A program made the translations under genes and the position numbers. A stretch of DNA of 64,000 nt from Deltaproteobacteria bacterium (GTDB lineage Bacteria; Bdellovibrionota; FAC87; UBA2466). The notes beneath the pieces were generated by a model. It made no database searches. It was given only the letters and a program-made list of their open reading frames with translations, and was not told where the DNA came from. Shown here piece by piece: positions 1 to 64,000 of this stretch (positions are counted from its first letter, which is position 1; each line of letters starts with the position of its first letter). Location: contig OMIX01000064.1 of NCBI GenBank assembly GCA_900299195.1, positions 1 through 64,000 of the forward strand. Direction: 5' to 3'.

Positions 1-134
1 TTATGCCTGGCGATAACGTCGCAGTTGAGGTAGAACTCATTACTCCTATCGCTATGGAAAAAGAGGTCCGATTTGCTATCCGTGAAGGTGGCAGAACGGT
101 AGGAGCTGGGGTCGTAACTGAGATCCTAGAATAG
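1..134 (+). CDS. tuf: Elongation factor Tu, C-terminal fragment (5' truncated by window)
   Basis: Reads [43 protein letters not shown] in frame from position 3; typical EF-Tu C-terminus. Confidence 0.95.
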
Positions 135-150
135 TTAGGAAGTAGGAAGT

Positions 151-303
151 ATGCAGACAATCATTAATATGGAATGCACTGAGTGCAACCGTCGCAATTA
201 CACGACAACAAAAAATAAGAGCAAACACGCTGAGCGACGTAATGCCCAGAAGTACTGCAAACATTGCAGACGGCATACCAGTCATAAAGAAGTTAAAGCT
301 TAA
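151..303 (+). CDS. rpmG: 50S ribosomal protein L33 (CxxC type)
   Basis: 50-aa [53 protein letters not shown]; two CxxC motifs; located after tuf. Confidence 0.93.
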
Positions 304-306
304 TAA

Positions 307-334
307 AAGGGAGGGTAAAAGCCCTCCCTTTTTA
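307..334 (+). terminator. Intrinsic terminator-like hairpin between rpmG and tRNA-Trp
   Basis: AAGGGAGGGtaaaagCCCTCCCTT followed by TTT. Confidence 0.7.
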
Positions 335-345
335 GCCTTTTCTAT

Positions 346-419
346 AGGACGCTAGCTCCAATTGGTAGAGCGAGGGATTCCAAATCCTTAGGTTCAGGGT
401 TCGACTCCCTGGCGTCCTG
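346..419 (+). tRNA. trnW: tRNA-Trp (anticodon CCA)
   Basis: Acceptor AGGACGC/GCGTCCT, anticodon loop TTCCAAA, T-arm GGTTCGACTCC; CCA not encoded. Confidence 0.95.
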
Positions 420-624
420 TTTTTCCTCAAATTTGGTCTTTGTTGCGCATCGTGCTATACTTAAGGTGTAGATCGCTACTAACTTTAAGATAAATACTCG
501 GTTTTACATCACTATGCGCTGTTGCGCTTGATCGCTGCTCAAGATTTCAACCCAGTCGCGTCTTTGGTTGTAATTGTGGTCCGGTGAACATCTCTTCTGT
601 CTAACAACTCAGAAAGGACGCTTT

Positions 625-1056
625 ATGAAGCACTTATTAAGGGAGCTTTTGGAAAGGTCCATCTCAGATTTAGGGGAAGCTAAGAGGGCACTACATTGCG
701 ATCCAGACCTGTCCCTTTCCAATGCGATTTCAACGCTCAAATCTGCAAATGTGGGTAGTTTGGTTGTCGTAGATGGAGCCAAAGTGGTGGGTATTTTTAC
801 CGAGCGGGACGTACTCATGAAATGTGCCCTCCAAGACATCCCTTGGGGAAGTGCCAAAATATCAGATTTCATGACTAAAAACCCAACATGCGTTCAAAGA
901 TTTGAAAGCATCGGGAACGTCTTAGTAAAAATGAATGAGGGTAAATTTAGACATATCATTATCGTCGACAGCTATGGCAATTTAGAAAAGGTCATTTCTC
1001 AAAGAGAAATCGTAGACTACATCTTGAAAATATTTTTGGCTCCGGACCCTAAATGA
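625..1056 (+). CDS. CBS domain-pair protein
   Basis: MKHLLREL...VGSLVVVDGAKVVGIFTERDVL...IVDSYGNLEKVISQREIVDYI, CBS-like repeats; AGAAAGGA SD upstream of ATG 625. Confidence 0.85.
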   Translation: MKHLLRELLERSISDLGEAKRALHCDPDLSLSNAISTLKSANVGSLVVVDGAKVVGIFTERDVLMKCALQDIPWGSAKISDFMTKNPTCVQRFESIGNVLVKMNEGKFRHIIIVDSYGNLEKVISQREIVDYILKIFLAPDPK

Positions 1057-1083
1057 ATCAGAAGTTTTAGCACTCCCCATTTC

Positions 1084-1638
1084 TCACTTTTTTATCTTCT
1101 TGTATTGGCATTTGGCGTAAATGATATGCCGGTGTCTGACCTCGGTGAACATCATCTCTTTAGTTACGGTTTCTTGGAGAGATTCAATATTTGAGTCGTG
1201 AAACTCAAAAATTTCATTACAGTCTAGGCATACGATATGGTCATGATGTAACTCTTGGTAGGTTTCAAAAATAACAACTCCCTGGGCATCAACTAAGGTT
1301 TCTTTAAGGATCCTTGCTTCACACAACAATTTTAAATTGCGATAGACAGTTGCCGGGCCAATACCCGGATGGGCTTTTAAGACCTCCTGGACAATTTCCT
1401 GGGCATTAAAATGGCCTCGCCGTTCAAGGATAGTTTTAGCGATTTTCCACCGTTGTTCACTGTACTTTAGACCATTATTCTCCAAGTAAAGTTTAAGCTC
1501 TGCATGCCAAATTTCAAATCTTTTGGGGTCTTCATGTTTTTCCTTGGGGGATCCCCCCCCAACCGCACGACCACAAGGCAGCTTTTTTTCCTTCGTAACT
1601 TCAGACTTCTTCAAGGTAGTCATATTCACAACTTTCAA
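1084..1638 (-). CDS. Fur/PerR-family transcriptional regulator with N-terminal extension
   Basis: GPATVYRNLKLL and HHDHIVCLDCNEIFEFHD are Fur family signatures; C-terminal CxxC replaced by YAKCQYKKIKK. Confidence 0.88.
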   Translation of the reverse strand: MKVVNMTTLKKSEVTKEKKLPCGRAVGGGSPKEKHEDPKRFEIWHAELKLYLENNGLKYSEQRWKIAKTILERRGHFNAQEIVQEVLKAHPGIGPATVYRNLKLLCEARILKETLVDAQGVVIFETYQELHHDHIVCLDCNEIFEFHDSNIESLQETVTKEMMFTEVRHRHIIYAKCQYKKIKK

Positions 1639-1783
1639 TATTTGCGAGGCTTTCGAGGGCTATAAGGTCAAAAACCCGAAAGTTTCAACTACCTCAGCCC
1701 ATAACAAAACAAAAAATTACCACAAAATCTTCAATCATTTACTTGAAATTTGAAGTATTTTACGGCAGAACTACCGTTTACTT

Positions 1784-2155
1784 ATGGATAACCGGAAGAT
1801 TATTGTCAGTTCGTACATCGTCACTTCAATGTTGACTTGGTTTCTTAGCCGAAGCTTTGTTGTATGGTTATCAACTGTTAACTATGCGATCAGGCGCTTA
1901 CCAGGACTAAAGATTTTCTTAGAAGTGGTACCTGCAATTGCAGCTTGTGCGGCATTTGTGGTATTGCTCCGTCACCCAAACGTGAACTTAGTCATGGATG
2001 AGGTCGTTGCGGAACTCAAGAAAGTTACTTGGCCAAGTCGCGATGACGTGTTGAAGTCCACTTGGGTGGTATTAGTTTGTATCGTGATCATCAGCCTCAT
2101 ATTAGCTTTGTTTGATATGATGTGGGGTAAGGTAATTGGTTACCTGTTAAGTTAA
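1784..2155 (+). CDS. secE: Preprotein translocase subunit SecE
   Basis: VVAELKKVTWPSRDDVLKSTWVVLV motif; immediately upstream of nusG. Confidence 0.95.
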   Translation: MDNRKIIVSSYIVTSMLTWFLSRSFVVWLSTVNYAIRRLPGLKIFLEVVPAIAACAAFVVLLRHPNVNLVMDEVVAELKKVTWPSRDDVLKSTWVVLVCIVIISLILALFDMMWGKVIGYLLS

Positions 2156-2165
2156 AGGATATACC

Positions 2166-2783
2166 GTGAATCAGGATGAAAAAGATCAAGTTGAGAACTT
2201 AACTCACTCAACAACAGAAGAGCAAACCACTGAAAATACTGCTCAATCTGAGTCTGAGCATAAGTGGTATGTTGTGCACACATACAGTGGTTATGAGCAA
2301 AAGGCCAAATTAGCTCTTCAGGAAAGAATTAAACAACATAAGATGGAAAATCAGTTCGCTGATGTATTGATCCCTTCAGAGAACGTGATTGAATTAGTTC
2401 GCGGAGAAAAAAAGACAACAAGTCGGAAATTCTTCCCTGGTTATATGCTGGTCAAGATGATATTAAACGATACGACTTGGCATTTGGTTAAAGGCACGCC
2501 CAAAATAACTGGGTTTGTGGGTAACGCCATCAACCCACCCGCTGTGCCTGAGGAAGAAGTTTCTCGGATAACCAATCAAATGACTGAGGGCACTCTTAAG
2601 CCCCGACCCAAAGTACAGTTTGAGGAAGGTGAAAGCGTCAGAGTTATTGATGGACCCTTTGTTAACTTTAACGGTGTGGTTGAAGAAGTTAAAGCTGATA
2701 AAGGCAAGTTGAGAGTAATGGTAAGTATTTTCGGCCGTTCGACCCCAGTGGAGCTGGATTTCGTTCAGGTAGAAAAAAACTAA
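2166..2783 (+). CDS. nusG: Transcription termination/antitermination factor NusG
   Basis: KWYVVHTYSGYEQKA..., FPGYMLVKM, KOW domain; GTG start. Confidence 0.97.
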   Translation: MNQDEKDQVENLTHSTTEEQTTENTAQSESEHKWYVVHTYSGYEQKAKLALQERIKQHKMENQFADVLIPSENVIELVRGEKKTTSRKFFPGYMLVKMILNDTTWHLVKGTPKITGFVGNAINPPAVPEEEVSRITNQMTEGTLKPRPKVQFEEGESVRVIDGPFVNFNGVVEEVKADKGKLRVMVSIFGRSTPVELDFVQVEKN

Positions 2784-2831
2784 AAGGATTATTTAATTAT
2801 AGCTTTTGAAAGAAGTTGAGAGGGATTTACG

Positions 2832-3254
2832 ATGAAAAAGCTAACTGCAATGGTTAAACTTCAGATTCCTGGTGGAAAGGCAAATCCTTCACCTCCAGTG
2901 GGTCCGGCGCTTGGACAACATGGTGTTAACATCATGGAGTTTTGCAAGGCCTTTAATGCAAAAACTCAAAATGCCAATGGAATGATTATTCCGGTTGTGA
3001 TAAGTATCTATCAAGATCGCTCTTTCACATTCATCACCAAGACGCCTCCAGTGGCTGTCCTATTAAAAAAGGCAGCGAACATCGTGAAAGGTTCTGGGGT
3101 TCCAAATAAAACTAAAGTAGGAACCGTTACCAAAGCCCAAGTAGAAGAGATTGCAAAAACAAAAATGCCAGATCTTAACACTGTCGATTTAGCCTCTGCT
3201 GTCAGCCAAGTCGCTGGAACTGCTCGAAGTATGGGTTTGGAAGTCGTCGGTTAG
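2832..3254 (+). CDS. rplK: 50S ribosomal protein L11
   Basis: [33 protein letters not shown]. Confidence 0.98.
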
Positions 3255-3270
3255 TTTTAGGGAGTACAAA

Positions 3271-3981
3271 ATGCCTTCTGTAGGAAAAATTTATAAATCT
3301 AATGCGGCAAAAGTTGATCGCACAAAAAAATACAACTTAGAAGAAGCTTTAACTATTTTGGAAGGTTTTCAAAGTAGGAAGTTTGATGAAACCGTAGATG
3401 TTGCTATCAAACTTGGTGTGGATCCTAAACAATCAGATCAGATGGTTCGCGGAGCGACTGTTCTCCCTCACGGAATTGGAAAACCGATTCGCGTTGCCGT
3501 TTTTGCTCGTGGTGAAGCCGAAAAAGAGGCTCGCGAAGCCGGAGCTGACATTGTTGGTAATGATGATTTACTTGAAAAACTAGAAAAAGGCTGGATGGAG
3601 TTTGATCGTTTGGTTACAACTCCAGAAGCTCTCAAAGACCTAACCAAAGTGGCCAAAGTTCTTGGTCCCAAAGGAATGATGCCCAACAAAAAAACAGGCA
3701 CCGTGACCTCGGAAGTTGGAAAGGCTGTTAAAGAACAAAAGCTAGGTAAAGTGGAATATAAAGTTGAGAAAGCCGGTATCATTCACACCCTAGTTGGCAA
3801 GAAATCGTTTGGAGCTACCAAACTTAAAGAAAACTTTTTGGCACTGTATGACAATATTCTCAAAGCTAAACCCCCCACATCCAAAGGAGTCTACATTCGT
3901 AAAGTAGCTCTTTCTACTACGATGGGGCCGAGTATCATCATTGATACTCAGGGGTTAGAAGCTATGGCACGAAGTTTGTAA
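3271..3981 (+). CDS. rplA: 50S ribosomal protein L1
   Basis: L1 sequence incl. LGPKGMMPNKKTGTVT. Confidence 0.98.
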   Translation: MPSVGKIYKSNAAKVDRTKKYNLEEALTILEGFQSRKFDETVDVAIKLGVDPKQSDQMVRGATVLPHGIGKPIRVAVFARGEAEKEAREAGADIVGNDDLLEKLEKGWMEFDRLVTTPEALKDLTKVAKVLGPKGMMPNKKTGTVTSEVGKAVKEQKLGKVEYKVEKAGIIHTLVGKKSFGATKLKENFLALYDNILKAKPPTSKGVYIRKVALSTTMGPSIIIDTQGLEAMARSL

Positions 3982-3989
3982 CAATTGTC

Positions 3990-4079
3990 CAAAAATCGGT
4001 TGACGAAAATAAATTTTGGGTATTAAGTGGGCGCTCGCAAAATCGGGCGCCAATGCCCTACGGCTATTAGGAGTTTTTC
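3990..4079 (+). promoter_or_regulatory. Putative promoter plus L10-leader-like 5' UTR of rplJ
   Basis: TTGACG (4000-4005) with TTAAGT 17 bp later; hairpin GGCGCtcgcaaaatcggGCGCC followed by CAATGCCCTACGGCTATTAGGAG; position matches the rplJ autoregulatory leader. Confidence 0.45.
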
Positions 4080-4610
4080 TTGAATCGTACAGAAAAACAA
4101 GATTTTGTTAATGAGTTGGCTAAAGGAGTCCAAGAGGCTCAGGCCATTGCTTTAATGTCCTTTTCTAAGTTGACGGTTGAGGAAATGACCTCATTCCGTT
4201 TAGCTCTTCGAAAAAAAGACGTTCGAGTTAAGGTAGTTAAAAACACCTTAGCTAAGCGTGTTTTTAACGACACTCCTTTTAAAGAGGTTTGCAACCAGTT
4301 TGAAGGACCCACTTTGTTAGCTTACAGCAAAGGTGATGCTGTTTTAACAGCAAAAGCCATCATGGAGTGGGCTAACAAGGAAAATTTCAACGTTAAATTA
4401 AAAGCGGGTGTTGCATTAAATAAAGTGATCTCTCAAAAAGAGATGGTTGCTTTATCTAAACTGCCCGGAAGAAACGACCTTTTGGTTGGTTTCTTATGGG
4501 CGTTGAAATCGCACCCCACAAGATTTTTATATGCTCTTCAAGACGGTCCAAATAGACTTGGGTATGCTCTTGGCGCATTGAAAGCAAAAAAAGAAAAAGA
4601 ATCCAATTAA
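4080..4610 (+). CDS. rplJ: 50S ribosomal protein L10 (TTG start)
   Basis: [40 protein letters not shown]...; between rplA and rplL. Confidence 0.95.
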
Positions 4611-4629
4611 TTACTTAGGAGGAAGTCCC

Positions 4630-5013
4630 ATGGCAGTAACTGAAGAACAAGTATTTGAGTTTTTCGATAAAGCAAATTTGCTCGAGATCTCTGAGTTCAT
4701 CAAAAAATTCGAAACACGATATGGTGTAAGCGCAGCTGCACCTGTTGCAGTTGGAGTAGCAGCCGGAGCTGGAGCCGCTGCAGCAGCTCCCGCCGAAGAA
4801 AAAACAGCTTTTGATGTTGTTTTAGCTGATGGTGGAGCTCAGAAAGTGAATGTTATTAAAGAAATTCGTGGCTTCACAACTTTAGGTCTTAAAGAAGCTA
4901 AAGATCTAGTAGAAGGTGCACCCAAAACCTTAAAAGAGGGTGTAACCAAGAAAGAAGCAGAAGAAATCAAGAAGAAGCTTGAAGCTGTTGGTGCAAAGGT
5001 TGAAATCAAGTAA
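4630..5013 (+). CDS. rplL: 50S ribosomal protein L7/L12
   Basis: Ala-rich hinge, [39 protein letters not shown]. Confidence 0.98.
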
Positions 5014-5071
5014 ACCTTTTTCTCAACATTATTTTTTACATTCAAAAATTAGCTAATAAACGGGGTAAACA

Positions 5072-8000
5072 ATGAGCACCTCTCCACGCCTTTTTGAAAG
5101 CAAACGCTTTCGCAAGGAGTTTGGTAAGTTTCCACCTCTTATAGAGATTCCGGATCTCATTGAGGTCCAAAAGGATTCATACGATAAGTTTTTGCAGGCC
5201 AGTGCCGAGCCTAGGTCGAGGTCTATCACTGGTTTGCAGGGAGTGTTCAAATCTGTTTTCCCCATTAGCGACTTTAACAACACTGCAAGTTTGGACTTCG
5301 AGTCATACGTATTAGAAACTCCTAAGTACGATGTCGACGAGTGCCGAAGCCGGGGAATGAGCTTTGCCGCCCCTCTCAAAGTTACAGTACGTTTGAATGT
5401 TTTTGATGTTGATGAGCAAACTCAAGCTAGAACCATTCGAGACGTCAAAGAACAAGAAGTTTACCTAGGTGAGATTCCTCTGATGACCGACAGAGGAAGC
5501 TTCATCATCAACGGAACAGAACGAGTTGTCGTTAGCCAATTGCACCGGTCTCCTGGTGTTTTCTTTGATCACGATAAGGGCGCATCTCACAGCAGCGGAA
5601 AACTTCTCTATTCCGCAAGAGTTATTCCTTATCGAGGTTCTTGGTTAGACTTTGAATTTGATCACAAAGACGTCATCTATGTAAGAATTGACAGACGTCG
5701 AAAGCTTCATGCAACCATCCTACTCAAAGCTCTCGGGTATTCTGTCGAGCAGTTGTTAGAATACTTTTATGATCACGAAACCGTAAGCTTTGGCAAAGGC
5801 GGCAAGATTTTATTGCACTTTGACTCCAAATTGTATGCCGGTCAAAGAGCTAATAATGATTGGCTAGATGAGAACGGCAAAGTAGTTGTTGAAAAAAACA
5901 AAAAGTTCACAGCTTCTCTCATCAAAAAAATTGAAGATGCTAAAATCAAAAAGTTCCCAATCGAAAGGGAGCTTCTGATCGGAAAAATTGCTGCACATGA
6001 CGTCGTCGACATGGAGACTGGGGAAGTTCTTCTTGAGTGTAACGAAGAAATAAGCAGTGATAAAATCGACCTCCTTAGGGACAAAGGAGTTTCCGAATTT
6101 AAAATTCTTTACACCGATCGAATCAACGTCGGTACTTATTTACGTGACACTCTAGTTCAAGATAAAGTAGCCACTCAAGATGAAGCTTTGATAGAAATTT
6201 ATCGAAGACTACGTCCTGGGGATCCTCCTACACTTGAAACTGCAAAACTTTTGTTTGACGGCCTGTTTTTTGACTCGACTAAGTATGATCTTTCAAAAGT
6301 GGGTCGCTTGAAGATCAATCATAAGTTCTCTTTTGATACTTCTATCGATAACACCACGCTAACCAAAGAAGACATTCTGGCAGTCGTTAAGTATTTGGTA
6401 GACCTGAGAAACGGTAAAGGTCAGATTGACGACATTGATCACTTGGGAAATCGTAGAGTTCGAGCGGTAGGGGAGCTTCTAGAAAATCAATTCCGGGTGG
6501 GATTGGTGCGGATGGAAAGAGCCATCCGAGAGAGAATGAGCTTACAAGACGTTGAAACGCTCATGCCTCACGATTTAATTAATGCTAAACCAGTGGCCGC
6601 TGTTGTTAAGGAATTCTTTGGAAGTAGTCAGTTGTCCCAGTTCATGGACCAAACCAACCCACTTTCAGAAGTCACTCATAAGCGCCGGCTGTCAGCACTT
6701 GGACCTGGTGGACTAACTAGAGAAAGAGCTGGCTTCGAAGTTCGTGACGTTCACGCTACTCACTACGGTAGAATTTGCCCAATTGAGACCCCTGAGGGAC
6801 CCAATATTGGTCTTATTTCGTCATTATCGACTTTTGGAAAAGTTAATGAATATGGTTTTATTCAAACTCCTTATCGAAAAGTAGTTGATGGAAAAATAAC
6901 AGATGATGTAGCCTTTTTCTCGGCCCTAGAAGAGGAAAATCACACCATTGCTCAGGCTAAGATTCCTTTCAAGAGTGGTAAAATCGAGGTGGAGTTTGTT
7001 CCAGCTCGTAGACACGGGGAAACGGTTTTAGCTCGCCGAGAAGAAATCGATCTAATGGATGTGGCTCCTAACCAGTTAGTGTCTATTGCAGCATCTCTGA
7101 TACCCTTCTTGGAAAACGACGATGCTAACCGAGCTCTGATGGGTTCGAACATGCAACGTCAGGCTGTTCCACTCCTAAAAAATCAAGCTCCACTCGTTGG
7201 AACTGGAATGGAACGCTTAGTAGCCAGAGATTCCGGAGTTACCATCAATGCAAGACATGGTGGTATTGTAGACTATGTAGATGCGACTAGAATCGTCGTT
7301 AGAATTGATGAAAAAGAAACTTCCACGGGTTCTGGCGTTGATATTTACAATTTGGTCAAATATCGCCGTTCCAATCAAAACACCTGCGTCAATCAACGTC
7401 CCATTGTCGAAGTGGGTGAACGAGTTCGAAAAGGGGATGTTCTAGCTGATGGACCAGGAACCGACATGGGGGAACTGGCACTAGGACAAAATGTCGTCGT
7501 AGCATTTATGCCTTGGTGCGGTTACAACTTCGAAGACTCCATACTTCTCAGTGAAGAGTTGGTACGCAAAGATACGTTCACTTCAATCCATATAGAAGAA
7601 TTTGAGTGCGTTGCCCGAGATACCAAATTAGGTAAGGAAGAAGTCACCCGCGACATTCCAAATGTCAGTGAAGAACAATTAATGAATTTGGATAGCACGG
7701 GTATCGTAAGAATCGGAGCAGAAGTTAAGCCCGGGGATATCCTTGTTGGGAAAATCACTCCAAAGGGAGAAACACAACTAAGCCCCGAAGAGAAACTCCT
7801 AAGAGCTATATTTGGAGAAAAAGCTGGAGATGTTAAAGATTCTTCGCTTCGAGTTTCTCCTGGAGTTGTGGGTACGGTCATTGGCGCACAAATTTTCTCT
7901 AGAGAAGGCGCGGATAAAGACGAACGTACTGCCCGTATTATTGAAGAAGAAGAAAATCGCTTACGAAGAGACGAGCAAACTGAAGTCAGAATTCTTCAAG

Positions 8001-9178
8001 AATCTGCCCGCAAAAAAATTGCATCTCTCATAGTTGGACAAACCACTACTGGTAAGCTTCTGGACTCTACTGGTGAAAATCAGATCGTTAAAAAGGGAGA
8101 CGTCATTGACGCTCAAGTGTTCAGTACTATTCCATTTGATCTGATTAAACACATACCCTTAGCTGTGGACGTCGAGGCTCAGGTTGGCCAAATGGTAGCA
8201 GCCATCGAGGCACAAGTTCAAAACATTAGAACCTTCTTTGATGAAAAAGTAAAAAAACTCAAAAAAGGGGATGAACTTCCTCCCGGCGTTATCAAAATGG
8301 TTAAAGTTTACGTCGCGATTAAACGAAGAATTTCAGTGGGCGATAAAATGGCCGGACGCCACGGTAATAAGGGCGTCATTTCCCGATTATTGCCTGTCGA
8401 AGACATGCCTTACACTGAAGACGGAACTCCAGTTCAGGTTGTTTTAAATCCTCTCGGAGTACCTTCTCGTATGAACGTAGGACAAATTCTCGAGTCGCAC
8501 TTAGGAAGAGCAGCACAAGGATTTGGTCTAAAAGTGCAGGAACATCTTGAGAAATGGAATGCTACTGAACTTAGAAAACTGGTTAAAAAGTTTTTCCCAT
8601 CCAAGACTCTGCAACAAGAGATCGATGAACTTGACGAAGATACTCTGAAAAAGATGGCACGGAGACTCAAGGGTGGCTTACACATAGCAAGTCCAGTTTT
8701 CGATAGCTGTAATGAAGAAGAAATTAGCCAAGCTCTCACCGATGTAGGAATTCCATCTAACGGTCAGCAAATTCTTTTTGACGGTCGAACTGGGGAACCC
8801 TTTAAGCATGATGTCACTGTGGGTGTTATGTATGTTTTGAAACTTCATCATTTAGTTGATGAGAAGATTCACGCTAGAAGTATCGGACCCTACAGTTTGG
8901 TTACTCAACAACCACTCGGAGGAAAGGCTCAGTTCGGAGGACAGAGACTCGGAGAGATGGAAGTTTGGGCTCTAGAGGCATACGGGGCCGCCTACTGTCT
9001 TCAAGAGTTACTCACAGTTAAATCCGATGACGTGGCTGGAAGAACAAGAATGTTTGAGACCATAGTTAAGGGAGAAAATGCTTTAGAACCAGGACTTCCT
9101 GAGTCCTTTAACGTTCTTGTCAAAGAACTTCAAAGTTTGGCACTCGATGTTGAACTTATAGAGGATGCAACCTTATGA
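5072..9178 (+). CDS. rpoB: DNA-directed RNA polymerase subunit beta
   Basis: 1368 aa; [32 protein letters not shown] and [13 protein letters not shown] motifs. Confidence 0.99.
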
Positions 9179-12100
9179 AAGACCTTTTAAACTTTTTCGA
9201 CAAGCCGAAAGATCCACTTAGCTTTAAAGCAGTTAAGATCTCTTTAGCTAGCCCAGAGAAAATTCGCTCTTGGTCTTATGGTGAGGTTAAAAAGCCTGAG
9301 ACGATTAATTACAGAACATTCAAACCTGAAAGAGACGGATTGTTCTGCGCTAAAATATTCGGACCTGTAAAAGACTACGAATGTAACTGCGGTAAGTATA
9401 AAAGAATGAAACACCGCGGTGTTGTTTGCGAAAAGTGTGGTGTTGAAGTTATACAGTCAAAAGTTAGAAGAGAAAGACTGGGACATATCGAGCTAGCTAC
9501 CCCTGTCGCTCATATTTGGTTTTTAAGAAGCTTACCGAGCCGAATTGGAGCTTTGCTTGATATTACTTTAAAGAACCTGGAACGAGTTTTGTACTGTGAA
9601 GCCTACGTAGTGGTAGACCCAGGAAAAACTCCCCTGAAAAAAGGGGAAGTCCTATCTGAGGATGAGTACTCAGCCGCAAGAAAAACTTATAAAACCGATT
9701 TTAAAGCTGCAATGGGTGCTGAAGCTGTTAGAGACATGCTACGTGAAATTGATCCCGATGCAGTCGCTAAGGAATTACGTATAGCCCTCAGCAAAACGAG
9801 TAGCGAAACCCTACAGAAATCCTTGGCCAAGCGCCTTAAAGTTTGCGAAGCCTTTAAAGCTTCGGGGAATAAACCTGAATGGATGATGTTAGATGTTATT
9901 CCGGTAATACCACCCGATCTTCGTCCACTAGTTCCCTTAGATGGTGGCCGATTTGCAACCTCCGATTTGAATGATTTATATCGAAGAGTAATCAACCGAA
10001 ACAATCGTTTGAAACGTTTGCAGGAACTGAATGCTCCGGAAATCATCATTCGCAATGAAAAGCGGATGCTACAAGAAGCCGTAGATGCACTTTTCGACAA
10101 TGGACGCCGTGGAAGAACCTTTACAGGACCTAACAAGCGGCCGCTCCGTTCGTTGAGTGATATGTTGAAAGGAAAGCAGGGTCGTTTCCGCCAAAACTTG
10201 CTAGGTAAGCGAGTGGATTACTCGGGCCGTTCCGTAATTGTTGTAGGACCCGAGCTTAGACTTCATCAGTGCGGCTTACCTAAAAAAATGGCTTTGGAAC
10301 TGTTCAAGCCGTTCATCTTCAACAAGCTTGAAGTACGAGGATTCGTAACTACCATCAAAAGTGCTAAAAAGATGGTGGAAAAAGAAAAGGAAGAAGTTTG
10401 GGATATTTTGGATGAAGTTGTTAAAGAGCACCCTGTCCTACTAAATCGAGCTCCTACTCTCCATAGATTGGGAATCCAGGCATTTGAGCCCGTCTTAATT
10501 GAAGGCAAAGCTATTCAGCTGCACCCATTGGTCTGCTCTACTTTCAATGCGGACTTCGATGGTGACCAAATGGCTGTTCACGTTCCACTCAGCGTCGAAG
10601 CCCAGCTCGAAGCCCGTGTGTTAATGATGTCAACCAACAACATCTTATCACCTGCGTTCGGTAAACCGATCATCGACCCCACACAAGATATTGTTTTAGG
10701 TGTCTATTACATGACTCAACAGAGGGTCAATTGTAAGGGAGAAGGAAAAACCTTTTCCAATCCGACAGAGGCTATTTACGCTCACGAAATCGGTGAAGTG
10801 GACCTTCATGCCAAGATCAACGTTCGTGTCTCGAATCACAAAGGCGAGACCAAAATGTACGATTGTTCTCCCGGGCGTTTGATTCTGAGAGAGATTATCC
10901 CGGCTGAGATCCCATTTGATGAATATAACCGCGTCATGGATAAAAAAGCTTTATCCGAGCTTATGGACATGTGTTACCGGGTGGCTGGAAATAAACGTAC
11001 AGTCATGTTAGCGGATAGACTTCGCTCACTTGGATTCGAATACGCTACACGAGGCGGAATCAGTATTTGTATGCAAGACATGAAGATTCCTACAAAGAAA
11101 GCGGAACTTCTCGACAAAGCATACACTGAAGTACAAGAGATCCAAAATCAGTACACCGAAGGTTTAATTACTGATGGTGAAAGATACAATAAAGTGATCG
11201 ATATTTGGGCTCAAGTCACCGAGCAAGTCGCTGAAGAGCTGATGGGAGAATTGTCGACCGACGTAGTCACCGACAAATCTGGAAACAAGATCACTATTCC
11301 ATCTCTGAACTCGATATATATGATGGCTGATTCGGGCGCTAGAGGTAGTGCCGCACAAATCCGTCAGCTAGCCGGGATGCGGGGATTAATGGCTCGCCCA
11401 TCGGGGGAGATCATTGAAACACCTATCACTGCGAACTTCCGAGAAGGATTGGATGCATTACAGTACTTTATTTCTACTCACGGTGCCCGAAAAGGGTTAG
11501 CTGATACAGCTCTTAAGACTGCTCATTCAGGTTACCTAACTCGTCGTTTGGTGGATGTGGCACAAGATATTGTGGTATCGGACTACGATTGTAAGACCAC
11601 GGATGGTATTGAGATTGCTGCTCTAGTGGAAGGTGGAGAAATCATCGAGGCTATTGGAGACCGAATACTAGGTAGAGTGGCTCTCGAAGACATCACTGAC
11701 CCTTACACTGGTAAGGTTTTGGTTAAGGCGAACGAAGAGATCAATGAAGACCGAATGACCGCAATCGAAGAAGCGGGAATCGAAAAAGTTATTATCCGCT
11801 CTGGCTTAACTTGTAAGACTGAAGTGGGTATCTGTTGTCTCTGTTATGGCCGAGACCTATCACGTGGTCACCTGGTAAATATCGGAGAGGCAGTTGGAAT
11901 CATTGCCGCTCAAAGTATCGGTGAACCCGGTACACAGTTAACCATGAGAACATTCCACGTTGGAGGTACTGCAACTCGACGTGCCGAACAAAGTTCTTTA
12001 GAAGTTCGCCATGAAGGAACCGTCAAGCTTTTCAGGGCTAACCTAGTTAAAGATAGACAGGGTACTTTCACTGTAATGAATCGTAACGGTGAATTAGCGG

Positions 12101-13320
12101 TTCTTGATGATACCGGACGGGAGCGAGAGAGATACCAATTAGTTTACGGTGCTAAACTTACGGTACAAGAAGGTGGAAAAGTGACTAAGGGCCAAGTGGT
12201 AGCTACTTGGGATCCTTACACAGTTCCAGTGCTTTCCGAACAGGGCGGAACAGTATCCTTTGTTGATATTGCCGAAGGATTGTCAGTATCAGAGCAAGTG
12301 GATGAAGTGACCGGGTTAAGTCGTCGAGTCATTATCGATTCGAGAGACACGGATTTGAGACCCCGTTTGGTGGTCTTGGATGAGAACAAACAAGCTAAAG
12401 CCACTTACTTGTTACCCATTGGCGCGAACATTACCGTATTTGACGGAGATCAGTTATTCCCAGGGGATGCTATTGCAAAAATCCCTCGCGAAACCATGAA
12501 GACCAAGGATATTACTGGGGGTCTTCCTCGAGTGGCTGAATTGTTTGAAGCCAGAAAACCCAAAGAAGTTGCGGCTATCAGTGAAATCGATGGAGTCGTT
12601 TCTTTTGGTAAGGATAGTAAAGGTAAACGTAAGTTGATCATTACTCCCGAGCATGGTGAACCTCAAGAATATCTCATTCCGAAGGGTAAGCATATTAGTG
12701 TTCGCGAAGGTGATCATGTCAGAGCTGGCGAGCTTCTCATGGATGGAGCAGCTAACCCGCACGATATTTTGAAAATCCTTGGAGATAAAACTTTAGCCAA
12801 GTATTTAGTGGATGAAGTTCAAGAGGTTTACCGTCTACAAGGGGTTCGTATCAATGATAAGCACATTGAGCTTATTGTTCGTCAGATGTTGAAACGGGTC
12901 CGTATTTCAGAACCGGGAGACACCGACTTCTTGTTAGGAGAACATGTAGAACGATTCCGATTTGAAGCTGAAAACGAAAGAGTGAAAAAACTCGGTAAGA
13001 AGACTGCAGTAGCGGAGCCTTTATTACTGGGTATCACTAAGGCCTCCTTGAGTACTGAGAGCTTTATCTCTGCAGCTTCGTTCCAGGAAACCACAAAGGT
13101 TCTAACAGAAGCAGCCATTCAAGGTAAAATTGACAGGCTAAAAGGGCTCAAAGAAAACGTGATCATGGGACGACTCATTCCTGCGGGAACTGGTATAGAT
13201 GCTTACCGCAGAGTCAATGTGTTGACTCATGAAGAAGCTGCTATGGCTGAGGATGACTTTGAGACGGTTGAGAAATCGGCTCCTGAAGTAGCTGCTGTTA
13301 CAGCTGAAGCTAAACTGTAA
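9175..13320 (+). CDS. rpoC: DNA-directed RNA polymerase subunit beta'
   Basis: 1381 aa; [20 protein letters not shown] overlap with rpoB. Confidence 0.99.
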
Positions 13321-13341
13321 AGCAAGGTATTAAATCATTTT

Positions 13342-13384
13342 AAAAGAGCTAAATGCCAAGTGCGTTTAGCTCTTTTGTTTTTTA
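13342..13384. terminator. Bidirectional intrinsic terminator between rpoC and the convergent pseudouridine synthase gene
   Basis: AAAAGAGCTAAATGC caagt GCGTTTAGCTCTTTT, T/A tracts on both sides. Confidence 0.9.
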
Positions 13385-14266
13385 AAACTCATGCCTAAAT
13401 TCCTGGTCCGAAACACTAAAGTTGCCCTCATGGAAATCTAACCTTACTGCTCGTAGTGCATGGTAATCCCTAGTTAAAGTACGACGAGTATAGTCAGTAT
13501 CGTATAGTTTATCTCCCAGTAGAGGGAACCCTAAAGATGCCAAATGTACCCGAACTTGATGGGTTACACCGGTGCGACAGACCACTTGAGCTAAAAACAG
13601 AGAATGTTCCGGTAATCTTTTTACCACTTTGACATAAGATAGAGCGTCTAGAACAGGAGGACGGTGCCCACTTTCCCCCTTTACTACCACCATTCTTTGG
13701 GAGTCCCCGATGGCATGTGCAATCGAATAATCGACCACATATTCATCATTCTCTGGAGCCCCCCAACACCAGGCAAGATAGGTTTTGGTGATCTCTTTAT
13801 TTTTAAACCTTTCTCTCCATGACTTAAAACTAACGGGGCTAAGGGCAACAATTAACACTCCGGACGTTCCTGTGTCCAAACGATGAGGAGTAAGTGTGGG
13901 TTGAGGCTCGAGAAAAAGCTGATTGATTTCTGGGTATTTTTTTCTCATCCAAGCCGTGATCGTGCCCGTATCAAACAGTCGCAAAGGATGCCCGGCAATT
14001 CCAGAAGGTTTATCAATGACTACAATTCCATCGGCTTCGTGCAAGACTTTGACTCCATCCAAATGAGAGCCCTGTTTTAAAACCTCCAAATGCTTATTGA
14101 GACCCGTAAAATTGAGTTCGCTTAATAAGGAGACTTTATCCCCTTTTTTTGCAGTTCGGCCATCTGAATACACTACTAGCCTGGAAGTTAAGCATTCCTC
14201 TCTTTGCCGTTGAGTGAGTAGGGGATATTTTAGTTTCAACCAATTTGAGACACGATTAGTTTCCAT
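13382..14266 (-). CDS. RluA-family pseudouridine synthase
   Basis: VVIDKPSGIAGHP, PHRLDTGTSGVLIVA, TGVTHQVRVHLASLGFPLLGD. Confidence 0.92.
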   Translation of the reverse strand: METNRVSNWLKLKYPLLTQRQREECLTSRLVVYSDGRTAKKGDKVSLLSELNFTGLNKHLEVLKQGSHLDGVKVLHEADGIVVIDKPSGIAGHPLRLFDTGTITAWMRKKYPEINQLFLEPQPTLTPHRLDTGTSGVLIVALSPVSFKSWRERFKNKEITKTYLAWCWGAPENDEYVVDYSIAHAIGDSQRMVVVKGESGHRPPVLDALSYVKVVKRLPEHSLFLAQVVCRTGVTHQVRVHLASLGFPLLGDKLYDTDYTRRTLTRDYHALRAVRLDFHEGNFSVSDQEFRHEF

Positions 14267-14384
14267 AGCTTAAAAATGGGACCACCTTAAAACAGACAAC
14301 TGTCCAACGCCCCTTCCAGGTATTATACGCCACAGGAATGGAAATCCTAAGTTCGCTTTCTCTTTTAATACTTCCCTAACTTCA

Positions 14385-15308
14385 GTGATTGTTTTATACA
14401 CCCATCCAATGGCCTACTCTCCTTTCAATCATACGGGTCAATGGACTCAATGGGCACAGTTTCTTAAAAGTATTCGAGCTTATCTTGATCAAAAAGGCTA
14501 TACAGAAGTCTCAACACCTCATCTTGTCGAGGTTGGGGCATTCGAAAGCACTATCGACACACTTAGGGTCTCTTATTCCACCGGAAGTGCCGAGCTTCAC
14601 TCCTCCCCTGAAATTGAAATGAAAAAGATCCTCGCACTTTTTGAAAAGCCCATTTATCAAATTTGTAAAAGCTTTAGAGATGATCCACCGACCCCAACCC
14701 ATGCTATTGAATTTACCTTGTTAGAGTTTTATCGTCCCATGTGTAGTTCACGCTCTTTGGAGAAAGAAACGCTTAATTTGATTTCAGCTGTTTCTACGAA
14801 ACAACCAGTCATAAAAACAGAGTCGGTATATGATCTGATTCTCAAGAAAACTGGAATTAATCTCGATACTGCAACAGACTCACAAGAACTAGCGCGTCAG
14901 GTTAAGAAGCTCACTTCTATCCATGTGACGAGCGGTGACTCCTGGTCAGATATTTTCTTTAAAATCATGATTGAACTCATCGAACCTTCTTTGCCCCCCG
15001 ATACCTTATATTTACTGAACCAATATCCTTCAGCGGTTAGCCCCCTTTCAAAAACAATTCCTAATTCATCAAAAGCAGATAGATTTGAAATTTACTGGAA
15101 GGGAATGGAGTTGTGTAACGGATGTTCTGAACTAACCGACGCGGCAGCTCTCAAAAGAAGATACCAAATGGAATCTCAAGACCGTATTAAAGCTGGAAAG
15201 TCCCCGCACCCTGAGCCAAAAGATTTATTTTTGTCGGCCAGTAAAATAGATGGTGCGAGCGGTGTAGCGATTGGACTTGAGAGACTCTTTAAAGCTTTGA
15301 ACAGTTAA
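14385..15308 (+). CDS. epmA: EF-P lysine lysyltransferase (EpmA/PoxA/GenX family, class II LysRS-like)
   Basis: ICKSFRDDPPTPTHAIEFTLLEFYRP, WKGMELCNGCSELTDA, GVAIGLERL; ~307 aa without anticodon-binding domain; GTG start. Confidence 0.88.
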   Translation: MIVLYTHPMAYSPFNHTGQWTQWAQFLKSIRAYLDQKGYTEVSTPHLVEVGAFESTIDTLRVSYSTGSAELHSSPEIEMKKILALFEKPIYQICKSFRDDPPTPTHAIEFTLLEFYRPMCSSRSLEKETLNLISAVSTKQPVIKTESVYDLILKKTGINLDTATDSQELARQVKKLTSIHVTSGDSWSDIFFKIMIELIEPSLPPDTLYLLNQYPSAVSPLSKTIPNSSKADRFEIYWKGMELCNGCSELTDAAALKRRYQMESQDRIKAGKSPHPEPKDLFLSASKIDGASGVAIGLERLFKALNS

Positions 15309-15366
15309 CGGTGTTAGGATCATCAGGCACTGCAACCCAAGCGAATGGATCGACTGATTTAAAAAA

Positions 15367-17145
15367 TCAATCCCTTTTCCCTAACTGGCTGTAAATCTGG
15401 TGAAACCGGTAAAAACTACCTCTTTTCTTTAGTAATCCATCGTACGTTCCCATCTCGGCAACCTTACCATTTTCCATTACAATAACTTTGTCACATTGCC
15501 TGATTGTCGAAAGACGATGAGCCACAACAATCGAGGTTCGCCCCCTCAGGCCCTCTTGAATCGCTGACATTAAATATCTTTCAGAAATCGGGTCTACGCT
15601 CGCTGTCGCCTCATCTAAAATCAGTACTTCTGGCTGAAAGACCCAAATCCGAGTAAAAGCAATTAACTGCTTTTCTCCCAAGGAAAGATTGCTTCCTCCC
15701 TCATAAACGGGCATGTCAAGTCCGCCACGTGACTGAATCAGTTCCCATAAATGGGTTTTTCGACATTGAGACTCGAGAAAAGAATCATCCCACTCTTCTC
15801 TTCCCAAAGTTAAATTGGCTCTGACAGTTCCACTAAAAAGATAGACCTCTTGTTGGATCACCCCAATATGTCTTCTTAAAATGCGACGATCGAATTCCTG
15901 AATCTCTCGTCCCCCCAGAGTAATTTTTCCTTGGCTTAAATCATAAAATCTCAACAGCAAACGAATCAAAGAGGACTTTCCGCTCCCGGTGGTCCCCACG
16001 ACAGCCAAGGATTTTCCGTGCTCAATTTCAAAGCTCACGTTATCAAGTGCCCAACTTTCTCTGGTGGGATACTTAAAAAACACTCCGTCAAATACAATGG
16101 ATGAATCTTTGATAGTACCTGCGGTTTTTCTATCGGGTAAAACTAAATCTACCGACTCACTGGGCTCCTCTAAAATATCAACTACGCGCTCGGCCGCTAC
16201 CATTGCTGATAAAAAAGTATTATATTTCTCAACCATGTCTCGAATGGGTTGATATAAATTTCTCAAATAACCGAAAAACGCTACCAATACTCCTAAGGAT
16301 ATTTTACCTTGAATAGCCCAATATCCTCCGACTCCCATTAAGCTTGCCATCGCAACGCCATTCAAAACGTTGGCATAGGGCTGAACAGAAGCATAAATTT
16401 TAAGTGCTTTCATTTGGGCTTCGGTATGACCGTCTACAATTTGACTAAAAGTGGTTAACCTTTCATGTTCAGCCCCTAATCTCTGAATGGTTCCTATAGC
16501 TCCGATATTTTCCCCTAAAAATGAATTTACTTGTGAAAGGCGCGATCTCACTGTTTTGTAAGCCTCGCTTAATTGCTCCCCGAAACGCCATATCGTCCAA
16601 AATACCAACGGAATAGTGACCAGCGTGATCAAAGCCAAATCTAAGTCCATCCACAACATCGAACCTATACTTCCCAAAACAATCATAACGTCCAAAATGA
16701 GAACTGAGATAGAGGCTGTAAATAATTCGCTGAGAGCTTTGATATCATTAATGACTCTAGTTAAGATTCTCCCTGTGGGATGAGAATCAAAATAAGAAAT
16801 GGGCAAGGTATGAACTTTGGTAAAAACCTTGATCCTCAAATCATGAATAACTTTTTGACCCGTTCTTTGAATGACTAGAGCTTGAAACATTTCAAACACA
16901 GCCCGAAGAACTATAACTCCCAGGAAAGCAAATACAATCTTAGTAAGGTCTTTGGAATTCGCCCCAGGAGATATCACAATGTCAGTCCCTTTACCGAGGA
17001 GATAGGGAGCCAATAACTCACAACACGTAGAAGCCAGTACTAACAAAAGCCCTAAAACGAACTCATAGATTCGAGGGGATAAAACAGGAGAAAGAATCTT
17101 AAGAACTCTTCCCATTTGATGCTTTTGAACCCCACTTTTCTTCAT
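15367..17145 (-). CDS. ABC transporter, fused permease/ATPase (MdlB-like half exporter)
   Basis: TM domain; Walker A GTTGSGKSS; LSLGEKQLIAFTR signature; LILDEATASVD. Confidence 0.93.
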   Translation of the reverse strand: MKKSGVQKHQMGRVLKILSPVLSPRIYEFVLGLLLVLASTCCELLAPYLLGKGTDIVISPGANSKDLTKIVFAFLGVIVLRAVFEMFQALVIQRTGQKVIHDLRIKVFTKVHTLPISYFDSHPTGRILTRVINDIKALSELFTASISVLILDVMIVLGSIGSMLWMDLDLALITLVTIPLVFWTIWRFGEQLSEAYKTVRSRLSQVNSFLGENIGAIGTIQRLGAEHERLTTFSQIVDGHTEAQMKALKIYASVQPYANVLNGVAMASLMGVGGYWAIQGKISLGVLVAFFGYLRNLYQPIRDMVEKYNTFLSAMVAAERVVDILEEPSESVDLVLPDRKTAGTIKDSSIVFDGVFFKYPTRESWALDNVSFEIEHGKSLAVVGTTGSGKSSLIRLLLRFYDLSQGKITLGGREIQEFDRRILRRHIGVIQQEVYLFSGTVRANLTLGREEWDDSFLESQCRKTHLWELIQSRGGLDMPVYEGGSNLSLGEKQLIAFTRIWVFQPEVLILDEATASVDPISERYLMSAIQEGLRGRTSIVVAHRLSTIRQCDKVIVMENGKVAEMGTYDGLLKKRGSFYRFHQIYSQLGKRD

Positions 17146-18956
17146 AAAAAACTCTCCGAATGGGGAATGCCGCTCTTTTCTCGATCAAGCTCTCTCTCAC
17201 TTTGGCTCCACAAGTCTTGATAAAGGGGGCTGATTTGCAGCAGATGCTGATGAGTGCCTCGCTCAACCAGACTCCCTTGGTCTAAAACCCAGATCTCATC
17301 CATGCGAGACATGACCGATAATCGGTGAGAAGCAAAAAGCACGGTTAATGGTTGATACTGTTCAAAAAAAGAATCGATAATACGACTCTCAACTTCAACA
17401 TCAACTGCCGAAAAACAATCATCCAATAATAAAACCTTGGGTTCTCGCAAAAGAGCACGAACCAAAGCTAATCTCTGTTTTTGCCCCCCTGACAAAGTAA
17501 CCCCTTTTTCTCCCAAAGGTGTTTCGTAACCCTTCGGTAGTTCGGACACCTCCCTTTCAATCTGAGCTAACTTCATCAAAAAACCAACTTGGTCCTGAGA
17601 AAGTTTTTGGTTCCCCATTTTCATGTTGTTAATAACGTTTTCACTAAACAAAAAAACACTCTGCTCCACCATAGAAATGTCTTTTCTTAGTATTGCCAAA
17701 GGAATTGAGGCAATATCACTTCCCTCAAAAAAAAGAGAATCGGGATTAGTTTCGTAAAGACGTAGCCACAAATTCAAAAAAGTGGTTTTTCCCGACCCTA
17801 CTCGCCCGACGATTCCTATTTTCTGGCCCCTTTGAACACGCAGATCTCTTAATTTCAGGGAAAAAGGATGTTGTTTTTCCCAAGTGGGATACCGAAAATC
17901 TAGACTCCTAATTTCAAGCTGTCCCGGTGATGGTGGAAGAGCTCTAGTTTCTGCTTTTAAAACTGAACTGATTTCAGAAACTTCAAAAATCTGATCGATT
18001 CGTCGTTGAGCCGCGAAGCCTTCTCGATGCATAGTCACAGCCCAGCCTATAGCCTCCATGGGCCAAGAGAGTTGAACCACAAATCGTTGAAAGGCTACAA
18101 AAGTCCCTACTGTGATCGCTCCGTGAATGACATCTATCCCGCCCAACCACAAAATCAAGAAAGTCCCGGCATTAGTTAGCAACCCCAATGACGGAGAAAA
18201 AAGAGACTCCCATCCAGCTAAATTAATTCCTCGCTCCCGATACTTTTCACTCAGCTTACGAAACTCTCGACAGGTCTCAGACTCTAGTACTAGGGAACGA
18301 ATCAATCGAACCCCAGAAAAACTCTCTTGGGCGTAACTACTTAGACCCGACATTTTTTTTTGTAGTTCTTCAAAAATCAGATCAATTTTGGTCCCAATTC
18401 GTTTAGTAATCCACGGGACCAATGGATAAAAAGCAAAAGCAAGTAGAGAAAGCTTGGGGGAAAGTAATAACATCGGAGGAATAATCAAAATCAGCATTAA
18501 AATTGCGTCTGCGGTTACCAAAATTCCGGGACCCAATGCCATTCTGACCGCTTCAATATCATTAGTTACCCGAGACATTAGGTCTCCCGATGGGTTTTTT
18601 TGATGAAACTCCAGTGGCAGCTTTTGAAGATGGCAGTAAACTTTTTGCCGAACCTCCCGGACGACCAAATGAGAAGTTCCCATGAGATAGATTCTCCAAA
18701 GATATCGACCGTAAGATTGAAGTATCATCAAAATTAAATACCCAACGGATGCCCAAATTAGCTTGTGGAGGTTCTTGGGCTCAATGGCATCAATGGCATA
18801 TTTCACGAACAGAGGAAGCGAAACGTTAACTAAATCTACCAATGCCAAAGTCAGTAATCCTATCGAGTACCTCTTTGGATATCGCTTAAGGTACGGCCAA
18901 AAGGGATACTTCTTTGCGAATCTAATCGGGCTTAACTGGTTAAATCTATTAGTCAT
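17142..18956 (-). CDS. ABC transporter, fused permease/ATPase (MdlA-like half exporter)
   Basis: GRVGSGKTT; LSGGQKQRLALVRAL; LLLDDCFSAVD; ATGA overlap with partner. Confidence 0.93.
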   Translation of the reverse strand: MTNRFNQLSPIRFAKKYPFWPYLKRYPKRYSIGLLTLALVDLVNVSLPLFVKYAIDAIEPKNLHKLIWASVGYLILMILQSYGRYLWRIYLMGTSHLVVREVRQKVYCHLQKLPLEFHQKNPSGDLMSRVTNDIEAVRMALGPGILVTADAILMLILIIPPMLLLSPKLSLLAFAFYPLVPWITKRIGTKIDLIFEELQKKMSGLSSYAQESFSGVRLIRSLVLESETCREFRKLSEKYRERGINLAGWESLFSPSLGLLTNAGTFLILWLGGIDVIHGAITVGTFVAFQRFVVQLSWPMEAIGWAVTMHREGFAAQRRIDQIFEVSEISSVLKAETRALPPSPGQLEIRSLDFRYPTWEKQHPFSLKLRDLRVQRGQKIGIVGRVGSGKTTFLNLWLRLYETNPDSLFFEGSDIASIPLAILRKDISMVEQSVFLFSENVINNMKMGNQKLSQDQVGFLMKLAQIEREVSELPKGYETPLGEKGVTLSGGQKQRLALVRALLREPKVLLLDDCFSAVDVEVESRIIDSFFEQYQPLTVLFASHRLSVMSRMDEIWVLDQGSLVERGTHQHLLQISPLYQDLWSQSERELDREKSGIPHSESFL

Positions 18957-18982
18957 TTTTTTGTTTTAATTCTTAGAGTTGT

Positions 18983-19011
18983 CTTTGACTTTCTCAAATT
19001 GGTCCCCATAC
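18983..19011 (+). promoter_or_regulatory. RpoH (sigma32)-like heat-shock promoter of clpB
   Basis: CTTTGAC (18983-18989), 14-bp spacer, CCCCATAC (19004-19011); compare CTTGAAA-N11-16-CCCCATNT. Confidence 0.65.
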
Positions 19012-19047
19012 TTAAGCTTAGAATATCTGCCTGAGAAGGGGGCAACC

Positions 19048-21663
19048 ATGAATCTAAACCAGTTCACAGTGAAGGCTCAAGAGGCTGTTGTTGACGCTCA
19101 AAGCCTCGCAATAAAAAAGAACCACCAAAGTGTAGATCTCGACCATCTGCTTTATACATTATTGAAACAAGATGACAGCCTTGTCACTCAATGTCTTGAA
19201 AAAATATCATCCGGTTTATCCAAGAAAGCCATCGCAGAAATAGAGTCACTGCTGAACAAAAAGTCACAAGTTCATGGAAATGTTCAGACTTACACTTCTC
19301 CTGCTCTCCAAAAGCTTTTCGTTCAGTCTGAGGAAGAATCAAAATTACTCAAAGATGATTTTATCAGCACCGAACATCTCTTTTTAGCGATGTTCTCATC
19401 CAAAGAGACCTCGATAGTTAATTTTTTAAAATCACTTAATCTGACACGAGCTCATTTTCTCGAAGCTCTCTCTAAAGTTCGAGGCTCTCAACGAGTTACC
19501 GACCAGAATCCAGAAGAAAAGTACAATGCTCTAGAACGCTATACTCGTGACCTTACCAAAGCTGCTGCTCACGGAAGGCTCGATCCCGTTATCGGCAGAG
19601 ATAGCGAGATCAGAAGAGTGATTCAGGTTTTATCTCGAAGAACAAAAAACAATCCCGTTTTAATTGGTGAACCTGGAGTTGGAAAAACAGCTATCGTCGA
19701 AGGATTGGCTCAAAGAATCATAGCTAAAGATGTGCCCGACAGTTTGAAAGATAAATCTTTATTATCTCTAGATTTGGGTGCTTTAGTGGCTGGGGCCAAG
19801 TTCAGAGGAGAGTTTGAAGACCGCCTCAAAGCCGTTTTAAAAGAGATTTCCGCTAGTCAAGGAAGAGTTATTTTATTTATCGATGAACTGCACACGGTAG
19901 TGGGAGCAGGAAAAGCCGAGGGAAGTTTAGATGCCTCAAATATGCTGAAACCCCAACTAGCTAGAGGTGAATTACGATGCATCGGAGCCACTACGCTTGA
20001 TGAATATCGAATGTATATTGAGAAAGACTCAGCTTTAGAAAGACGATTCCAACAAGTGTATGTGGGAGAACCCTCAGTTGAAAACACCATTTCGATTCTT
20101 CGCGGGCTCAAAGAGAAATATGAAGTTCACCACAAAATCCGCATTCAAGATTCGGCTTTGGTAGCTGCAGCAAAGCTCAGTCACCGGTACATTACCAACC
20201 GACAATTACCCGACAAAGCCATCGACTTGATCGATGAAGCGGCTTCAAAGCTTAAAATTGAAATCGACAGTCTCCCCACTGAAATTGATGAGATTGAACG
20301 AAACTTGATTCAATTAGGCGTTGAAAAAGAGGCCTTAAAAAAAGATACCGACCCCTCAGCATTAAAAAGAAAAGCCGACATTGAAGCTCAGATGACTGCT
20401 TTAAAAAGCAAATGTGATGTCATGAAGGGGCAATGGAAAAGCGAAAAGGATCTTATTTTGAAAGTTTCGAAGATCAAAGAAGAAATTGAACAGACCAAAC
20501 TCCAGATTGAGCGTGCTGAACGAGAGGGTAACTTAGGAAAAGCAGCCGAACTCAAATATGGAACGCTCAATGAATTGGAGAAGAAGCTGGTCAAATCTAA
20601 TGAATTTTTGGCTAATCAGGCCTCTGAGAAGCGCATGCTAAAAGAAGAGGTTACGGAAGAAGATATCGCTGAGGTAGTAGCCAAATGGACCGGAATCCCG
20701 GTCTCCAAAATGCTTGAGTCTGAAAAGCAAAAAATTCTTAGAATGGAACAAGCTCTTCGTAAGAGAGTGGTGGGACAGAGTGAAGCTGTGACTGCAGTCT
20801 GCAACGCTGTGAAACGCAGTCAGGCGGGTCTCCACGACCCCAAAAAACCCATTGGAGCGTTTCTGTTTTTAGGACCCACAGGAGTTGGAAAAACCGAAAC
20901 GGCTAAAGCTCTAGCTCAATTTTTATTTGATGACGAATCTAATATGGTACGCATTGATATGAGTGAATTCATGGAAAAGCATTCGGTCTCCAGGTTGGTC
21001 GGGGCCCCTCCGGGTTATGTGGGTTACGAAGAAGGGGGGGTATTGACCGAAGCCGTTAGAAGACGGCCCTATTCCGTGGTTCTTTTTGATGAGGTGGAAA
21101 AAGCTCATCCCGATGTTTTCAACATATTATTGCAGGTGCTTGATGACGGAATATTGACCTCGGGACAAGGAAATCAGGTCAATTTCAAAAACACTATCAT
21201 TATTCTGACCTCCAACTTAGGGACTCAGCATTTACAAGCGGAAGAGGCGATTACAGCTAAAACTCGCGAAAAAGTTATGCATGAGGTCAGATCCCATTTC
21301 AGACCTGAGTTTTTGAATCGACTCGACGATATGATTCTCTTTCATCCTTTATCGAAATCAGAAATAACGCACATAGTCGACATTCAACTTGAATCGGTAA
21401 AACAGTTGCTCGAAGCTAAAAATCTCAGTATGGTAATCGACCACAGTGCCAAGGAGATTTTGGCTGAGCGTGGATATGATCCGACTTTCGGGGCTCGTCC
21501 CCTTAAGAGGTTAATCACAGAACTCATTCTAAATCCGTTATCCGAGAAGATACTGGCCGGTGATTTTAGGTCAGGAGATTCAATACTGATTTCGGGTGGT
21601 AGAGGTGGAGAACTTGAGTTCCATAAAGCCAGAGAAACCTCAGCCAAATCAGCACGTATTTAA
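19048..21663 (+). CDS. clpB: ATP-dependent chaperone ClpB
   Basis: [21 protein letters not shown] start; two AAA+ modules ([17 protein letters not shown]) with middle coiled coil; the ORF-track start at 18979 would lie in the promoter. Confidence 0.97.
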
Positions 21664-21680
21664 AGTCTTAAGGAGCTCGA

Positions 21681-23246
21681 ATGTCTGAACATTCTTCAAA
21701 ACCCAAGTTCAAGTCTTCCATTCTCTATTTGGGCATAGCCCTGACAGCGGCTATCTCCAGTGTCATTCTTTATGCTGGAGGACAATTTCTTTATCAAAAA
21801 TTCCAAAAATCCGCTGAAACCCACGTTTTAGACAACCCGGCTTCTGCTGATACTAAAACTACGGTTCAAAATGGAGCAGCGGGAAGTTCTGAATTAAGAA
21901 AAACATCGGAAAGTTTTCGTGCCGTAGCAAAGAAAGTAGGACCTTCGGTAGTTAATATCAAGGCCACTAAAGGCACCCCCAAAAAAAGTAAACTTAAAAT
22001 AAATCCCCGTGGTCGCAGGGGACAACCATCCCCAGACGACGAGGAAGGCATGCCTAGAGATCCCTTCTTTGATTTCTTTGAAAGATTTGGTTCCCCATTT
22101 CCTTTTCAACAAGAAACCCCTCAAACGAGTGTCGGATCCGGTTTCATTATTGATAAAAAGGGATTCATCGTTACCAATAACCATGTGGTGGAAGATGCGA
22201 CTGAAATTTTAGTTAGATTGTCTAACGACCGTGCAGAATTGAAGGCAAAAATTATTGGAACCGATCCCAAAACCGATCTAGCGGTCATTAAAGTTGAAGG
22301 TCAAAATAATTTGGTTTCAGCAGACTGGGCGGACTCGGACCAGGTTGAGGTGGGAGATTGGGCGATCGCTATCGGCAGTCCTTTTGCCTTAGATCAATCG
22401 GTCACGGTAGGAATCGTGAGTGCCAAGGGCAGAAATTCGACAGGGGTCACCGAAATTGGCGGGGATCTCATACAAACCGATGCTGCTATCAACCCTGGAA
22501 ACTCAGGGGGGCCCCTTTGCGATTTAGATGGACAAGTGATGGGAGTGAATACCGCCATTTATACTCGCAGCGGCGGATACATGGGCATTGGGTTTGCGAT
22601 TCCTTCTAATCTTGCCAAAGACATTGCACAAAAACTGATTAGCAGTGGCAAAATCACCCGCGGTTGGTTGGGAGTTTACATTCAACCTCTAGATCTTGAA
22701 TTGGCGAAAGAATTAGGAATTAAAGAGGGAGTGGGAATTCACGAGGTTCTCGAAAGTAGCCCGGCTCAAAAAGCAGGAATCTCTGCAGGCGATGTAGTTT
22801 TAGAAGTAGATGGGAAACCTGTCAAAGACGTCAACGAACTTCAAAGGAAGATTGGAAACTACAAGCCAGGCGAAACGATTAAACTAAAAGTGATGTCTTA
22901 CAACGACAAAAAATCTCGTTCTGTGAGCGTTAAAATCGGCGAACTCCCTGAAAATGAGAAAGAACCAGAAAAACTATCTCCAAAAGAACAAGAACCCGAT
23001 AAATTGGGGCTCGTCGTTGGCCCAGACAAAAAGAAGGAAGGCGTGGTGATTGAAGGGATTCAACCTGGATCTATCGCTGAGCAAATGCTGGGATTGGAAG
23101 TGGGAGACGTCATCATCCGAATTAATCGTCAATCCACTAACTCGGTGGCTAATTACAAAAAAGCTTTAGGCTCATCAAAACGGATTTATTTGGAAATCAA
23201 ACGTAAAGGTCGAACTCTTTTCTTCCAGTTCGTTCTTCCAGAATAA
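21681..23246 (+). CDS. Periplasmic serine protease HtrA/DegP (Do) family with PDZ domains
   Basis: TNNHVVEDA, DLAVIKV, GNSGGPLCDLDGQVMGVNTA; two PDZ-like regions. Confidence 0.93.
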   Translation: MSEHSSKPKFKSSILYLGIALTAAISSVILYAGGQFLYQKFQKSAETHVLDNPASADTKTTVQNGAAGSSELRKTSESFRAVAKKVGPSVVNIKATKGTPKKSKLKINPRGRRGQPSPDDEEGMPRDPFFDFFERFGSPFPFQQETPQTSVGSGFIIDKKGFIVTNNHVVEDATEILVRLSNDRAELKAKIIGTDPKTDLAVIKVEGQNNLVSADWADSDQVEVGDWAIAIGSPFALDQSVTVGIVSAKGRNSTGVTEIGGDLIQTDAAINPGNSGGPLCDLDGQVMGVNTAIYTRSGGYMGIGFAIPSNLAKDIAQKLISSGKITRGWLGVYIQPLDLELAKELGIKEGVGIHEVLESSPAQKAGISAGDVVLEVDGKPVKDVNELQRKIGNYKPGETIKLKVMSYNDKKSRSVSVKIGELPENEKEPEKLSPKEQEPDKLGLVVGPDKKKEGVVIEGIQPGSIAEQMLGLEVGDVIIRINRQSTNSVANYKKALGSSKRIYLEIKRKGRTLFFQFVLPE

Positions 23247-23271
23247 ATTAAGAAAAGAAAGGAATTGACCT

Positions 23272-24189
23272 ATGTCAGCAATCTTAGCTGTGGGCTCCAT
23301 GGCTTTCGATACCATCGAAACACCCTTTGGAATTCAAGAGAAAGTTTTAGGAGGCTCAGTTAATCACTTCTCTTTATCGGCCTCTTATTTTGCGAAAGTA
23401 AATTGTATCAGCGTGGTGGGTGAGGACTTTCCTCAGGACCATCTAGCTCTCCTGAAAAGCCGTGGAGTGGACACCTCGGGAATAAAAATTGATAAGGGTA
23501 AAACTTTTCACTGGGCGGGTAAATACGGATATGAACTGCATGAGGCGCAAACTTTAGCGACTCACCTCAATGTTTTTGAACACTTTTCTCCAGAAGTCCC
23601 GGCGGCTTACACTCAATCTGACTATGTTTTTTTAGGCAACATTGTTCCTGCTTTACAAGATAAGGTGCTATCTCAAGTCAAACATCCCAAGTTTATAGCT
23701 CTAGACACCATGAACTTTTGGATTGGAAGTCAACGAGAGTCCTTAATCAATGTCATTTCAAAATGTCATTGTTTAATTATTAATGAAGGAGAGCTTCGAC
23801 AGCTGACCAATAGCTTTAATATTCTGACCGCAGCTAAAACGGTTCGCAGCTGGGGGCCCAAACTTCTTGTGATCAAACGCGGGGAGTATGGAGCCGTCCT
23901 TTTCAATGATGGAGATGTCTTTAGCGTACCCGGTTTGCCATTGGCTGAGGTTAAAGATCCCACTGGAGCGGGAGACACTTTCGCTGGGGGATTTATGGGC
24001 TATATCGCTTCACAACCTAATTTTAATCTATCCCGTTACACTTTAAGAAAAGCCATTGTCTATGGCAGTGTCATGGCCTCATTTATTGTTCAAGATTTCG
24101 GTTTTAGGAACCTTTTACCCCTGACCAAAGAGATGATTAATGAACGATATCAGCGTTTTGTGGAGTTGACTGCTTTTAATATGGCTTAA
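23272..24189 (+). CDS. PfkB-family carbohydrate kinase
   Basis: N-terminal GGSVNHFSLSASYFAKV, C-terminal DPTGAGDTFAGGFMGY. Confidence 0.9.
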   Translation: MSAILAVGSMAFDTIETPFGIQEKVLGGSVNHFSLSASYFAKVNCISVVGEDFPQDHLALLKSRGVDTSGIKIDKGKTFHWAGKYGYELHEAQTLATHLNVFEHFSPEVPAAYTQSDYVFLGNIVPALQDKVLSQVKHPKFIALDTMNFWIGSQRESLINVISKCHCLIINEGELRQLTNSFNILTAAKTVRSWGPKLLVIKRGEYGAVLFNDGDVFSVPGLPLAEVKDPTGAGDTFAGGFMGYIASQPNFNLSRYTLRKAIVYGSVMASFIVQDFGFRNLLPLTKEMINERYQRFVELTAFNMA

Positions 24190-24288
24190 CACTCTTGTCT
24201 CTTGACGTGTGATTTCTTTATAGCTAAACACTGGCAAAATTATATGGATCGTTTTTAATGCTGACGATGGCGTGAGGTAAATGTGCAT

Positions 24289-24633
24289 ATGAAAAAAGCA
24301 GCGACCAAATCTAGTGGCCCCTTGTCCCTTGGAAACAAAAGGGCCTGCAAAAAGTGTCAGACCAAATTCTATGATTTTAATAAAGATGAAATCAACTGCC
24401 CCAAATGTGGCCACAAAATGTCTCAGCAGGATTTTCTAATAGGCATTCCCACCAAATCTGAAACTCGAAAGAAATCTTCGGAAAAGGTCATGACTGAGGG
24501 TTTAATGCAGTCGGATGAGGCTGATTCATCACCGGCAGAGCCTTTTGAGAGCGATGATGATCTTAGTGAGGACGCTGAAGAAGTTGTGGAAGACATTGCA
24601 GTCGAAGATGAGGGTGAAGAAAACGACTTCTAA
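24289..24633 (+). CDS. FYDLN-acid (TIGR02300-like) protein
   Basis: RACKKCQTKFYDFNKDEINCPKCGHKM followed by an acidic C-terminus. Confidence 0.82.
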   Translation: MKKAATKSSGPLSLGNKRACKKCQTKFYDFNKDEINCPKCGHKMSQQDFLIGIPTKSETRKKSSEKVMTEGLMQSDEADSSPAEPFESDDDLSEDAEEVVEDIAVEDEGEENDF

Positions 24634-24658
24634 TCTTGATATCCTTAAAACTACGTTT

Positions 24659-24871
24659 TTAATTTTTTTTTGATTTCTGAGTCTGTACCACCTGTTTGGA
24701 GGGGGGGGTATTTGAGTTATCTGAAGGCTTGAAATTCCTTTGGGTAACCTTTTTTTGATAACTCCACATCAAGTAAGAAAAAGTCGCGGCTCCTAAGATC
24801 CACACCGCAATGAAAATGTCTTTTTTTGTAAGTTGGTGAAGAAACTCCACAAGATATTTATCATTTCTCAT
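24659..24871 (-). CDS. Small single-TM hypothetical protein, last gene of the Tad/Flp-like operon
   Basis: MRNDKYLVEFLHQLTKKDIFIAVWILGAATFSYLMWSYQKK; SD GGGGATG before ATG at 24871. Confidence 0.6.
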   Translation of the reverse strand: MRNDKYLVEFLHQLTKKDIFIAVWILGAATFSYLMWSYQKKVTQRNFKPSDNSNTPPSKQVVQTQKSKKN

Positions 24872-24879
24872 ATCATCCC

Positions 24880-26169
24880 CTACTCCCAATCTTCACTAGT
24901 GGCCGTAGAACTTTGTTTTCGATTGGCAAAATAGGTAATCGCACCCCCCACTAAAATTCCACCCACAATTCCCCAGAAAACTGGAGAATCGATCCATCGT
25001 TTTTCAGTACGAGCTAAAGCCATTTCCCCCCTAAACGGTGAGGGAATTTGAACGAAATCTTGGTCATTCAGCCGTAAGTCCGAAGCCAAAAGCTGATGCT
25101 TATCAAACAAGCTCACAATAGCATCTGATACCAATGGACTTTGTTCCATCACATTACCTTGTTGTACTTCTGCCAACTTAATGGGTTGACTCAGAGGAAT
25201 CTCATCCAAATATTTACCAGGTGTATAAAGAAACAATTTAAAATGTTCTTTCTCTGGCTCGATTAAAATCATCGACTTACTCTTTTGAGAACTCAAAATC
25301 GTTTCATCTATTTCTCGCTCAAATTCGTGTACAGGAACCCTCTTTGCCAAATGGAACCGCCATTTTCTTCGCTCTGGACCTAAGCAAGATACTTTTCTTT
25401 TTTGCCCCAAAAAACCATCTTGGGTAACTTCAAGATGGTGTTGAAAACCAGAAGCTAAAGCTACTTCTTGGGAGTTTTCCAACTGAAAACCGTTGATCTT
25501 TAATTGGACTTTAGACGGCGTGGTTTCAATGACCATTAGACAGTTTCGAACGGTTTGAGCTCTAATCTGATGGATAAATCCATCAAATGCTTCAGTGTTA
25601 AAATTTGTGTTGTTTTGATCCCACTCTGCAAAGGTCGGCAAAACGCCATGTGGATGAATTCGAATAGCCCGTTCAATGAGAGAACGACTTGATTTCTTGT
25701 TTCCTAGATTCCAGTAATAGGCCCCCTCCACCAAAAGAGACTCTTGAATTTGAGGTCCCAAATCCGGATAGGATGAGGCTCTTTTCCGAGAGTCCACTAG
25801 CTTTTCTCTCAAGATTTGCAGAGATGAACTTGCCATCCCTTGAAACAGGGCTGTCTTTAGATCCTGAGACAACTTTGACAAATCGGCTCTTTGACGGTCA
25901 TATTCCACGCTTTTTGCAGGAAGAGAACTCCCATCTAAGGAAACCCGAACAGCGACTGGCTCTAAATTTTCAATCCATTTTTGAACCGCCTTGGTGAGCT
26001 CAAAGTAAACTGCGTTATGATCTTTATTCCAAGTTCCAGTTCGACCCATCCTTAACTCACCCTGCGGAAGGGGGGCGACAGCTGAAAAAATGAAGCTAGG
26101 TACACATTGAGTCAAACAAATTAAAACAATTAAAAAGTGGTTTGCTTTAGATTGTCGAGTACCCCTCAT
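24880..26169 (-). CDS. Hypothetical protein with PEGA-like segment and C-terminal TM (Tad/Flp-like operon)
   Basis: Signal-like N-terminus; NCLMVIETTPSKVQLKINGFQL; C-terminal FWGIVGGILVGGAITYFANRK; overlaps cpaB-like gene. Confidence 0.65.
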   Translation of the reverse strand: MRGTRQSKANHFLIVLICLTQCVPSFIFSAVAPLPQGELRMGRTGTWNKDHNAVYFELTKAVQKWIENLEPVAVRVSLDGSSLPAKSVEYDRQRADLSKLSQDLKTALFQGMASSSLQILREKLVDSRKRASSYPDLGPQIQESLLVEGAYYWNLGNKKSSRSLIERAIRIHPHGVLPTFAEWDQNNTNFNTEAFDGFIHQIRAQTVRNCLMVIETTPSKVQLKINGFQLENSQEVALASGFQHHLEVTQDGFLGQKRKVSCLGPERRKWRFHLAKRVPVHEFEREIDETILSSQKSKSMILIEPEKEHFKLFLYTPGKYLDEIPLSQPIKLAEVQQGNVMEQSPLVSDAIVSLFDKHQLLASDLRLNDQDFVQIPSPFRGEMALARTEKRWIDSPVFWGIVGGILVGGAITYFANRKQSSTATSEDWE

Positions 26170-26882
26170 TGACCCTCCGTTATCACTTCTACTTTAACCC
26201 GTTTTGGAAAACGCTGCTTGCCTTTATTTAATGCCGTGCTCCGTCCCTTATCTTTTGGATTTCTTACGGCTAAAACAATAGGGCCAGTTTTCGAGTTTCT
26301 CTGAATCCAATCAATTTCCAAAGGCGTCAGAGCCACGGTGACTCCAAACGGCTCATTTTCTGAATCAACTGATAAAACCATAACATTCTCCGCTAAAATC
26401 AAACTGTTTTTATTATCCAAATGCGGTTTCAAAATGAGATCTACTTTAGATCCTGGTTGAACCCAATGAAAGTTGGAGGCTTCAATAAAAAAAGCTCTTT
26501 TTCCCTTGGGGATTGAATGAGATTTAGTTCTATTAGAGTTAAAAACAAGCGATCTTTGCAAAATCGGACTTCTCGATTCAACATTCTCCCTTAATTCTCT
26601 TCCCACAAGAGCAGGAATGTCTTGGTCATCAAAATAAATGTCAGTTTCTCTCAAACTTGTTTTGTTCTCAAAAACAAAATCCAGGTCTGCGAGAGTTAAG
26701 ATATCCCCTTGTAAAAGATTTCTTCTGGCGACAATAATTCGCTTATTTTCTTTGGCCAGTCCATCTCTAATTTTAATCCACATTTCTAAAACCACGACAC
26801 CAGAAATTATTAAACAAATCACAACTACAAAAACATTAGATTTCTTATTTATTTTTTTTAAAAATTTTTCGAGGTAAGCCAT
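26166..26882 (-). CDS. cpaB: CpaB-like Flp pilus assembly protein (SAF domain)
   Basis: N-terminal TM, IIVARRNLLQGDILTLADLDF, IPKGKRAFFIEASNFHWVQPGSKVDLIL. Confidence 0.78.
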   Translation of the reverse strand: MAYLEKFLKKINKKSNVFVVVICLIISGVVVLEMWIKIRDGLAKENKRIIVARRNLLQGDILTLADLDFVFENKTSLRETDIYFDDQDIPALVGRELRENVESRSPILQRSLVFNSNRTKSHSIPKGKRAFFIEASNFHWVQPGSKVDLILKPHLDNKNSLILAENVMVLSVDSENEPFGVTVALTPLEIDWIQRNSKTGPIVLAVRNPKDKGRSTALNKGKQRFPKRVKVEVITEGQ

Positions 26883-27052
26883 CTCTTGTCTCCGTCATAA
26901 GGGATTCTCGTTTCTTGAAGTTCGGAAATTTTCTTCCGCCACATTCGCACTATTCCAACCTGGCAATAAAACAGAATCAAGAAAATCAATTGAAGACATA
27001 ATACGGCTTCAAACAAAATTACTCCTCGATTGTTTCTAGTCAGGCTCTTCAT
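26858..27052 (-). CDS. Small TadE-like prepilin-type protein
   Basis: MKSLTRNNRGVILFEAVLCLQLIFLILFYCQV; G-x4-E before a hydrophobic stretch; internal ATG at 27052. Confidence 0.55.
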   Translation of the reverse strand: MKSLTRNNRGVILFEAVLCLQLIFLILFYCQVGIVRMWRKKISELQETRIPYDGDKRWLTSKNF

Positions 27053-27053
27053 T

Positions 27054-27659
27054 TCAATCTTCCGAAAAATCTTTAAAATGATAATCCCAGGCAGTTTGCA
27101 CACCCCTATTCTTCTGAAAGATTTCAACTCTCATTCTCCATTTTTTTCTGCCTTCAAATGAAAACAAATCACTGGCGGACTTAGAAGTATCCACTTCTAA
27201 ACGATGGGTTAAAAAACAAATGGAGCATGACCTCTTATCGACTGGCACCAAAGAACTTCGTTGTTCAATGGCTACATTTTTGGTGAATTCAGCTAAATAG
27301 CGAGCAGCCTCTAACGAGGTCTTTAACCACATTGATTGACTGGTCAAGAGAGTGCTTTCTAGAGTAGTCCGTATTAGGCTTTCAATCATTTGGTCTTGAG
27401 AAACCACGTTTGGAGTTGCAACCCCGGAAATAAGTAACGCATGCAATGGGTGATGAATTTTCTCTAATCCCGAAATAAACTTATTCGCTTTTTCAATAAA
27501 ATTCAAAGTAGCCCTGTCTCCACGGCCTAAAATAATGGCTCCATTATCCATTCCAATCATCGTTTTCTCAGTCCTAAAAATGTCTTCATAAAGTGAATGC
27601 GTCCAGAGAGGCACTGCAAACAGAGCACTTAGGGATATAATGAGAAAGGAAATCGACAC
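27054..27659 (-). CDS. Hypothetical Tad/Flp-like operon protein
   Basis: N-terminal hydrophobic segment; overlaps the TadE-like gene upstream. Confidence 0.5.
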   Translation of the reverse strand: MSISFLIISLSALFAVPLWTHSLYEDIFRTEKTMIGMDNGAIILGRGDRATLNFIEKANKFISGLEKIHHPLHALLISGVATPNVVSQDQMIESLIRTTLESTLLTSQSMWLKTSLEAARYLAEFTKNVAIEQRSSLVPVDKRSCSICFLTHRLEVDTSKSASDLFSFEGRKKWRMRVEIFQKNRGVQTAWDYHFKDFSED

Positions 27660-28033
27660 AGTTCTGTTACCTCATAATTTTTCTTCACAACTCCTGATTC
27701 ACCCAATTTAAGAAACGAGGGATACCGAACATGAAACCAAGCCTCCAGGTTCTTCGGCCGTCTTTTGATTAAATGTATCTGCTGTGAATCGTTAGTTTTC
27801 GAGTTTTGAACCACAAAGGGGAAGAGCTGGTTAAGCGTCTTTTCACCTTTCTCTTCTATTTGCGAATTTGAAAATCCCAACATCGTATTTCGTACATGTT
27901 GAAATGCACTCAACTGCAAGACACTCGAAACCCAAGTTCGACGAACCATTTCTAATTGAATGATAATGGCTATCGTAATTAAGCTGAGGGTTAACGCACC
28001 TTCAACCAAAACACTCCCTCGTTGCTTTTTCAC
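27629..28033 (-). CDS. TadE-like prepilin-type protein
   Basis: MKKQRGSVLVEGALTLSLITIAIIIQLEMVRRTWV. Confidence 0.65.
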   Translation of the reverse strand: MKKQRGSVLVEGALTLSLITIAIIIQLEMVRRTWVSSVLQLSAFQHVRNTMLGFSNSQIEEKGEKTLNQLFPFVVQNSKTNDSQQIHLIKRRPKNLEAWFHVRYPSFLKLGESGVVKKNYEVTELCRFPFSLYP

Positions 28034-28272
28034 TATCGATCCGATGCTCTTGCGGACTCCAAGTAATCATGCATTCCCCTCTGTTTATAGGCCTCGGCAG
28101 TCACGTTGGACATCGGAACTTGTGCCCCTTTTCCAGTAATGGCATTGGATATTTTGGCGTACTGGGCCTTAATGTTTTGTCCCACAATGGACACTACTGC
28201 TATGCTGCTGACGGTAACTAAACACAACAAAATAAGATACTCTACCAATCCTTGACCTGATTTATTTTTCAT
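28033..28272 (-). CDS. flp: Flp/Fap-type pilin
   Basis: MKNKSGQGLVEYLILLCLVTVSSIAVVSIVGQNIKAQYAKISNAI; G-x-G-LVEYL motif; SD GGAGG fits ATG at 28272. Confidence 0.8.
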   Translation of the reverse strand: MKNKSGQGLVEYLILLCLVTVSSIAVVSIVGQNIKAQYAKISNAITGKGAQVPMSNVTAEAYKQRGMHDYLESARASDR

Positions 28273-28297
28273 AGTTTTCATCCTCCAAGCCTCTATT

Positions 28298-28314
28298 TGC
28301 TAATGATGTGCCAA
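28298..28314 (-). promoter_or_regulatory. Sigma54-like -24/-12 promoter upstream of flp
   Basis: Minus strand TTGGCACATCATTAGCA versus YTGGCACGRNNNTTGCW; GG and GC correctly 12 bp apart. Confidence 0.55.
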
Positions 28315-28410
28315 TAATTGACGGTGTTGATTCCGCTAAAAGTGCAATCCAAGACTTGAAAACGTTCTTTTGATTACAATTTCCATTTTGATTGGTAACT
28401 CTTAAATGTT

Positions 28411-29820
28411 ATGTCGAGTTTCTACTTTGCTCTTTGGGTTGTTTTAGCACTAGCGGCAATCCTCCATTTACTTGTTCACAAACGAGAACCTATTTCCACT
28501 GTTTCTTGGAGCCTATTTGTTCTTTTGGTGCCTGTTTTAGGCCCCGCGATCTATTTCTCTTTTGGTCCCGAACGATTGATCCGACAGGCATTTAAACGAA
28601 AAAAAATCATTTCCCCAATCTTATCCGTTGCAGAGGGTAAGTCTTCTCAACAGGAACTTTCCTCAGACAGAGTGAGCCCTATTTCTTTTTTTAACCTACT
28701 TCAAAATGTTTCAAGCTTTCCAGTTTCTTATGGAAACAGAATTACCTTTCTCACTGATCCCCAAGAAGCTCTTAACTCCATGATCCAAGAAATTAGTGCT
28801 GCTAAATCCTATATCCACCTGGAGTATTACATTATTTCCTCGGATGCTATTACTGAGAATATTTTTGATTCTTTGATTGCAGCAAGAAACCGAGGTGTTG
28901 AAGTTCGAATCCTTTACGATTCTTTAGGTTCACTTTCTCTTAAACGCCTCCATTTTCGGAAACTCAAAAGAACCGGGATTCACATAGCAGGATTCTTACC
29001 TTTTTCCTTAATACCCCAGAGAATCAACTTCAACTTTAGAAACCACCGAAAGATATTGGTCGTTGACGGGCGAACCGCTTTCACGGGAGGAACCAATCTA
29101 GGAAGAGAATATCTGGGCAAACCCGGAGACCACCAATGGCGAGATTTTTCAATTCAGCTTTGGGGCCCGGTCTGTCATCAACTAGAGGAGGTTTTTCGAG
29201 CCGACTGGAAATTTACGACTCAGGAGGATCTTTCTTCACTCAAGTACTACCCTCCCCTTCAACACCCAGGAAATGCCTTAATTCAAGTCATTGATAGTGG
29301 TCCAGACACCTCTTTCCAGTCGTTACATCGAGCTATTTTCGGAGGTGTGACTACTGCCCAGAAACAAATTTCATTGATGACTCCTTATTTTATTCCCGAC
29401 AGTTCGATGCTGGCTGCTTTAGAGGTGGCTGCTTTGAGAGGTGTTGACCTAAAACTCGTATTTCCAGAGAAAAATGATCAGTGGTTAGTCAAATGGGCAT
29501 CCCGGTCCTACTACGATGAGCTACTCGAAGCGGGAGCGAAGATCTTTGAATTCCAACCCAAAATCTTACACGCTAAATTGATGACTATTGATGATGAGCT
29601 CACTTTGATTGGTTCAGGGAATATGGATATTCGAAGTTTTCGATTGAATTTTGAAATCACCCTATTGATTCAAGATGTCGGCATAAATCAACAAGCTCAA
29701 AAACTTTTTGATGATGACAAAAAGAACTCGGTGCAAATTCAAACCGAAACATTCAGGCGCAGGGGCTTGTGTAAACAACTCACAGAAAATAGCTGCCGCC
29801 TTTTAGCTCCTATACTTTAA
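28411..29820 (+). CDS. cls: Cardiolipin synthase (PLD family)
   Basis: NFRNHRKILVVDGRTAFTGGTNLG and LHAKLMTIDDELTLIGSGNMDIRSF; two N-terminal TM segments. Confidence 0.93.
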   Translation: MSSFYFALWVVLALAAILHLLVHKREPISTVSWSLFVLLVPVLGPAIYFSFGPERLIRQAFKRKKIISPILSVAEGKSSQQELSSDRVSPISFFNLLQNVSSFPVSYGNRITFLTDPQEALNSMIQEISAAKSYIHLEYYIISSDAITENIFDSLIAARNRGVEVRILYDSLGSLSLKRLHFRKLKRTGIHIAGFLPFSLIPQRINFNFRNHRKILVVDGRTAFTGGTNLGREYLGKPGDHQWRDFSIQLWGPVCHQLEEVFRADWKFTTQEDLSSLKYYPPLQHPGNALIQVIDSGPDTSFQSLHRAIFGGVTTAQKQISLMTPYFIPDSSMLAALEVAALRGVDLKLVFPEKNDQWLVKWASRSYYDELLEAGAKIFEFQPKILHAKLMTIDDELTLIGSGNMDIRSFRLNFEITLLIQDVGINQQAQKLFDDDKKNSVQIQTETFRRRGLCKQLTENSCRLLAPIL

Positions 29821-29823
29821 TTT

Positions 29824-30330
29824 TCAGTGGGTATGGTTAGAACGACTCACTTGGAGGAACTCAGTGAGATAATGCCGCGCTACTTGCTCAGGCAAAATGG
29901 GATTATCCAAGAAAAACCATTTTACTTCGTCAAAAGTTTCAAATCGCCCTTCAATGAGCCCCGAAAAGATGACGCTATTGACACCCATCTCGCCACTGTC
30001 TTCTCGTACGCCTTGCAACTGAATGGCTCCCGGCTGATTGCCGGTAACGGTCAACGAAATGCGATTTCGACTCAAAGTGAAACTTTTAAAGTTTTCTTCT
30101 TTGGATTGAACTTTAATTTTTAAGAATGGGACTTCAACTCGAGCATTGAACAATTTGGTGAGATATTCAAAATGGTAAAACAAAGCCCTAACGAACGAAC
30201 TCGTTTCTGTACAAAGAACTTCATCTTTCACTGAACAGATATCGAGGGATGACTTTTCGCCTAGCTGAATTAAGCACTCTTGTTCAGCTAAGTTCTCTAT
30301 CCACTTTATTGTTTTATCGCTAGTAAACAT
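29824..30330 (-). CDS. Hypothetical protein
   Basis: 168-aa ORF in a region without competing ORFs. Confidence 0.5.
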   Translation of the reverse strand: MFTSDKTIKWIENLAEQECLIQLGEKSSLDICSVKDEVLCTETSSFVRALFYHFEYLTKLFNARVEVPFLKIKVQSKEENFKSFTLSRNRISLTVTGNQPGAIQLQGVREDSGEMGVNSVIFSGLIEGRFETFDEVKWFFLDNPILPEQVARHYLTEFLQVSRSNHTH

Positions 30331-30540
30331 CTGCTCACTACTAAACTCGCTAGTAATCTACCCAGCAGTTTAGACTCCCCCATCATAAGGCCGTGGTCAG
30401 TAATATTCTTAACCAATTAATTCAAGTGGAAGTCTTATTACTGCTTTAGGCTTCCTGAACATGCAGGCATGCACACCGCAGCAAGTGAAAACCCCTGGTT
30501 AAGAAAATGTAGGTTAGAATAATTCTCACTCACGCACCAG

Positions 30541-30581
30541 ACAGGGGAGCTATCCTTTATTATAATTAAAGTCTAGCTCCC
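30541..30581. repeat. Isolated long inverted repeat/hairpin
   Basis: AGGGGAGCTA tc CTTTA ttataat TAAAG tc TAGCTCCCCT. Confidence 0.7.
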
Positions 30582-30657
30582 CTCCAAGACTCTGTTTTAT
30601 TCAGAAATCATGGCTAAATTGTGTTGGAGCCTAAGTTGCTAATATCAACTACAAATA

Positions 30658-31080
30658 TTAAACTTCTGCAGGTTTTGTAACTGGAGAAGCCTCTTTTGGA
30701 GTGGTCATTGTAGTTTTTCGCGCAAGAGCATCTAACTTCCCAGTTAAATCACGAACCTGGGTTTCTAAAGCTCTAATGACATCCATTTGGTTGCCATCTG
30801 AGGACTTTGCTAGAAAAGAGCTAAAAGAGCCATCCCCTTGCTGAATAATGTGTCGCAAGGTTGAAATAGGCACTGGGCTCTCTGAACGCTTCTGCTTTTC
30901 AAAAATGATTTGGGTCAATGTCGCAGCAGTGATGTCTTTTTGGTTACGGTTATCTACAACCATAACTTCTTCACCTTGCTGGATCATCTCTGCGATCTCG
31001 TCGAGTGTCACGTAGCAACTCGCATCTGTATCGTAGAGTTTTCGGTTTTGATAACGCTTAATAATTTTAGCCTTCTCCAT
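30658..31080 (-). CDS. phaR: PhaR-type polyhydroxyalkanoate synthesis regulator
   Basis: MEKAKIIKRYQNRKLYDTDASCYVTLDEIAEMIQQGEEVMVVDNRNQKDITAATLTQIIFEKQKR; ATG at 31080. Confidence 0.88.
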   Translation of the reverse strand: MEKAKIIKRYQNRKLYDTDASCYVTLDEIAEMIQQGEEVMVVDNRNQKDITAATLTQIIFEKQKRSESPVPISTLRHIIQQGDGSFSSFLAKSSDGNQMDVIRALETQVRDLTGKLDALARKTTMTTPKEASPVTKPAEV

Positions 31081-31407
31081 TTTTACCCCCAACCTGAAAG
31101 GTGTTTTAGCCAATGTTTTCTCAGTTATCCCAGATTTTAAGGACAAGACCTTCTACGCCCCCATAACGAAGGTTCTTTGCCGACCTCAAAAACTGGTTTA
31201 ACCAAACTTATCAGGACGTGCTCGTTGACAGTTTCCCTCAATACATCCGGAAGGACTCTGAACTACTACCAAACACTACCGATCCAGATTGTATTTTTGG
31301 CTGAGTGACCCAACCTGTCAACATTTATCTTTAGAAAGGAAAGAAAAGGAGGGAAGAATTGCTAATCTCAAGCAACCACAACTTTCACTATTATTTTCAA
31401 TTAGTTA

Positions 31408-31833
31408 CTAGGCCAGCTGCCCTTTGAGTAGAGTCTTAAGATCCAGTGAAGATTCTTTTTGGAGCCTAATTTTAGTGGTTTCAAATTGAGCCACCGAAGG
31501 AATCTCATCTTTTTGAAGAGCAACATAGAGAGCCTCTTTCAATTCACTTTCTTCTTGGGTCAATGGAAAGTTGCTTGCCATCATTTTGTTGTTTCTTAAT
31601 ATTTTGTTGAATTGTTCAAAAACTGAATCAAGAGCTTTTGTCTTCTCATCAAAAAGGTGTTGGAACTTCTCAAGCTCGATCTCCATCTGGGTTAGACGAG
31701 ATTCCAGCTTCTGAAGAGTGTCTTTCAACTGAACGTCTGACGATCTTTGAGTGCGTTTTTTAGTCTCAAACCACATTCCCAAAAATCCTCCCACCAACAC
31801 TAAATTGATCCCCCACTGCAAAATCACATTCAT
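31408..31833 (-). CDS. Hypothetical membrane-anchored coiled-coil protein at the end of the pil operon
   Basis: N-terminal TM and heptad-like segment QLKDTLQKLESRLTQMEIELEKFQHLFDE; 27 bp downstream of pilQ. Confidence 0.6.
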   Translation of the reverse strand: MNVILQWGINLVLVGGFLGMWFETKKRTQRSSDVQLKDTLQKLESRLTQMEIELEKFQHLFDEKTKALDSVFEQFNKILRNNKMMASNFPLTQEESELKEALYVALQKDEIPSVAQFETTKIRLQKESSLDLKTLLKGQLA

Positions 31834-31860
31834 GACGGAGCCCTCTCTTGCTGAAGTTCT

Positions 31861-34032
31861 CTAAAAGGTTCGTTTAAAGGATTCTTCTGTATTTAAAATT
31901 TTTGCGGTTAAGAAAATGAGAATTTCGTTTTTGATCTCTTTAAGCTCGGTCGACGAAAACAACATTCCGACCAAAGGCAATCTCATTAACCCGGGCACGC
32001 CTCCCATACTTGTCGTGGAGGTACTTGAGAATGCTCCCCCTATGACTGCCGTATCCCCGTTTTCAAGTAGGACTTGAGTTTGAACATTCCTCTTATCCAC
32101 TGAAACCGAAGCTCCCCCCGAGGCTTTCTGAGGCACTTCATTTTTAACATTTACAGTCATAGAAATAGAACCATCTCCGGAAACAATAGGAGTCACCTCC
32201 AAAGACAACGTCGTATCAATCGCTTGTAAACTGGGAACGGCAAACCCGCCTGCCCCCTGTTGAGCCACGGGGAAGAACGAGGATAAGGTTTGTGTCATAG
32301 TAGCCTTTTGGTTTTGATTTACCGAAACAGTAGGATTAGCTAATACTTTGGTTTGTCCCTCAAGTTCGGCTAGCCCAATCGTCGCATCTAACTTAGCAAA
32401 GTCTGGAGCTTTAATATTGATTGTATTTCCACTCACAGAGAACTTATCGAAGTTGACGTCAGCATTAATTCCCGAGGTTGACGTTCCAAACTTTAAAATA
32501 TTCATTCCAAAACTTCTTGAAAAATCAGATTTCATCTCAACGACTTTTGCGGAAACTGAAACAATCGGTGGCTGCGTATCGAGCATAGCGTACAATTTTT
32601 GCATTTTGCCGACAGATCGATCGATATCTCTCACAATGATACTATTCGAGCGTTCATCAACCTCCATGCTTCCTCTTTCGCTCATCAAAGCTTTTCCTTT
32701 GGGAGCTAAGTCGGTGGCCTTGGCATAACTGATCGGTATGATCACAGTTCGTAAGGATTCCGCTTTAACTTTCGATTGTTCAACAGCAGCGATCTCCTCT
32801 TTCTCAGATTTCAATGCAGCTAGAGTTGCCACTCTTAACACATTACCCTGTCGTACATAACCCAATTTTTTACTTTGTAGTACCAATGCGAAAGCTTGGT
32901 CCCAGGGAATGTTCTCTAAGCTCAAAGCCCCTATCTTACCTGTCACGTCCTCTCCGATGACAATGTTGTACCCACTGCTTCGACCGATTAATCTAATCAC
33001 ATCTTGAATGTCGGTGTTTTTAATTTCTAATCGCTCAATCGGTCGACCCGTAAAAACCTGGTTGGGAGAAAAAGTATTTTCTTCGGAAGTAAATTTTTTA
33101 TTTTCATCCCCCAAAGCAACTCGAGCGTCTCCTTGTTCATCGGGTGCCGGAAAATCAATGAACATCCCCTTTTCGGTGTTAGTCACCACTGGAGTTTTAT
33201 CCTCTCTTAATTGAATAATCAGTTTAGCTAATGGAACCTTATTTTTGGGTGTTTGAAGAAGTGTGAATAAAGCCACCGGACTCAAGAATTCGCTAGTATC
33301 ATAGGCTCTTTCAATCCGCTCGGGCACCATTGTATTTTCAAAAACATACACATACTGCTTCATTGCTGCGTTTCGTTTCTCTTGATATCTGAGTTTGTAT
33401 CTTGAAGTCACATAGATCCTAGAAACATCACCTTCCATCTTAAATTCCAAATTGAATATTTCGTTTTTAGCTGCAGGAACACTCTCAGATACGCTGGAAA
33501 CCACAGCGGGCAGCTGTGTTGGTTTCGAAGTCACAGTCTTAGGAGTAGAAGACTGGCCTTCATAGGGTACTGAACTCTTCTCTACCAACTCTTCCTTTTG
33601 GGTAAGATCATCCGACTTCGCTTTTGAAATGGCTGTGGATTTGGATTTCGAGGGTTCAGTCGGGCTTTCAAGATCAAGTTCTGGAAACTCAGAAGCGTTG
33701 GCATCGAGATCTGGCCCCGCAGAAAACTCACCCTCACCTTCACCTTGGAGGGTATTATCAAGGGAATCATCCTCTGCAATCTGTCGTTGGGGTTGCTTAG
33801 CTTTAGACACCGGTTGTCTGCCTGTTGTTGTTGAAGAAGGCTCTTTTCGCTTTTCTTCCGAAATGACTGACTCTAATTCTTCTAAAGCATCCAGGTCTGA
33901 GTCACGGGATGTCTTGTTCTCGTATTGGGCTTCTTGTTTCGATTTGTTTGAATTGGCTTTAGCGTAGACATTGCTTGAAAAGGACGCTGATACTAGAAGC
34001 ACCACCATGTGATAAACTATCCATTTACTCAT
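31861..34032 (-). CDS. pilQ: Type IV pilus secretin PilQ
   Basis: STN/secretin features: FTGRPIERLEIKNTDIQDVIRLIGRSSGYNIVIGEDVTGKI ... VPGLMRLPLVGMLFSSTELKEIKNEILIFLTAKIL. Confidence 0.93.
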   Translation of the reverse strand: MSKWIVYHMVVLLVSASFSSNVYAKANSNKSKQEAQYENKTSRDSDLDALEELESVISEEKRKEPSSTTTGRQPVSKAKQPQRQIAEDDSLDNTLQGEGEGEFSAGPDLDANASEFPELDLESPTEPSKSKSTAISKAKSDDLTQKEELVEKSSVPYEGQSSTPKTVTSKPTQLPAVVSSVSESVPAAKNEIFNLEFKMEGDVSRIYVTSRYKLRYQEKRNAAMKQYVYVFENTMVPERIERAYDTSEFLSPVALFTLLQTPKNKVPLAKLIIQLREDKTPVVTNTEKGMFIDFPAPDEQGDARVALGDENKKFTSEENTFSPNQVFTGRPIERLEIKNTDIQDVIRLIGRSSGYNIVIGEDVTGKIGALSLENIPWDQAFALVLQSKKLGYVRQGNVLRVATLAALKSEKEEIAAVEQSKVKAESLRTVIIPISYAKATDLAPKGKALMSERGSMEVDERSNSIIVRDIDRSVGKMQKLYAMLDTQPPIVSVSAKVVEMKSDFSRSFGMNILKFGTSTSGINADVNFDKFSVSGNTINIKAPDFAKLDATIGLAELEGQTKVLANPTVSVNQNQKATMTQTLSSFFPVAQQGAGGFAVPSLQAIDTTLSLEVTPIVSGDGSISMTVNVKNEVPQKASGGASVSVDKRNVQTQVLLENGDTAVIGGAFSSTSTTSMGGVPGLMRLPLVGMLFSSTELKEIKNEILIFLTAKILNTEESFKRTF

Positions 34033-34069
34033 ATTTTTTCCTCACATTACGCTGACTCAATTGGAGATT

Positions 34070-34705
34070 TTATTTCCCAATCATCTCGTCTAACTGTTTT
34101 TCCAGTTCAGCCGGCCTATTCATCACTTTTTGGAGTGATTCGTTAACTTTATTGATATCCCCAACGCCATTAAAATCCGGAATTTTTGGCTCATTTTTTT
34201 TCTTTGCCACTCCAACTGCCTTTTTATTTTGAACCTCTTCATTCTTTTTTTCTGGAGAGACTAAGTCAGTAGCTAAGCTGACCTGTTCAGGAGGCAAAGA
34301 TAAAACCCGTTCAATCAGGCTAGAATTACCTAAATAGTTAAATGTTTTCTGGGTAAAAATAATTTCAGTTTTTAAAATTCGACTTAGAGTCGCCCGCTCA
34401 CGCCCCACTACCTCGCCTTCGACAATCACAAAGGTTTGACCGTCCGGAGCCTGAACCATAGCTCTACTTTTTCCCTGAACACGAAGAATAGCTTTCAACG
34501 TGAGTTGCTCCAAATCATATTTCTCCGTTGGATAAATGGCTGTCGGCTTTCGCTGAGCACTACCCAACACCAAAACTTTAAAAGGATCCCTCTTGCCTGC
34601 AGGATTGTAGATATTGGTTCCTTTTGGCTCATTGGCTAAGATGGAAATGCACATTGCCAAAGCTGTAAAACACACAAACCTCAAGCTTTTTAGTTTAAAG
34701 TTCAT
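34070..34705 (-). CDS. pilP: Type IV pilus assembly protein PilP
   Basis: YNPAGKRDPFKVL...YDLEQLTLKAILRVQGKSRAMVQAPDGQTFVIVEGEVVG; between pilO and pilQ. Confidence 0.85.
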   Translation of the reverse strand: MNFKLKSLRFVCFTALAMCISILANEPKGTNIYNPAGKRDPFKVLVLGSAQRKPTAIYPTEKYDLEQLTLKAILRVQGKSRAMVQAPDGQTFVIVEGEVVGRERATLSRILKTEIIFTQKTFNYLGNSSLIERVLSLPPEQVSLATDLVSPEKKNEEVQNKKAVGVAKKKNEPKIPDFNGVGDINKVNESLQKVMNRPAELEKQLDEMIGK

Positions 34706-35292
34706 TCCGAAAACCTATAAGTCTTTAACAAAACCGCAGTTTCAAGAGGGGTTACAACCGAAGCAGGCCCCCGATTTTCTTCTCCGCTCTTGCTGACCAT
34801 TTTTAAGCTTTCGACATTAAGGATTCTTTTTAATCTCGAAATCTGATCAAAAAACATAACTGTTTGAGCAAAACCACCTCTTAATTGCAACTCAACAGCC
34901 ACCGTTTGATAAAACGATTTTTCTGAACTCTCTGACTTTTTGTTTTCATCTTTTATGGGTTTGAAAGCATCGATATCTACTCCGCTATTTCTTGCTAACA
35001 CATTGAGTTTTGCTAAAAGCTTAGAGAGATCCAAAGTTCTGGGAATAAACTCCAAAGCTTCCTCGAATTCGGAATTGGTTTTTTTTAATCGGGCCTTAAT
35101 ATCAACCAAGCCCGCAGAGAAGTTTTTTAGTTTAGCCAACTCTGTTTTTGATTGATTCAGCGCATTTCGTTTGCTTTCAATTTCATTATTCATTTTTATG
35201 AGATCCGCATTGAAGAAATCATAAAACTCATACCCTCCCCCGAGAACACCCAGCGCAAACATTACGAGAACAATTTTAATTTTATCGACCAT
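34702..35292 (-). CDS. pilO: Type IV pilus assembly protein PilO
   Basis: TM plus coiled coil, FIPRTLDLSKLLAKLNVLARNSGVDI; operon position. Confidence 0.85.
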   Translation of the reverse strand: MVDKIKIVLVMFALGVLGGGYEFYDFFNADLIKMNNEIESKRNALNQSKTELAKLKNFSAGLVDIKARLKKTNSEFEEALEFIPRTLDLSKLLAKLNVLARNSGVDIDAFKPIKDENKKSESSEKSFYQTVAVELQLRGGFAQTVMFFDQISRLKRILNVESLKMVSKSGEENRGPASVVTPLETAVLLKTYRFSE

Positions 35293-35309
35293 AATTTAAT
35301 TAATAGTTA

Positions 35310-35987
35310 CTAATTTGGGGGCTTTTCTCCGGTTAAAACCCTATTTACTCCCTCAGCTGCTTTTGGGACCACATAAATAAAGAATGCTTTAGTGCTGCCC
35401 TGTTGTTCGCCTTCTTTTTGGGTTGAAACGTTATCTAAAATTACTTTTTCAAAATAGACAGAGGAGTTTAATTTTTCTACATACTCAGCCACATCTTCAC
35501 TGGAATAGCCTTTTCCGGTCAGTTGAATCTGATAAGAAGGTTCAAAATTCAACTCAAGATTGGTTAACCACACTCTCTGTGGGAGTAATTGCCCGACAGC
35601 ATCTAAGATATTTACAGGTCCCCGCCGAGAAGCCTGTAGTGTTTTGACAACCGCTAACCTAGAATTAAGTCGACTTTCCTGCTCCTCGACACTTCTCATT
35701 TCTGCTTGCAGGGTTTTATAATCTTCCGTCTCTGCTTTTACTTTACTGTCTTCAGCACCCAGTGCCTCTATGTTTTTCTTATGATTTTCTTCGGTTTGTT
35801 CTCGATATTTTACAAATAATAAATGGGGGATTACTGCAAGAGACAGAGCAACGACCATTAAAATCAGAAAACTCGCGTCCAGTGTGATTTGAGGCAAATT
35901 CAGAGAATTGAGTAATTTTGAATCCAGTTTCAATTTCGAATTCGGTTGACCAGACGCTCCCCTTTTATTTAGGTTTATTTTGATCAT
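35310..35987 (-). CDS. pilN: Type IV pilus assembly protein PilN
   Basis: MIKINLNKR start, TM, LLPQRVWLTNLELN; operon position. Confidence 0.87.
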   Translation of the reverse strand: MIKINLNKRGASGQPNSKLKLDSKLLNSLNLPQITLDASFLILMVVALSLAVIPHLLFVKYREQTEENHKKNIEALGAEDSKVKAETEDYKTLQAEMRSVEEQESRLNSRLAVVKTLQASRRGPVNILDAVGQLLPQRVWLTNLELNFEPSYQIQLTGKGYSSEDVAEYVEKLNSSVYFEKVILDNVSTQKEGEQQGSTKAFFIYVVPKAAEGVNRVLTGEKPPN

Positions 35988-37072
35988 TTACTGTCTCCGG
36001 TTTTGCGAAGCGCTAGCCCTACTGCCGCGGTGCCTAGGAGAGACAAGTCATCAATCAATCTTCGATTTACCCCGTTTCTTGGAAAGAAGAGATTCTTAAC
36101 TGGATCCAAGTTTTCAACCTGTTCAGGGTATATATTAGAAAGCGATTCGATTAGCCCGGGTGTTTGAGAAGCTCCCCCCGTGTAGTAAATTTTTTGCAGG
36201 TGGCGCTCGGCAGATCCCCCAAAAAAGACATCGATACTTTTCTGAATTTCCGAGACCCAATGAGCATTGTAATCTTGAATGATCGGCGAAACCAAGGGTG
36301 AACCCGATTCTTTCAACTTGACCCTCTCCGCTTGTTCAAAAGACTCCCCCAATCTTTCACTAATGAGCTGCGTACATCCAGAACCGCTTGCACTCACCTT
36401 GGTAGTAAATACCGTGTTCTCTTTCTCTAAAAATGAAAGTTTGGTGTATCCTGCACCCAAATCTATTAAGACATGAGTGTCCCCGAGAGCCGATTGAGAT
36501 AGTTCTGCTCGATAATTAAACTCAAAGGCATTCCCCAGAGCGAAAGCTTGATAGTCTAAAACGACCACTTTCAGTCCAGAACTCTCAATCAGATTAGTAA
36601 AACTCTGAACATACTCTTTTTTGGCAGCTACTAATAAAACCTCAATCATGGATTGGGTTCCAGCTTCGACTTTTTGTAATGTGTTTCCAACGACCGCAAA
36701 ATCGATTTCACACTCTTCAATATTAAAAGGAATATATTGCTCAGCTTCCCAGTAGATCTGGTCTTCAATGTCTTTCTCAGCCATTTGGGGCAAGTGAATG
36801 GGTTTGCTTAGAATAGAATTTCCAAAAATCCCCACACTCACTTGACGAGTGCTGAAATTCTTAGCTGCAAAGAGTTTTTTGAGCGCATTCGTAATCGCCA
36901 ACTCGTTTTTAATAACACCATCCGGGGTGATGGCGTCCCAGGGCAACGAAATTCGGTTGTAGGCAGCCAGAGATGTTTTTTTTCCGAAACTTAACTCAAC
37001 GGCCTTAATACCGGACACACCAATGTCCAGACCGATGATAGTTTTTGAAAAAATGGAATTAATCAAGTCCAT
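35984..37072 (-). CDS. pilM: Type IV pilus assembly protein PilM
   Basis: IIGLDIGVSGIKAVEL; VLIDLGAGYTKLSFLE; actin-like fold signatures. Confidence 0.93.
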   Translation of the reverse strand: MDLINSIFSKTIIGLDIGVSGIKAVELSFGKKTSLAAYNRISLPWDAITPDGVIKNELAITNALKKLFAAKNFSTRQVSVGIFGNSILSKPIHLPQMAEKDIEDQIYWEAEQYIPFNIEECEIDFAVVGNTLQKVEAGTQSMIEVLLVAAKKEYVQSFTNLIESSGLKVVVLDYQAFALGNAFEFNYRAELSQSALGDTHVLIDLGAGYTKLSFLEKENTVFTTKVSASGSGCTQLISERLGESFEQAERVKLKESGSPLVSPIIQDYNAHWVSEIQKSIDVFFGGSAERHLQKIYYTGGASQTPGLIESLSNIYPEQVENLDPVKNLFFPRNGVNRRLIDDLSLLGTAAVGLALRKTGDSK

Positions 37073-37170
37073 TCATTATTCTCAAAAGTTTCCAGACAAC
37101 TTCTGCTGCCTGTTTTTTATTTTCACAATGATTTTTAAAAGGGAGAGAAAAACTGGAATATCTTAATAAA

Positions 37171-37199
37171 ATTATAGCAAAGCTGCTCTTCGGTTTCTA
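37171..37199 (-). promoter_or_regulatory. Putative sigma70-type promoter of pilMNOPQ
   Basis: Minus strand TAGAAA, 17-bp spacer, TATAAT, ~100 bp upstream of pilM. Confidence 0.45.
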
Positions 37200-37214
37200 G
37201 TAATCGAATTAATT

Positions 37215-37703
37215 CTACTGATGCAGCATATCATCAGGCTCTTCAAAATACTCTACTACTACGGTGTTCCCCATGACATCCCCAAGACGAACCCCTGAAT
37301 CTAAAGTAACCAATAAATAAAGCTCGAGACAAATCAGAGGAACCAAGACTAGCTGCATTAAGACTCCAACTACTGGAATTGGAAGACAAAACAAACTGAT
37401 AACCCAGGGAATATTCCGCAAGATAGAGTGAGAAGGCGAACAGGGCAGGCCTGAATAGTCCTCTAGCACTTGAAGGCCGATGATCTTTTTCCCCACACTT
37501 TGCCCCTGACCTAAGGAATCTTGAATTGCCGCATAAACCAATGCCCCCAACCAGCCTAAAGGCAACCAAAGTGCTTTACCCAAAAGGAAAATGATAGCCA
37601 CAATAATAAAGTCAATAGTCTTTGCCACAACGCGCTGAACCACCGAACATTCCGCGGGGCCTAAGAGAATTTGACTACGTCGATGATTTTTCATGAATTC
37701 CAT
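37215..37703 (-). CDS. RDD-family membrane protein
   Basis: RVVAKTIDFIIVAIIFLLG... QSVGKKIIGLQVL; ATG at 37703. Confidence 0.85.
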   Translation of the reverse strand: MEFMKNHRRSQILLGPAECSVVQRVVAKTIDFIIVAIIFLLGKALWLPLGWLGALVYAAIQDSLGQGQSVGKKIIGLQVLEDYSGLPCSPSHSILRNIPWVISLFCLPIPVVGVLMQLVLVPLICLELYLLVTLDSGVRLGDVMGNTVVVEYFEEPDDMLHQ

Positions 37704-37782
37704 GGTTACGCTTCCTTTAGTTTCTTGACTCAAGTGTAGCCTGTCTTTATGAGTGAATATACAAAGATTCATTGGAGGATAT

Positions 37783-38235
37783 ATGGCTAGTGGTGTCAAT
37801 AAAGTAATTTTAATCGGTCGACTCGGTGGAGATCCAGAAGTTCGCTACACTACCAATGGGGGTGCTGTGGCTAATTTTAATTTAGCTACTAATGAGAGTT
37901 GGACCGACAAAAGTGGACAAAAACAGGAACGAACCGAATGGCACAGAGTGGTCATTTGGGGAAAAATGGCCGAGCTCTGTGGTCAATACCTTTCCAAAGG
38001 TCGCCAGGCTTATGTTGAAGGACGTCTTCAAACCCGAGAATGGAATGATAAAGAAGGCAACAAACGATACACCACAGAAATTATTGCTCAAAACATTCAG
38101 TTTTTAGGTGGCCCTGGAGAAAGAACCTCTAACGCCTCGACTAGCAATGATTTTGCCCCTGCTACTGGGCTCGATAGCTCTTTAGGAAGTGAAACGGCAA
38201 GTGGCGGAATGAGTGATGAAGAGGTTCCATTTTAA
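37783..38235 (+). CDS. ssb: Single-stranded DNA-binding protein
   Basis: [38 protein letters not shown]; acidic tip DEEVPF. Confidence 0.96.
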
Positions 38236-39407
38236 GAGTCAACGAGTCTCTCAGTCACCAGGTCAGCCAGTAATCGCCCCTTGCGGGTAAGCTTTAAATG
38301 ATTTCCCTCTCTAGCGATTAAACCTTCTTTCTGAAACAGAGAAAAGTGTTTGGCTAGGGAGGGATTGTAACCGTATCTTTCCACAAAAAGATCTAAATCG
38401 ATTCCCCGATTCTTTCTTAGCTCCAAAAAGGTAGCCTCAAGCCAAGTTTGTTTTTGAGTCGAGCTTTCAAAAGGCACCTCCAAGAAGGAACTTTGATTTA
38501 GATATTTACCGAAATCCGACCACTGTTTTCGATGGTGAAATACCTTTTGTTTAAAAATTCGACTGGCAGCAGAGGGTCCAAGACCGAGAAAGTCTCCCCC
38601 TGACCAATACAAAAGGTTGTGCTTACAAGAAGCTTGGGGTTTTGCAAAATTGGAAATTTCATACTGTTGATAACCAGAGTTCTCAAGATGCTTCACCATT
38701 TCTTCGTACAGTTCAGCCGCATCATCATCATGAGGTAATTTATCGAAAAGAGAGTGCCCCGGCTTCAAGGATAAGTTGTACGCACTTACATGGGTGGGGC
38801 TAAGAGCAATCACTTCATCTAAATCTGTAAGCATTTGACTCTTGTCTTGACCAGGAATCGCAAAAATCAAATCCAAATTAAAATCCAGATAACCAAAGTC
38901 TTTTAATAATCCAACAGCCGCGTAAATAGATTCTCTAGACCCCAACCTTTCAAGTTTTTTTAAATTATTTTCAGAAAAACTCTGAGCTCCTAAACTAACT
39001 CGATTCACCGGAGTTAACTCTTTGAGCCTTTCAAGAAATATAGGGGTTACCGTTTCAGGGTTGGCCTCAATAGTTATCTCGATATCTTCAGAAAACTTAA
39101 AACGATCTTTAAGATTTTGAATAATGGATTGAAGATGTTCTACTGGCAGTAACGATGGGGTACCTCCCCCAAAGAACAAACTATGGACTTGGGGCAAGGC
39201 ATAGCCCCAATCTCTCAAAAATTGATGCGACCTCTCAATTTCTTTTAAGAGATTTTGAGTAAAAAGGTTGAAGTCGCTTTGTTGGTACTTAGTAAACGAA
39301 TAAAAATCACAGTAAGAACACTTATGAACGCAAAAGGGAATGTGAACATAGATTCCAAAGCTATTTGTCAATTGGGAGCCATTACTGGTAAAGTCTTGGG
39401 TAACCAT
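38232..39407 (-). CDS. hemW: HemW-like radical SAM protein (coproporphyrinogen III oxidase-like)
   Basis: [31 protein letters not shown]; likely start ATG at 39407. Confidence 0.9.
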
Positions 39408-42033
39408 GATTGCAAAATACACATTAAAAAACGGAATTCCAGTCTTTATCGTAGAAACCCACGCATCGCCTGTGGTTACCATCCAGGCGTGGATCAATCG
39501 CGGCAGCGTTTATGAAACCGAGAAAGAGGCGGGAATCTCTCATTTTTTAGAGCACTCTCTTTTTAAGGGAACCCGCAGACGCAAAGTAGGACAAATTGCC
39601 TCTGAAATTGAATCTCGAGGGGGCGACATCAATGCTTTCACCTCTTTTGAAGAAACCTGTTATTACACGACCTTAGCCAGCCGTTATTTTTCTGAAGGTT
39701 TAGATATTATTGCAGATGCCGTACAGAATCCTCTGTTTGATGCTGAAGAGATGGCTAGAGAAAAAGAAGTGATTCTTGAAGAAATTAAACGGGCTTATGA
39801 TTCGCCTCACAAAACCCTCTCTATGAATCTCTGGAAAGAGGCATTTGCGGGAACTCCTTATAGTCGGCCAGTGCTGGGCTATGAAGCCACCGTCCGAAAT
39901 ATCAACCACAAAACGCTAAGGACCTACTTTGAAAAGCATTATCATGCGGGAAGTTTAAGCTTATTCATCGTGGGAGATATTGATAAGACCAAAGCTTTAG
40001 ATTTGGTAAAACGTCAGTTTTCCAAAATGAAAACACAGAAACAACATTCAATTCCTAAGTTGGTCCCTACCCCTTTCAAAAATCCCAAAGTCATCGCAGT
40101 AGCAAAAGACGTCCAAGAAAGCCATGTTCAGCTAGCTTGGTTAGCCCCATCGGTAACCGATTCACTGATTCCTGCTTTTGATGTGATGTGTAGTTCCATC
40201 GGACAGGGGGAAAGCAGTGGACTATTTCAAAGATTAGTAAAAGAAAAAAAACTGGCTATGGATGCCCAAATGGGACTTGTAGCGACTGCTCGAGGGGGAT
40301 TAGCGACCACAGGCTTATCCATTGCTCCAGAAAATCTAGATTCCGCCCTAAAGGAAACTTTGGACTATCTCGAAGAAAAAGCCAATAACGGCATTGAAGA
40401 ATCTGAGTTAGAACGGGTTAAAAGTTCTTTAGAATCTGAAGTTATCTCAGGCAAAGAGACCGTCGAAGGCTACGCTCGCCGTTTGGGCTACTATTTTGTT
40501 CAATTTGGAGATCCCGATTATGAAAGAAAGTATTTAGACTCAGTTCTTGCCGTTAATAAAGAGCAAGCGATAGCTGCACTTAATCAGATTTTAAAAACCA
40601 AACCTGTGCTATCCATGATTCACCCTAAATCTCAAACCGTAGATACACAGGCAATAAAATCGCTTCTTAATAGAAAAAAAACAAAAACCAAAACAGCCCC
40701 TAGCGAGGCCATTTCTTTAGAGCTTAAAAAGAAGGGACAAGTTCGGTTCGTTGAAAAGATTGTTACCTCTTTACCTATCGTCTCGATGAAAATTATTTTT
40801 CCTGGAGGTTCCCGCGAGGAAAACTCTAACAAATTGGGCGTAGGGCAACTTTTTCAAAGATTGTGGACTTCAGGAACCCCATCGTTCTCAAGTATTCAAA
40901 TTGCTCATACTTTAGAATCCTTGGGGGCTTCGATTGATTCTTTTTCAGGAAAACACACTTTGGGGCTCAGCGTGGAATTTCTGGCAAAACAATGGCCCAT
41001 GATTAAACCTCTTTTAACCGAAATACTACTTCACCCCACTTTCCCTGAAAGTGAGTTTGAAACAGAACGAGCTATTTTGTTAAGAGAAATCAAGGCAGAA
41101 AGAGACTTCCCTGGAGCGGTCTGCCAACTCAACCTTCTAAAATCTCTTTATGGAAATCATCCTTATGGAAGATCTTCATTGGGGACTACAGAAACTGTTT
41201 CAAAATTAACAACACAGGATCTCAAAGATTATTATCAACGATTTGTTCACAAACAAAAGGCCGTGGTTTCAACGGTAGGGGCTTTTCAAAAAAATGTGTG
41301 GGAAGCTGAGATTCAAGCCATTCTGGACCAACTTCCGTCGGATGGAGGGGAGCCTCAAAACAGAGTGTCTGTAGAAAGTATCGATCATCTTCAGATTATT
41401 ACTGAAAAGAAAACTCCTCTTTTTCAATCTCATTTACTGATTGGATTTTTAACTCATGACATCCACGATCCTGATCGCTATGCCATGAAATTGCTATCCT
41501 CTTGTTTGGCCGGGCAAGGAGGAAGGCTTTTTCTTGAACTGAGAGACAAACAAAGTTTGGCCTACACGGTATCTCCGATGAATAGTGACACTCCGGATCG
41601 AGGATATTTTGGGTTTTACATCGGATGTAGCCCAGAGAAGCTTTTCACCGCTATTCAGGGGATGAGAAGAGAACTGGACAAAGTATTGAACTCTCCTATC
41701 ACTGCTAAAGAGCTCGAACGAGCCAAGCAGTTTTGGATAGGTCGTTTTGAACTGGATCTTCAACGGTTTTCCTCTCAAGCCATTGTCTATGGGCTCGATG
41801 AAATGTATGGACTGGGATTTGATCATGCTCTTCACGTTGCTGACAAAATTAGATCGGTGACTCGAGAACAAATTCAAAAAGCAGCTCAGAAATTTTTAAA
41901 ACCCCAATCGGCAACGCTTTCCATAGTTCATCCGGAAGAATTAGACAAAGACAGAATCGAACAGGCTTGGCTTTCTCCAGGGGTTACTTACGAACCAGCG
42001 GAAATGCTAACTCCCAAAATGGCGACTCAATGA
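39406..42033 (+). CDS. M16-family zinc metallopeptidase (tandem M16 modules)
   Basis: HFLEHSLFKGT (HxxEH) plus a second M16-like module lacking the motif. Confidence 0.92.
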   Translation: MIAKYTLKNGIPVFIVETHASPVVTIQAWINRGSVYETEKEAGISHFLEHSLFKGTRRRKVGQIASEIESRGGDINAFTSFEETCYYTTLASRYFSEGLDIIADAVQNPLFDAEEMAREKEVILEEIKRAYDSPHKTLSMNLWKEAFAGTPYSRPVLGYEATVRNINHKTLRTYFEKHYHAGSLSLFIVGDIDKTKALDLVKRQFSKMKTQKQHSIPKLVPTPFKNPKVIAVAKDVQESHVQLAWLAPSVTDSLIPAFDVMCSSIGQGESSGLFQRLVKEKKLAMDAQMGLVATARGGLATTGLSIAPENLDSALKETLDYLEEKANNGIEESELERVKSSLESEVISGKETVEGYARRLGYYFVQFGDPDYERKYLDSVLAVNKEQAIAALNQILKTKPVLSMIHPKSQTVDTQAIKSLLNRKKTKTKTAPSEAISLELKKKGQVRFVEKIVTSLPIVSMKIIFPGGSREENSNKLGVGQLFQRLWTSGTPSFSSIQIAHTLESLGASIDSFSGKHTLGLSVEFLAKQWPMIKPLLTEILLHPTFPESEFETERAILLREIKAERDFPGAVCQLNLLKSLYGNHPYGRSSLGTTETVSKLTTQDLKDYYQRFVHKQKAVVSTVGAFQKNVWEAEIQAILDQLPSDGGEPQNRVSVESIDHLQIITEKKTPLFQSHLLIGFLTHDIHDPDRYAMKLLSSCLAGQGGRLFLELRDKQSLAYTVSPMNSDTPDRGYFGFYIGCSPEKLFTAIQGMRRELDKVLNSPITAKELERAKQFWIGRFELDLQRFSSQAIVYGLDEMYGLGFDHALHVADKIRSVTREQIQKAAQKFLKPQSATLSIVHPEELDKDRIEQAWLSPGVTYEPAEMLTPKMATQ

Positions 42034-42284
42034 AAAATTTCTATACTCCTTCAAAAGTATATAGCTCCCGAATTGAGGAAATAAAGTAGTAGAATATCCG
42101 TAAAGCGGGCTGAAGCTCGACTAAACAGACGCCACGTAACATTTACATGGTGACTAGCTACAAGAAGAAAAAAACTCCTTTGATGAGAAGCAGGATTTGA
42201 GGTAGGCAAATCTCTCAATAGAACGATTTTTGTTTTCCCTGTTGAACCCTTTGGCCGCAAGTAAGTCGGTACCCAGCTACCCAG

Positions 42285-43967
42285 CTAGGATTTAGGAAAA
42301 ATTGATGTATCTAAGGAATGCGATGAAAGAGCCTTTTTGTAATTTTTGTAACCTAAAATAATAAACCCAAGTTGAAGAGCGACATAACTCGACACCCAAC
42401 CCATCCCACCGGAACCGAAGCCGTAAGAATGCAATCCCACTCCCAAAACAAAGTTAACGCCGTACCAAGCCATGAGCACGCCTAAAAACGAAATCACCGT
42501 CGTAGCAGCAAACCCAAACCCTTTTAACCAACCGGTGAATCGACCGTGAAGCACGGCTAAATAAAACAGCAAGGCTATCAACGCCCAGACTTCTTTGGGA
42601 TCCCAACCCCAAAATCTTCCCCAAGAATAATCAGCCCAAACGCCACCCAAGATAGTCCCAGCCGCTAACAACACGACCCCTATTTGCATCGCACGATACA
42701 TATACAAAGAATAGTTTTGAATATGAGTGGTAGAGGTAGGACGAAATACATAATATCCCATCACCACATTACCAAGACACAATGAAAGAGCAAAAGCTGC
42801 GTAGCTCAGAGTGATGGTTAACACATGGATGGTTAACCAGTAATTACTCCGAAGGACTGGCTCCAGAGGATTAATTGAGGGATCTAAAACAAACGGAAGA
42901 TTATCGGCTAACACCAGTCCCACAATAGAAAACACAGTCGCAGCCGTGGGTACCACACTATTTTTATAAGCCATCCAAACAAAAAGAGAAAATAGAACGC
43001 AGCCCCAAGTCACCCAAATAACAGACTCATACATATTTGTTACTGGGGGCCTTCCAGCAATCAAACAACGCAAAGTAAATCCGTAAGTGTGAACTAGGAG
43101 CCCTAAAATCACAGCTCCCAATCCAAGATTTTGAAACATTTTTCTTTTTCCCACGATAAAAACCATTAAAAAAATGAACCCAACCGTATAAAGTCCCCAC
43201 GACACTCGAAAAGGACGTAATCGATTGTAGTGAATTTCCCGTTTTAAAACCGATTTTTCTGGGTAACTACCTTTGGCCATGTCCTCGGACAGCATGGAGA
43301 TCAATCGAGGCACACTGGCGTTCCACCCTTGAGCATTTTTATTCAGAAATGCTTCGACCGATTCCTTCAATGTAATGGCAAATCTCTCAGTGACATCTGA
43401 AGCATAAGGAAGCCCCCCTTGGGTATTCAAGTTAGTAATGGGGTACCAACTTGCGGAAATCCCCTCGGGATTTGGAAGAATGGCAAACGCCTGACCGGTG
43501 AAAATTTCACCTATTAGTCCCAACTGATTTTCAACCGTAACAGCTTTCTTCTCTAAATCGGATAAGCGTTCCCTGTTCCTCGATTTGGTGGCCGCCGACT
43601 TCAGAATTCTTTTGAGTCCTTCGTTATCTTGCAGTTGATTAAATGAGAAATAATTTTTATCATCCCCAAGTCCCATTTCCGCTTTTAATGGCTTGTAGGT
43701 CACCCGAATGATCTCTTCATTTTCCCACTCTCGATCAAAATTAAACAACCAACCGACCAAGCACTCCACTGCCCCTTTACCCTTCCAGCTCTTTTTGCCA
43801 GTCACAAACTGTAAAGACTCCGAAGCAAACGTATCGAGCGGTTTAATTCGTCCACGATGTTGAATCGCTATTTGTCCAAGGCTTTCAAAATTAAAGCCAG
43901 GCCGATCTTCAACTGAGCCAAAAATTACTAGAGGAAAAAGAATGATGAAAAACAACAAACGGTTCAT
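42285..43967 (-). CDS. ccsA: Cytochrome c biogenesis protein CcsA/ResC family
   Basis: Multi-TM, WGWDPKEVWALIALLFYLAVLHGR. Confidence 0.92.
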   Translation of the reverse strand: MNRLLFFIILFPLVIFGSVEDRPGFNFESLGQIAIQHRGRIKPLDTFASESLQFVTGKKSWKGKGAVECLVGWLFNFDREWENEEIIRVTYKPLKAEMGLGDDKNYFSFNQLQDNEGLKRILKSAATKSRNRERLSDLEKKAVTVENQLGLIGEIFTGQAFAILPNPEGISASWYPITNLNTQGGLPYASDVTERFAITLKESVEAFLNKNAQGWNASVPRLISMLSEDMAKGSYPEKSVLKREIHYNRLRPFRVSWGLYTVGFIFLMVFIVGKRKMFQNLGLGAVILGLLVHTYGFTLRCLIAGRPPVTNMYESVIWVTWGCVLFSLFVWMAYKNSVVPTAATVFSIVGLVLADNLPFVLDPSINPLEPVLRSNYWLTIHVLTITLSYAAFALSLCLGNVVMGYYVFRPTSTTHIQNYSLYMYRAMQIGVVLLAAGTILGGVWADYSWGRFWGWDPKEVWALIALLFYLAVLHGRFTGWLKGFGFAATTVISFLGVLMAWYGVNFVLGVGLHSYGFGSGGMGWVSSYVALQLGFIILGYKNYKKALSSHSLDTSIFPKS

Positions 43968-45814
43968 TTGGGTTGCCCCTTTCTTTTAAAGAGCAAAGAT
44001 AAATATTGTGGATTCATATAAAACATCACCAAAATCCCTAAAACCATAATAAGTGAACCCCAGTACTTAATTTGTCTTCCGGGATCAAAGTTAACTGAAA
44101 AAACGGAGACTGGAGGTCGCCCATCCTCTAAAGAGTAACTCGCCTGATAGAAAGTATAGCCTCCATACTTTATAGGTTCATTCATGCTAATGTTAGCTTT
44201 TCTCTCTACTCCTTGGCTTGCATCTTTTACTATTACATCGCTCTCATAACTGGCGGCTTTGGTGGTTCCCGGGTCGTTCCCTATTTTGAATTTTTCAAGA
44301 TAAAGGTAAAAAGGCAGGTTGAGCTTCTTCTTAGTAAATTGAACAAAAAGTTCTCGTCCCCCTACGTTCAGTAACTTTCCCTGTCCTTCAAATAGCCACC
44401 ACCCCGAGCTTTCTTCGCTTTTGCTATCCGAGCTGATTCCCCTTCTGGGTTGAGTTAAATGAATTGCGCTTAAGTAATTATCTCCACTTCCAGAAATATA
44501 TTCAATGGATCTAGGAACAGTTTCGTCGACAGAATGAGGAAGCCATTCTTGAATTTTAAACTGTAAATCCATCCAGCCCGTTGGGGTGACAACCCCCGGC
44601 TTAATTTCTCCTTGAGCTTTGGTTTGCCCGTCTTTCCCCTGCGTGCGATAAAAAAGCTGAGTCCCCTCTGCATTTTGCGCAAAAGCCAAATGGCCCCTTT
44701 GATTACCTACAATCGCTAAAGAAGGATTATGGGATTTGGGAACTTCCATTCTAAACTTGATTCCCAAAGTTGTTTTCTTGCTATGAGCACCATGAAGGGT
44801 GGAGAACTCAGGAAAGTTAGCAAAAATCGTGTGTTTCTCCGTGGACTCTGGATCTGTCTGTCCCTTCTTTCTCACCGTAAGATGTACAGCAGGGTTCACA
44901 GGTTCGTTAGATCGACTCACCAATCGATTGTTTTCGACCACGGCATAAGGGAAATACTCATCCACTTTGACTTCAAACTCACTGCCGGCAAATCCCACAA
45001 ATCCTTTGCGGGCTTCTGCAATTGGAACTCTAAATTCTTTTGACCGAGCCATGGCAATTAAAAACCCTAAAGTTGAAGTTTCTTTCTTAACGGCCTGGGC
45101 TTGAAAAAACTTTTTTTGTTCTTCTCCATTATGAAGAACCTGAAATGAAATCAGCGCAGGGCCTAAGTTGACTTCGGTAGGTTTAGACGGGTGCTGTGAG
45201 ACAATCGCCTCTTCCAAGTTAAATCTTGAATTGAACAACTCTAATTTGAGAGAAGGCGCACCCACGCCCTCCAAAGGACTGGTAACTAATCTTCGCTCTG
45301 CAATCGCCCTTGGAATAAATTGATCGATAATTAAACCCTCTTCTTTGCCCACTTCTAAAGTTAAAATCTGGGCTTGTTTCTCTCGATAACTTTCTCGAAT
45401 CGGGTATTCCTTCTTGATGTTATTAGCTTCATCGGCCACGGTCAGAACCATTTCGTTCAGAGTCACTTCATTTTCCTGAGTGGCTTCCGTAATCGGCATG
45501 TTAGCATCCACTCCGAATTTTTGAGTGACTACCGAACCTAACAAAAGAACAATAATTCCTAAGTGAGTTAGGACAAATCCAGTTTGGCTTTTCTTCCAAG
45601 GGTAACGAATTAAAGCCGCGCAGAGCACGTTAAGACCGAGTAGAAATAAAACCCCCGCAAACCAAGGCGTTCCATAAACTAAAACATGAACAGCTCGGGT
45701 TCCATATAAAGATTCAAGACAAGTAGCTACGGTGAGTACACTGGCCAGTAGCAAAATAGAAATAACGGCCAACTTCAAAGATGCGAAAAACTTAAATAAC
45801 GGCGTTTTAAACAT
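43964..45814 (-). CDS. resB: ResB/CcsB cytochrome c biogenesis protein
   Basis: LKLAVISILLLASVLTVATCLESLYGT; GFVLTHLGIIVLLLGSVVTQ; ATGA overlap with ccsA; ATG at 45814 with GAGG SD. Confidence 0.9.
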   Translation of the reverse strand: MFKTPLFKFFASLKLAVISILLLASVLTVATCLESLYGTRAVHVLVYGTPWFAGVLFLLGLNVLCAALIRYPWKKSQTGFVLTHLGIIVLLLGSVVTQKFGVDANMPITEATQENEVTLNEMVLTVADEANNIKKEYPIRESYREKQAQILTLEVGKEEGLIIDQFIPRAIAERRLVTSPLEGVGAPSLKLELFNSRFNLEEAIVSQHPSKPTEVNLGPALISFQVLHNGEEQKKFFQAQAVKKETSTLGFLIAMARSKEFRVPIAEARKGFVGFAGSEFEVKVDEYFPYAVVENNRLVSRSNEPVNPAVHLTVRKKGQTDPESTEKHTIFANFPEFSTLHGAHSKKTTLGIKFRMEVPKSHNPSLAIVGNQRGHLAFAQNAEGTQLFYRTQGKDGQTKAQGEIKPGVVTPTGWMDLQFKIQEWLPHSVDETVPRSIEYISGSGDNYLSAIHLTQPRRGISSDSKSEESSGWWLFEGQGKLLNVGGRELFVQFTKKKLNLPFYLYLEKFKIGNDPGTTKAASYESDVIVKDASQGVERKANISMNEPIKYGGYTFYQASYSLEDGRPPVSVFSVNFDPGRQIKYWGSLIMVLGILVMFYMNPQYLSLLFKRKGQPK

Positions 45815-45830
45815 ATCAACCTCGCTCAAT

Positions 45831-46892
45831 TTACGAGATAGGGCTTAATTTAGCGCAAACTCCGCTCGTTGTTCTCCATTCTTGCTGAGAAGACCAAAAC
45901 TCTTTTTTTACAAACATCAGTCCCGTTTTTATCTTCTCATCTCGAGGATCTTCCATCCAAGAAACCAATTCCCCCACTTCTTTACTATCAGCGAAAAATA
46001 GCAAGGGCTTGGAGGAATCTAAATCACTATCCCCCCATAGAGTAACACGTTGTAGCTTCCGATTCACCTGACCGTAAGTAAAAATTCGCTCCACGACCTC
46101 TTGACCAGGATAACAGCCTTTGTTTCTAGCCACAGCCTCATTAAAATTTCCCTCTAAAATGATATCTTTTTCACTCAGTTCGTTCCCCGACCAGGGTACA
46201 GCGGCCTCAAGTCTAAAAAATTCAAACAAACGGCGTCCCAATAAGAAATGTCCATTTTCTAACCATTTCTTGAGAAAGAAAACTGCCCGAGAGCGGTCCA
46301 TGACCGTCCAGAATAAGGACGAACGACGAACATCCTTCCAGCTGAGAAGCTTTTCACCCCAACATTCTACGCGCTGCAAACTTAAGGGGCCGGTTAGGTC
46401 GTTGAGCCCTAAGTCGTGGGATAAAACACCTTTTGGATTCCAAATCCCTAAAACTGCATATTCCTTTGCAAGATCTCTAACAGAAAACTGCTCTGCAAAA
46501 TGAAACTGTTCAATGTGTTCTAAAACTCGTTCTTTTTTTTCAAGCGAAATCAAAAAATGAAAGGTTTCAGAATCTATTTTGTGGAAAACTCCAAGAGCAA
46601 CCACCCCGCCTCTTCCTGTTAAAAAGGCTCCATGAACGACTTGATTCACGCCAAGTCCCTTAAATTGGACTGTGGTCATTCGTTGAAGATAATCTTCGGC
46701 ATCTTTTCCATGAATCTCAATCACAACGTGGTCAGTCAAATCAAACAGACCGCCTTTTGATTGAGCCAAAGAAAACTCTTCTTGATAGCTTTTTAATTCC
46801 CAGGGAACTAGAGCTCCTTGAAAAAAACAGGTGCTTTTAGGCACACAAAGTTGGGAGGTCAAAGTTATTGCTTGATCTTGGTTTTTCGACAT
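45831..46892 (-). CDS. ygfZ: YgfZ/GcvT-fold folate-binding protein
   Basis: KGCYPGQEVVERIFTYGQVNRKLQRV signature. Confidence 0.87.
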   Translation of the reverse strand: MSKNQDQAITLTSQLCVPKSTCFFQGALVPWELKSYQEEFSLAQSKGGLFDLTDHVVIEIHGKDAEDYLQRMTTVQFKGLGVNQVVHGAFLTGRGGVVALGVFHKIDSETFHFLISLEKKERVLEHIEQFHFAEQFSVRDLAKEYAVLGIWNPKGVLSHDLGLNDLTGPLSLQRVECWGEKLLSWKDVRRSSLFWTVMDRSRAVFFLKKWLENGHFLLGRRLFEFFRLEAAVPWSGNELSEKDIILEGNFNEAVARNKGCYPGQEVVERIFTYGQVNRKLQRVTLWGDSDLDSSKPLLFFADSKEVGELVSWMEDPRDEKIKTGLMFVKKEFWSSQQEWRTTSGVCAKLSPIS

Positions 46893-47212
46893 GATTCGCA
46901 CTCACATTGGGATCGAAGTTGTTCAAAGGTGAAAATCCCTGTGTTGTGCCCATCGCTCCAATCTATCTGGAGTGCATATCTTCCGACCGTTTCCATTTTT
47001 TTGGGCTTGATGTCTGCGGGAACCATCTCATCTTTTAAAATTTTTTCTCGGGTCCACTCGTCGATACAATTGGCACAACGGCAGCTTAAGCGAATATTTC
47101 GGACATGATAAATGGAGTCGTGGCCATCATTCCAACTAATCCCCAACAGATCGGCTCCTAATTGTCGCAAACTCATTGGAGCCAAAGGTATTTTCGTGGG
47201 TTCTACTGCCAT
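46865..47212 (-). CDS. DUF971 / GBBH N-terminal-like domain protein
   Basis: RLSCRCANCIDEWTREKIL...VGRYALQIDWSDGHNTGIFTFEQLRSQCECESCR. Confidence 0.87.
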   Translation of the reverse strand: MAVEPTKIPLAPMSLRQLGADLLGISWNDGHDSIYHVRNIRLSCRCANCIDEWTREKILKDEMVPADIKPKKMETVGRYALQIDWSDGHNTGIFTFEQLRSQCECESCRKTKIKQ

Positions 47213-48312
47213 TCTAAAGTAAGTGGCTTAAATTGCCCTGCGCTTTGAGCTTGAAATACTGAAAGCTGAGCAGCCACATCTCCTGCAAGTTTTTTGTAAA
47301 GTTTAGAAACTTCAGACTCTGGATGAGCCGAAACAATCGGAGTTCCTTTGTCGCCACCTTCTGCGACTCGAGGATCGAGAGGAATAGCCCCGAGTAACGA
47401 GACCCCCATCTCTTGTGCCATTTTCTCCCCCCCACCCTTTCTAAAGATCGGGGTGACTTCACTGCAATGGCCACAAATAAACCCTGACATGTTCTCGATG
47501 ACACCTAAAATAGGAACCTTCACGTTCTGGAACATGCGAAGCCCTTTTCGAGCATCAATTAAGCTTACTTCTTGTGGAGTCGTGACTATCAAAGCCCCGG
47601 AGACGGGAGCACTTTGTGAAATGGAGAGTTGAGCATCACCCGTTCCAGGAGGCATGTCGATTAATAAATAATCGAGTTCACCCCAATTCACTTGGGTTAA
47701 AAACTGAGTGAGGGCTCCATGAATCATGGGACCTCTCCAAACGACGGGTTGATTTTCTGGGACCAGAAACCCCATAGACATCACTTTGATTCCGTCTTTC
47801 ACTACCGGCTCGATTCTTCCAGCCTCAGTCACGGGTTTTTCTTTGGTTCCGATCATCATAGGAATGCTAGGACCATAAATATCAGCATCTAACAATCCAA
47901 CCCGAGCCCCGGTTTCAGCCAATGCAACAGCTAAATTAAGAGTCACCGTGCTTTTTCCAACTCCGCCCTTGCCACTGGCAACTGCAATGACATTTCTAAC
48001 TCCAGGAATGCTAATTCGATTACTTTGGGTGCCGGTAGAGCGAACATTGGCGGTCATTGTTACATCTACTTCTGTCACACCAGCCAACGCCTTAACTTTC
48101 TCTAGGCATTGAGTCTTTAGTTGATCTTTAACAGGACATGCCGGAGTCGTCAGTTCAACATCAAAACTGACCTTCCCCCCACTGATTTTTAAATTTTTAA
48201 CAAAACCTAAAGAGACAATATCTCGATGGAGGTCGGGATCGTAAACCTCAGCCAAAACTTTGAGAATGGCCCCTTCAGTCACTTGATTGGATTCTTTATT
48301 CTTAAAAAACAC
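47203..48312 (-). CDS. apbC: Mrp/ApbC-family Fe-S cluster carrier ATPase with MIP18-like N-domain
   Basis: VIAVASGKGGVGKSTVTLNLAVALAETGARVGLLDADIYGPSIPMM; VTEGAILKVLAEVYDPDLHRDIV; start uncertain (GTG 48312 favoured over the longer ORF). Confidence 0.92.
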   Translation of the reverse strand: MFFKNKESNQVTEGAILKVLAEVYDPDLHRDIVSLGFVKNLKISGGKVSFDVELTTPACPVKDQLKTQCLEKVKALAGVTEVDVTMTANVRSTGTQSNRISIPGVRNVIAVASGKGGVGKSTVTLNLAVALAETGARVGLLDADIYGPSIPMMIGTKEKPVTEAGRIEPVVKDGIKVMSMGFLVPENQPVVWRGPMIHGALTQFLTQVNWGELDYLLIDMPPGTGDAQLSISQSAPVSGALIVTTPQEVSLIDARKGLRMFQNVKVPILGVIENMSGFICGHCSEVTPIFRKGGGEKMAQEMGVSLLGAIPLDPRVAEGGDKGTPIVSAHPESEVSKLYKKLAGDVAAQLSVFQAQSAGQFKPLTLEWQ

Positions 48313-48454
48313 GCCTGTTTCTAGCTCGATTTCAAGCAAAAGAAAAGTCCCCTTTGGAGAATAAGATACCCAATCAAGAATATTAACGCGTAGCGCACTT
48401 AATGCCCAATTTTCAACTACTTGAGACCAGCCTAAACAGTTAAAATAATGGGAT

Positions 48455-50254
48455 ATGAAAAATCCATTCTTTTCAATTGTTGCCGCTTTCCTTTTCACTT
48501 TTAGCTTTTATCTTTATCCCAATCCGGTCGATTGCAAGCCTTCCTTGGCGAAACTTGCCGTCCAGGCCCGAGACAAAAATCTGGCTAGTGATCCAGTGGC
48601 CCTTCTCACCGCAGAAGAGGGACTCATCAAGTCGGGCCCCATTTTCAAACGTTGGGATCCTGAACTTGCGACTAGCATTTACTCCACTGTGGCCGAACCC
48701 CGAAAAGATGGTTCCGTTCCGTGGGTTCCCAAAAATGCCAAAGCCGTGGTTATTTTTTTACATGGCTCGGGAACCGCAAAAGCCAGTGGAAAAAACTTCG
48801 CTGAGAATCAAAATATACTTAGGCCCGCAGGCATTGCAGGAATTTCACTCGATTTACCGTTCCATGGAGACAACAAAGGCAGCGAAAAGTTAAAAAACAT
48901 GGATGGATTCATGGATTGGATGCACCAGTTTGTCGAAAAAGTAAAAAAAGAGGCTGATGCTACAGGAAAAAAAATTCCCATCTACATGATGGGGCACAGT
49001 TTTGGTCCCGGCGTCATTCAAGAATATGTGGAGAGATACCCCAAAGATTTAAAAGATTTTCTTTTGATGTCACCTGCAGGGGATTTTCACCCTGCCTTAA
49101 AATACACTTATGAAAAAATTACTACTCCAGGCGAAAAGTTTTTAGAGGGAGAGCCCATTGTTGAAAATGCTGCTGGAGGAGAATGGGCTGGGCAACTCGA
49201 TGGACAATTCACTTGGCCCAAACGTGGGCCGTTCGATCGAATGCCAGGAAGACTGTTAATTGGAGAATTGGATGAGTGGTGGCCTGGAAACAAGGAGCTT
49301 GCCAGAAAGGTAGGGGTAGAACAACCTTATGAGTTTAACCAGCCACTTGAGTATTTCAGAAAAAAATATCCTGGAATGAAAATTACAACCATTCCAAATG
49401 TAGGGCACATGCTGTTTAATGCCACTGCCGCTAATGGAAGAAATTTGGTACGCGAAAGTATTTTTGACATGGTCGGAATTCCGGAAACAGACAGAAATCC
49501 CCCCGGAGTACCAGTATCCCCCAGCGAACGAATCGCATTGCTCTATCAGAGCTCTCCCGTATTTAGACAGTGGATTGGAAATCGTTATCCCTATTCTTTC
49601 CGTGATGAATTCAGAGTAAATGGAGTTCTTAAAGATTGGGAAAATGCTAAATACCAAGCTTGGAGAAGCGTGCTCGAACGATTGTCACAGGAGCACCCCG
49701 AATTTGCGCGCTCACGAGGCTATTCTTTGGCCATTGCTCAACAAAAAGCCTCAGCCAAGGAACCGAACTTAGATGCAGTCACAAAAAAATTACAACATGA
49801 CTTAGTGAGTTATCTAACTGGGACGGAGAAACAGAAAGCAGATATTCTTGCTCAACCCGATAGTGAAATCCCAAAACCTTTGAAACTGCAGGCCTCAGCC
49901 GTCGACAAGGGGTGGGCTCCCACGAAATCAGGAGCCACCGGGCCCGTCACACTGGCTTCATTTTTAGAAAAAATTAAAGCCAAAGGGGCCACAAAAATTG
50001 AAAGCACCTCATTAGAAAGTAAAGGGGTCAGGCTGTCTTACGAGGTGGAAGGTAAGCAATATGAAAACTACGTTTTAGATTACTCCCCGCAGGAATTGGA
50101 AAAAAAGGTCTATGAACTTTACTTGAAAGCTTATGAAAGAAATCATTTTGCTGCTCCCGGAGATACAATAGAAATTTTAGATGAAGGAATTCTCTGGAAG
50201 TTCTCAGCCAAGGACAAAGCCAACGTAACCATGTTACAGGTCAGCCCACATTGA
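48455..50254 (+). CDS. Secreted alpha/beta-hydrolase-like protein
   Basis: Signal-peptide-like N-terminus; AVVIFLHGSGTAKASG; GHSFGPG nucleophile-elbow-like motif. Confidence 0.78.
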   Translation: MKNPFFSIVAAFLFTFSFYLYPNPVDCKPSLAKLAVQARDKNLASDPVALLTAEEGLIKSGPIFKRWDPELATSIYSTVAEPRKDGSVPWVPKNAKAVVIFLHGSGTAKASGKNFAENQNILRPAGIAGISLDLPFHGDNKGSEKLKNMDGFMDWMHQFVEKVKKEADATGKKIPIYMMGHSFGPGVIQEYVERYPKDLKDFLLMSPAGDFHPALKYTYEKITTPGEKFLEGEPIVENAAGGEWAGQLDGQFTWPKRGPFDRMPGRLLIGELDEWWPGNKELARKVGVEQPYEFNQPLEYFRKKYPGMKITTIPNVGHMLFNATAANGRNLVRESIFDMVGIPETDRNPPGVPVSPSERIALLYQSSPVFRQWIGNRYPYSFRDEFRVNGVLKDWENAKYQAWRSVLERLSQEHPEFARSRGYSLAIAQQKASAKEPNLDAVTKKLQHDLVSYLTGTEKQKADILAQPDSEIPKPLKLQASAVDKGWAPTKSGATGPVTLASFLEKIKAKGATKIESTSLESKGVRLSYEVEGKQYENYVLDYSPQELEKKVYELYLKAYERNHFAAPGDTIEILDEGILWKFSAKDKANVTMLQVSPH

Positions 50255-50396
50255 AAGGGGTCAGTCGACTTTCAATATTGAAAGGTCGGCAAGGAGAACC
50301 TTCTCCTAGGGTGTAAGTGAACTTTCAATATCGTTACTCTGCTTAATACAAAAAGCCTGCGGCCCCTTTCAATATTGAAAGTCGACTGACCCCTTT
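50254..50396. repeat. REP/MITE-like element with perfect 32-bp terminal inverted repeats
   Basis: Left arm 50254-50285 AAAGGGGTCAGTCGACTTTCAATATTGAAAGG; right arm 50365-50396 is its exact reverse complement; internal hairpin AGGAGAAccTTCTCCT (50292-50307). Confidence 0.9.
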
Positions 50397-50400
50397 TCCC

Positions 50401-52026
50401 TCAATGAGTTTTCATAACGCACTCGTCGATTGTGCTAAAGGGTCCTGCGGTTAATCCTTCGTGATCAATCGGAGAGACATACCAATCGCTTCCTCCCCAG
50501 AAACAAACCCCTTTTGAAGTGGAGTGTTGTGTAGCCTTCAAACAATCTTTAAATTCTGTAATGGAAGAACCGCCTAAATATCCATAATCGGGACGACCAG
50601 GAACTGTGCCAGTATAAAGAGTGGGTTTCCATCCATTCAGCCCTGTGCGGCTACAGATGACACCAAATTCTGGATTCGATGCCGCCACTGCCGTCTTGCA
50701 CTCTTCCAAGGAAGTCATCGGATTTTGACCCAACAGCCCCTTCGGGGTTTGACTATAATCTTTATAGCCGCCCCCACCGGCCACCGCTTTTAAATAATAA
50801 GGTCGATACAATCCTTGTCCAAGAGGCTTACAATCAAAATACGATTTAGGTTCATCCTCTCGAAAGGTTGTTCGAAAAATCTTTGCGTTTTTTAAGGTGG
50901 GATTTAGATATCGATTATCCACCATTTCGTGACGTAATTCTGGATAGCGTTTCTCATCGTACGGATGAAAACTAAAAATACCGTCCATTCCCCAAACTTG
51001 CCCATAAAGATAGAGATCAAAGTAGAAATCACTCACCAAACGACTCGAATCTTTGTGACAACGCATGCACGAATCATCGTTTACCTCTATCAGACCTGCC
51101 ATATAACGATTGGGTACAATGGAAAGACGACTGAGAGTTGATGCAGCATAGGTTTTCTTTTGGCCATTGCTTTTCCAAACCGCTCCATAAGCCGAACGAA
51201 ACTGGGTTGTTTTAAGGAGTTCTCTGACTAAAGCATCATCGCCAAATTCAGGCAGCACATCGATATAGCCATCCTGCTGAAATATCTCACTTAGCTTTTC
51301 CTTAGCTTTAAGTGAAGCAGGTTTTAATGTGGTATTGTCCTCTAAGAATTCCACCATCGATTTCAAAGCTGGGGAAGAGATCCATTGGGGTCGATGCATT
51401 TTGATAGCTTTAGATAAATCTAAGGCTCGAGGAAAAGGGCGATAAACATTCATAGCCCAACCTGTGGAATACCGAGTACGAGTTCTAATTTCAACGGGGA
51501 GAAGATCAGTTCCCTCTTTTATAAAAAGAACCTCACCGAAAACAGTTCCTGCATAATATTCCCATTTCCACTCCGGACGACTAGCATTCATGATAACCGT
51601 CTTAATCGGAATCGTTTTAACTTCCCCTCCTTCTAAAGGAAAATTGACAAAATTCACGACCTGAAGATTGGTGGATTCGTCAGTTCCAGCGGTCGTGCTA
51701 AATGGAAATTGCCAACGACGATTGGAGCGATCGTGTAAACCACTAATAATACTTTCGGGTGCCGCAACCAAATCAGGCCACTTATCATTTGAACTGGCGC
51801 CGATTGAATCCTGATAAGAACGTAACATTACGGTATCGTCGTACCAAAGCGTTTGATGACTCATAAGAATCTTTGAAATCTTAGGATCATTCACTTGAGG
51901 CAAAGCCGCTCGGATCGTGTTGAGTTTTTCAGTAGGCATGATCAGAGTGTCAAGAGATGTTGCGATGAGTTGGCCCGTTGACACAATAAAAAACAGAACC
52001 CAGAAAGTTTTATTCAATGAGTGCAT
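50401..52026 (-). CDS. Secreted monoheme (CxxCH) protein with Cys-rich C-terminal repeats
   Basis: Signal peptide; single heme motif CMRCHK; repeats around EECKTAVAASNPEFGVICSRTGLNGW and KDCLKATQHSTSKGVCFWGGSDWY. Confidence 0.7.
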   Translation of the reverse strand: MHSLNKTFWVLFFIVSTGQLIATSLDTLIMPTEKLNTIRAALPQVNDPKISKILMSHQTLWYDDTVMLRSYQDSIGASSNDKWPDLVAAPESIISGLHDRSNRRWQFPFSTTAGTDESTNLQVVNFVNFPLEGGEVKTIPIKTVIMNASRPEWKWEYYAGTVFGEVLFIKEGTDLLPVEIRTRTRYSTGWAMNVYRPFPRALDLSKAIKMHRPQWISSPALKSMVEFLEDNTTLKPASLKAKEKLSEIFQQDGYIDVLPEFGDDALVRELLKTTQFRSAYGAVWKSNGQKKTYAASTLSRLSIVPNRYMAGLIEVNDDSCMRCHKDSSRLVSDFYFDLYLYGQVWGMDGIFSFHPYDEKRYPELRHEMVDNRYLNPTLKNAKIFRTTFREDEPKSYFDCKPLGQGLYRPYYLKAVAGGGGYKDYSQTPKGLLGQNPMTSLEECKTAVAASNPEFGVICSRTGLNGWKPTLYTGTVPGRPDYGYLGGSSITEFKDCLKATQHSTSKGVCFWGGSDWYVSPIDHEGLTAGPFSTIDECVMKTH

Positions 52027-52246
52027 TTGAACCTCTGTTTTTAACGCTTATTTTCTTAGCGTAGCAGTAAAAGCCAAAAACTAGCCCACGGTTATTTGTT
52101 TGGTGTTCACATCAGTTAAGAGGAAGCCATCTCGGTCGCTCATTCTAAAACTACTTAACGTAAAATAATTAAGTGGGAATCACTTAGCTAAGAACTTATC
52201 AGCGGGTCCTGTTCAAGGGATTATCGCTATTTATTAGGGAGAATCT

Positions 52247-52543
52247 ATGTGCAACCGAAGACATATTTTTGGATTATTGCTACTGGTAATCACTTACCTC
52301 AACCATATTAAGCCCATCCTAGATGCACACTGCATTGAGTGTCATTCCCCTGGAAATTTTCTCGATTTGTCTTGGTATCCCTTTCACTCCCAGAACTTGT
52401 CAGAACAGTCTGCGATCGTAGAGAGAATGATCCTTAGGGTTCAACCCGGTGTAGGACAAATGCCTCCAGGTCATCGCCCCAAATTAACCACCGATGAAAT
52501 TGAAACGATTCAACAATGGCTTCAAAGTGGTCTTAATATTTAA
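52247..52543 (+). CDS. Small monoheme cytochrome c-like protein
   Basis: ILDAHCIECHSPGN ... GQMPPGHRPKLTTDEIETIQQWLQSGL. Confidence 0.78.
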   Translation: MCNRRHIFGLLLLVITYLNHIKPILDAHCIECHSPGNFLDLSWYPFHSQNLSEQSAIVERMILRVQPGVGQMPPGHRPKLTTDEIETIQQWLQSGLNI

Positions 52544-52581
52544 TAACAGTTTATCTGCGCTACAATTAGAAATTCTATTAT

Positions 52582-53718
52582 TCAGTGAAATGCCGATTTT
52601 TTAGAGGGAATAGGTTTGGCACTGGGATAGATTACCGTTTCAGTCGTCTTGGGAGTTCGTATTAGATAGCCAATTCCAATTCCTAGAAGGAGAGCCAATA
52701 CCGAGATACCCACTACTCTCCACGGAAGTTTTTTTAACATTCCTTTTTCTTCTGTGAGATCAGAATACTGAATGCTTGGGTTTAGAAGCGCTTCATGATC
52801 TAAATATTTTAGAATGATATCTGAAGTGTGCTGGCTCTTTTGGGGCCCCAAGTAATTTTCCAAATCAGAAATCAAAGATCGGACATCAGTATAACGATCT
52901 GTTGGATTTTTCCTAAGGCACTTTTCAATAATCTGATCCAACTTTTTTGGAATGGCAGAATTCATTTTTCGAGCTGGAATATACTTAGTTTCTCGAATCC
53001 TTTGAAAAACGGTCTCCTTTTCGGCTTCTTTGAAGGGACGCGTTCCAGTGAGCATTTCATAAAAAGTAATTCCCATGAGAAAAATATCTGCCGCCGGGGT
53101 GATCGGATCCCCCAAAACCTGCTCAGGGGATAAATAGCTAGGCGATCCTACCATCATTCCCGGACGAGTGAGCGAAGTGTTCTCAATGTCCATTACGATA
53201 CCAAAATCCATCAATTTCACTTCACCGCGAGTAGTTAACCTAATATTAGACGGTTTAATATCTCGATGAATTAAATGGTAAGCGTGAATATAACTGACTC
53301 CCCGAGCCACATTTAATAGAATCGCCGCAGCGATATCTGGAGGTAGATTTCCTACTTTTTGAACAATGGTAGAAAGATCCAAACCGTCAATATACTCCAT
53401 GAGCAAAAACGAATCTTGACCCGATTCCACAAAATCGTATACGTGTGCAATATTTTGATGGAGCACGGAGGCTAAGGCTTTGGCCTCTCTTCGAAATCTT
53501 TCTAGGGTCTCTGGGTTGGAAAAAAGTTCCTCCTTCAATTTTTTGACGACGATGTACCTTTCTAAAGAAGGCTGGCGAGCTCTAAAAATGTGAGCCATTC
53601 CACCGGAGGCAATTTTTTTAACTTCATCCAATACACCGCGAAGTTTGGCCACATGGTCGTCCGAGGAAAACGACTGAGAACCAATAATAGTTATCAAATT
53701 TTGATCTTGTTTATCCAT
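52582..53718 (-). CDS. Hanks-type Ser/Thr protein kinase with C-terminal TM
   Basis: HRDIKPSNIRL, DFGIVMD, SPSYLSPEQ; TM VVGISVLALLLGIGIGYLI. Confidence 0.95.
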   Translation of the reverse strand: MDKQDQNLITIIGSQSFSSDDHVAKLRGVLDEVKKIASGGMAHIFRARQPSLERYIVVKKLKEELFSNPETLERFRREAKALASVLHQNIAHVYDFVESGQDSFLLMEYIDGLDLSTIVQKVGNLPPDIAAAILLNVARGVSYIHAYHLIHRDIKPSNIRLTTRGEVKLMDFGIVMDIENTSLTRPGMMVGSPSYLSPEQVLGDPITPAADIFLMGITFYEMLTGTRPFKEAEKETVFQRIRETKYIPARKMNSAIPKKLDQIIEKCLRKNPTDRYTDVRSLISDLENYLGPQKSQHTSDIILKYLDHEALLNPSIQYSDLTEEKGMLKKLPWRVVGISVLALLLGIGIGYLIRTPKTTETVIYPSAKPIPSKKSAFH

Positions 53719-53842
53719 GAATTGAAGTGAGTCCCAAGATGCAAGTTACGGTTAATCCTATCATGAGACCTTTCACAACTCACCTGTAACCTTAAGTAAA
53801 CTTTAGGGGAGGCCACCGATGATCCCAGTCGATGACCTCCAC

Positions 53843-53878
53843 AAAAAACCCCGCTATTTTCACCTTGAAAACAGCGGG
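53843..53878 (-). terminator. Strong intrinsic terminator on the minus strand
   Basis: CCCGCTgTTTTCA agg TGAAAAtAGCGGG followed by GTTTTTT (minus strand); 12 bp plus one mismatch. Confidence 0.88.
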
Positions 53879-54066
53879 TGAGAGAGGAGTAGTGGTACCA
53901 CGAAAGAGTCGTATGAAAACCCCTTCGTGCTGCCCTACGGCAGACGGCTACCAACGATATTTCGACCGTTGGCAAATCGGATCCGGCTTTCCCCCTATTC
54001 TCCTCTCAACGCCGGATCTATTTTTCCCCCTTGTCCTAATCAGATTCCAAAGGAATCTGGTAGGAC
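53843..54066 (-). ncRNA. Candidate structured RNA / 3' UTR element with potential pseudoknot and intrinsic terminator
   Basis: Hairpins 54033-54066, 53980-54018, 53951-53972, 53930-53943, 53899-53929; GAGAGGAG (53882-53889) complementary to CTCCTCTC in the 53980-54018 loop (54000-54007); terminator 53843-53878. Confidence 0.5.
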
Positions 54067-54305
54067 CAATTCAATACTTTAGCTAGTTCTTCCTCCGAAA
54101 TCGAATCCCCTTCGAATTTCTTTTCCCCTGTTTCATTCAACCCGATAATCTGTTGCCCTCGAACCTGTTTTTCATGGAATTTTTTTTCTCCTGCTCGAGC
54201 TTTCATGGGGATCAACAGCACAAAGGCTGCCGTCACTATGACAAAAAATAAAACCTCAAGCAGTTGAATCCACTTCCCCCTGCTGCCGTTAGCTTGATAG
54301 TTCAA
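54036..54305 (-). CDS. Small single-TM hypothetical protein (possible TTG start)
   Basis: GKWIQLLEVLFFVIVTAAFVLLIPMKARAGEKKF; GGGGG SD ~8 bp upstream of TTG 54305. Confidence 0.4.
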   Translation of the reverse strand: MNYQANGSRGKWIQLLEVLFFVIVTAAFVLLIPMKARAGEKKFHEKQVRGQQIIGLNETGEKKFEGDSISEEELAKVLNWSYQIPLESD

Positions 54306-54592
54306 ATGGCTCTGCCCCCTTTGAGCGGTATCACCCGCTACGACTGATAGGACATAGCAAGAGCATGCCACCGTTCGTTGTTTAAGCTTTTTATAGAAAA
54401 GTTATGGGGTTAAATGATTGAAATTCTGCAGTTTGAGGGGTGTTTACTTCCGACTCTTTCCAAAACTGAGTAAAGTTTGTGCAACTGTCAAATTGTTAGA
54501 CACTTCAACAAAAGTTGTTCATTTCACCCGTTCTCCAGGAAATTTATGTCAGTGGTTGATTGTACATCCCTCTCTAATGAGATTTCTTAAAA

Positions 54593-54656
54593 AATAGAAA
54601 ACCAGGTCGTACGGCGCATTGCGAAGCCTAAGCCGGTAAGCCTAGTTTTCTATTTC
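54593..54656 (-). terminator. Large-loop intrinsic terminator downstream of lysA
   Basis: Stem AAATAGAAAACcAGG/CCTaGTTTTCTATTT (14 bp plus one mismatch), 34-nt apical region, then TTT on the minus strand. Confidence 0.75.
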
Positions 54657-54696
54657 CTGAAATTTATCCTAGCGGATAGGGTGTAGCCTCATTCTT

Positions 54697-55941
54697 CTAA
54701 AGAGTTTCCTGTTGCCAGAGAGTTTCAAAGGATTCACGTTTTCGAATTAACCAAAACTTGTGATCCGAAACCATAACCTCAGCGGGACGAGGACGTTGGT
54801 TGTAGTTGGAAGCCATACTAAATCCATAAGCACCCGCCGACCGAATGAATAGCAAATCCCCAGGAATGGGTTCAACCATGGTTCGGCCAAGCCCCAGAAA
54901 ATCCCCAGTTTCGCAAACGGGCCCCACGATATCGGTGATACAATCCGGTCCGTTCTTGGTTCTCACATGACCCATCGAATGATAGGCATCATAAAGAGAG
55001 GGCCGTATCAAATCGTTCATGGCAGCATCTACAATGGTAAAATGTTTTTCTCGATTGACTTTGGTGTGTATCACTTCAGTTAAAAGGACTCCGGCATTTC
55101 CAATGATCGAACGACCCGGTTCTAAATAGAGTTTTAATCCCGTTGACTTAAAATGTTCTCTCATCACTTTGCCATATTCAGAAATAGGAGGACTCACCTC
55201 CCCTTCTCGATAAGCTATCCCCAGTCCTCCTCCCATATCCACTCTTTGAATGGGAAAACCTTTACTTTTAAAACTTTGGACAATCTCAAGAATTCTCAAT
55301 GAGGCCTGTTCGAAACTTTTCAATTCCAAGATCTGACTTCCAATGTGGCAAGCGAAACCTTCCAATACCACTGAAGAGCTGTTTTGAAGCAAAGGCACCA
55401 ATTCATCCAATGCCTCATCTGCAATTCCAAATTTGGTTTGATACAAACCCGTTGCAATGTAAGGATTAGTTTTTACATCAATGTTGGGATTAACTCTCAA
55501 ATTAATTGAAACAATCCGCCCTTTAGATTGAGCTACCTTTTGAATGAGTTTAAGTTCGCTTACGGACTCTACATTGATAACTCCAACTCCCACCTCGACA
55601 GCTCGCTCTATTTCCCTTTGGCTTTTTCCCACCCCGGAATACACCACTTGAGTTGCTCGCAACCCCACTTTCAATACTTTTTCTAACTCGCCTTGAGAAA
55701 CCACATCCGCTCCAAAACCCAATGAAAAAATTTCCTTAAGAATCGAAGCATTGTCGTTGGCCTTCACAGCATAACAAATTTCCGTTGGGAACGAGTCGAA
55801 GCTTGTCTTGTACTGCTGACAATGATCTTGGAGTGCTGCAAGCGAGTAGACATACAAAGGGGTTCCAAATTCGCTAGCTAACTTCGACAAAGCGACCGAC
55901 TCGCAAAAAACCTCTCCCTTTTTTTCATAGAAATAATTCAT
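54697..55941 (-). CDS. lysA: Diaminopimelate decarboxylase
   Basis: ICYAVKANDNASIL, RVDMGGGLGIAYREGE, EPGRSIIGNAGVLLTEV, GPVCETGDFLG. Confidence 0.96.
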   Translation of the reverse strand: MNYFYEKKGEVFCESVALSKLASEFGTPLYVYSLAALQDHCQQYKTSFDSFPTEICYAVKANDNASILKEIFSLGFGADVVSQGELEKVLKVGLRATQVVYSGVGKSQREIERAVEVGVGVINVESVSELKLIQKVAQSKGRIVSINLRVNPNIDVKTNPYIATGLYQTKFGIADEALDELVPLLQNSSSVVLEGFACHIGSQILELKSFEQASLRILEIVQSFKSKGFPIQRVDMGGGLGIAYREGEVSPPISEYGKVMREHFKSTGLKLYLEPGRSIIGNAGVLLTEVIHTKVNREKHFTIVDAAMNDLIRPSLYDAYHSMGHVRTKNGPDCITDIVGPVCETGDFLGLGRTMVEPIPGDLLFIRSAGAYGFSMASNYNQRPRPAEVMVSDHKFWLIRKRESFETLWQQETL

Positions 55942-55949
55942 GCGTTATC

Positions 55950-57113
55950 CTAAATGCCTTTTTGCTGTAATCGTTCTGCAACTTGAATGAGGTGCCACTG
56001 TGGACTCATGTTCAGTGAAAACTTCTGATAAAGATTATCTAACGAACCCGACGAAAAGTTCACTAATTTAATAGCTTCTATTTTTAGTTGGTCCGGGAAG
56101 GTTAACCGTGGAATAATGCCTTCCAAGCTAGAGGTTTTTGGAACTTGCGTAGTCAGACTGGGAACCCGGTAATACAAGGCCTCGAGGAATTTCACGGGAA
56201 AGGCTCCATCACTGACCGAAGCAGGTCGATAAAGCATTAAATTAACCTTAAGTTTTCTCCAAAGAGCACCCACTTTTTTTCGAGGAACCCATGGAACGTA
56301 GAGAAAGTTTTTATATGACTTCCAGGACTGAATTTTGGCTAAGCCCAAAGCATCCGTTCGGCCACAAAGAATGAAACCCCAATCGGGAAAACTTCTAATA
56401 AAGTTTTCAAATAAGATCAAATCAAAACCATCGCTAAAAAACGAGCCGATGTACCCCATTGTTCTTTTGGGGAAACTTTCTGGCAAAAGATATTCTGTTT
56501 GATCATCAAAACTAGGAGGCTCCATCTCTACTGGAGGAGGAAGATAAATCGCTTTCGATTTCTGATGTTTTTGAAATAGCTCCAGGGTGAATGAATTTTG
56601 AGTCACAATCAATTGAGCCAGTGAACTTAAATTTCCGTTAGGGGCATGTAAGTAAGGATCATCAAAAACCGAAAAAACATCCACATAAGGAAGTCGCTCT
56701 ACGACTCGTTCGTCCAATCCACTTTGGATCCACAAAAGGGGCTTTTCCCCTTTTTTTAACTGCGTCTGAATAAACTGACTTTGAACTAACGGATTAATAG
56801 ACTCAACCCAAGGAAATCTTCTTAAAGGCAGACAAGGTAGTTTAGAAACTTTAAGTAACGAAGAGTCCCAATTTTTTACGATATTTTTCTTTTTCCAGTG
56901 GGCACCATCGTACCATTCCACTGGAATGCCCCATTTCACCAACTCTTTTGCAAGACTTTGCTGAACAAACCCATGTTGATCCCAATATTCATAATGATGG
57001 CTGACAAAAATAACCGGCGCCCGCTGTTGAAAAAACTGGACTGCCGAGCGTAACCTGACCTCTAATTCAGATTCTTGTCCGTACCCCGGGTCTTTGACTG
57101 ACGATGTTGGCAT
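55950..57113 (-). CDS. Glycosyltransferase (GT-B type)
   Basis: FVSHHYEYWDQHGFVQQSLAKELVKWG ... PASVSDGAFPVKFLEALYYRVPSLTTQVP. Confidence 0.78.
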   Translation of the reverse strand: MPTSSVKDPGYGQESELEVRLRSAVQFFQQRAPVIFVSHHYEYWDQHGFVQQSLAKELVKWGIPVEWYDGAHWKKKNIVKNWDSSLLKVSKLPCLPLRRFPWVESINPLVQSQFIQTQLKKGEKPLLWIQSGLDERVVERLPYVDVFSVFDDPYLHAPNGNLSSLAQLIVTQNSFTLELFQKHQKSKAIYLPPPVEMEPPSFDDQTEYLLPESFPKRTMGYIGSFFSDGFDLILFENFIRSFPDWGFILCGRTDALGLAKIQSWKSYKNFLYVPWVPRKKVGALWRKLKVNLMLYRPASVSDGAFPVKFLEALYYRVPSLTTQVPKTSSLEGIIPRLTFPDQLKIEAIKLVNFSSGSLDNLYQKFSLNMSPQWHLIQVAERLQQKGI

Positions 57114-57167
57114 AGGAAATGGAATATTTTTATTATACAGGGGCTAGCGTCAGAGATTGAACAAATT

Positions 57168-58502
57168 TTAAGGTGAGTCGTGTATTTCCTCTTCGGGCTC
57201 AGGCATCGGAAAGGTGAGAAGCCCGAGCTTTGCGTTATAAGACAAAATTTCAGCAAAACGGCCAAAGGCCACTAGCGTATCAAACAAATTATCCAGCTTT
57301 TCATTGGGGAAATAGGTTTGTAACTTAGCAATCACGGCTTCTCTCTCAATCGACTTTTCTGGAGCTTCCTCCAACCACGACATGAGCGTTTGAAATATTC
57401 TTAGCGCTTTAACTTGAGTTGAAAACAACTCCTTCCTCTGTGCTAAATCAGCCCTCATAAATCGTTTGCCGAATTCGGTAAAAGTGACCGATTGTTTGGG
57501 CGTGTCGACAAAGTCTAAAAGTTCGGCTGTTTTGGTGACTGCGAGACAGTGACCAAATTCACTCGCTGTTTCAGTGGATAATTTAAAAATATCCATCTTA
57601 CCACCTGCATTATCCAGAACCTCTAAAAGACCGATAATTTCACTAGGTCCCACATGTGGAATATTCTCGAGTCCCTGATACCAAGCTGGTTGAATCAACG
57701 CAGGTCGATCCATTTCCTCTGGAATCAAGGCCTCAGTGATAACTGCATGAATCACATCTACTAGCTCTTGTAATTTGGGATCCTTGGGATCTCTCGGATA
57801 AGCTAAGGGATTATTTAGAACGGTTCGGATGTGTCCCGGATCTGTTCCAAACACGACAATCCGTTGAGCCATCACTACGGCTTCATAAATATTATGCGTA
57901 ACCAAAAGAACGCTTTTAATCGCTTTGGATTTTTCACTCCAAATATCGATTACTTCTGCCCTTAAGTTCTCCGCAGTCAACACATCCAAAGCACTAAAAG
58001 GTTCATCTAAACACAAAATTTCAGGACGAACAGCAAGAGCCCTTCCAATTCCCACTCTTTGTCGCATTCCCCCAGAAAGTTCTCTGGGATAAGCCTCTTC
58101 GAATCCTCCCAACCCCACAAGATCAATGGCTTCATTCACTCGATTGTTAATTTGTCGTCGAGTTAAATCGGGAGAATGAAGTCCCAGAGCTACATTCTGT
58201 TTTACTGTGTACCAAGGTAACAGTACAAAGTTTTGGAAAACCATAGCGATTCTTTCATTGATCCCTTTAAGCGGTTTTCCGTGGGTGTAGACTGTGCCTT
58301 CGGTGGGAGCAATTAAACCCGACATAATTTTTAAAGTGGTTGTTTTTCCACATCCCGAAGGTCCAAGAAAGGCAATGATCTCTCCAGAATGGATAGAAAC
58401 ATTGATATTCTTTAGAACCTGAAGTTCACTTTTTACCTCTGTTCGGAAAGTATGTGACACTCTCTCCAGCACTAACAAAGGTTCTTTTTGAGATTGCGTC
58501 AT
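57168..58502 (-). CDS. NitT/TauT-type ABC transporter ATPase with C-terminal AAA-associated-like domain
   Basis: [41 protein letters not shown]; ~190-aa C-terminal extension. Confidence 0.9.
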
Positions 58503-58505
58503 CAG

Positions 58506-60287
58506 CTACTCCAAACGGTACTTGGTCTCAGCTAGTTTATAAAGACTACCCCATAATAGCCGATTCAAAAGAACTACAACAGTCATCATAACAACAATTC
58601 CTGTGGCAAGCGCAGGAAAATTTCCTGAACGGGCCGCCTCCGTAATTGAAGAACCTACTCCAGTAGCGACTAACTTTTGATTTCCCTGTTGAACGAGTTC
58701 CGCCACAATACTTGCATTCCATGCGCCCCCCGCAGCGGTGATCCAGCCATTCACTAAAGAAGGGAAAACGGAGGGAATGATAATCGCCTTCCACTGGCGC
58801 CAACCTGAAAGTCGATAAAGAAATCCTAAATCTATTAAATCTCTTGGAATTAATGTGGCCCCACTAATAACGTTAAAAAGAATGTACCACTGAGATGCAA
58901 ACAACATGAGCACTATGCTTCCCCATTCAAAGTTGACCCCAAGTCTCAGCATGAACAAAGTTAAAATGGGAAATAACATCGGTGCAGGAAAAGAGGCCAC
59001 AATTTGAACCAAGGGCTGAAGCCTTCGAGTCCACTTCGGATGAGTTCCAATGAAAACCCCAGCGGGAATGGTCCAAATACTTCCAAAAACCACTGCAGCC
59101 GTCACTCTCAGGAAAGTAAAACAAGTGTACTTAAGTTGGGTAACCCAATCATTAACCTTGGTCACCGAAACAATTTCGACCATTTTGTGACCTGCCCAAA
59201 CCACAAATACCAATCCCACCATTAGGAAGAAAACCCTAAACCCCTTAAGAACTATCATTGGGATAGCTTTAGATTTGGATAGTTTTTTGATGAGTTTTTT
59301 TGAGAACTTATTTTTCTCAAGTTTTTGATCCCAATTCTTTAGGAAGGTGCTACGCCATTCAAAATACTTTTCTATCAAGTGAGATTTTTGCATCAGGTCG
59401 AGCACTACAGAACCCGTTCCGACTTGCGCTCCGCGAAGATTCATCTCAGATTGAAATTTTTCCGACCAAACCACCAAGGGAGCCCACAAGACTCTATCCA
59501 CCACAAAAATCAACGAAAACATCACAAAAATCCCTAAAGCCACGGCAGTATAATTTTCTTTGTCGTAAGCTACTGCCATATAGGATCCAATACCCGGCAA
59601 TCGAAAATCTTGATCTCCCAAAGTGAAGGATTCAATCACCATGAGGAAAAACCATCCACCGGCCATCGAAAGCATGCTATTCCAAAGCAAGCCATTCATC
59701 GCATAGGGAATTTCAACGGTTCGTAAAAGCCTCCATTTACTCAACCGAAAAATGGACGTCATGTCTCTAACGTCTTGGGGAACGCCTCTAACCGAAGAAT
59801 AAAAACTAAAAACTAAATTCCATCCTTCTCCAGTAAAAATCATTAAAACGGCGGCTAACTCGAGGCCCAAATTACTATTAGGGAACAACCTCACAAGAGC
59901 CAAAACAAAACCCGGCATAAAACCCAAAACTGGAATACTTTGCAGAATATCAAGCAACGAAATGAGAATAGGTTCTAATCGACGAGATTTCGCTGCAATA
60001 TAACCATAGCTAAATGTAAAAAGAAGAGAAAGGAAATAGGCGACAAATACTCGAACCAAAGAGAAAAAAGAATATTGCAACAAACTTCCAAGCCCCAAAT
60101 GGATTTCTGTCTTGGGATGATAGGGTTGGACCCACTCATGCGTCACGCCTAACATCGCATAAACGAACAGAAGAATTCCAAAAAACAGAAAGATATCCAC
60201 TGGGGATATCATCCTACTTAATTTGATATGAGGCTTAAAGATGGCCACACAAACTCTCCCAACTAAAAACGACCTTGGTTTTATCAC
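58506..60287 (-). CDS. ABC transporter permease, two fused BPD_transp_1 domains
   Basis: 593 aa; two permease modules with EAA-like loops (STRFLSKWRLLRTVEIPYAMNG-like and RLSGWRQWKAIIIPSVFPSL). Confidence 0.88.
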   Translation of the reverse strand: MIKPRSFLVGRVCVAIFKPHIKLSRMISPVDIFLFFGILLFVYAMLGVTHEWVQPYHPKTEIHLGLGSLLQYSFFSLVRVFVAYFLSLLFTFSYGYIAAKSRRLEPILISLLDILQSIPVLGFMPGFVLALVRLFPNSNLGLELAAVLMIFTGEGWNLVFSFYSSVRGVPQDVRDMTSIFRLSKWRLLRTVEIPYAMNGLLWNSMLSMAGGWFFLMVIESFTLGDQDFRLPGIGSYMAVAYDKENYTAVALGIFVMFSLIFVVDRVLWAPLVVWSEKFQSEMNLRGAQVGTGSVVLDLMQKSHLIEKYFEWRSTFLKNWDQKLEKNKFSKKLIKKLSKSKAIPMIVLKGFRVFFLMVGLVFVVWAGHKMVEIVSVTKVNDWVTQLKYTCFTFLRVTAAVVFGSIWTIPAGVFIGTHPKWTRRLQPLVQIVASFPAPMLFPILTLFMLRLGVNFEWGSIVLMLFASQWYILFNVISGATLIPRDLIDLGFLYRLSGWRQWKAIIIPSVFPSLVNGWITAAGGAWNASIVAELVQQGNQKLVATGVGSSITEAARSGNFPALATGIVVMMTVVVLLNRLLWGSLYKLAETKYRLE

Positions 60288-60324
60288 AACGGGAAGAAAC
60301 TTAGGAGACTAGATTCGAAATACT

Positions 60325-61524
60325 TTAAGCAGCTAAATAAGAACTGGGCTTCGAGTCCCGATTTGAAATAGAAAATTCCCTTAAAGCACAAATCACATAT
60401 TCGACTTCAACATCTGAAAGTCCATTGTGAAAGGGCAATCTGACTAGCCGATCACTCATTTGCTCAGAGATCGGACACTGGCCCTTCTGGCCCCCAAGCT
60501 TAATCCCCATGGGGGACGTATTAAGAGCCTGATAGTGAAAAACCGCTTTAATGTTTCTTTGATTCAAATGTTCAATCAGTTGGGTACGAGTCTGAAGATC
60601 GGGTAGAACCAAGTAAAACATATGGTAAGACTGCTGAACATCGGATGGGACCTGCGGAACTCCTACCCCATATTTTTCGGCCCAATCTTTTAACTCCGCG
60701 TAGTAAGTATCCCAAATTTTTCTTCTTCGACTCATGATCGAAGTCCAGTTTTCCAGTTGAGCCCACAAATAAGCTGCAAGAATATCGGAGGGAAGAAAGC
60801 TCGAACCCATGTCTACCCAACCGTACTTGTCTATTTCCCCTCTAAAGAACTGACTACGATTAGTTCCCTTTTCACGAATAATCTCAGCTCGCTCGATAAA
60901 TCGAGAATTATTAATGAACAAAGCCCCGCCTTCGCCGCAGTTAATATTTTTGGTCTCGTGAAAACTCAAAGTGCCTAAATCTCCTAGGCTCCCTAGATCC
61001 CTACCCCGGTAAGTTCCAAAGATACCCTGAGCATTATCCTCGATAACGAACAACTCATTTTCTCGGGCTATTTCCATGATCTTATCCATCTCACACGCCA
61101 CTCCCGCGTAGTGAACTGGAATGATGGCCTTGGTTTTAGGAGTGATCAGTTGAGAAATCAACCGTTCATCGATATTTTTAGTGTCCCAGCGGATATCGCA
61201 AAATTTAGGAGTCGCTCCTCTTAAGACAAAGGCATTAACGGTAGAGGTGAAAGTAAAAGAGGGAACAATCACCTCATCTCCAGGTTGAATCCCACACAAA
61301 ATCGCTGCCATCTCTAAGGCATGGGTGCAAGAGGTGGTCAGTAGTGCACGAGGGATAGAAAATTCTTTTTCAAAGAAATCGTGACAGAGCTTTGTATAGA
61401 AACCATCTCCCGAAGCGTGTTGTTTATGAATAGCATCTGCAATATAGATCAGTTCTTTGCCGACTAAACAGGGTTGATTGAATGAGATAGTAGGTGTTTT
61501 TTTCATAAGTTTTCGGGAGACCAC
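60325..61524 (-). CDS. rffA: dTDP-4-amino-4,6-dideoxygalactose transaminase-like (DegT/DnrJ/EryC1 family)
   Basis: GDEVIVPSFTFTSTVNAFVLRGATPKFCDI, HYAGVACEMDKIM, SFHETKNINCGEGGALFIN. Confidence 0.9.
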   Translation of the reverse strand: MVSRKLMKKTPTISFNQPCLVGKELIYIADAIHKQHASGDGFYTKLCHDFFEKEFSIPRALLTTSCTHALEMAAILCGIQPGDEVIVPSFTFTSTVNAFVLRGATPKFCDIRWDTKNIDERLISQLITPKTKAIIPVHYAGVACEMDKIMEIARENELFVIEDNAQGIFGTYRGRDLGSLGDLGTLSFHETKNINCGEGGALFINNSRFIERAEIIREKGTNRSQFFRGEIDKYGWVDMGSSFLPSDILAAYLWAQLENWTSIMSRRRKIWDTYYAELKDWAEKYGVGVPQVPSDVQQSYHMFYLVLPDLQTRTQLIEHLNQRNIKAVFHYQALNTSPMGIKLGGQKGQCPISEQMSDRLVRLPFHNGLSDVEVEYVICALREFSISNRDSKPSSYLAA

Positions 61525-61724
61525 AATGAATAATGAATAAAATCAGGAATGTAAGACAAGTATATCAAATGGCTACTAAGCCATCAATCTCGTTAAACAG
61601 AATGCTGTCTTCCTCCAATGCCCAGCGTTACTACTCCCCCATTCCTTTACAAATCTCGCGCTGATACAATCGAAGAAGAAGATATCTTGCTACAACTTTT
61701 AAAACCCTGACTCTTAGCGCAAAA

Positions 61725-62441
61725 ATGAAAAAAATTGCGATTCTTCAATCTAATTATATTCCATGGAAAGGCTATTTTGATCTAATAGCCTCGGTAGACG
61801 AGTTTGTGTTTTATGACGATGTCCAATTCACTAAAAATGATTGGCGAAATCGAAATAAAATCAAAACTCCTAAAGGAATAGAATGGATTAGCATTCCCGT
61901 CGGAAAAGACATCAGTCGAAAAATAAAAGAAGTCACTCTCCCTAACTCCCAATGGCAGATAACTCATTGGAAAACCCTCGCCAGTAACTATAAACGTGCT
62001 CCCTATTACGAAGAAGTATCAGAACTTTTAGAGCCGATTTACCTTTTGCAAACCTTCTCTTCCCTATCTCAACTAAATAGAGCGTTGATCGAAAAAATTT
62101 GTTCTTTCCTAGGAATCAAAACAAAAATCACAGACTCGGGACAGTATCAGCTTGAAGGCGACAAAACAGAAAGGCTTGTCAATCTGTGTCTTCAAACAGG
62201 AGCTCAGATTTATGTATCAGGTCCCGCAGCTAAGGAGTACCTGAAGGAAGATGCTTTTTCCAAGCACCATATTGGGGTAACTTGGTTTGATTACTCCGGC
62301 TATCCGGAATATCCCCAGCTGTGGGGTCCCTTTGAACATGCCGTCACCATTCTAGATCTGCTCTTCAACTGCGGTAAAAATGCTGCAAGCTACATGAAGT
62401 ATGTCCAACCCTGTTTTTCAAGAGGCGCGCATGTCCCATAA
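61725..62441 (+). CDS. WbqC-like family protein
   Basis: IAILQSNYIPWKGYFDLIASVDEFVFYDDVQFTKNDWRNRNKIKTPKG. Confidence 0.9.
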   Translation: MKKIAILQSNYIPWKGYFDLIASVDEFVFYDDVQFTKNDWRNRNKIKTPKGIEWISIPVGKDISRKIKEVTLPNSQWQITHWKTLASNYKRAPYYEEVSELLEPIYLLQTFSSLSQLNRALIEKICSFLGIKTKITDSGQYQLEGDKTERLVNLCLQTGAQIYVSGPAAKEYLKEDAFSKHHIGVTWFDYSGYPEYPQLWGPFEHAVTILDLLFNCGKNAASYMKYVQPCFSRGAHVP

Positions 62442-63825
62442 AAAAGTGTTGATTTTAGGAGCTGGTTTTACTGGCTTAGCCTCAGCGATCGAGCTCGACA
62501 AGTTAGGAGTACAGGCATCCATAGTAGAACGTTCCCATGAAGTGGCGGGACTCTCTCGAACTTTTGAATTAGCTGGGTTGAAATTTGAGTTGGGACCTCA
62601 TATTTATTTCGATAAAGATAAAGAGGTGACTCAATTCTGGAAGAGCATCGCCGGCGATCAAATGAAAACCTACTATCGTAACAATCGTATCTTTTACGAT
62701 GGGAAATTTATTAAATCACCTCTCAACCTTTTAGACACTGTCATTAAACTCGGACCTATCGCTGTCTTTAGAATTGTGATGAGCTATCTGGTTGACCGCA
62801 CTAAAAAACCCTCTATTGATTCCGCTGAAGATTGGGTCAAATCCAACTTTGGAACTGAGTTATTTCAAAGGTTCTTTAAAGTCTATAACGAAAAAATATG
62901 GGGAATTCCTTGCTCGCAAATGGCCCCAGACTGGGCGGGACAACGAATCAAATCGTCACTCTTCAAAATGGTCCTAAAATCTCTCACCAAAGACAAAGAC
63001 TTCATCATAAAAACTTTTGAATTCCCAACCGGAGGTTCCGAAACTCTTTATAAAAAACAAACTGACAGAATTTTAAATTCCAAACATGTGACATTACGGA
63101 TGGGATGTGAAGCCACGCGCATCCAAAAAACTCCCTCAGGTTTTCAAGTAACTTTCAATAACAACGAAGAACCAGAGGAGTTCACTCATATTATTTCAAC
63201 GATTCACCTAGACCACTTAAACTCCATTCTTGAGCCTAATGATTTCATAAACGAAAAACGAACCCGTAGCGCACTCTCCCAATTGAAGTATAGAAATCTT
63301 ATTTTAGTGAATTTAGTATTTCAAAAAGAGGCGGTCCAAAATTTTAAAGAGCACTGGATTGATATTCATGACCCTTCTATTTCAGCGTTGAGAATCACCA
63401 ACTTTGGAAATCACGAGTTGGGTTTAGGTGATGGGACCCGATGTGGAATTTGCGTCGAATACAACTGCTGGGAAAGCGACGAACTCTGGAAACTGAAAAA
63501 TGAAGAGCTAGTTCATTTAGCTTTAAGTGAAATGAATCGTATGAAACTCACTTCGGGCTCATCTCCAATAGCGCACGAAATCATTCGTTTACCTAGGGCT
63601 TATCCCGTATATTTCAAGGGCTACAAAAACTACATTAATACTATTTTTGAAGAATTTAAAAAGATGGATGGGCTCATTCTAGCTGGTAGAAACAGTCTCT
63701 ATAAATGGAATAACATGCACCACTCAGTAAAAACTGGGTTACTCGCAGCTAGAAACATAGTTGGGGGAAATTACGATCTCTTCTCTGTTAAAGGGATTGT
63801 CTCCATCGGGAAAGAATCAGATTAA
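62431..63825 (+). CDS. FAD-dependent amine oxidase/protoporphyrinogen oxidase-like protein
   Basis: VLILGAGFTGLASAIELDKLGVQASIVERSHEVAGLSRT dinucleotide-binding motif; overlaps wbqC-like gene by 11 bp. Confidence 0.87.
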   Translation: MSHKKVLILGAGFTGLASAIELDKLGVQASIVERSHEVAGLSRTFELAGLKFELGPHIYFDKDKEVTQFWKSIAGDQMKTYYRNNRIFYDGKFIKSPLNLLDTVIKLGPIAVFRIVMSYLVDRTKKPSIDSAEDWVKSNFGTELFQRFFKVYNEKIWGIPCSQMAPDWAGQRIKSSLFKMVLKSLTKDKDFIIKTFEFPTGGSETLYKKQTDRILNSKHVTLRMGCEATRIQKTPSGFQVTFNNNEEPEEFTHIISTIHLDHLNSILEPNDFINEKRTRSALSQLKYRNLILVNLVFQKEAVQNFKEHWIDIHDPSISALRITNFGNHELGLGDGTRCGICVEYNCWESDELWKLKNEELVHLALSEMNRMKLTSGSSPIAHEIIRLPRAYPVYFKGYKNYINTIFEEFKKMDGLILAGRNSLYKWNNMHHSVKTGLLAARNIVGGNYDLFSVKGIVSIGKESD

Positions 63826-63843
63826 TTTTTCAAAAGGCATAAC

Positions 63844-64000
63844 ATGAAACTTTCAATCATTTGTCCCATCTATAACAATGCGCCTAGCATTTCAGAATTG
63901 GTCGAAGAAATTATCCAGGAGACCCAAAAATGCTCTGCCCAATGGGAGCTGATTTTAGTGGATGATAGAAGTACCGATTCAAGTTGGTCTAAAATCAATG
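63844..64000 (+). CDS. Family 2 glycosyltransferase, N-terminal fragment (truncated by window)
   Basis: MKLSIICPIYNNAPSISELVEEIIQETQKCSAQWELILVDDRSTDSSWSKIN. Confidence 0.88.
   Translation, partial: MKLSIICPIYNNAPSISELVEEIIQETQKCSAQWELILVDDRSTDSSWSKIN

Follow-up and report, generated by a model that had tools for sequence, protein, structure and literature searches.

A conserved RNA of Yfr1-like design upstream of a Ser/Thr kinase gene in Bdellovibrionota

What is the strongly folded RNA that lies between a small open reading frame (ORF) and a Ser/Thr protein kinase gene in a Bdellovibrionota genome, and does it act on that kinase or elsewhere? We analyzed the 64,000-nt stretch of DNA that carries it (here, the window). 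An earlier note, made from the sequence alone, had proposed a structured minus-strand RNA with a terminator end and a possible pseudoknot, and it had named an sRNA, a cis regulator of the kinase, and a 3' UTR element as possible functions. The inverted repeats that it listed are all present where it had placed them.

Fold, invariant core, and terminator

The minus strand of positions 53835 to 54075 folds at -97.7 kcal/mol, with a z-score of -5.5 against dinucleotide shuffles. The plus strand of the same region also gives a strong fold (z = -5.2) because inverted repeats necessarily fold on both strands. We assigned the RNA to the minus strand because of its T-run terminator, its promoter-like element, and its conservation. 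With this fold, the T run, and the conservation, the structured and terminator-ended minus-strand RNA of the earlier note was borne out. In a cmscan run, no Rfam family reached threshold in the region, which agrees with the note's failure to recognize RNase P, tmRNA, SRP RNA, or a riboswitch there. Elsewhere in the window, 6S RNA (RF00013, 99.5 bits) lies at 30373-30550 on the minus strand. The features of the locus are collected in Table 1.

Table 1. Coordinates of the RNA and its surroundings in the window
Feature	Position	Strand	Basis
Ser/Thr protein kinase, C-terminal TM	52582-53718	-	PF00069, E = 1.4e-52
Second hairpin just past the terminator (backup terminator/insulator)	53808-53840	-	by eye
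T6 tract	53843-53848	-	sequence
Rho-independent terminator, stem 53851-53861/53867-53877 plus T6 53843-53848	53843-53877	-	covariation
Invariant single-stranded core ACCACTACTCCTCTCTC, proposed anti-Shine-Dalgarno-like seed	53880-53896	-	orthologue comparison
Stem-loop P4, CACGAA/TTCGTG, directly 5' of the core	53899-53929	-	
Stem-loop P3, CTGCC/GGCAG (CTGC..GCAG)	53930-53943	-	
Stem-loop P2, CCAACG/CGTTGG at 53951-53972	53950-53974	-	
Stem-loop P1, purine-rich loop (proposed pseudoknot loop), GATCCGGC/GCCGGATC	53980-54018	-	
Hairpin over the small-ORF stop codon, GTCCTA/CAGATTCC with GGAATCTG/TAGGAC	54033-54066	-	sequence, fold
Small ORF, 89 aa, start TTG at 54305	54036-54305	-	aligned orthologues
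Putative sigma54-type -24/-12 element TGGCATGCTCTTGCT	54356-54370	-	spacing GG-N9-GC, one base under canonical
Palindrome TGTCTAACAATTTGACAG, putative activator-binding site	54485-54502	-	orthologue comparison

Fold z-scores of all 12 orthologous regions ranged from -3.4 to -7.8, and a control region inside the kinase gene gave about 0. The individual hairpins are kept to different degrees. P4 is found in 12/12 orthologues with little common sequence, as judged from individual folds and z-scores; P3 is conserved in 11/12 and was not found in G010; the P2 position holds a hairpin of different sequence in most orthologues; and, by eye, several have a GATCCGG-type hairpin similar to P1. The most upstream hairpin, which the earlier note had counted within an RNA lying between the two genes, in fact includes the stop codon of the small ORF (54036 to 54038). 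Just past the terminator, most orthologues have the second hairpin, with a T run of its own in G007 and G012 (by eye).

By blastn, conservation in relatives was limited to the final 60 to 70 nt. At this conserved 3' end, a 17-mer that does not vary, ACCACUACUCCUCUCUC, precedes a Rho-independent terminator whose stem covaries. A search that allowed one mismatch found a single copy of the 17-mer, identical each time, in 12 of 15 genomes from the order; elsewhere in 369 genomes of the phylum, one-mismatch matches appeared in only two further genomes. The flanking hairpins change in sequence and keep their pairing, while these 17 nt stay the same. The segment is the most conserved of all the pieces, a rank that the earlier note, which had it merely as a pseudoknot partner, did not give it. 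In folds of the window RNA, the core was only partly unpaired (mean, 0.31). A shorter core, ACTACTCCTCTCTC, is common to two families outside the order, f8 and f14.

We also scanned 84,980 named genomes for the 17-mer. The same loci were recovered in Bdellovibrionota metagenome-assembled genomes (MAGs), for example, in Bdellovibrionaceae bacterium UBA2466, and the handful of further matches all came without a terminator. Exact matches in Oscillospiraceae, cyanobacteria, Edaphobacter, Legionellaceae, and a Lac Pavin MAG were judged to be due to chance on that ground. One-mismatch matches in G112 likewise had no terminator.

Covariation was counted for the terminator stem alone because a column-by-column alignment of P3 and P4 was not possible. 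Both sides had changed in 6 of the 11 pairs, 97% of the cells were paired, and 0 of 500 shuffles reached the score. The earlier note had proposed looking for conservation and compensatory changes in relatives, and both were found in their orthologues.

The upstream ORF and its promoter-like element

The small ORF encodes one hydrophobic helix ending in ARA (a TM segment or a signal peptide) and has no Pfam match. Among its orthologues, the start region is conserved and changes are in excess at third positions; dN is about 0.5 to 0.7 where dS is measurable (1.8 to 3.3), and dS is otherwise saturated. By these patterns, the ORF is evolving as coding sequence under purifying selection in four species of the genus. 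The setting described in the earlier note, between a small TM ORF and a Ser/Thr kinase gene, therefore holds on both sides. For most members, this ORF has the RNA as its 3' UTR. The ORF was not found in G009, G012, and G014, where the RNA, the promoter-like element, and the terminator hairpin are still there.

Upstream of the RNA, nine genomes, including that of the window, carry the element TGGCAY-N4-TTGCW (GG-N9-GC) at 217 to 474 nt from the core; the spacer is N8 in G007 and N10 in G009. The element of the order thus has GG-N9-GC spacing rather than the canonical N10, and its sequence is otherwise consensus. All 15 genomes of the order have RpoN. Enrichment is strong for canonical GG-N10-GC sites and about threefold for GG-N9-GC sites. 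We read the element in the window as a putative sigma54-type promoter with a short spacer, and the sigma-54 system probably turns the RNA on.

A palindrome, TGTCTAACAAWTTGACAG, lies 105 to 130 bp above the promoter element in most orthologues. It is rare, and its genome-wide occurrence is far above that of the reversed control. The form TGTCTAACAATTTGACAG occurs exactly twice in the genome, in the window and at L106 (G000:C49:5426-5443), each time upstream of a GG-N9-GC box. The second locus is kept in eight genomes, where it precedes a membrane-protein gene (no Pfam match for a 100-aa fragment). Further upstream, a long hairpin, AAATAGAAAAC..GTTTTCTATTTTTT, at 54583-54670 follows a lysA-like gene and is probably the terminator of that gene.

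Members outside the order

A covariance model of the core and terminator was searched in the 369 genomes of the phylum. It returned all 12 members as well as divergent matches in family f8 and in G038 of family f14. Many weak matches in other families (E > 1e-3) were terminators only and were not counted. In family f8, the core ACUACUCCUCUCUC is joined to a terminator, as it is in the order, and it appears in two types.

At least 11 genomes carry type A, a stand-alone RNA some 65 nt long in which GTCCGCARGAWGCGG is followed by CTCATACTACTCCTCTCTCTC and then by the terminator. A canonical sigma54 box of the TGGCAY-N6-TGCA type (GG-N10-GC) stands just upstream of the CCGCARGAWGCGG-CTCATACTACTCCTCTCTCTC-terminator unit in 11/11 cases, compared with 80 per 100,000 random 45-mers in a control run at a spacer one base longer. 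Members of 66 and 68 nt fold into two hairpins flanking an unpaired C/U-rich segment. The terminator stem varies compensatorily; the 5' hairpin is without covariation because its sequence is invariant. Type A usually precedes a putative lipA-like gene, a fragment of which had no Pfam match, and a lipoyl-domain gene. In type B, a similar C/U-rich core and terminator lie in the 3' UTR of genes for small, apparently secreted proteins (L133, L136, L138, L143, L146, and L151), in some cases with the stand-alone sRNA about 200 nt downstream. Because of these f8 forms, we take the common unit to be a hairpin, a C/U-rich single strand, and a terminator.

Two loci in other families were noted as well. 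L142 (G038, f14) has the core CACTACTCCTCTCTC and a terminator at 1511-1562 on the minus strand, about 140 nt past the GG-N10-GC site TGGCACAGCCTTTGCT, and a 17-aa ORF may lie in between. L042 (G367, f29) has a one-mismatch core, ACAACTACTCCTCTCTC, and a strong terminator at position 1501 of the matched strand, in the 3' UTR of a secreted-protein gene, and is possibly another member.

Proposed function and comparison with known RNAs

Little has been published on trans-acting sRNAs in Bdellovibrionota. Hfq (PF17209) was not detected in 15/15 genomes of the order, with control genomes positive, and because of this, the most economical reading is an sRNA that blocks Shine-Dalgarno sequences without Hfq. 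We consider it rather probable that the RNA is a trans-acting, Hfq-independent sRNA transcribed from a sigma54-type promoter as part of a roughly 500-nt transcript, and that its anti-Shine-Dalgarno-like seed prevents several mRNAs from being translated. From the conservation, structure, terminator covariation, promoter-like elements, absence of detectable Hfq, and stand-alone form, all read from the genomes, we infer its expression, sigma54 dependence, processing, targets, and repression, which would proceed as follows. Transcription would start at the sigma54-type promoter near 54345, cross the small membrane-protein ORF, and terminate at 53843. The active sRNA would be the 3' part, either within the full transcript or as a processed 3' fragment, in which P4 and the terminator flank the invariant ACCACUACUCCUCUCUC. 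By pairing with Shine-Dalgarno regions of the GAGG/GGAGU type in several mRNAs, this segment would keep ribosomes from binding, with no need for Hfq. In f8, this core would belong to a roughly 65-nt sRNA that stands alone and is driven by a canonical sigma54 promoter. Against this reading stand the only partly unpaired core in folds of the window RNA and the N9 spacing of the promoter-like element in the order.

The same kinase gene lies directly downstream of the RNA, on the same strand, in 12/12 genomes, an arrangement that would also suit a cis-acting attenuator in which a ligand or protein, sensed by the hairpins and core, would set the read-through of the terminator into the kinase gene. 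The three genomes without the RNA favor this as well, since two have distant kinase paralogues only and the third has a kinase truncated by a contig end. However, the neighboring Mrp-like gene is also missing or split in genomes without an intact kinase, so assembly gaps may explain the joint absence of RNA and kinase. Furthermore, we saw no antiterminator that would overlap the stem of the terminator. Cis regulation of the kinase is weakened by the position of this terminator between the RNA and the kinase, where a second hairpin or terminator often backs it up, and by the f8 core, which has its own terminator and precedes a different gene; we regard an attenuator as unlikely. Among the functions that the earlier note had offered, an sRNA, here embedded in a 3' UTR, fits best.

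The invariant segment could be read another way. Near-complementary sites (up to 3 mismatches in 17) were in no excess over the reversed control, and trans targets with strong complementarity to all of the 17-mer were rejected on that ground, although short seeds would escape such a search. This lack of excess and a run of 17 invariant nt, which exceeds the length of most seeds, would fit an RNA that titrates or is anchored by a protein, with the C/U-rich segment as the site of an RNA-binding protein. Voss et al. raised the protein-binding alternative for Yfr1 too (PMC2190773), but the Yfr1 motif was later mapped by compensatory mutations to pairing with mRNA ribosome-binding regions (PMC6974561), and we hold protein binding to be similarly unlikely here. 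It is improbable that the RNA only stabilizes or terminates the small membrane-protein mRNA as an element of its 3' UTR: its position behind the TM ORF in most members and the f8 copies behind secreted-protein genes fit such an element, but termination does not need an invariant 17-mer, and the core is kept in the ORF-less members of the order and in the f8 stand-alone form. Finally, a pseudoknotted RNA in which the loop GAGAGGAG pairs with CUCCUCUC is very improbable, since the exact complementarity between CTCCTCTC (54000-54007) and GAGAGGAG (53882-53889) on which the earlier note had built it spans 8 nt in the window and in G001 but in a different register, and 4 to 7 nt in the others, such a loop is missing from the stand-alone RNA of f8, and the pairing is not above chance for so purine-rich a region (dinucleotide shuffles, scored for duplex energy and for the longest complementary run, matched the window in about 10% of cases: p of about 0.09 to 0.12 for the window and 0.18 to 0.6 for the 12 orthologues combined).

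Among known RNAs, the Qrr and GlmY/GlmZ sRNAs resemble the proposed trans-acting sRNA in that their genes depend on sigma54 and an enhancer-binding protein. They act in enterobacteria and vibrios with Hfq or RapZ, whereas in this order Hfq was not detected, and there is no sequence similarity (no Rfam match). Within the phylum, abundant noncoding RNAs, namely, merRNA and attack-phase sRNAs, have been reported in Bdellovibrio (PMC3627812). merRNA contains a c-di-GMP riboswitch; in contrast, Rfam finds no riboswitch in the window RNA. A literature search pairing Yfr1 with Bdellovibrio found no papers. The RNA is a genuine conserved regulatory RNA, previously unlisted as far as Rfam and this literature search show.

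The closest likeness is to Yfr1 (RF01116), the cyanobacterial functional RNA 1. Yfr1 is 54 to 69 nt long and has two stem-loops separated by 16 to 20 nt that hold ACUCCUCACAC (PMC2190773). Its layout of a 5' stem-loop, an unpaired segment with an invariant C/U-rich motif, and a 3' terminator hairpin is that of the f8 form, which at about 65 nt is also of like size, and the 3' module in the window has the same layout in a longer transcript. Yfr10 has the same motif as Yfr1 (PMC6778093), and the cyanobacterial Yfr10/Yfr2 network resembles f8, with its types A and B, in having several RNAs with one motif per genome. However, the Bdellovibrionota motif ACUCCUCUCUC is identical to ACUCCUCACAC at 9 of 11 positions and so differs from the strict invariant motif. 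The RF01116 model had no match in the window (gathering threshold, 38 bits); its best score, 24.6 bits over the full length and below threshold, was on L142. The phylum also differs, the Bdellovibrionota RNA is not between guaB and trxA, its promoter is putatively of sigma54 type, its invariant segment is longer, and in the order of the window it would form the 3' portion of a roughly 500-nt transcript that also carries a small ORF. The RNA is therefore Yfr1-like in design and, by Rfam score and strict motif, not a Yfr1. More tentatively, there may be a phylum-level sRNA family in Bdellovibrionota, either independent of Yfr1 in origin or sharing ancestry with it. Of its two forms, one would be a stand-alone sRNA, some 65 nt long and driven by sigma54, and the other an mRNA of dual function that encodes a small membrane protein, has an Hfq-free anti-Shine-Dalgarno regulator as its 3' UTR, and is functionally tied to the Ser/Thr kinase. 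If true, this would tie together sigma54 signaling, a small membrane protein, and a Ser/Thr kinase, and the likeness to Yfr1 would be a case in which Hfq-free regulators aimed at the Shine-Dalgarno sequence share a convergent (or ancient) design.
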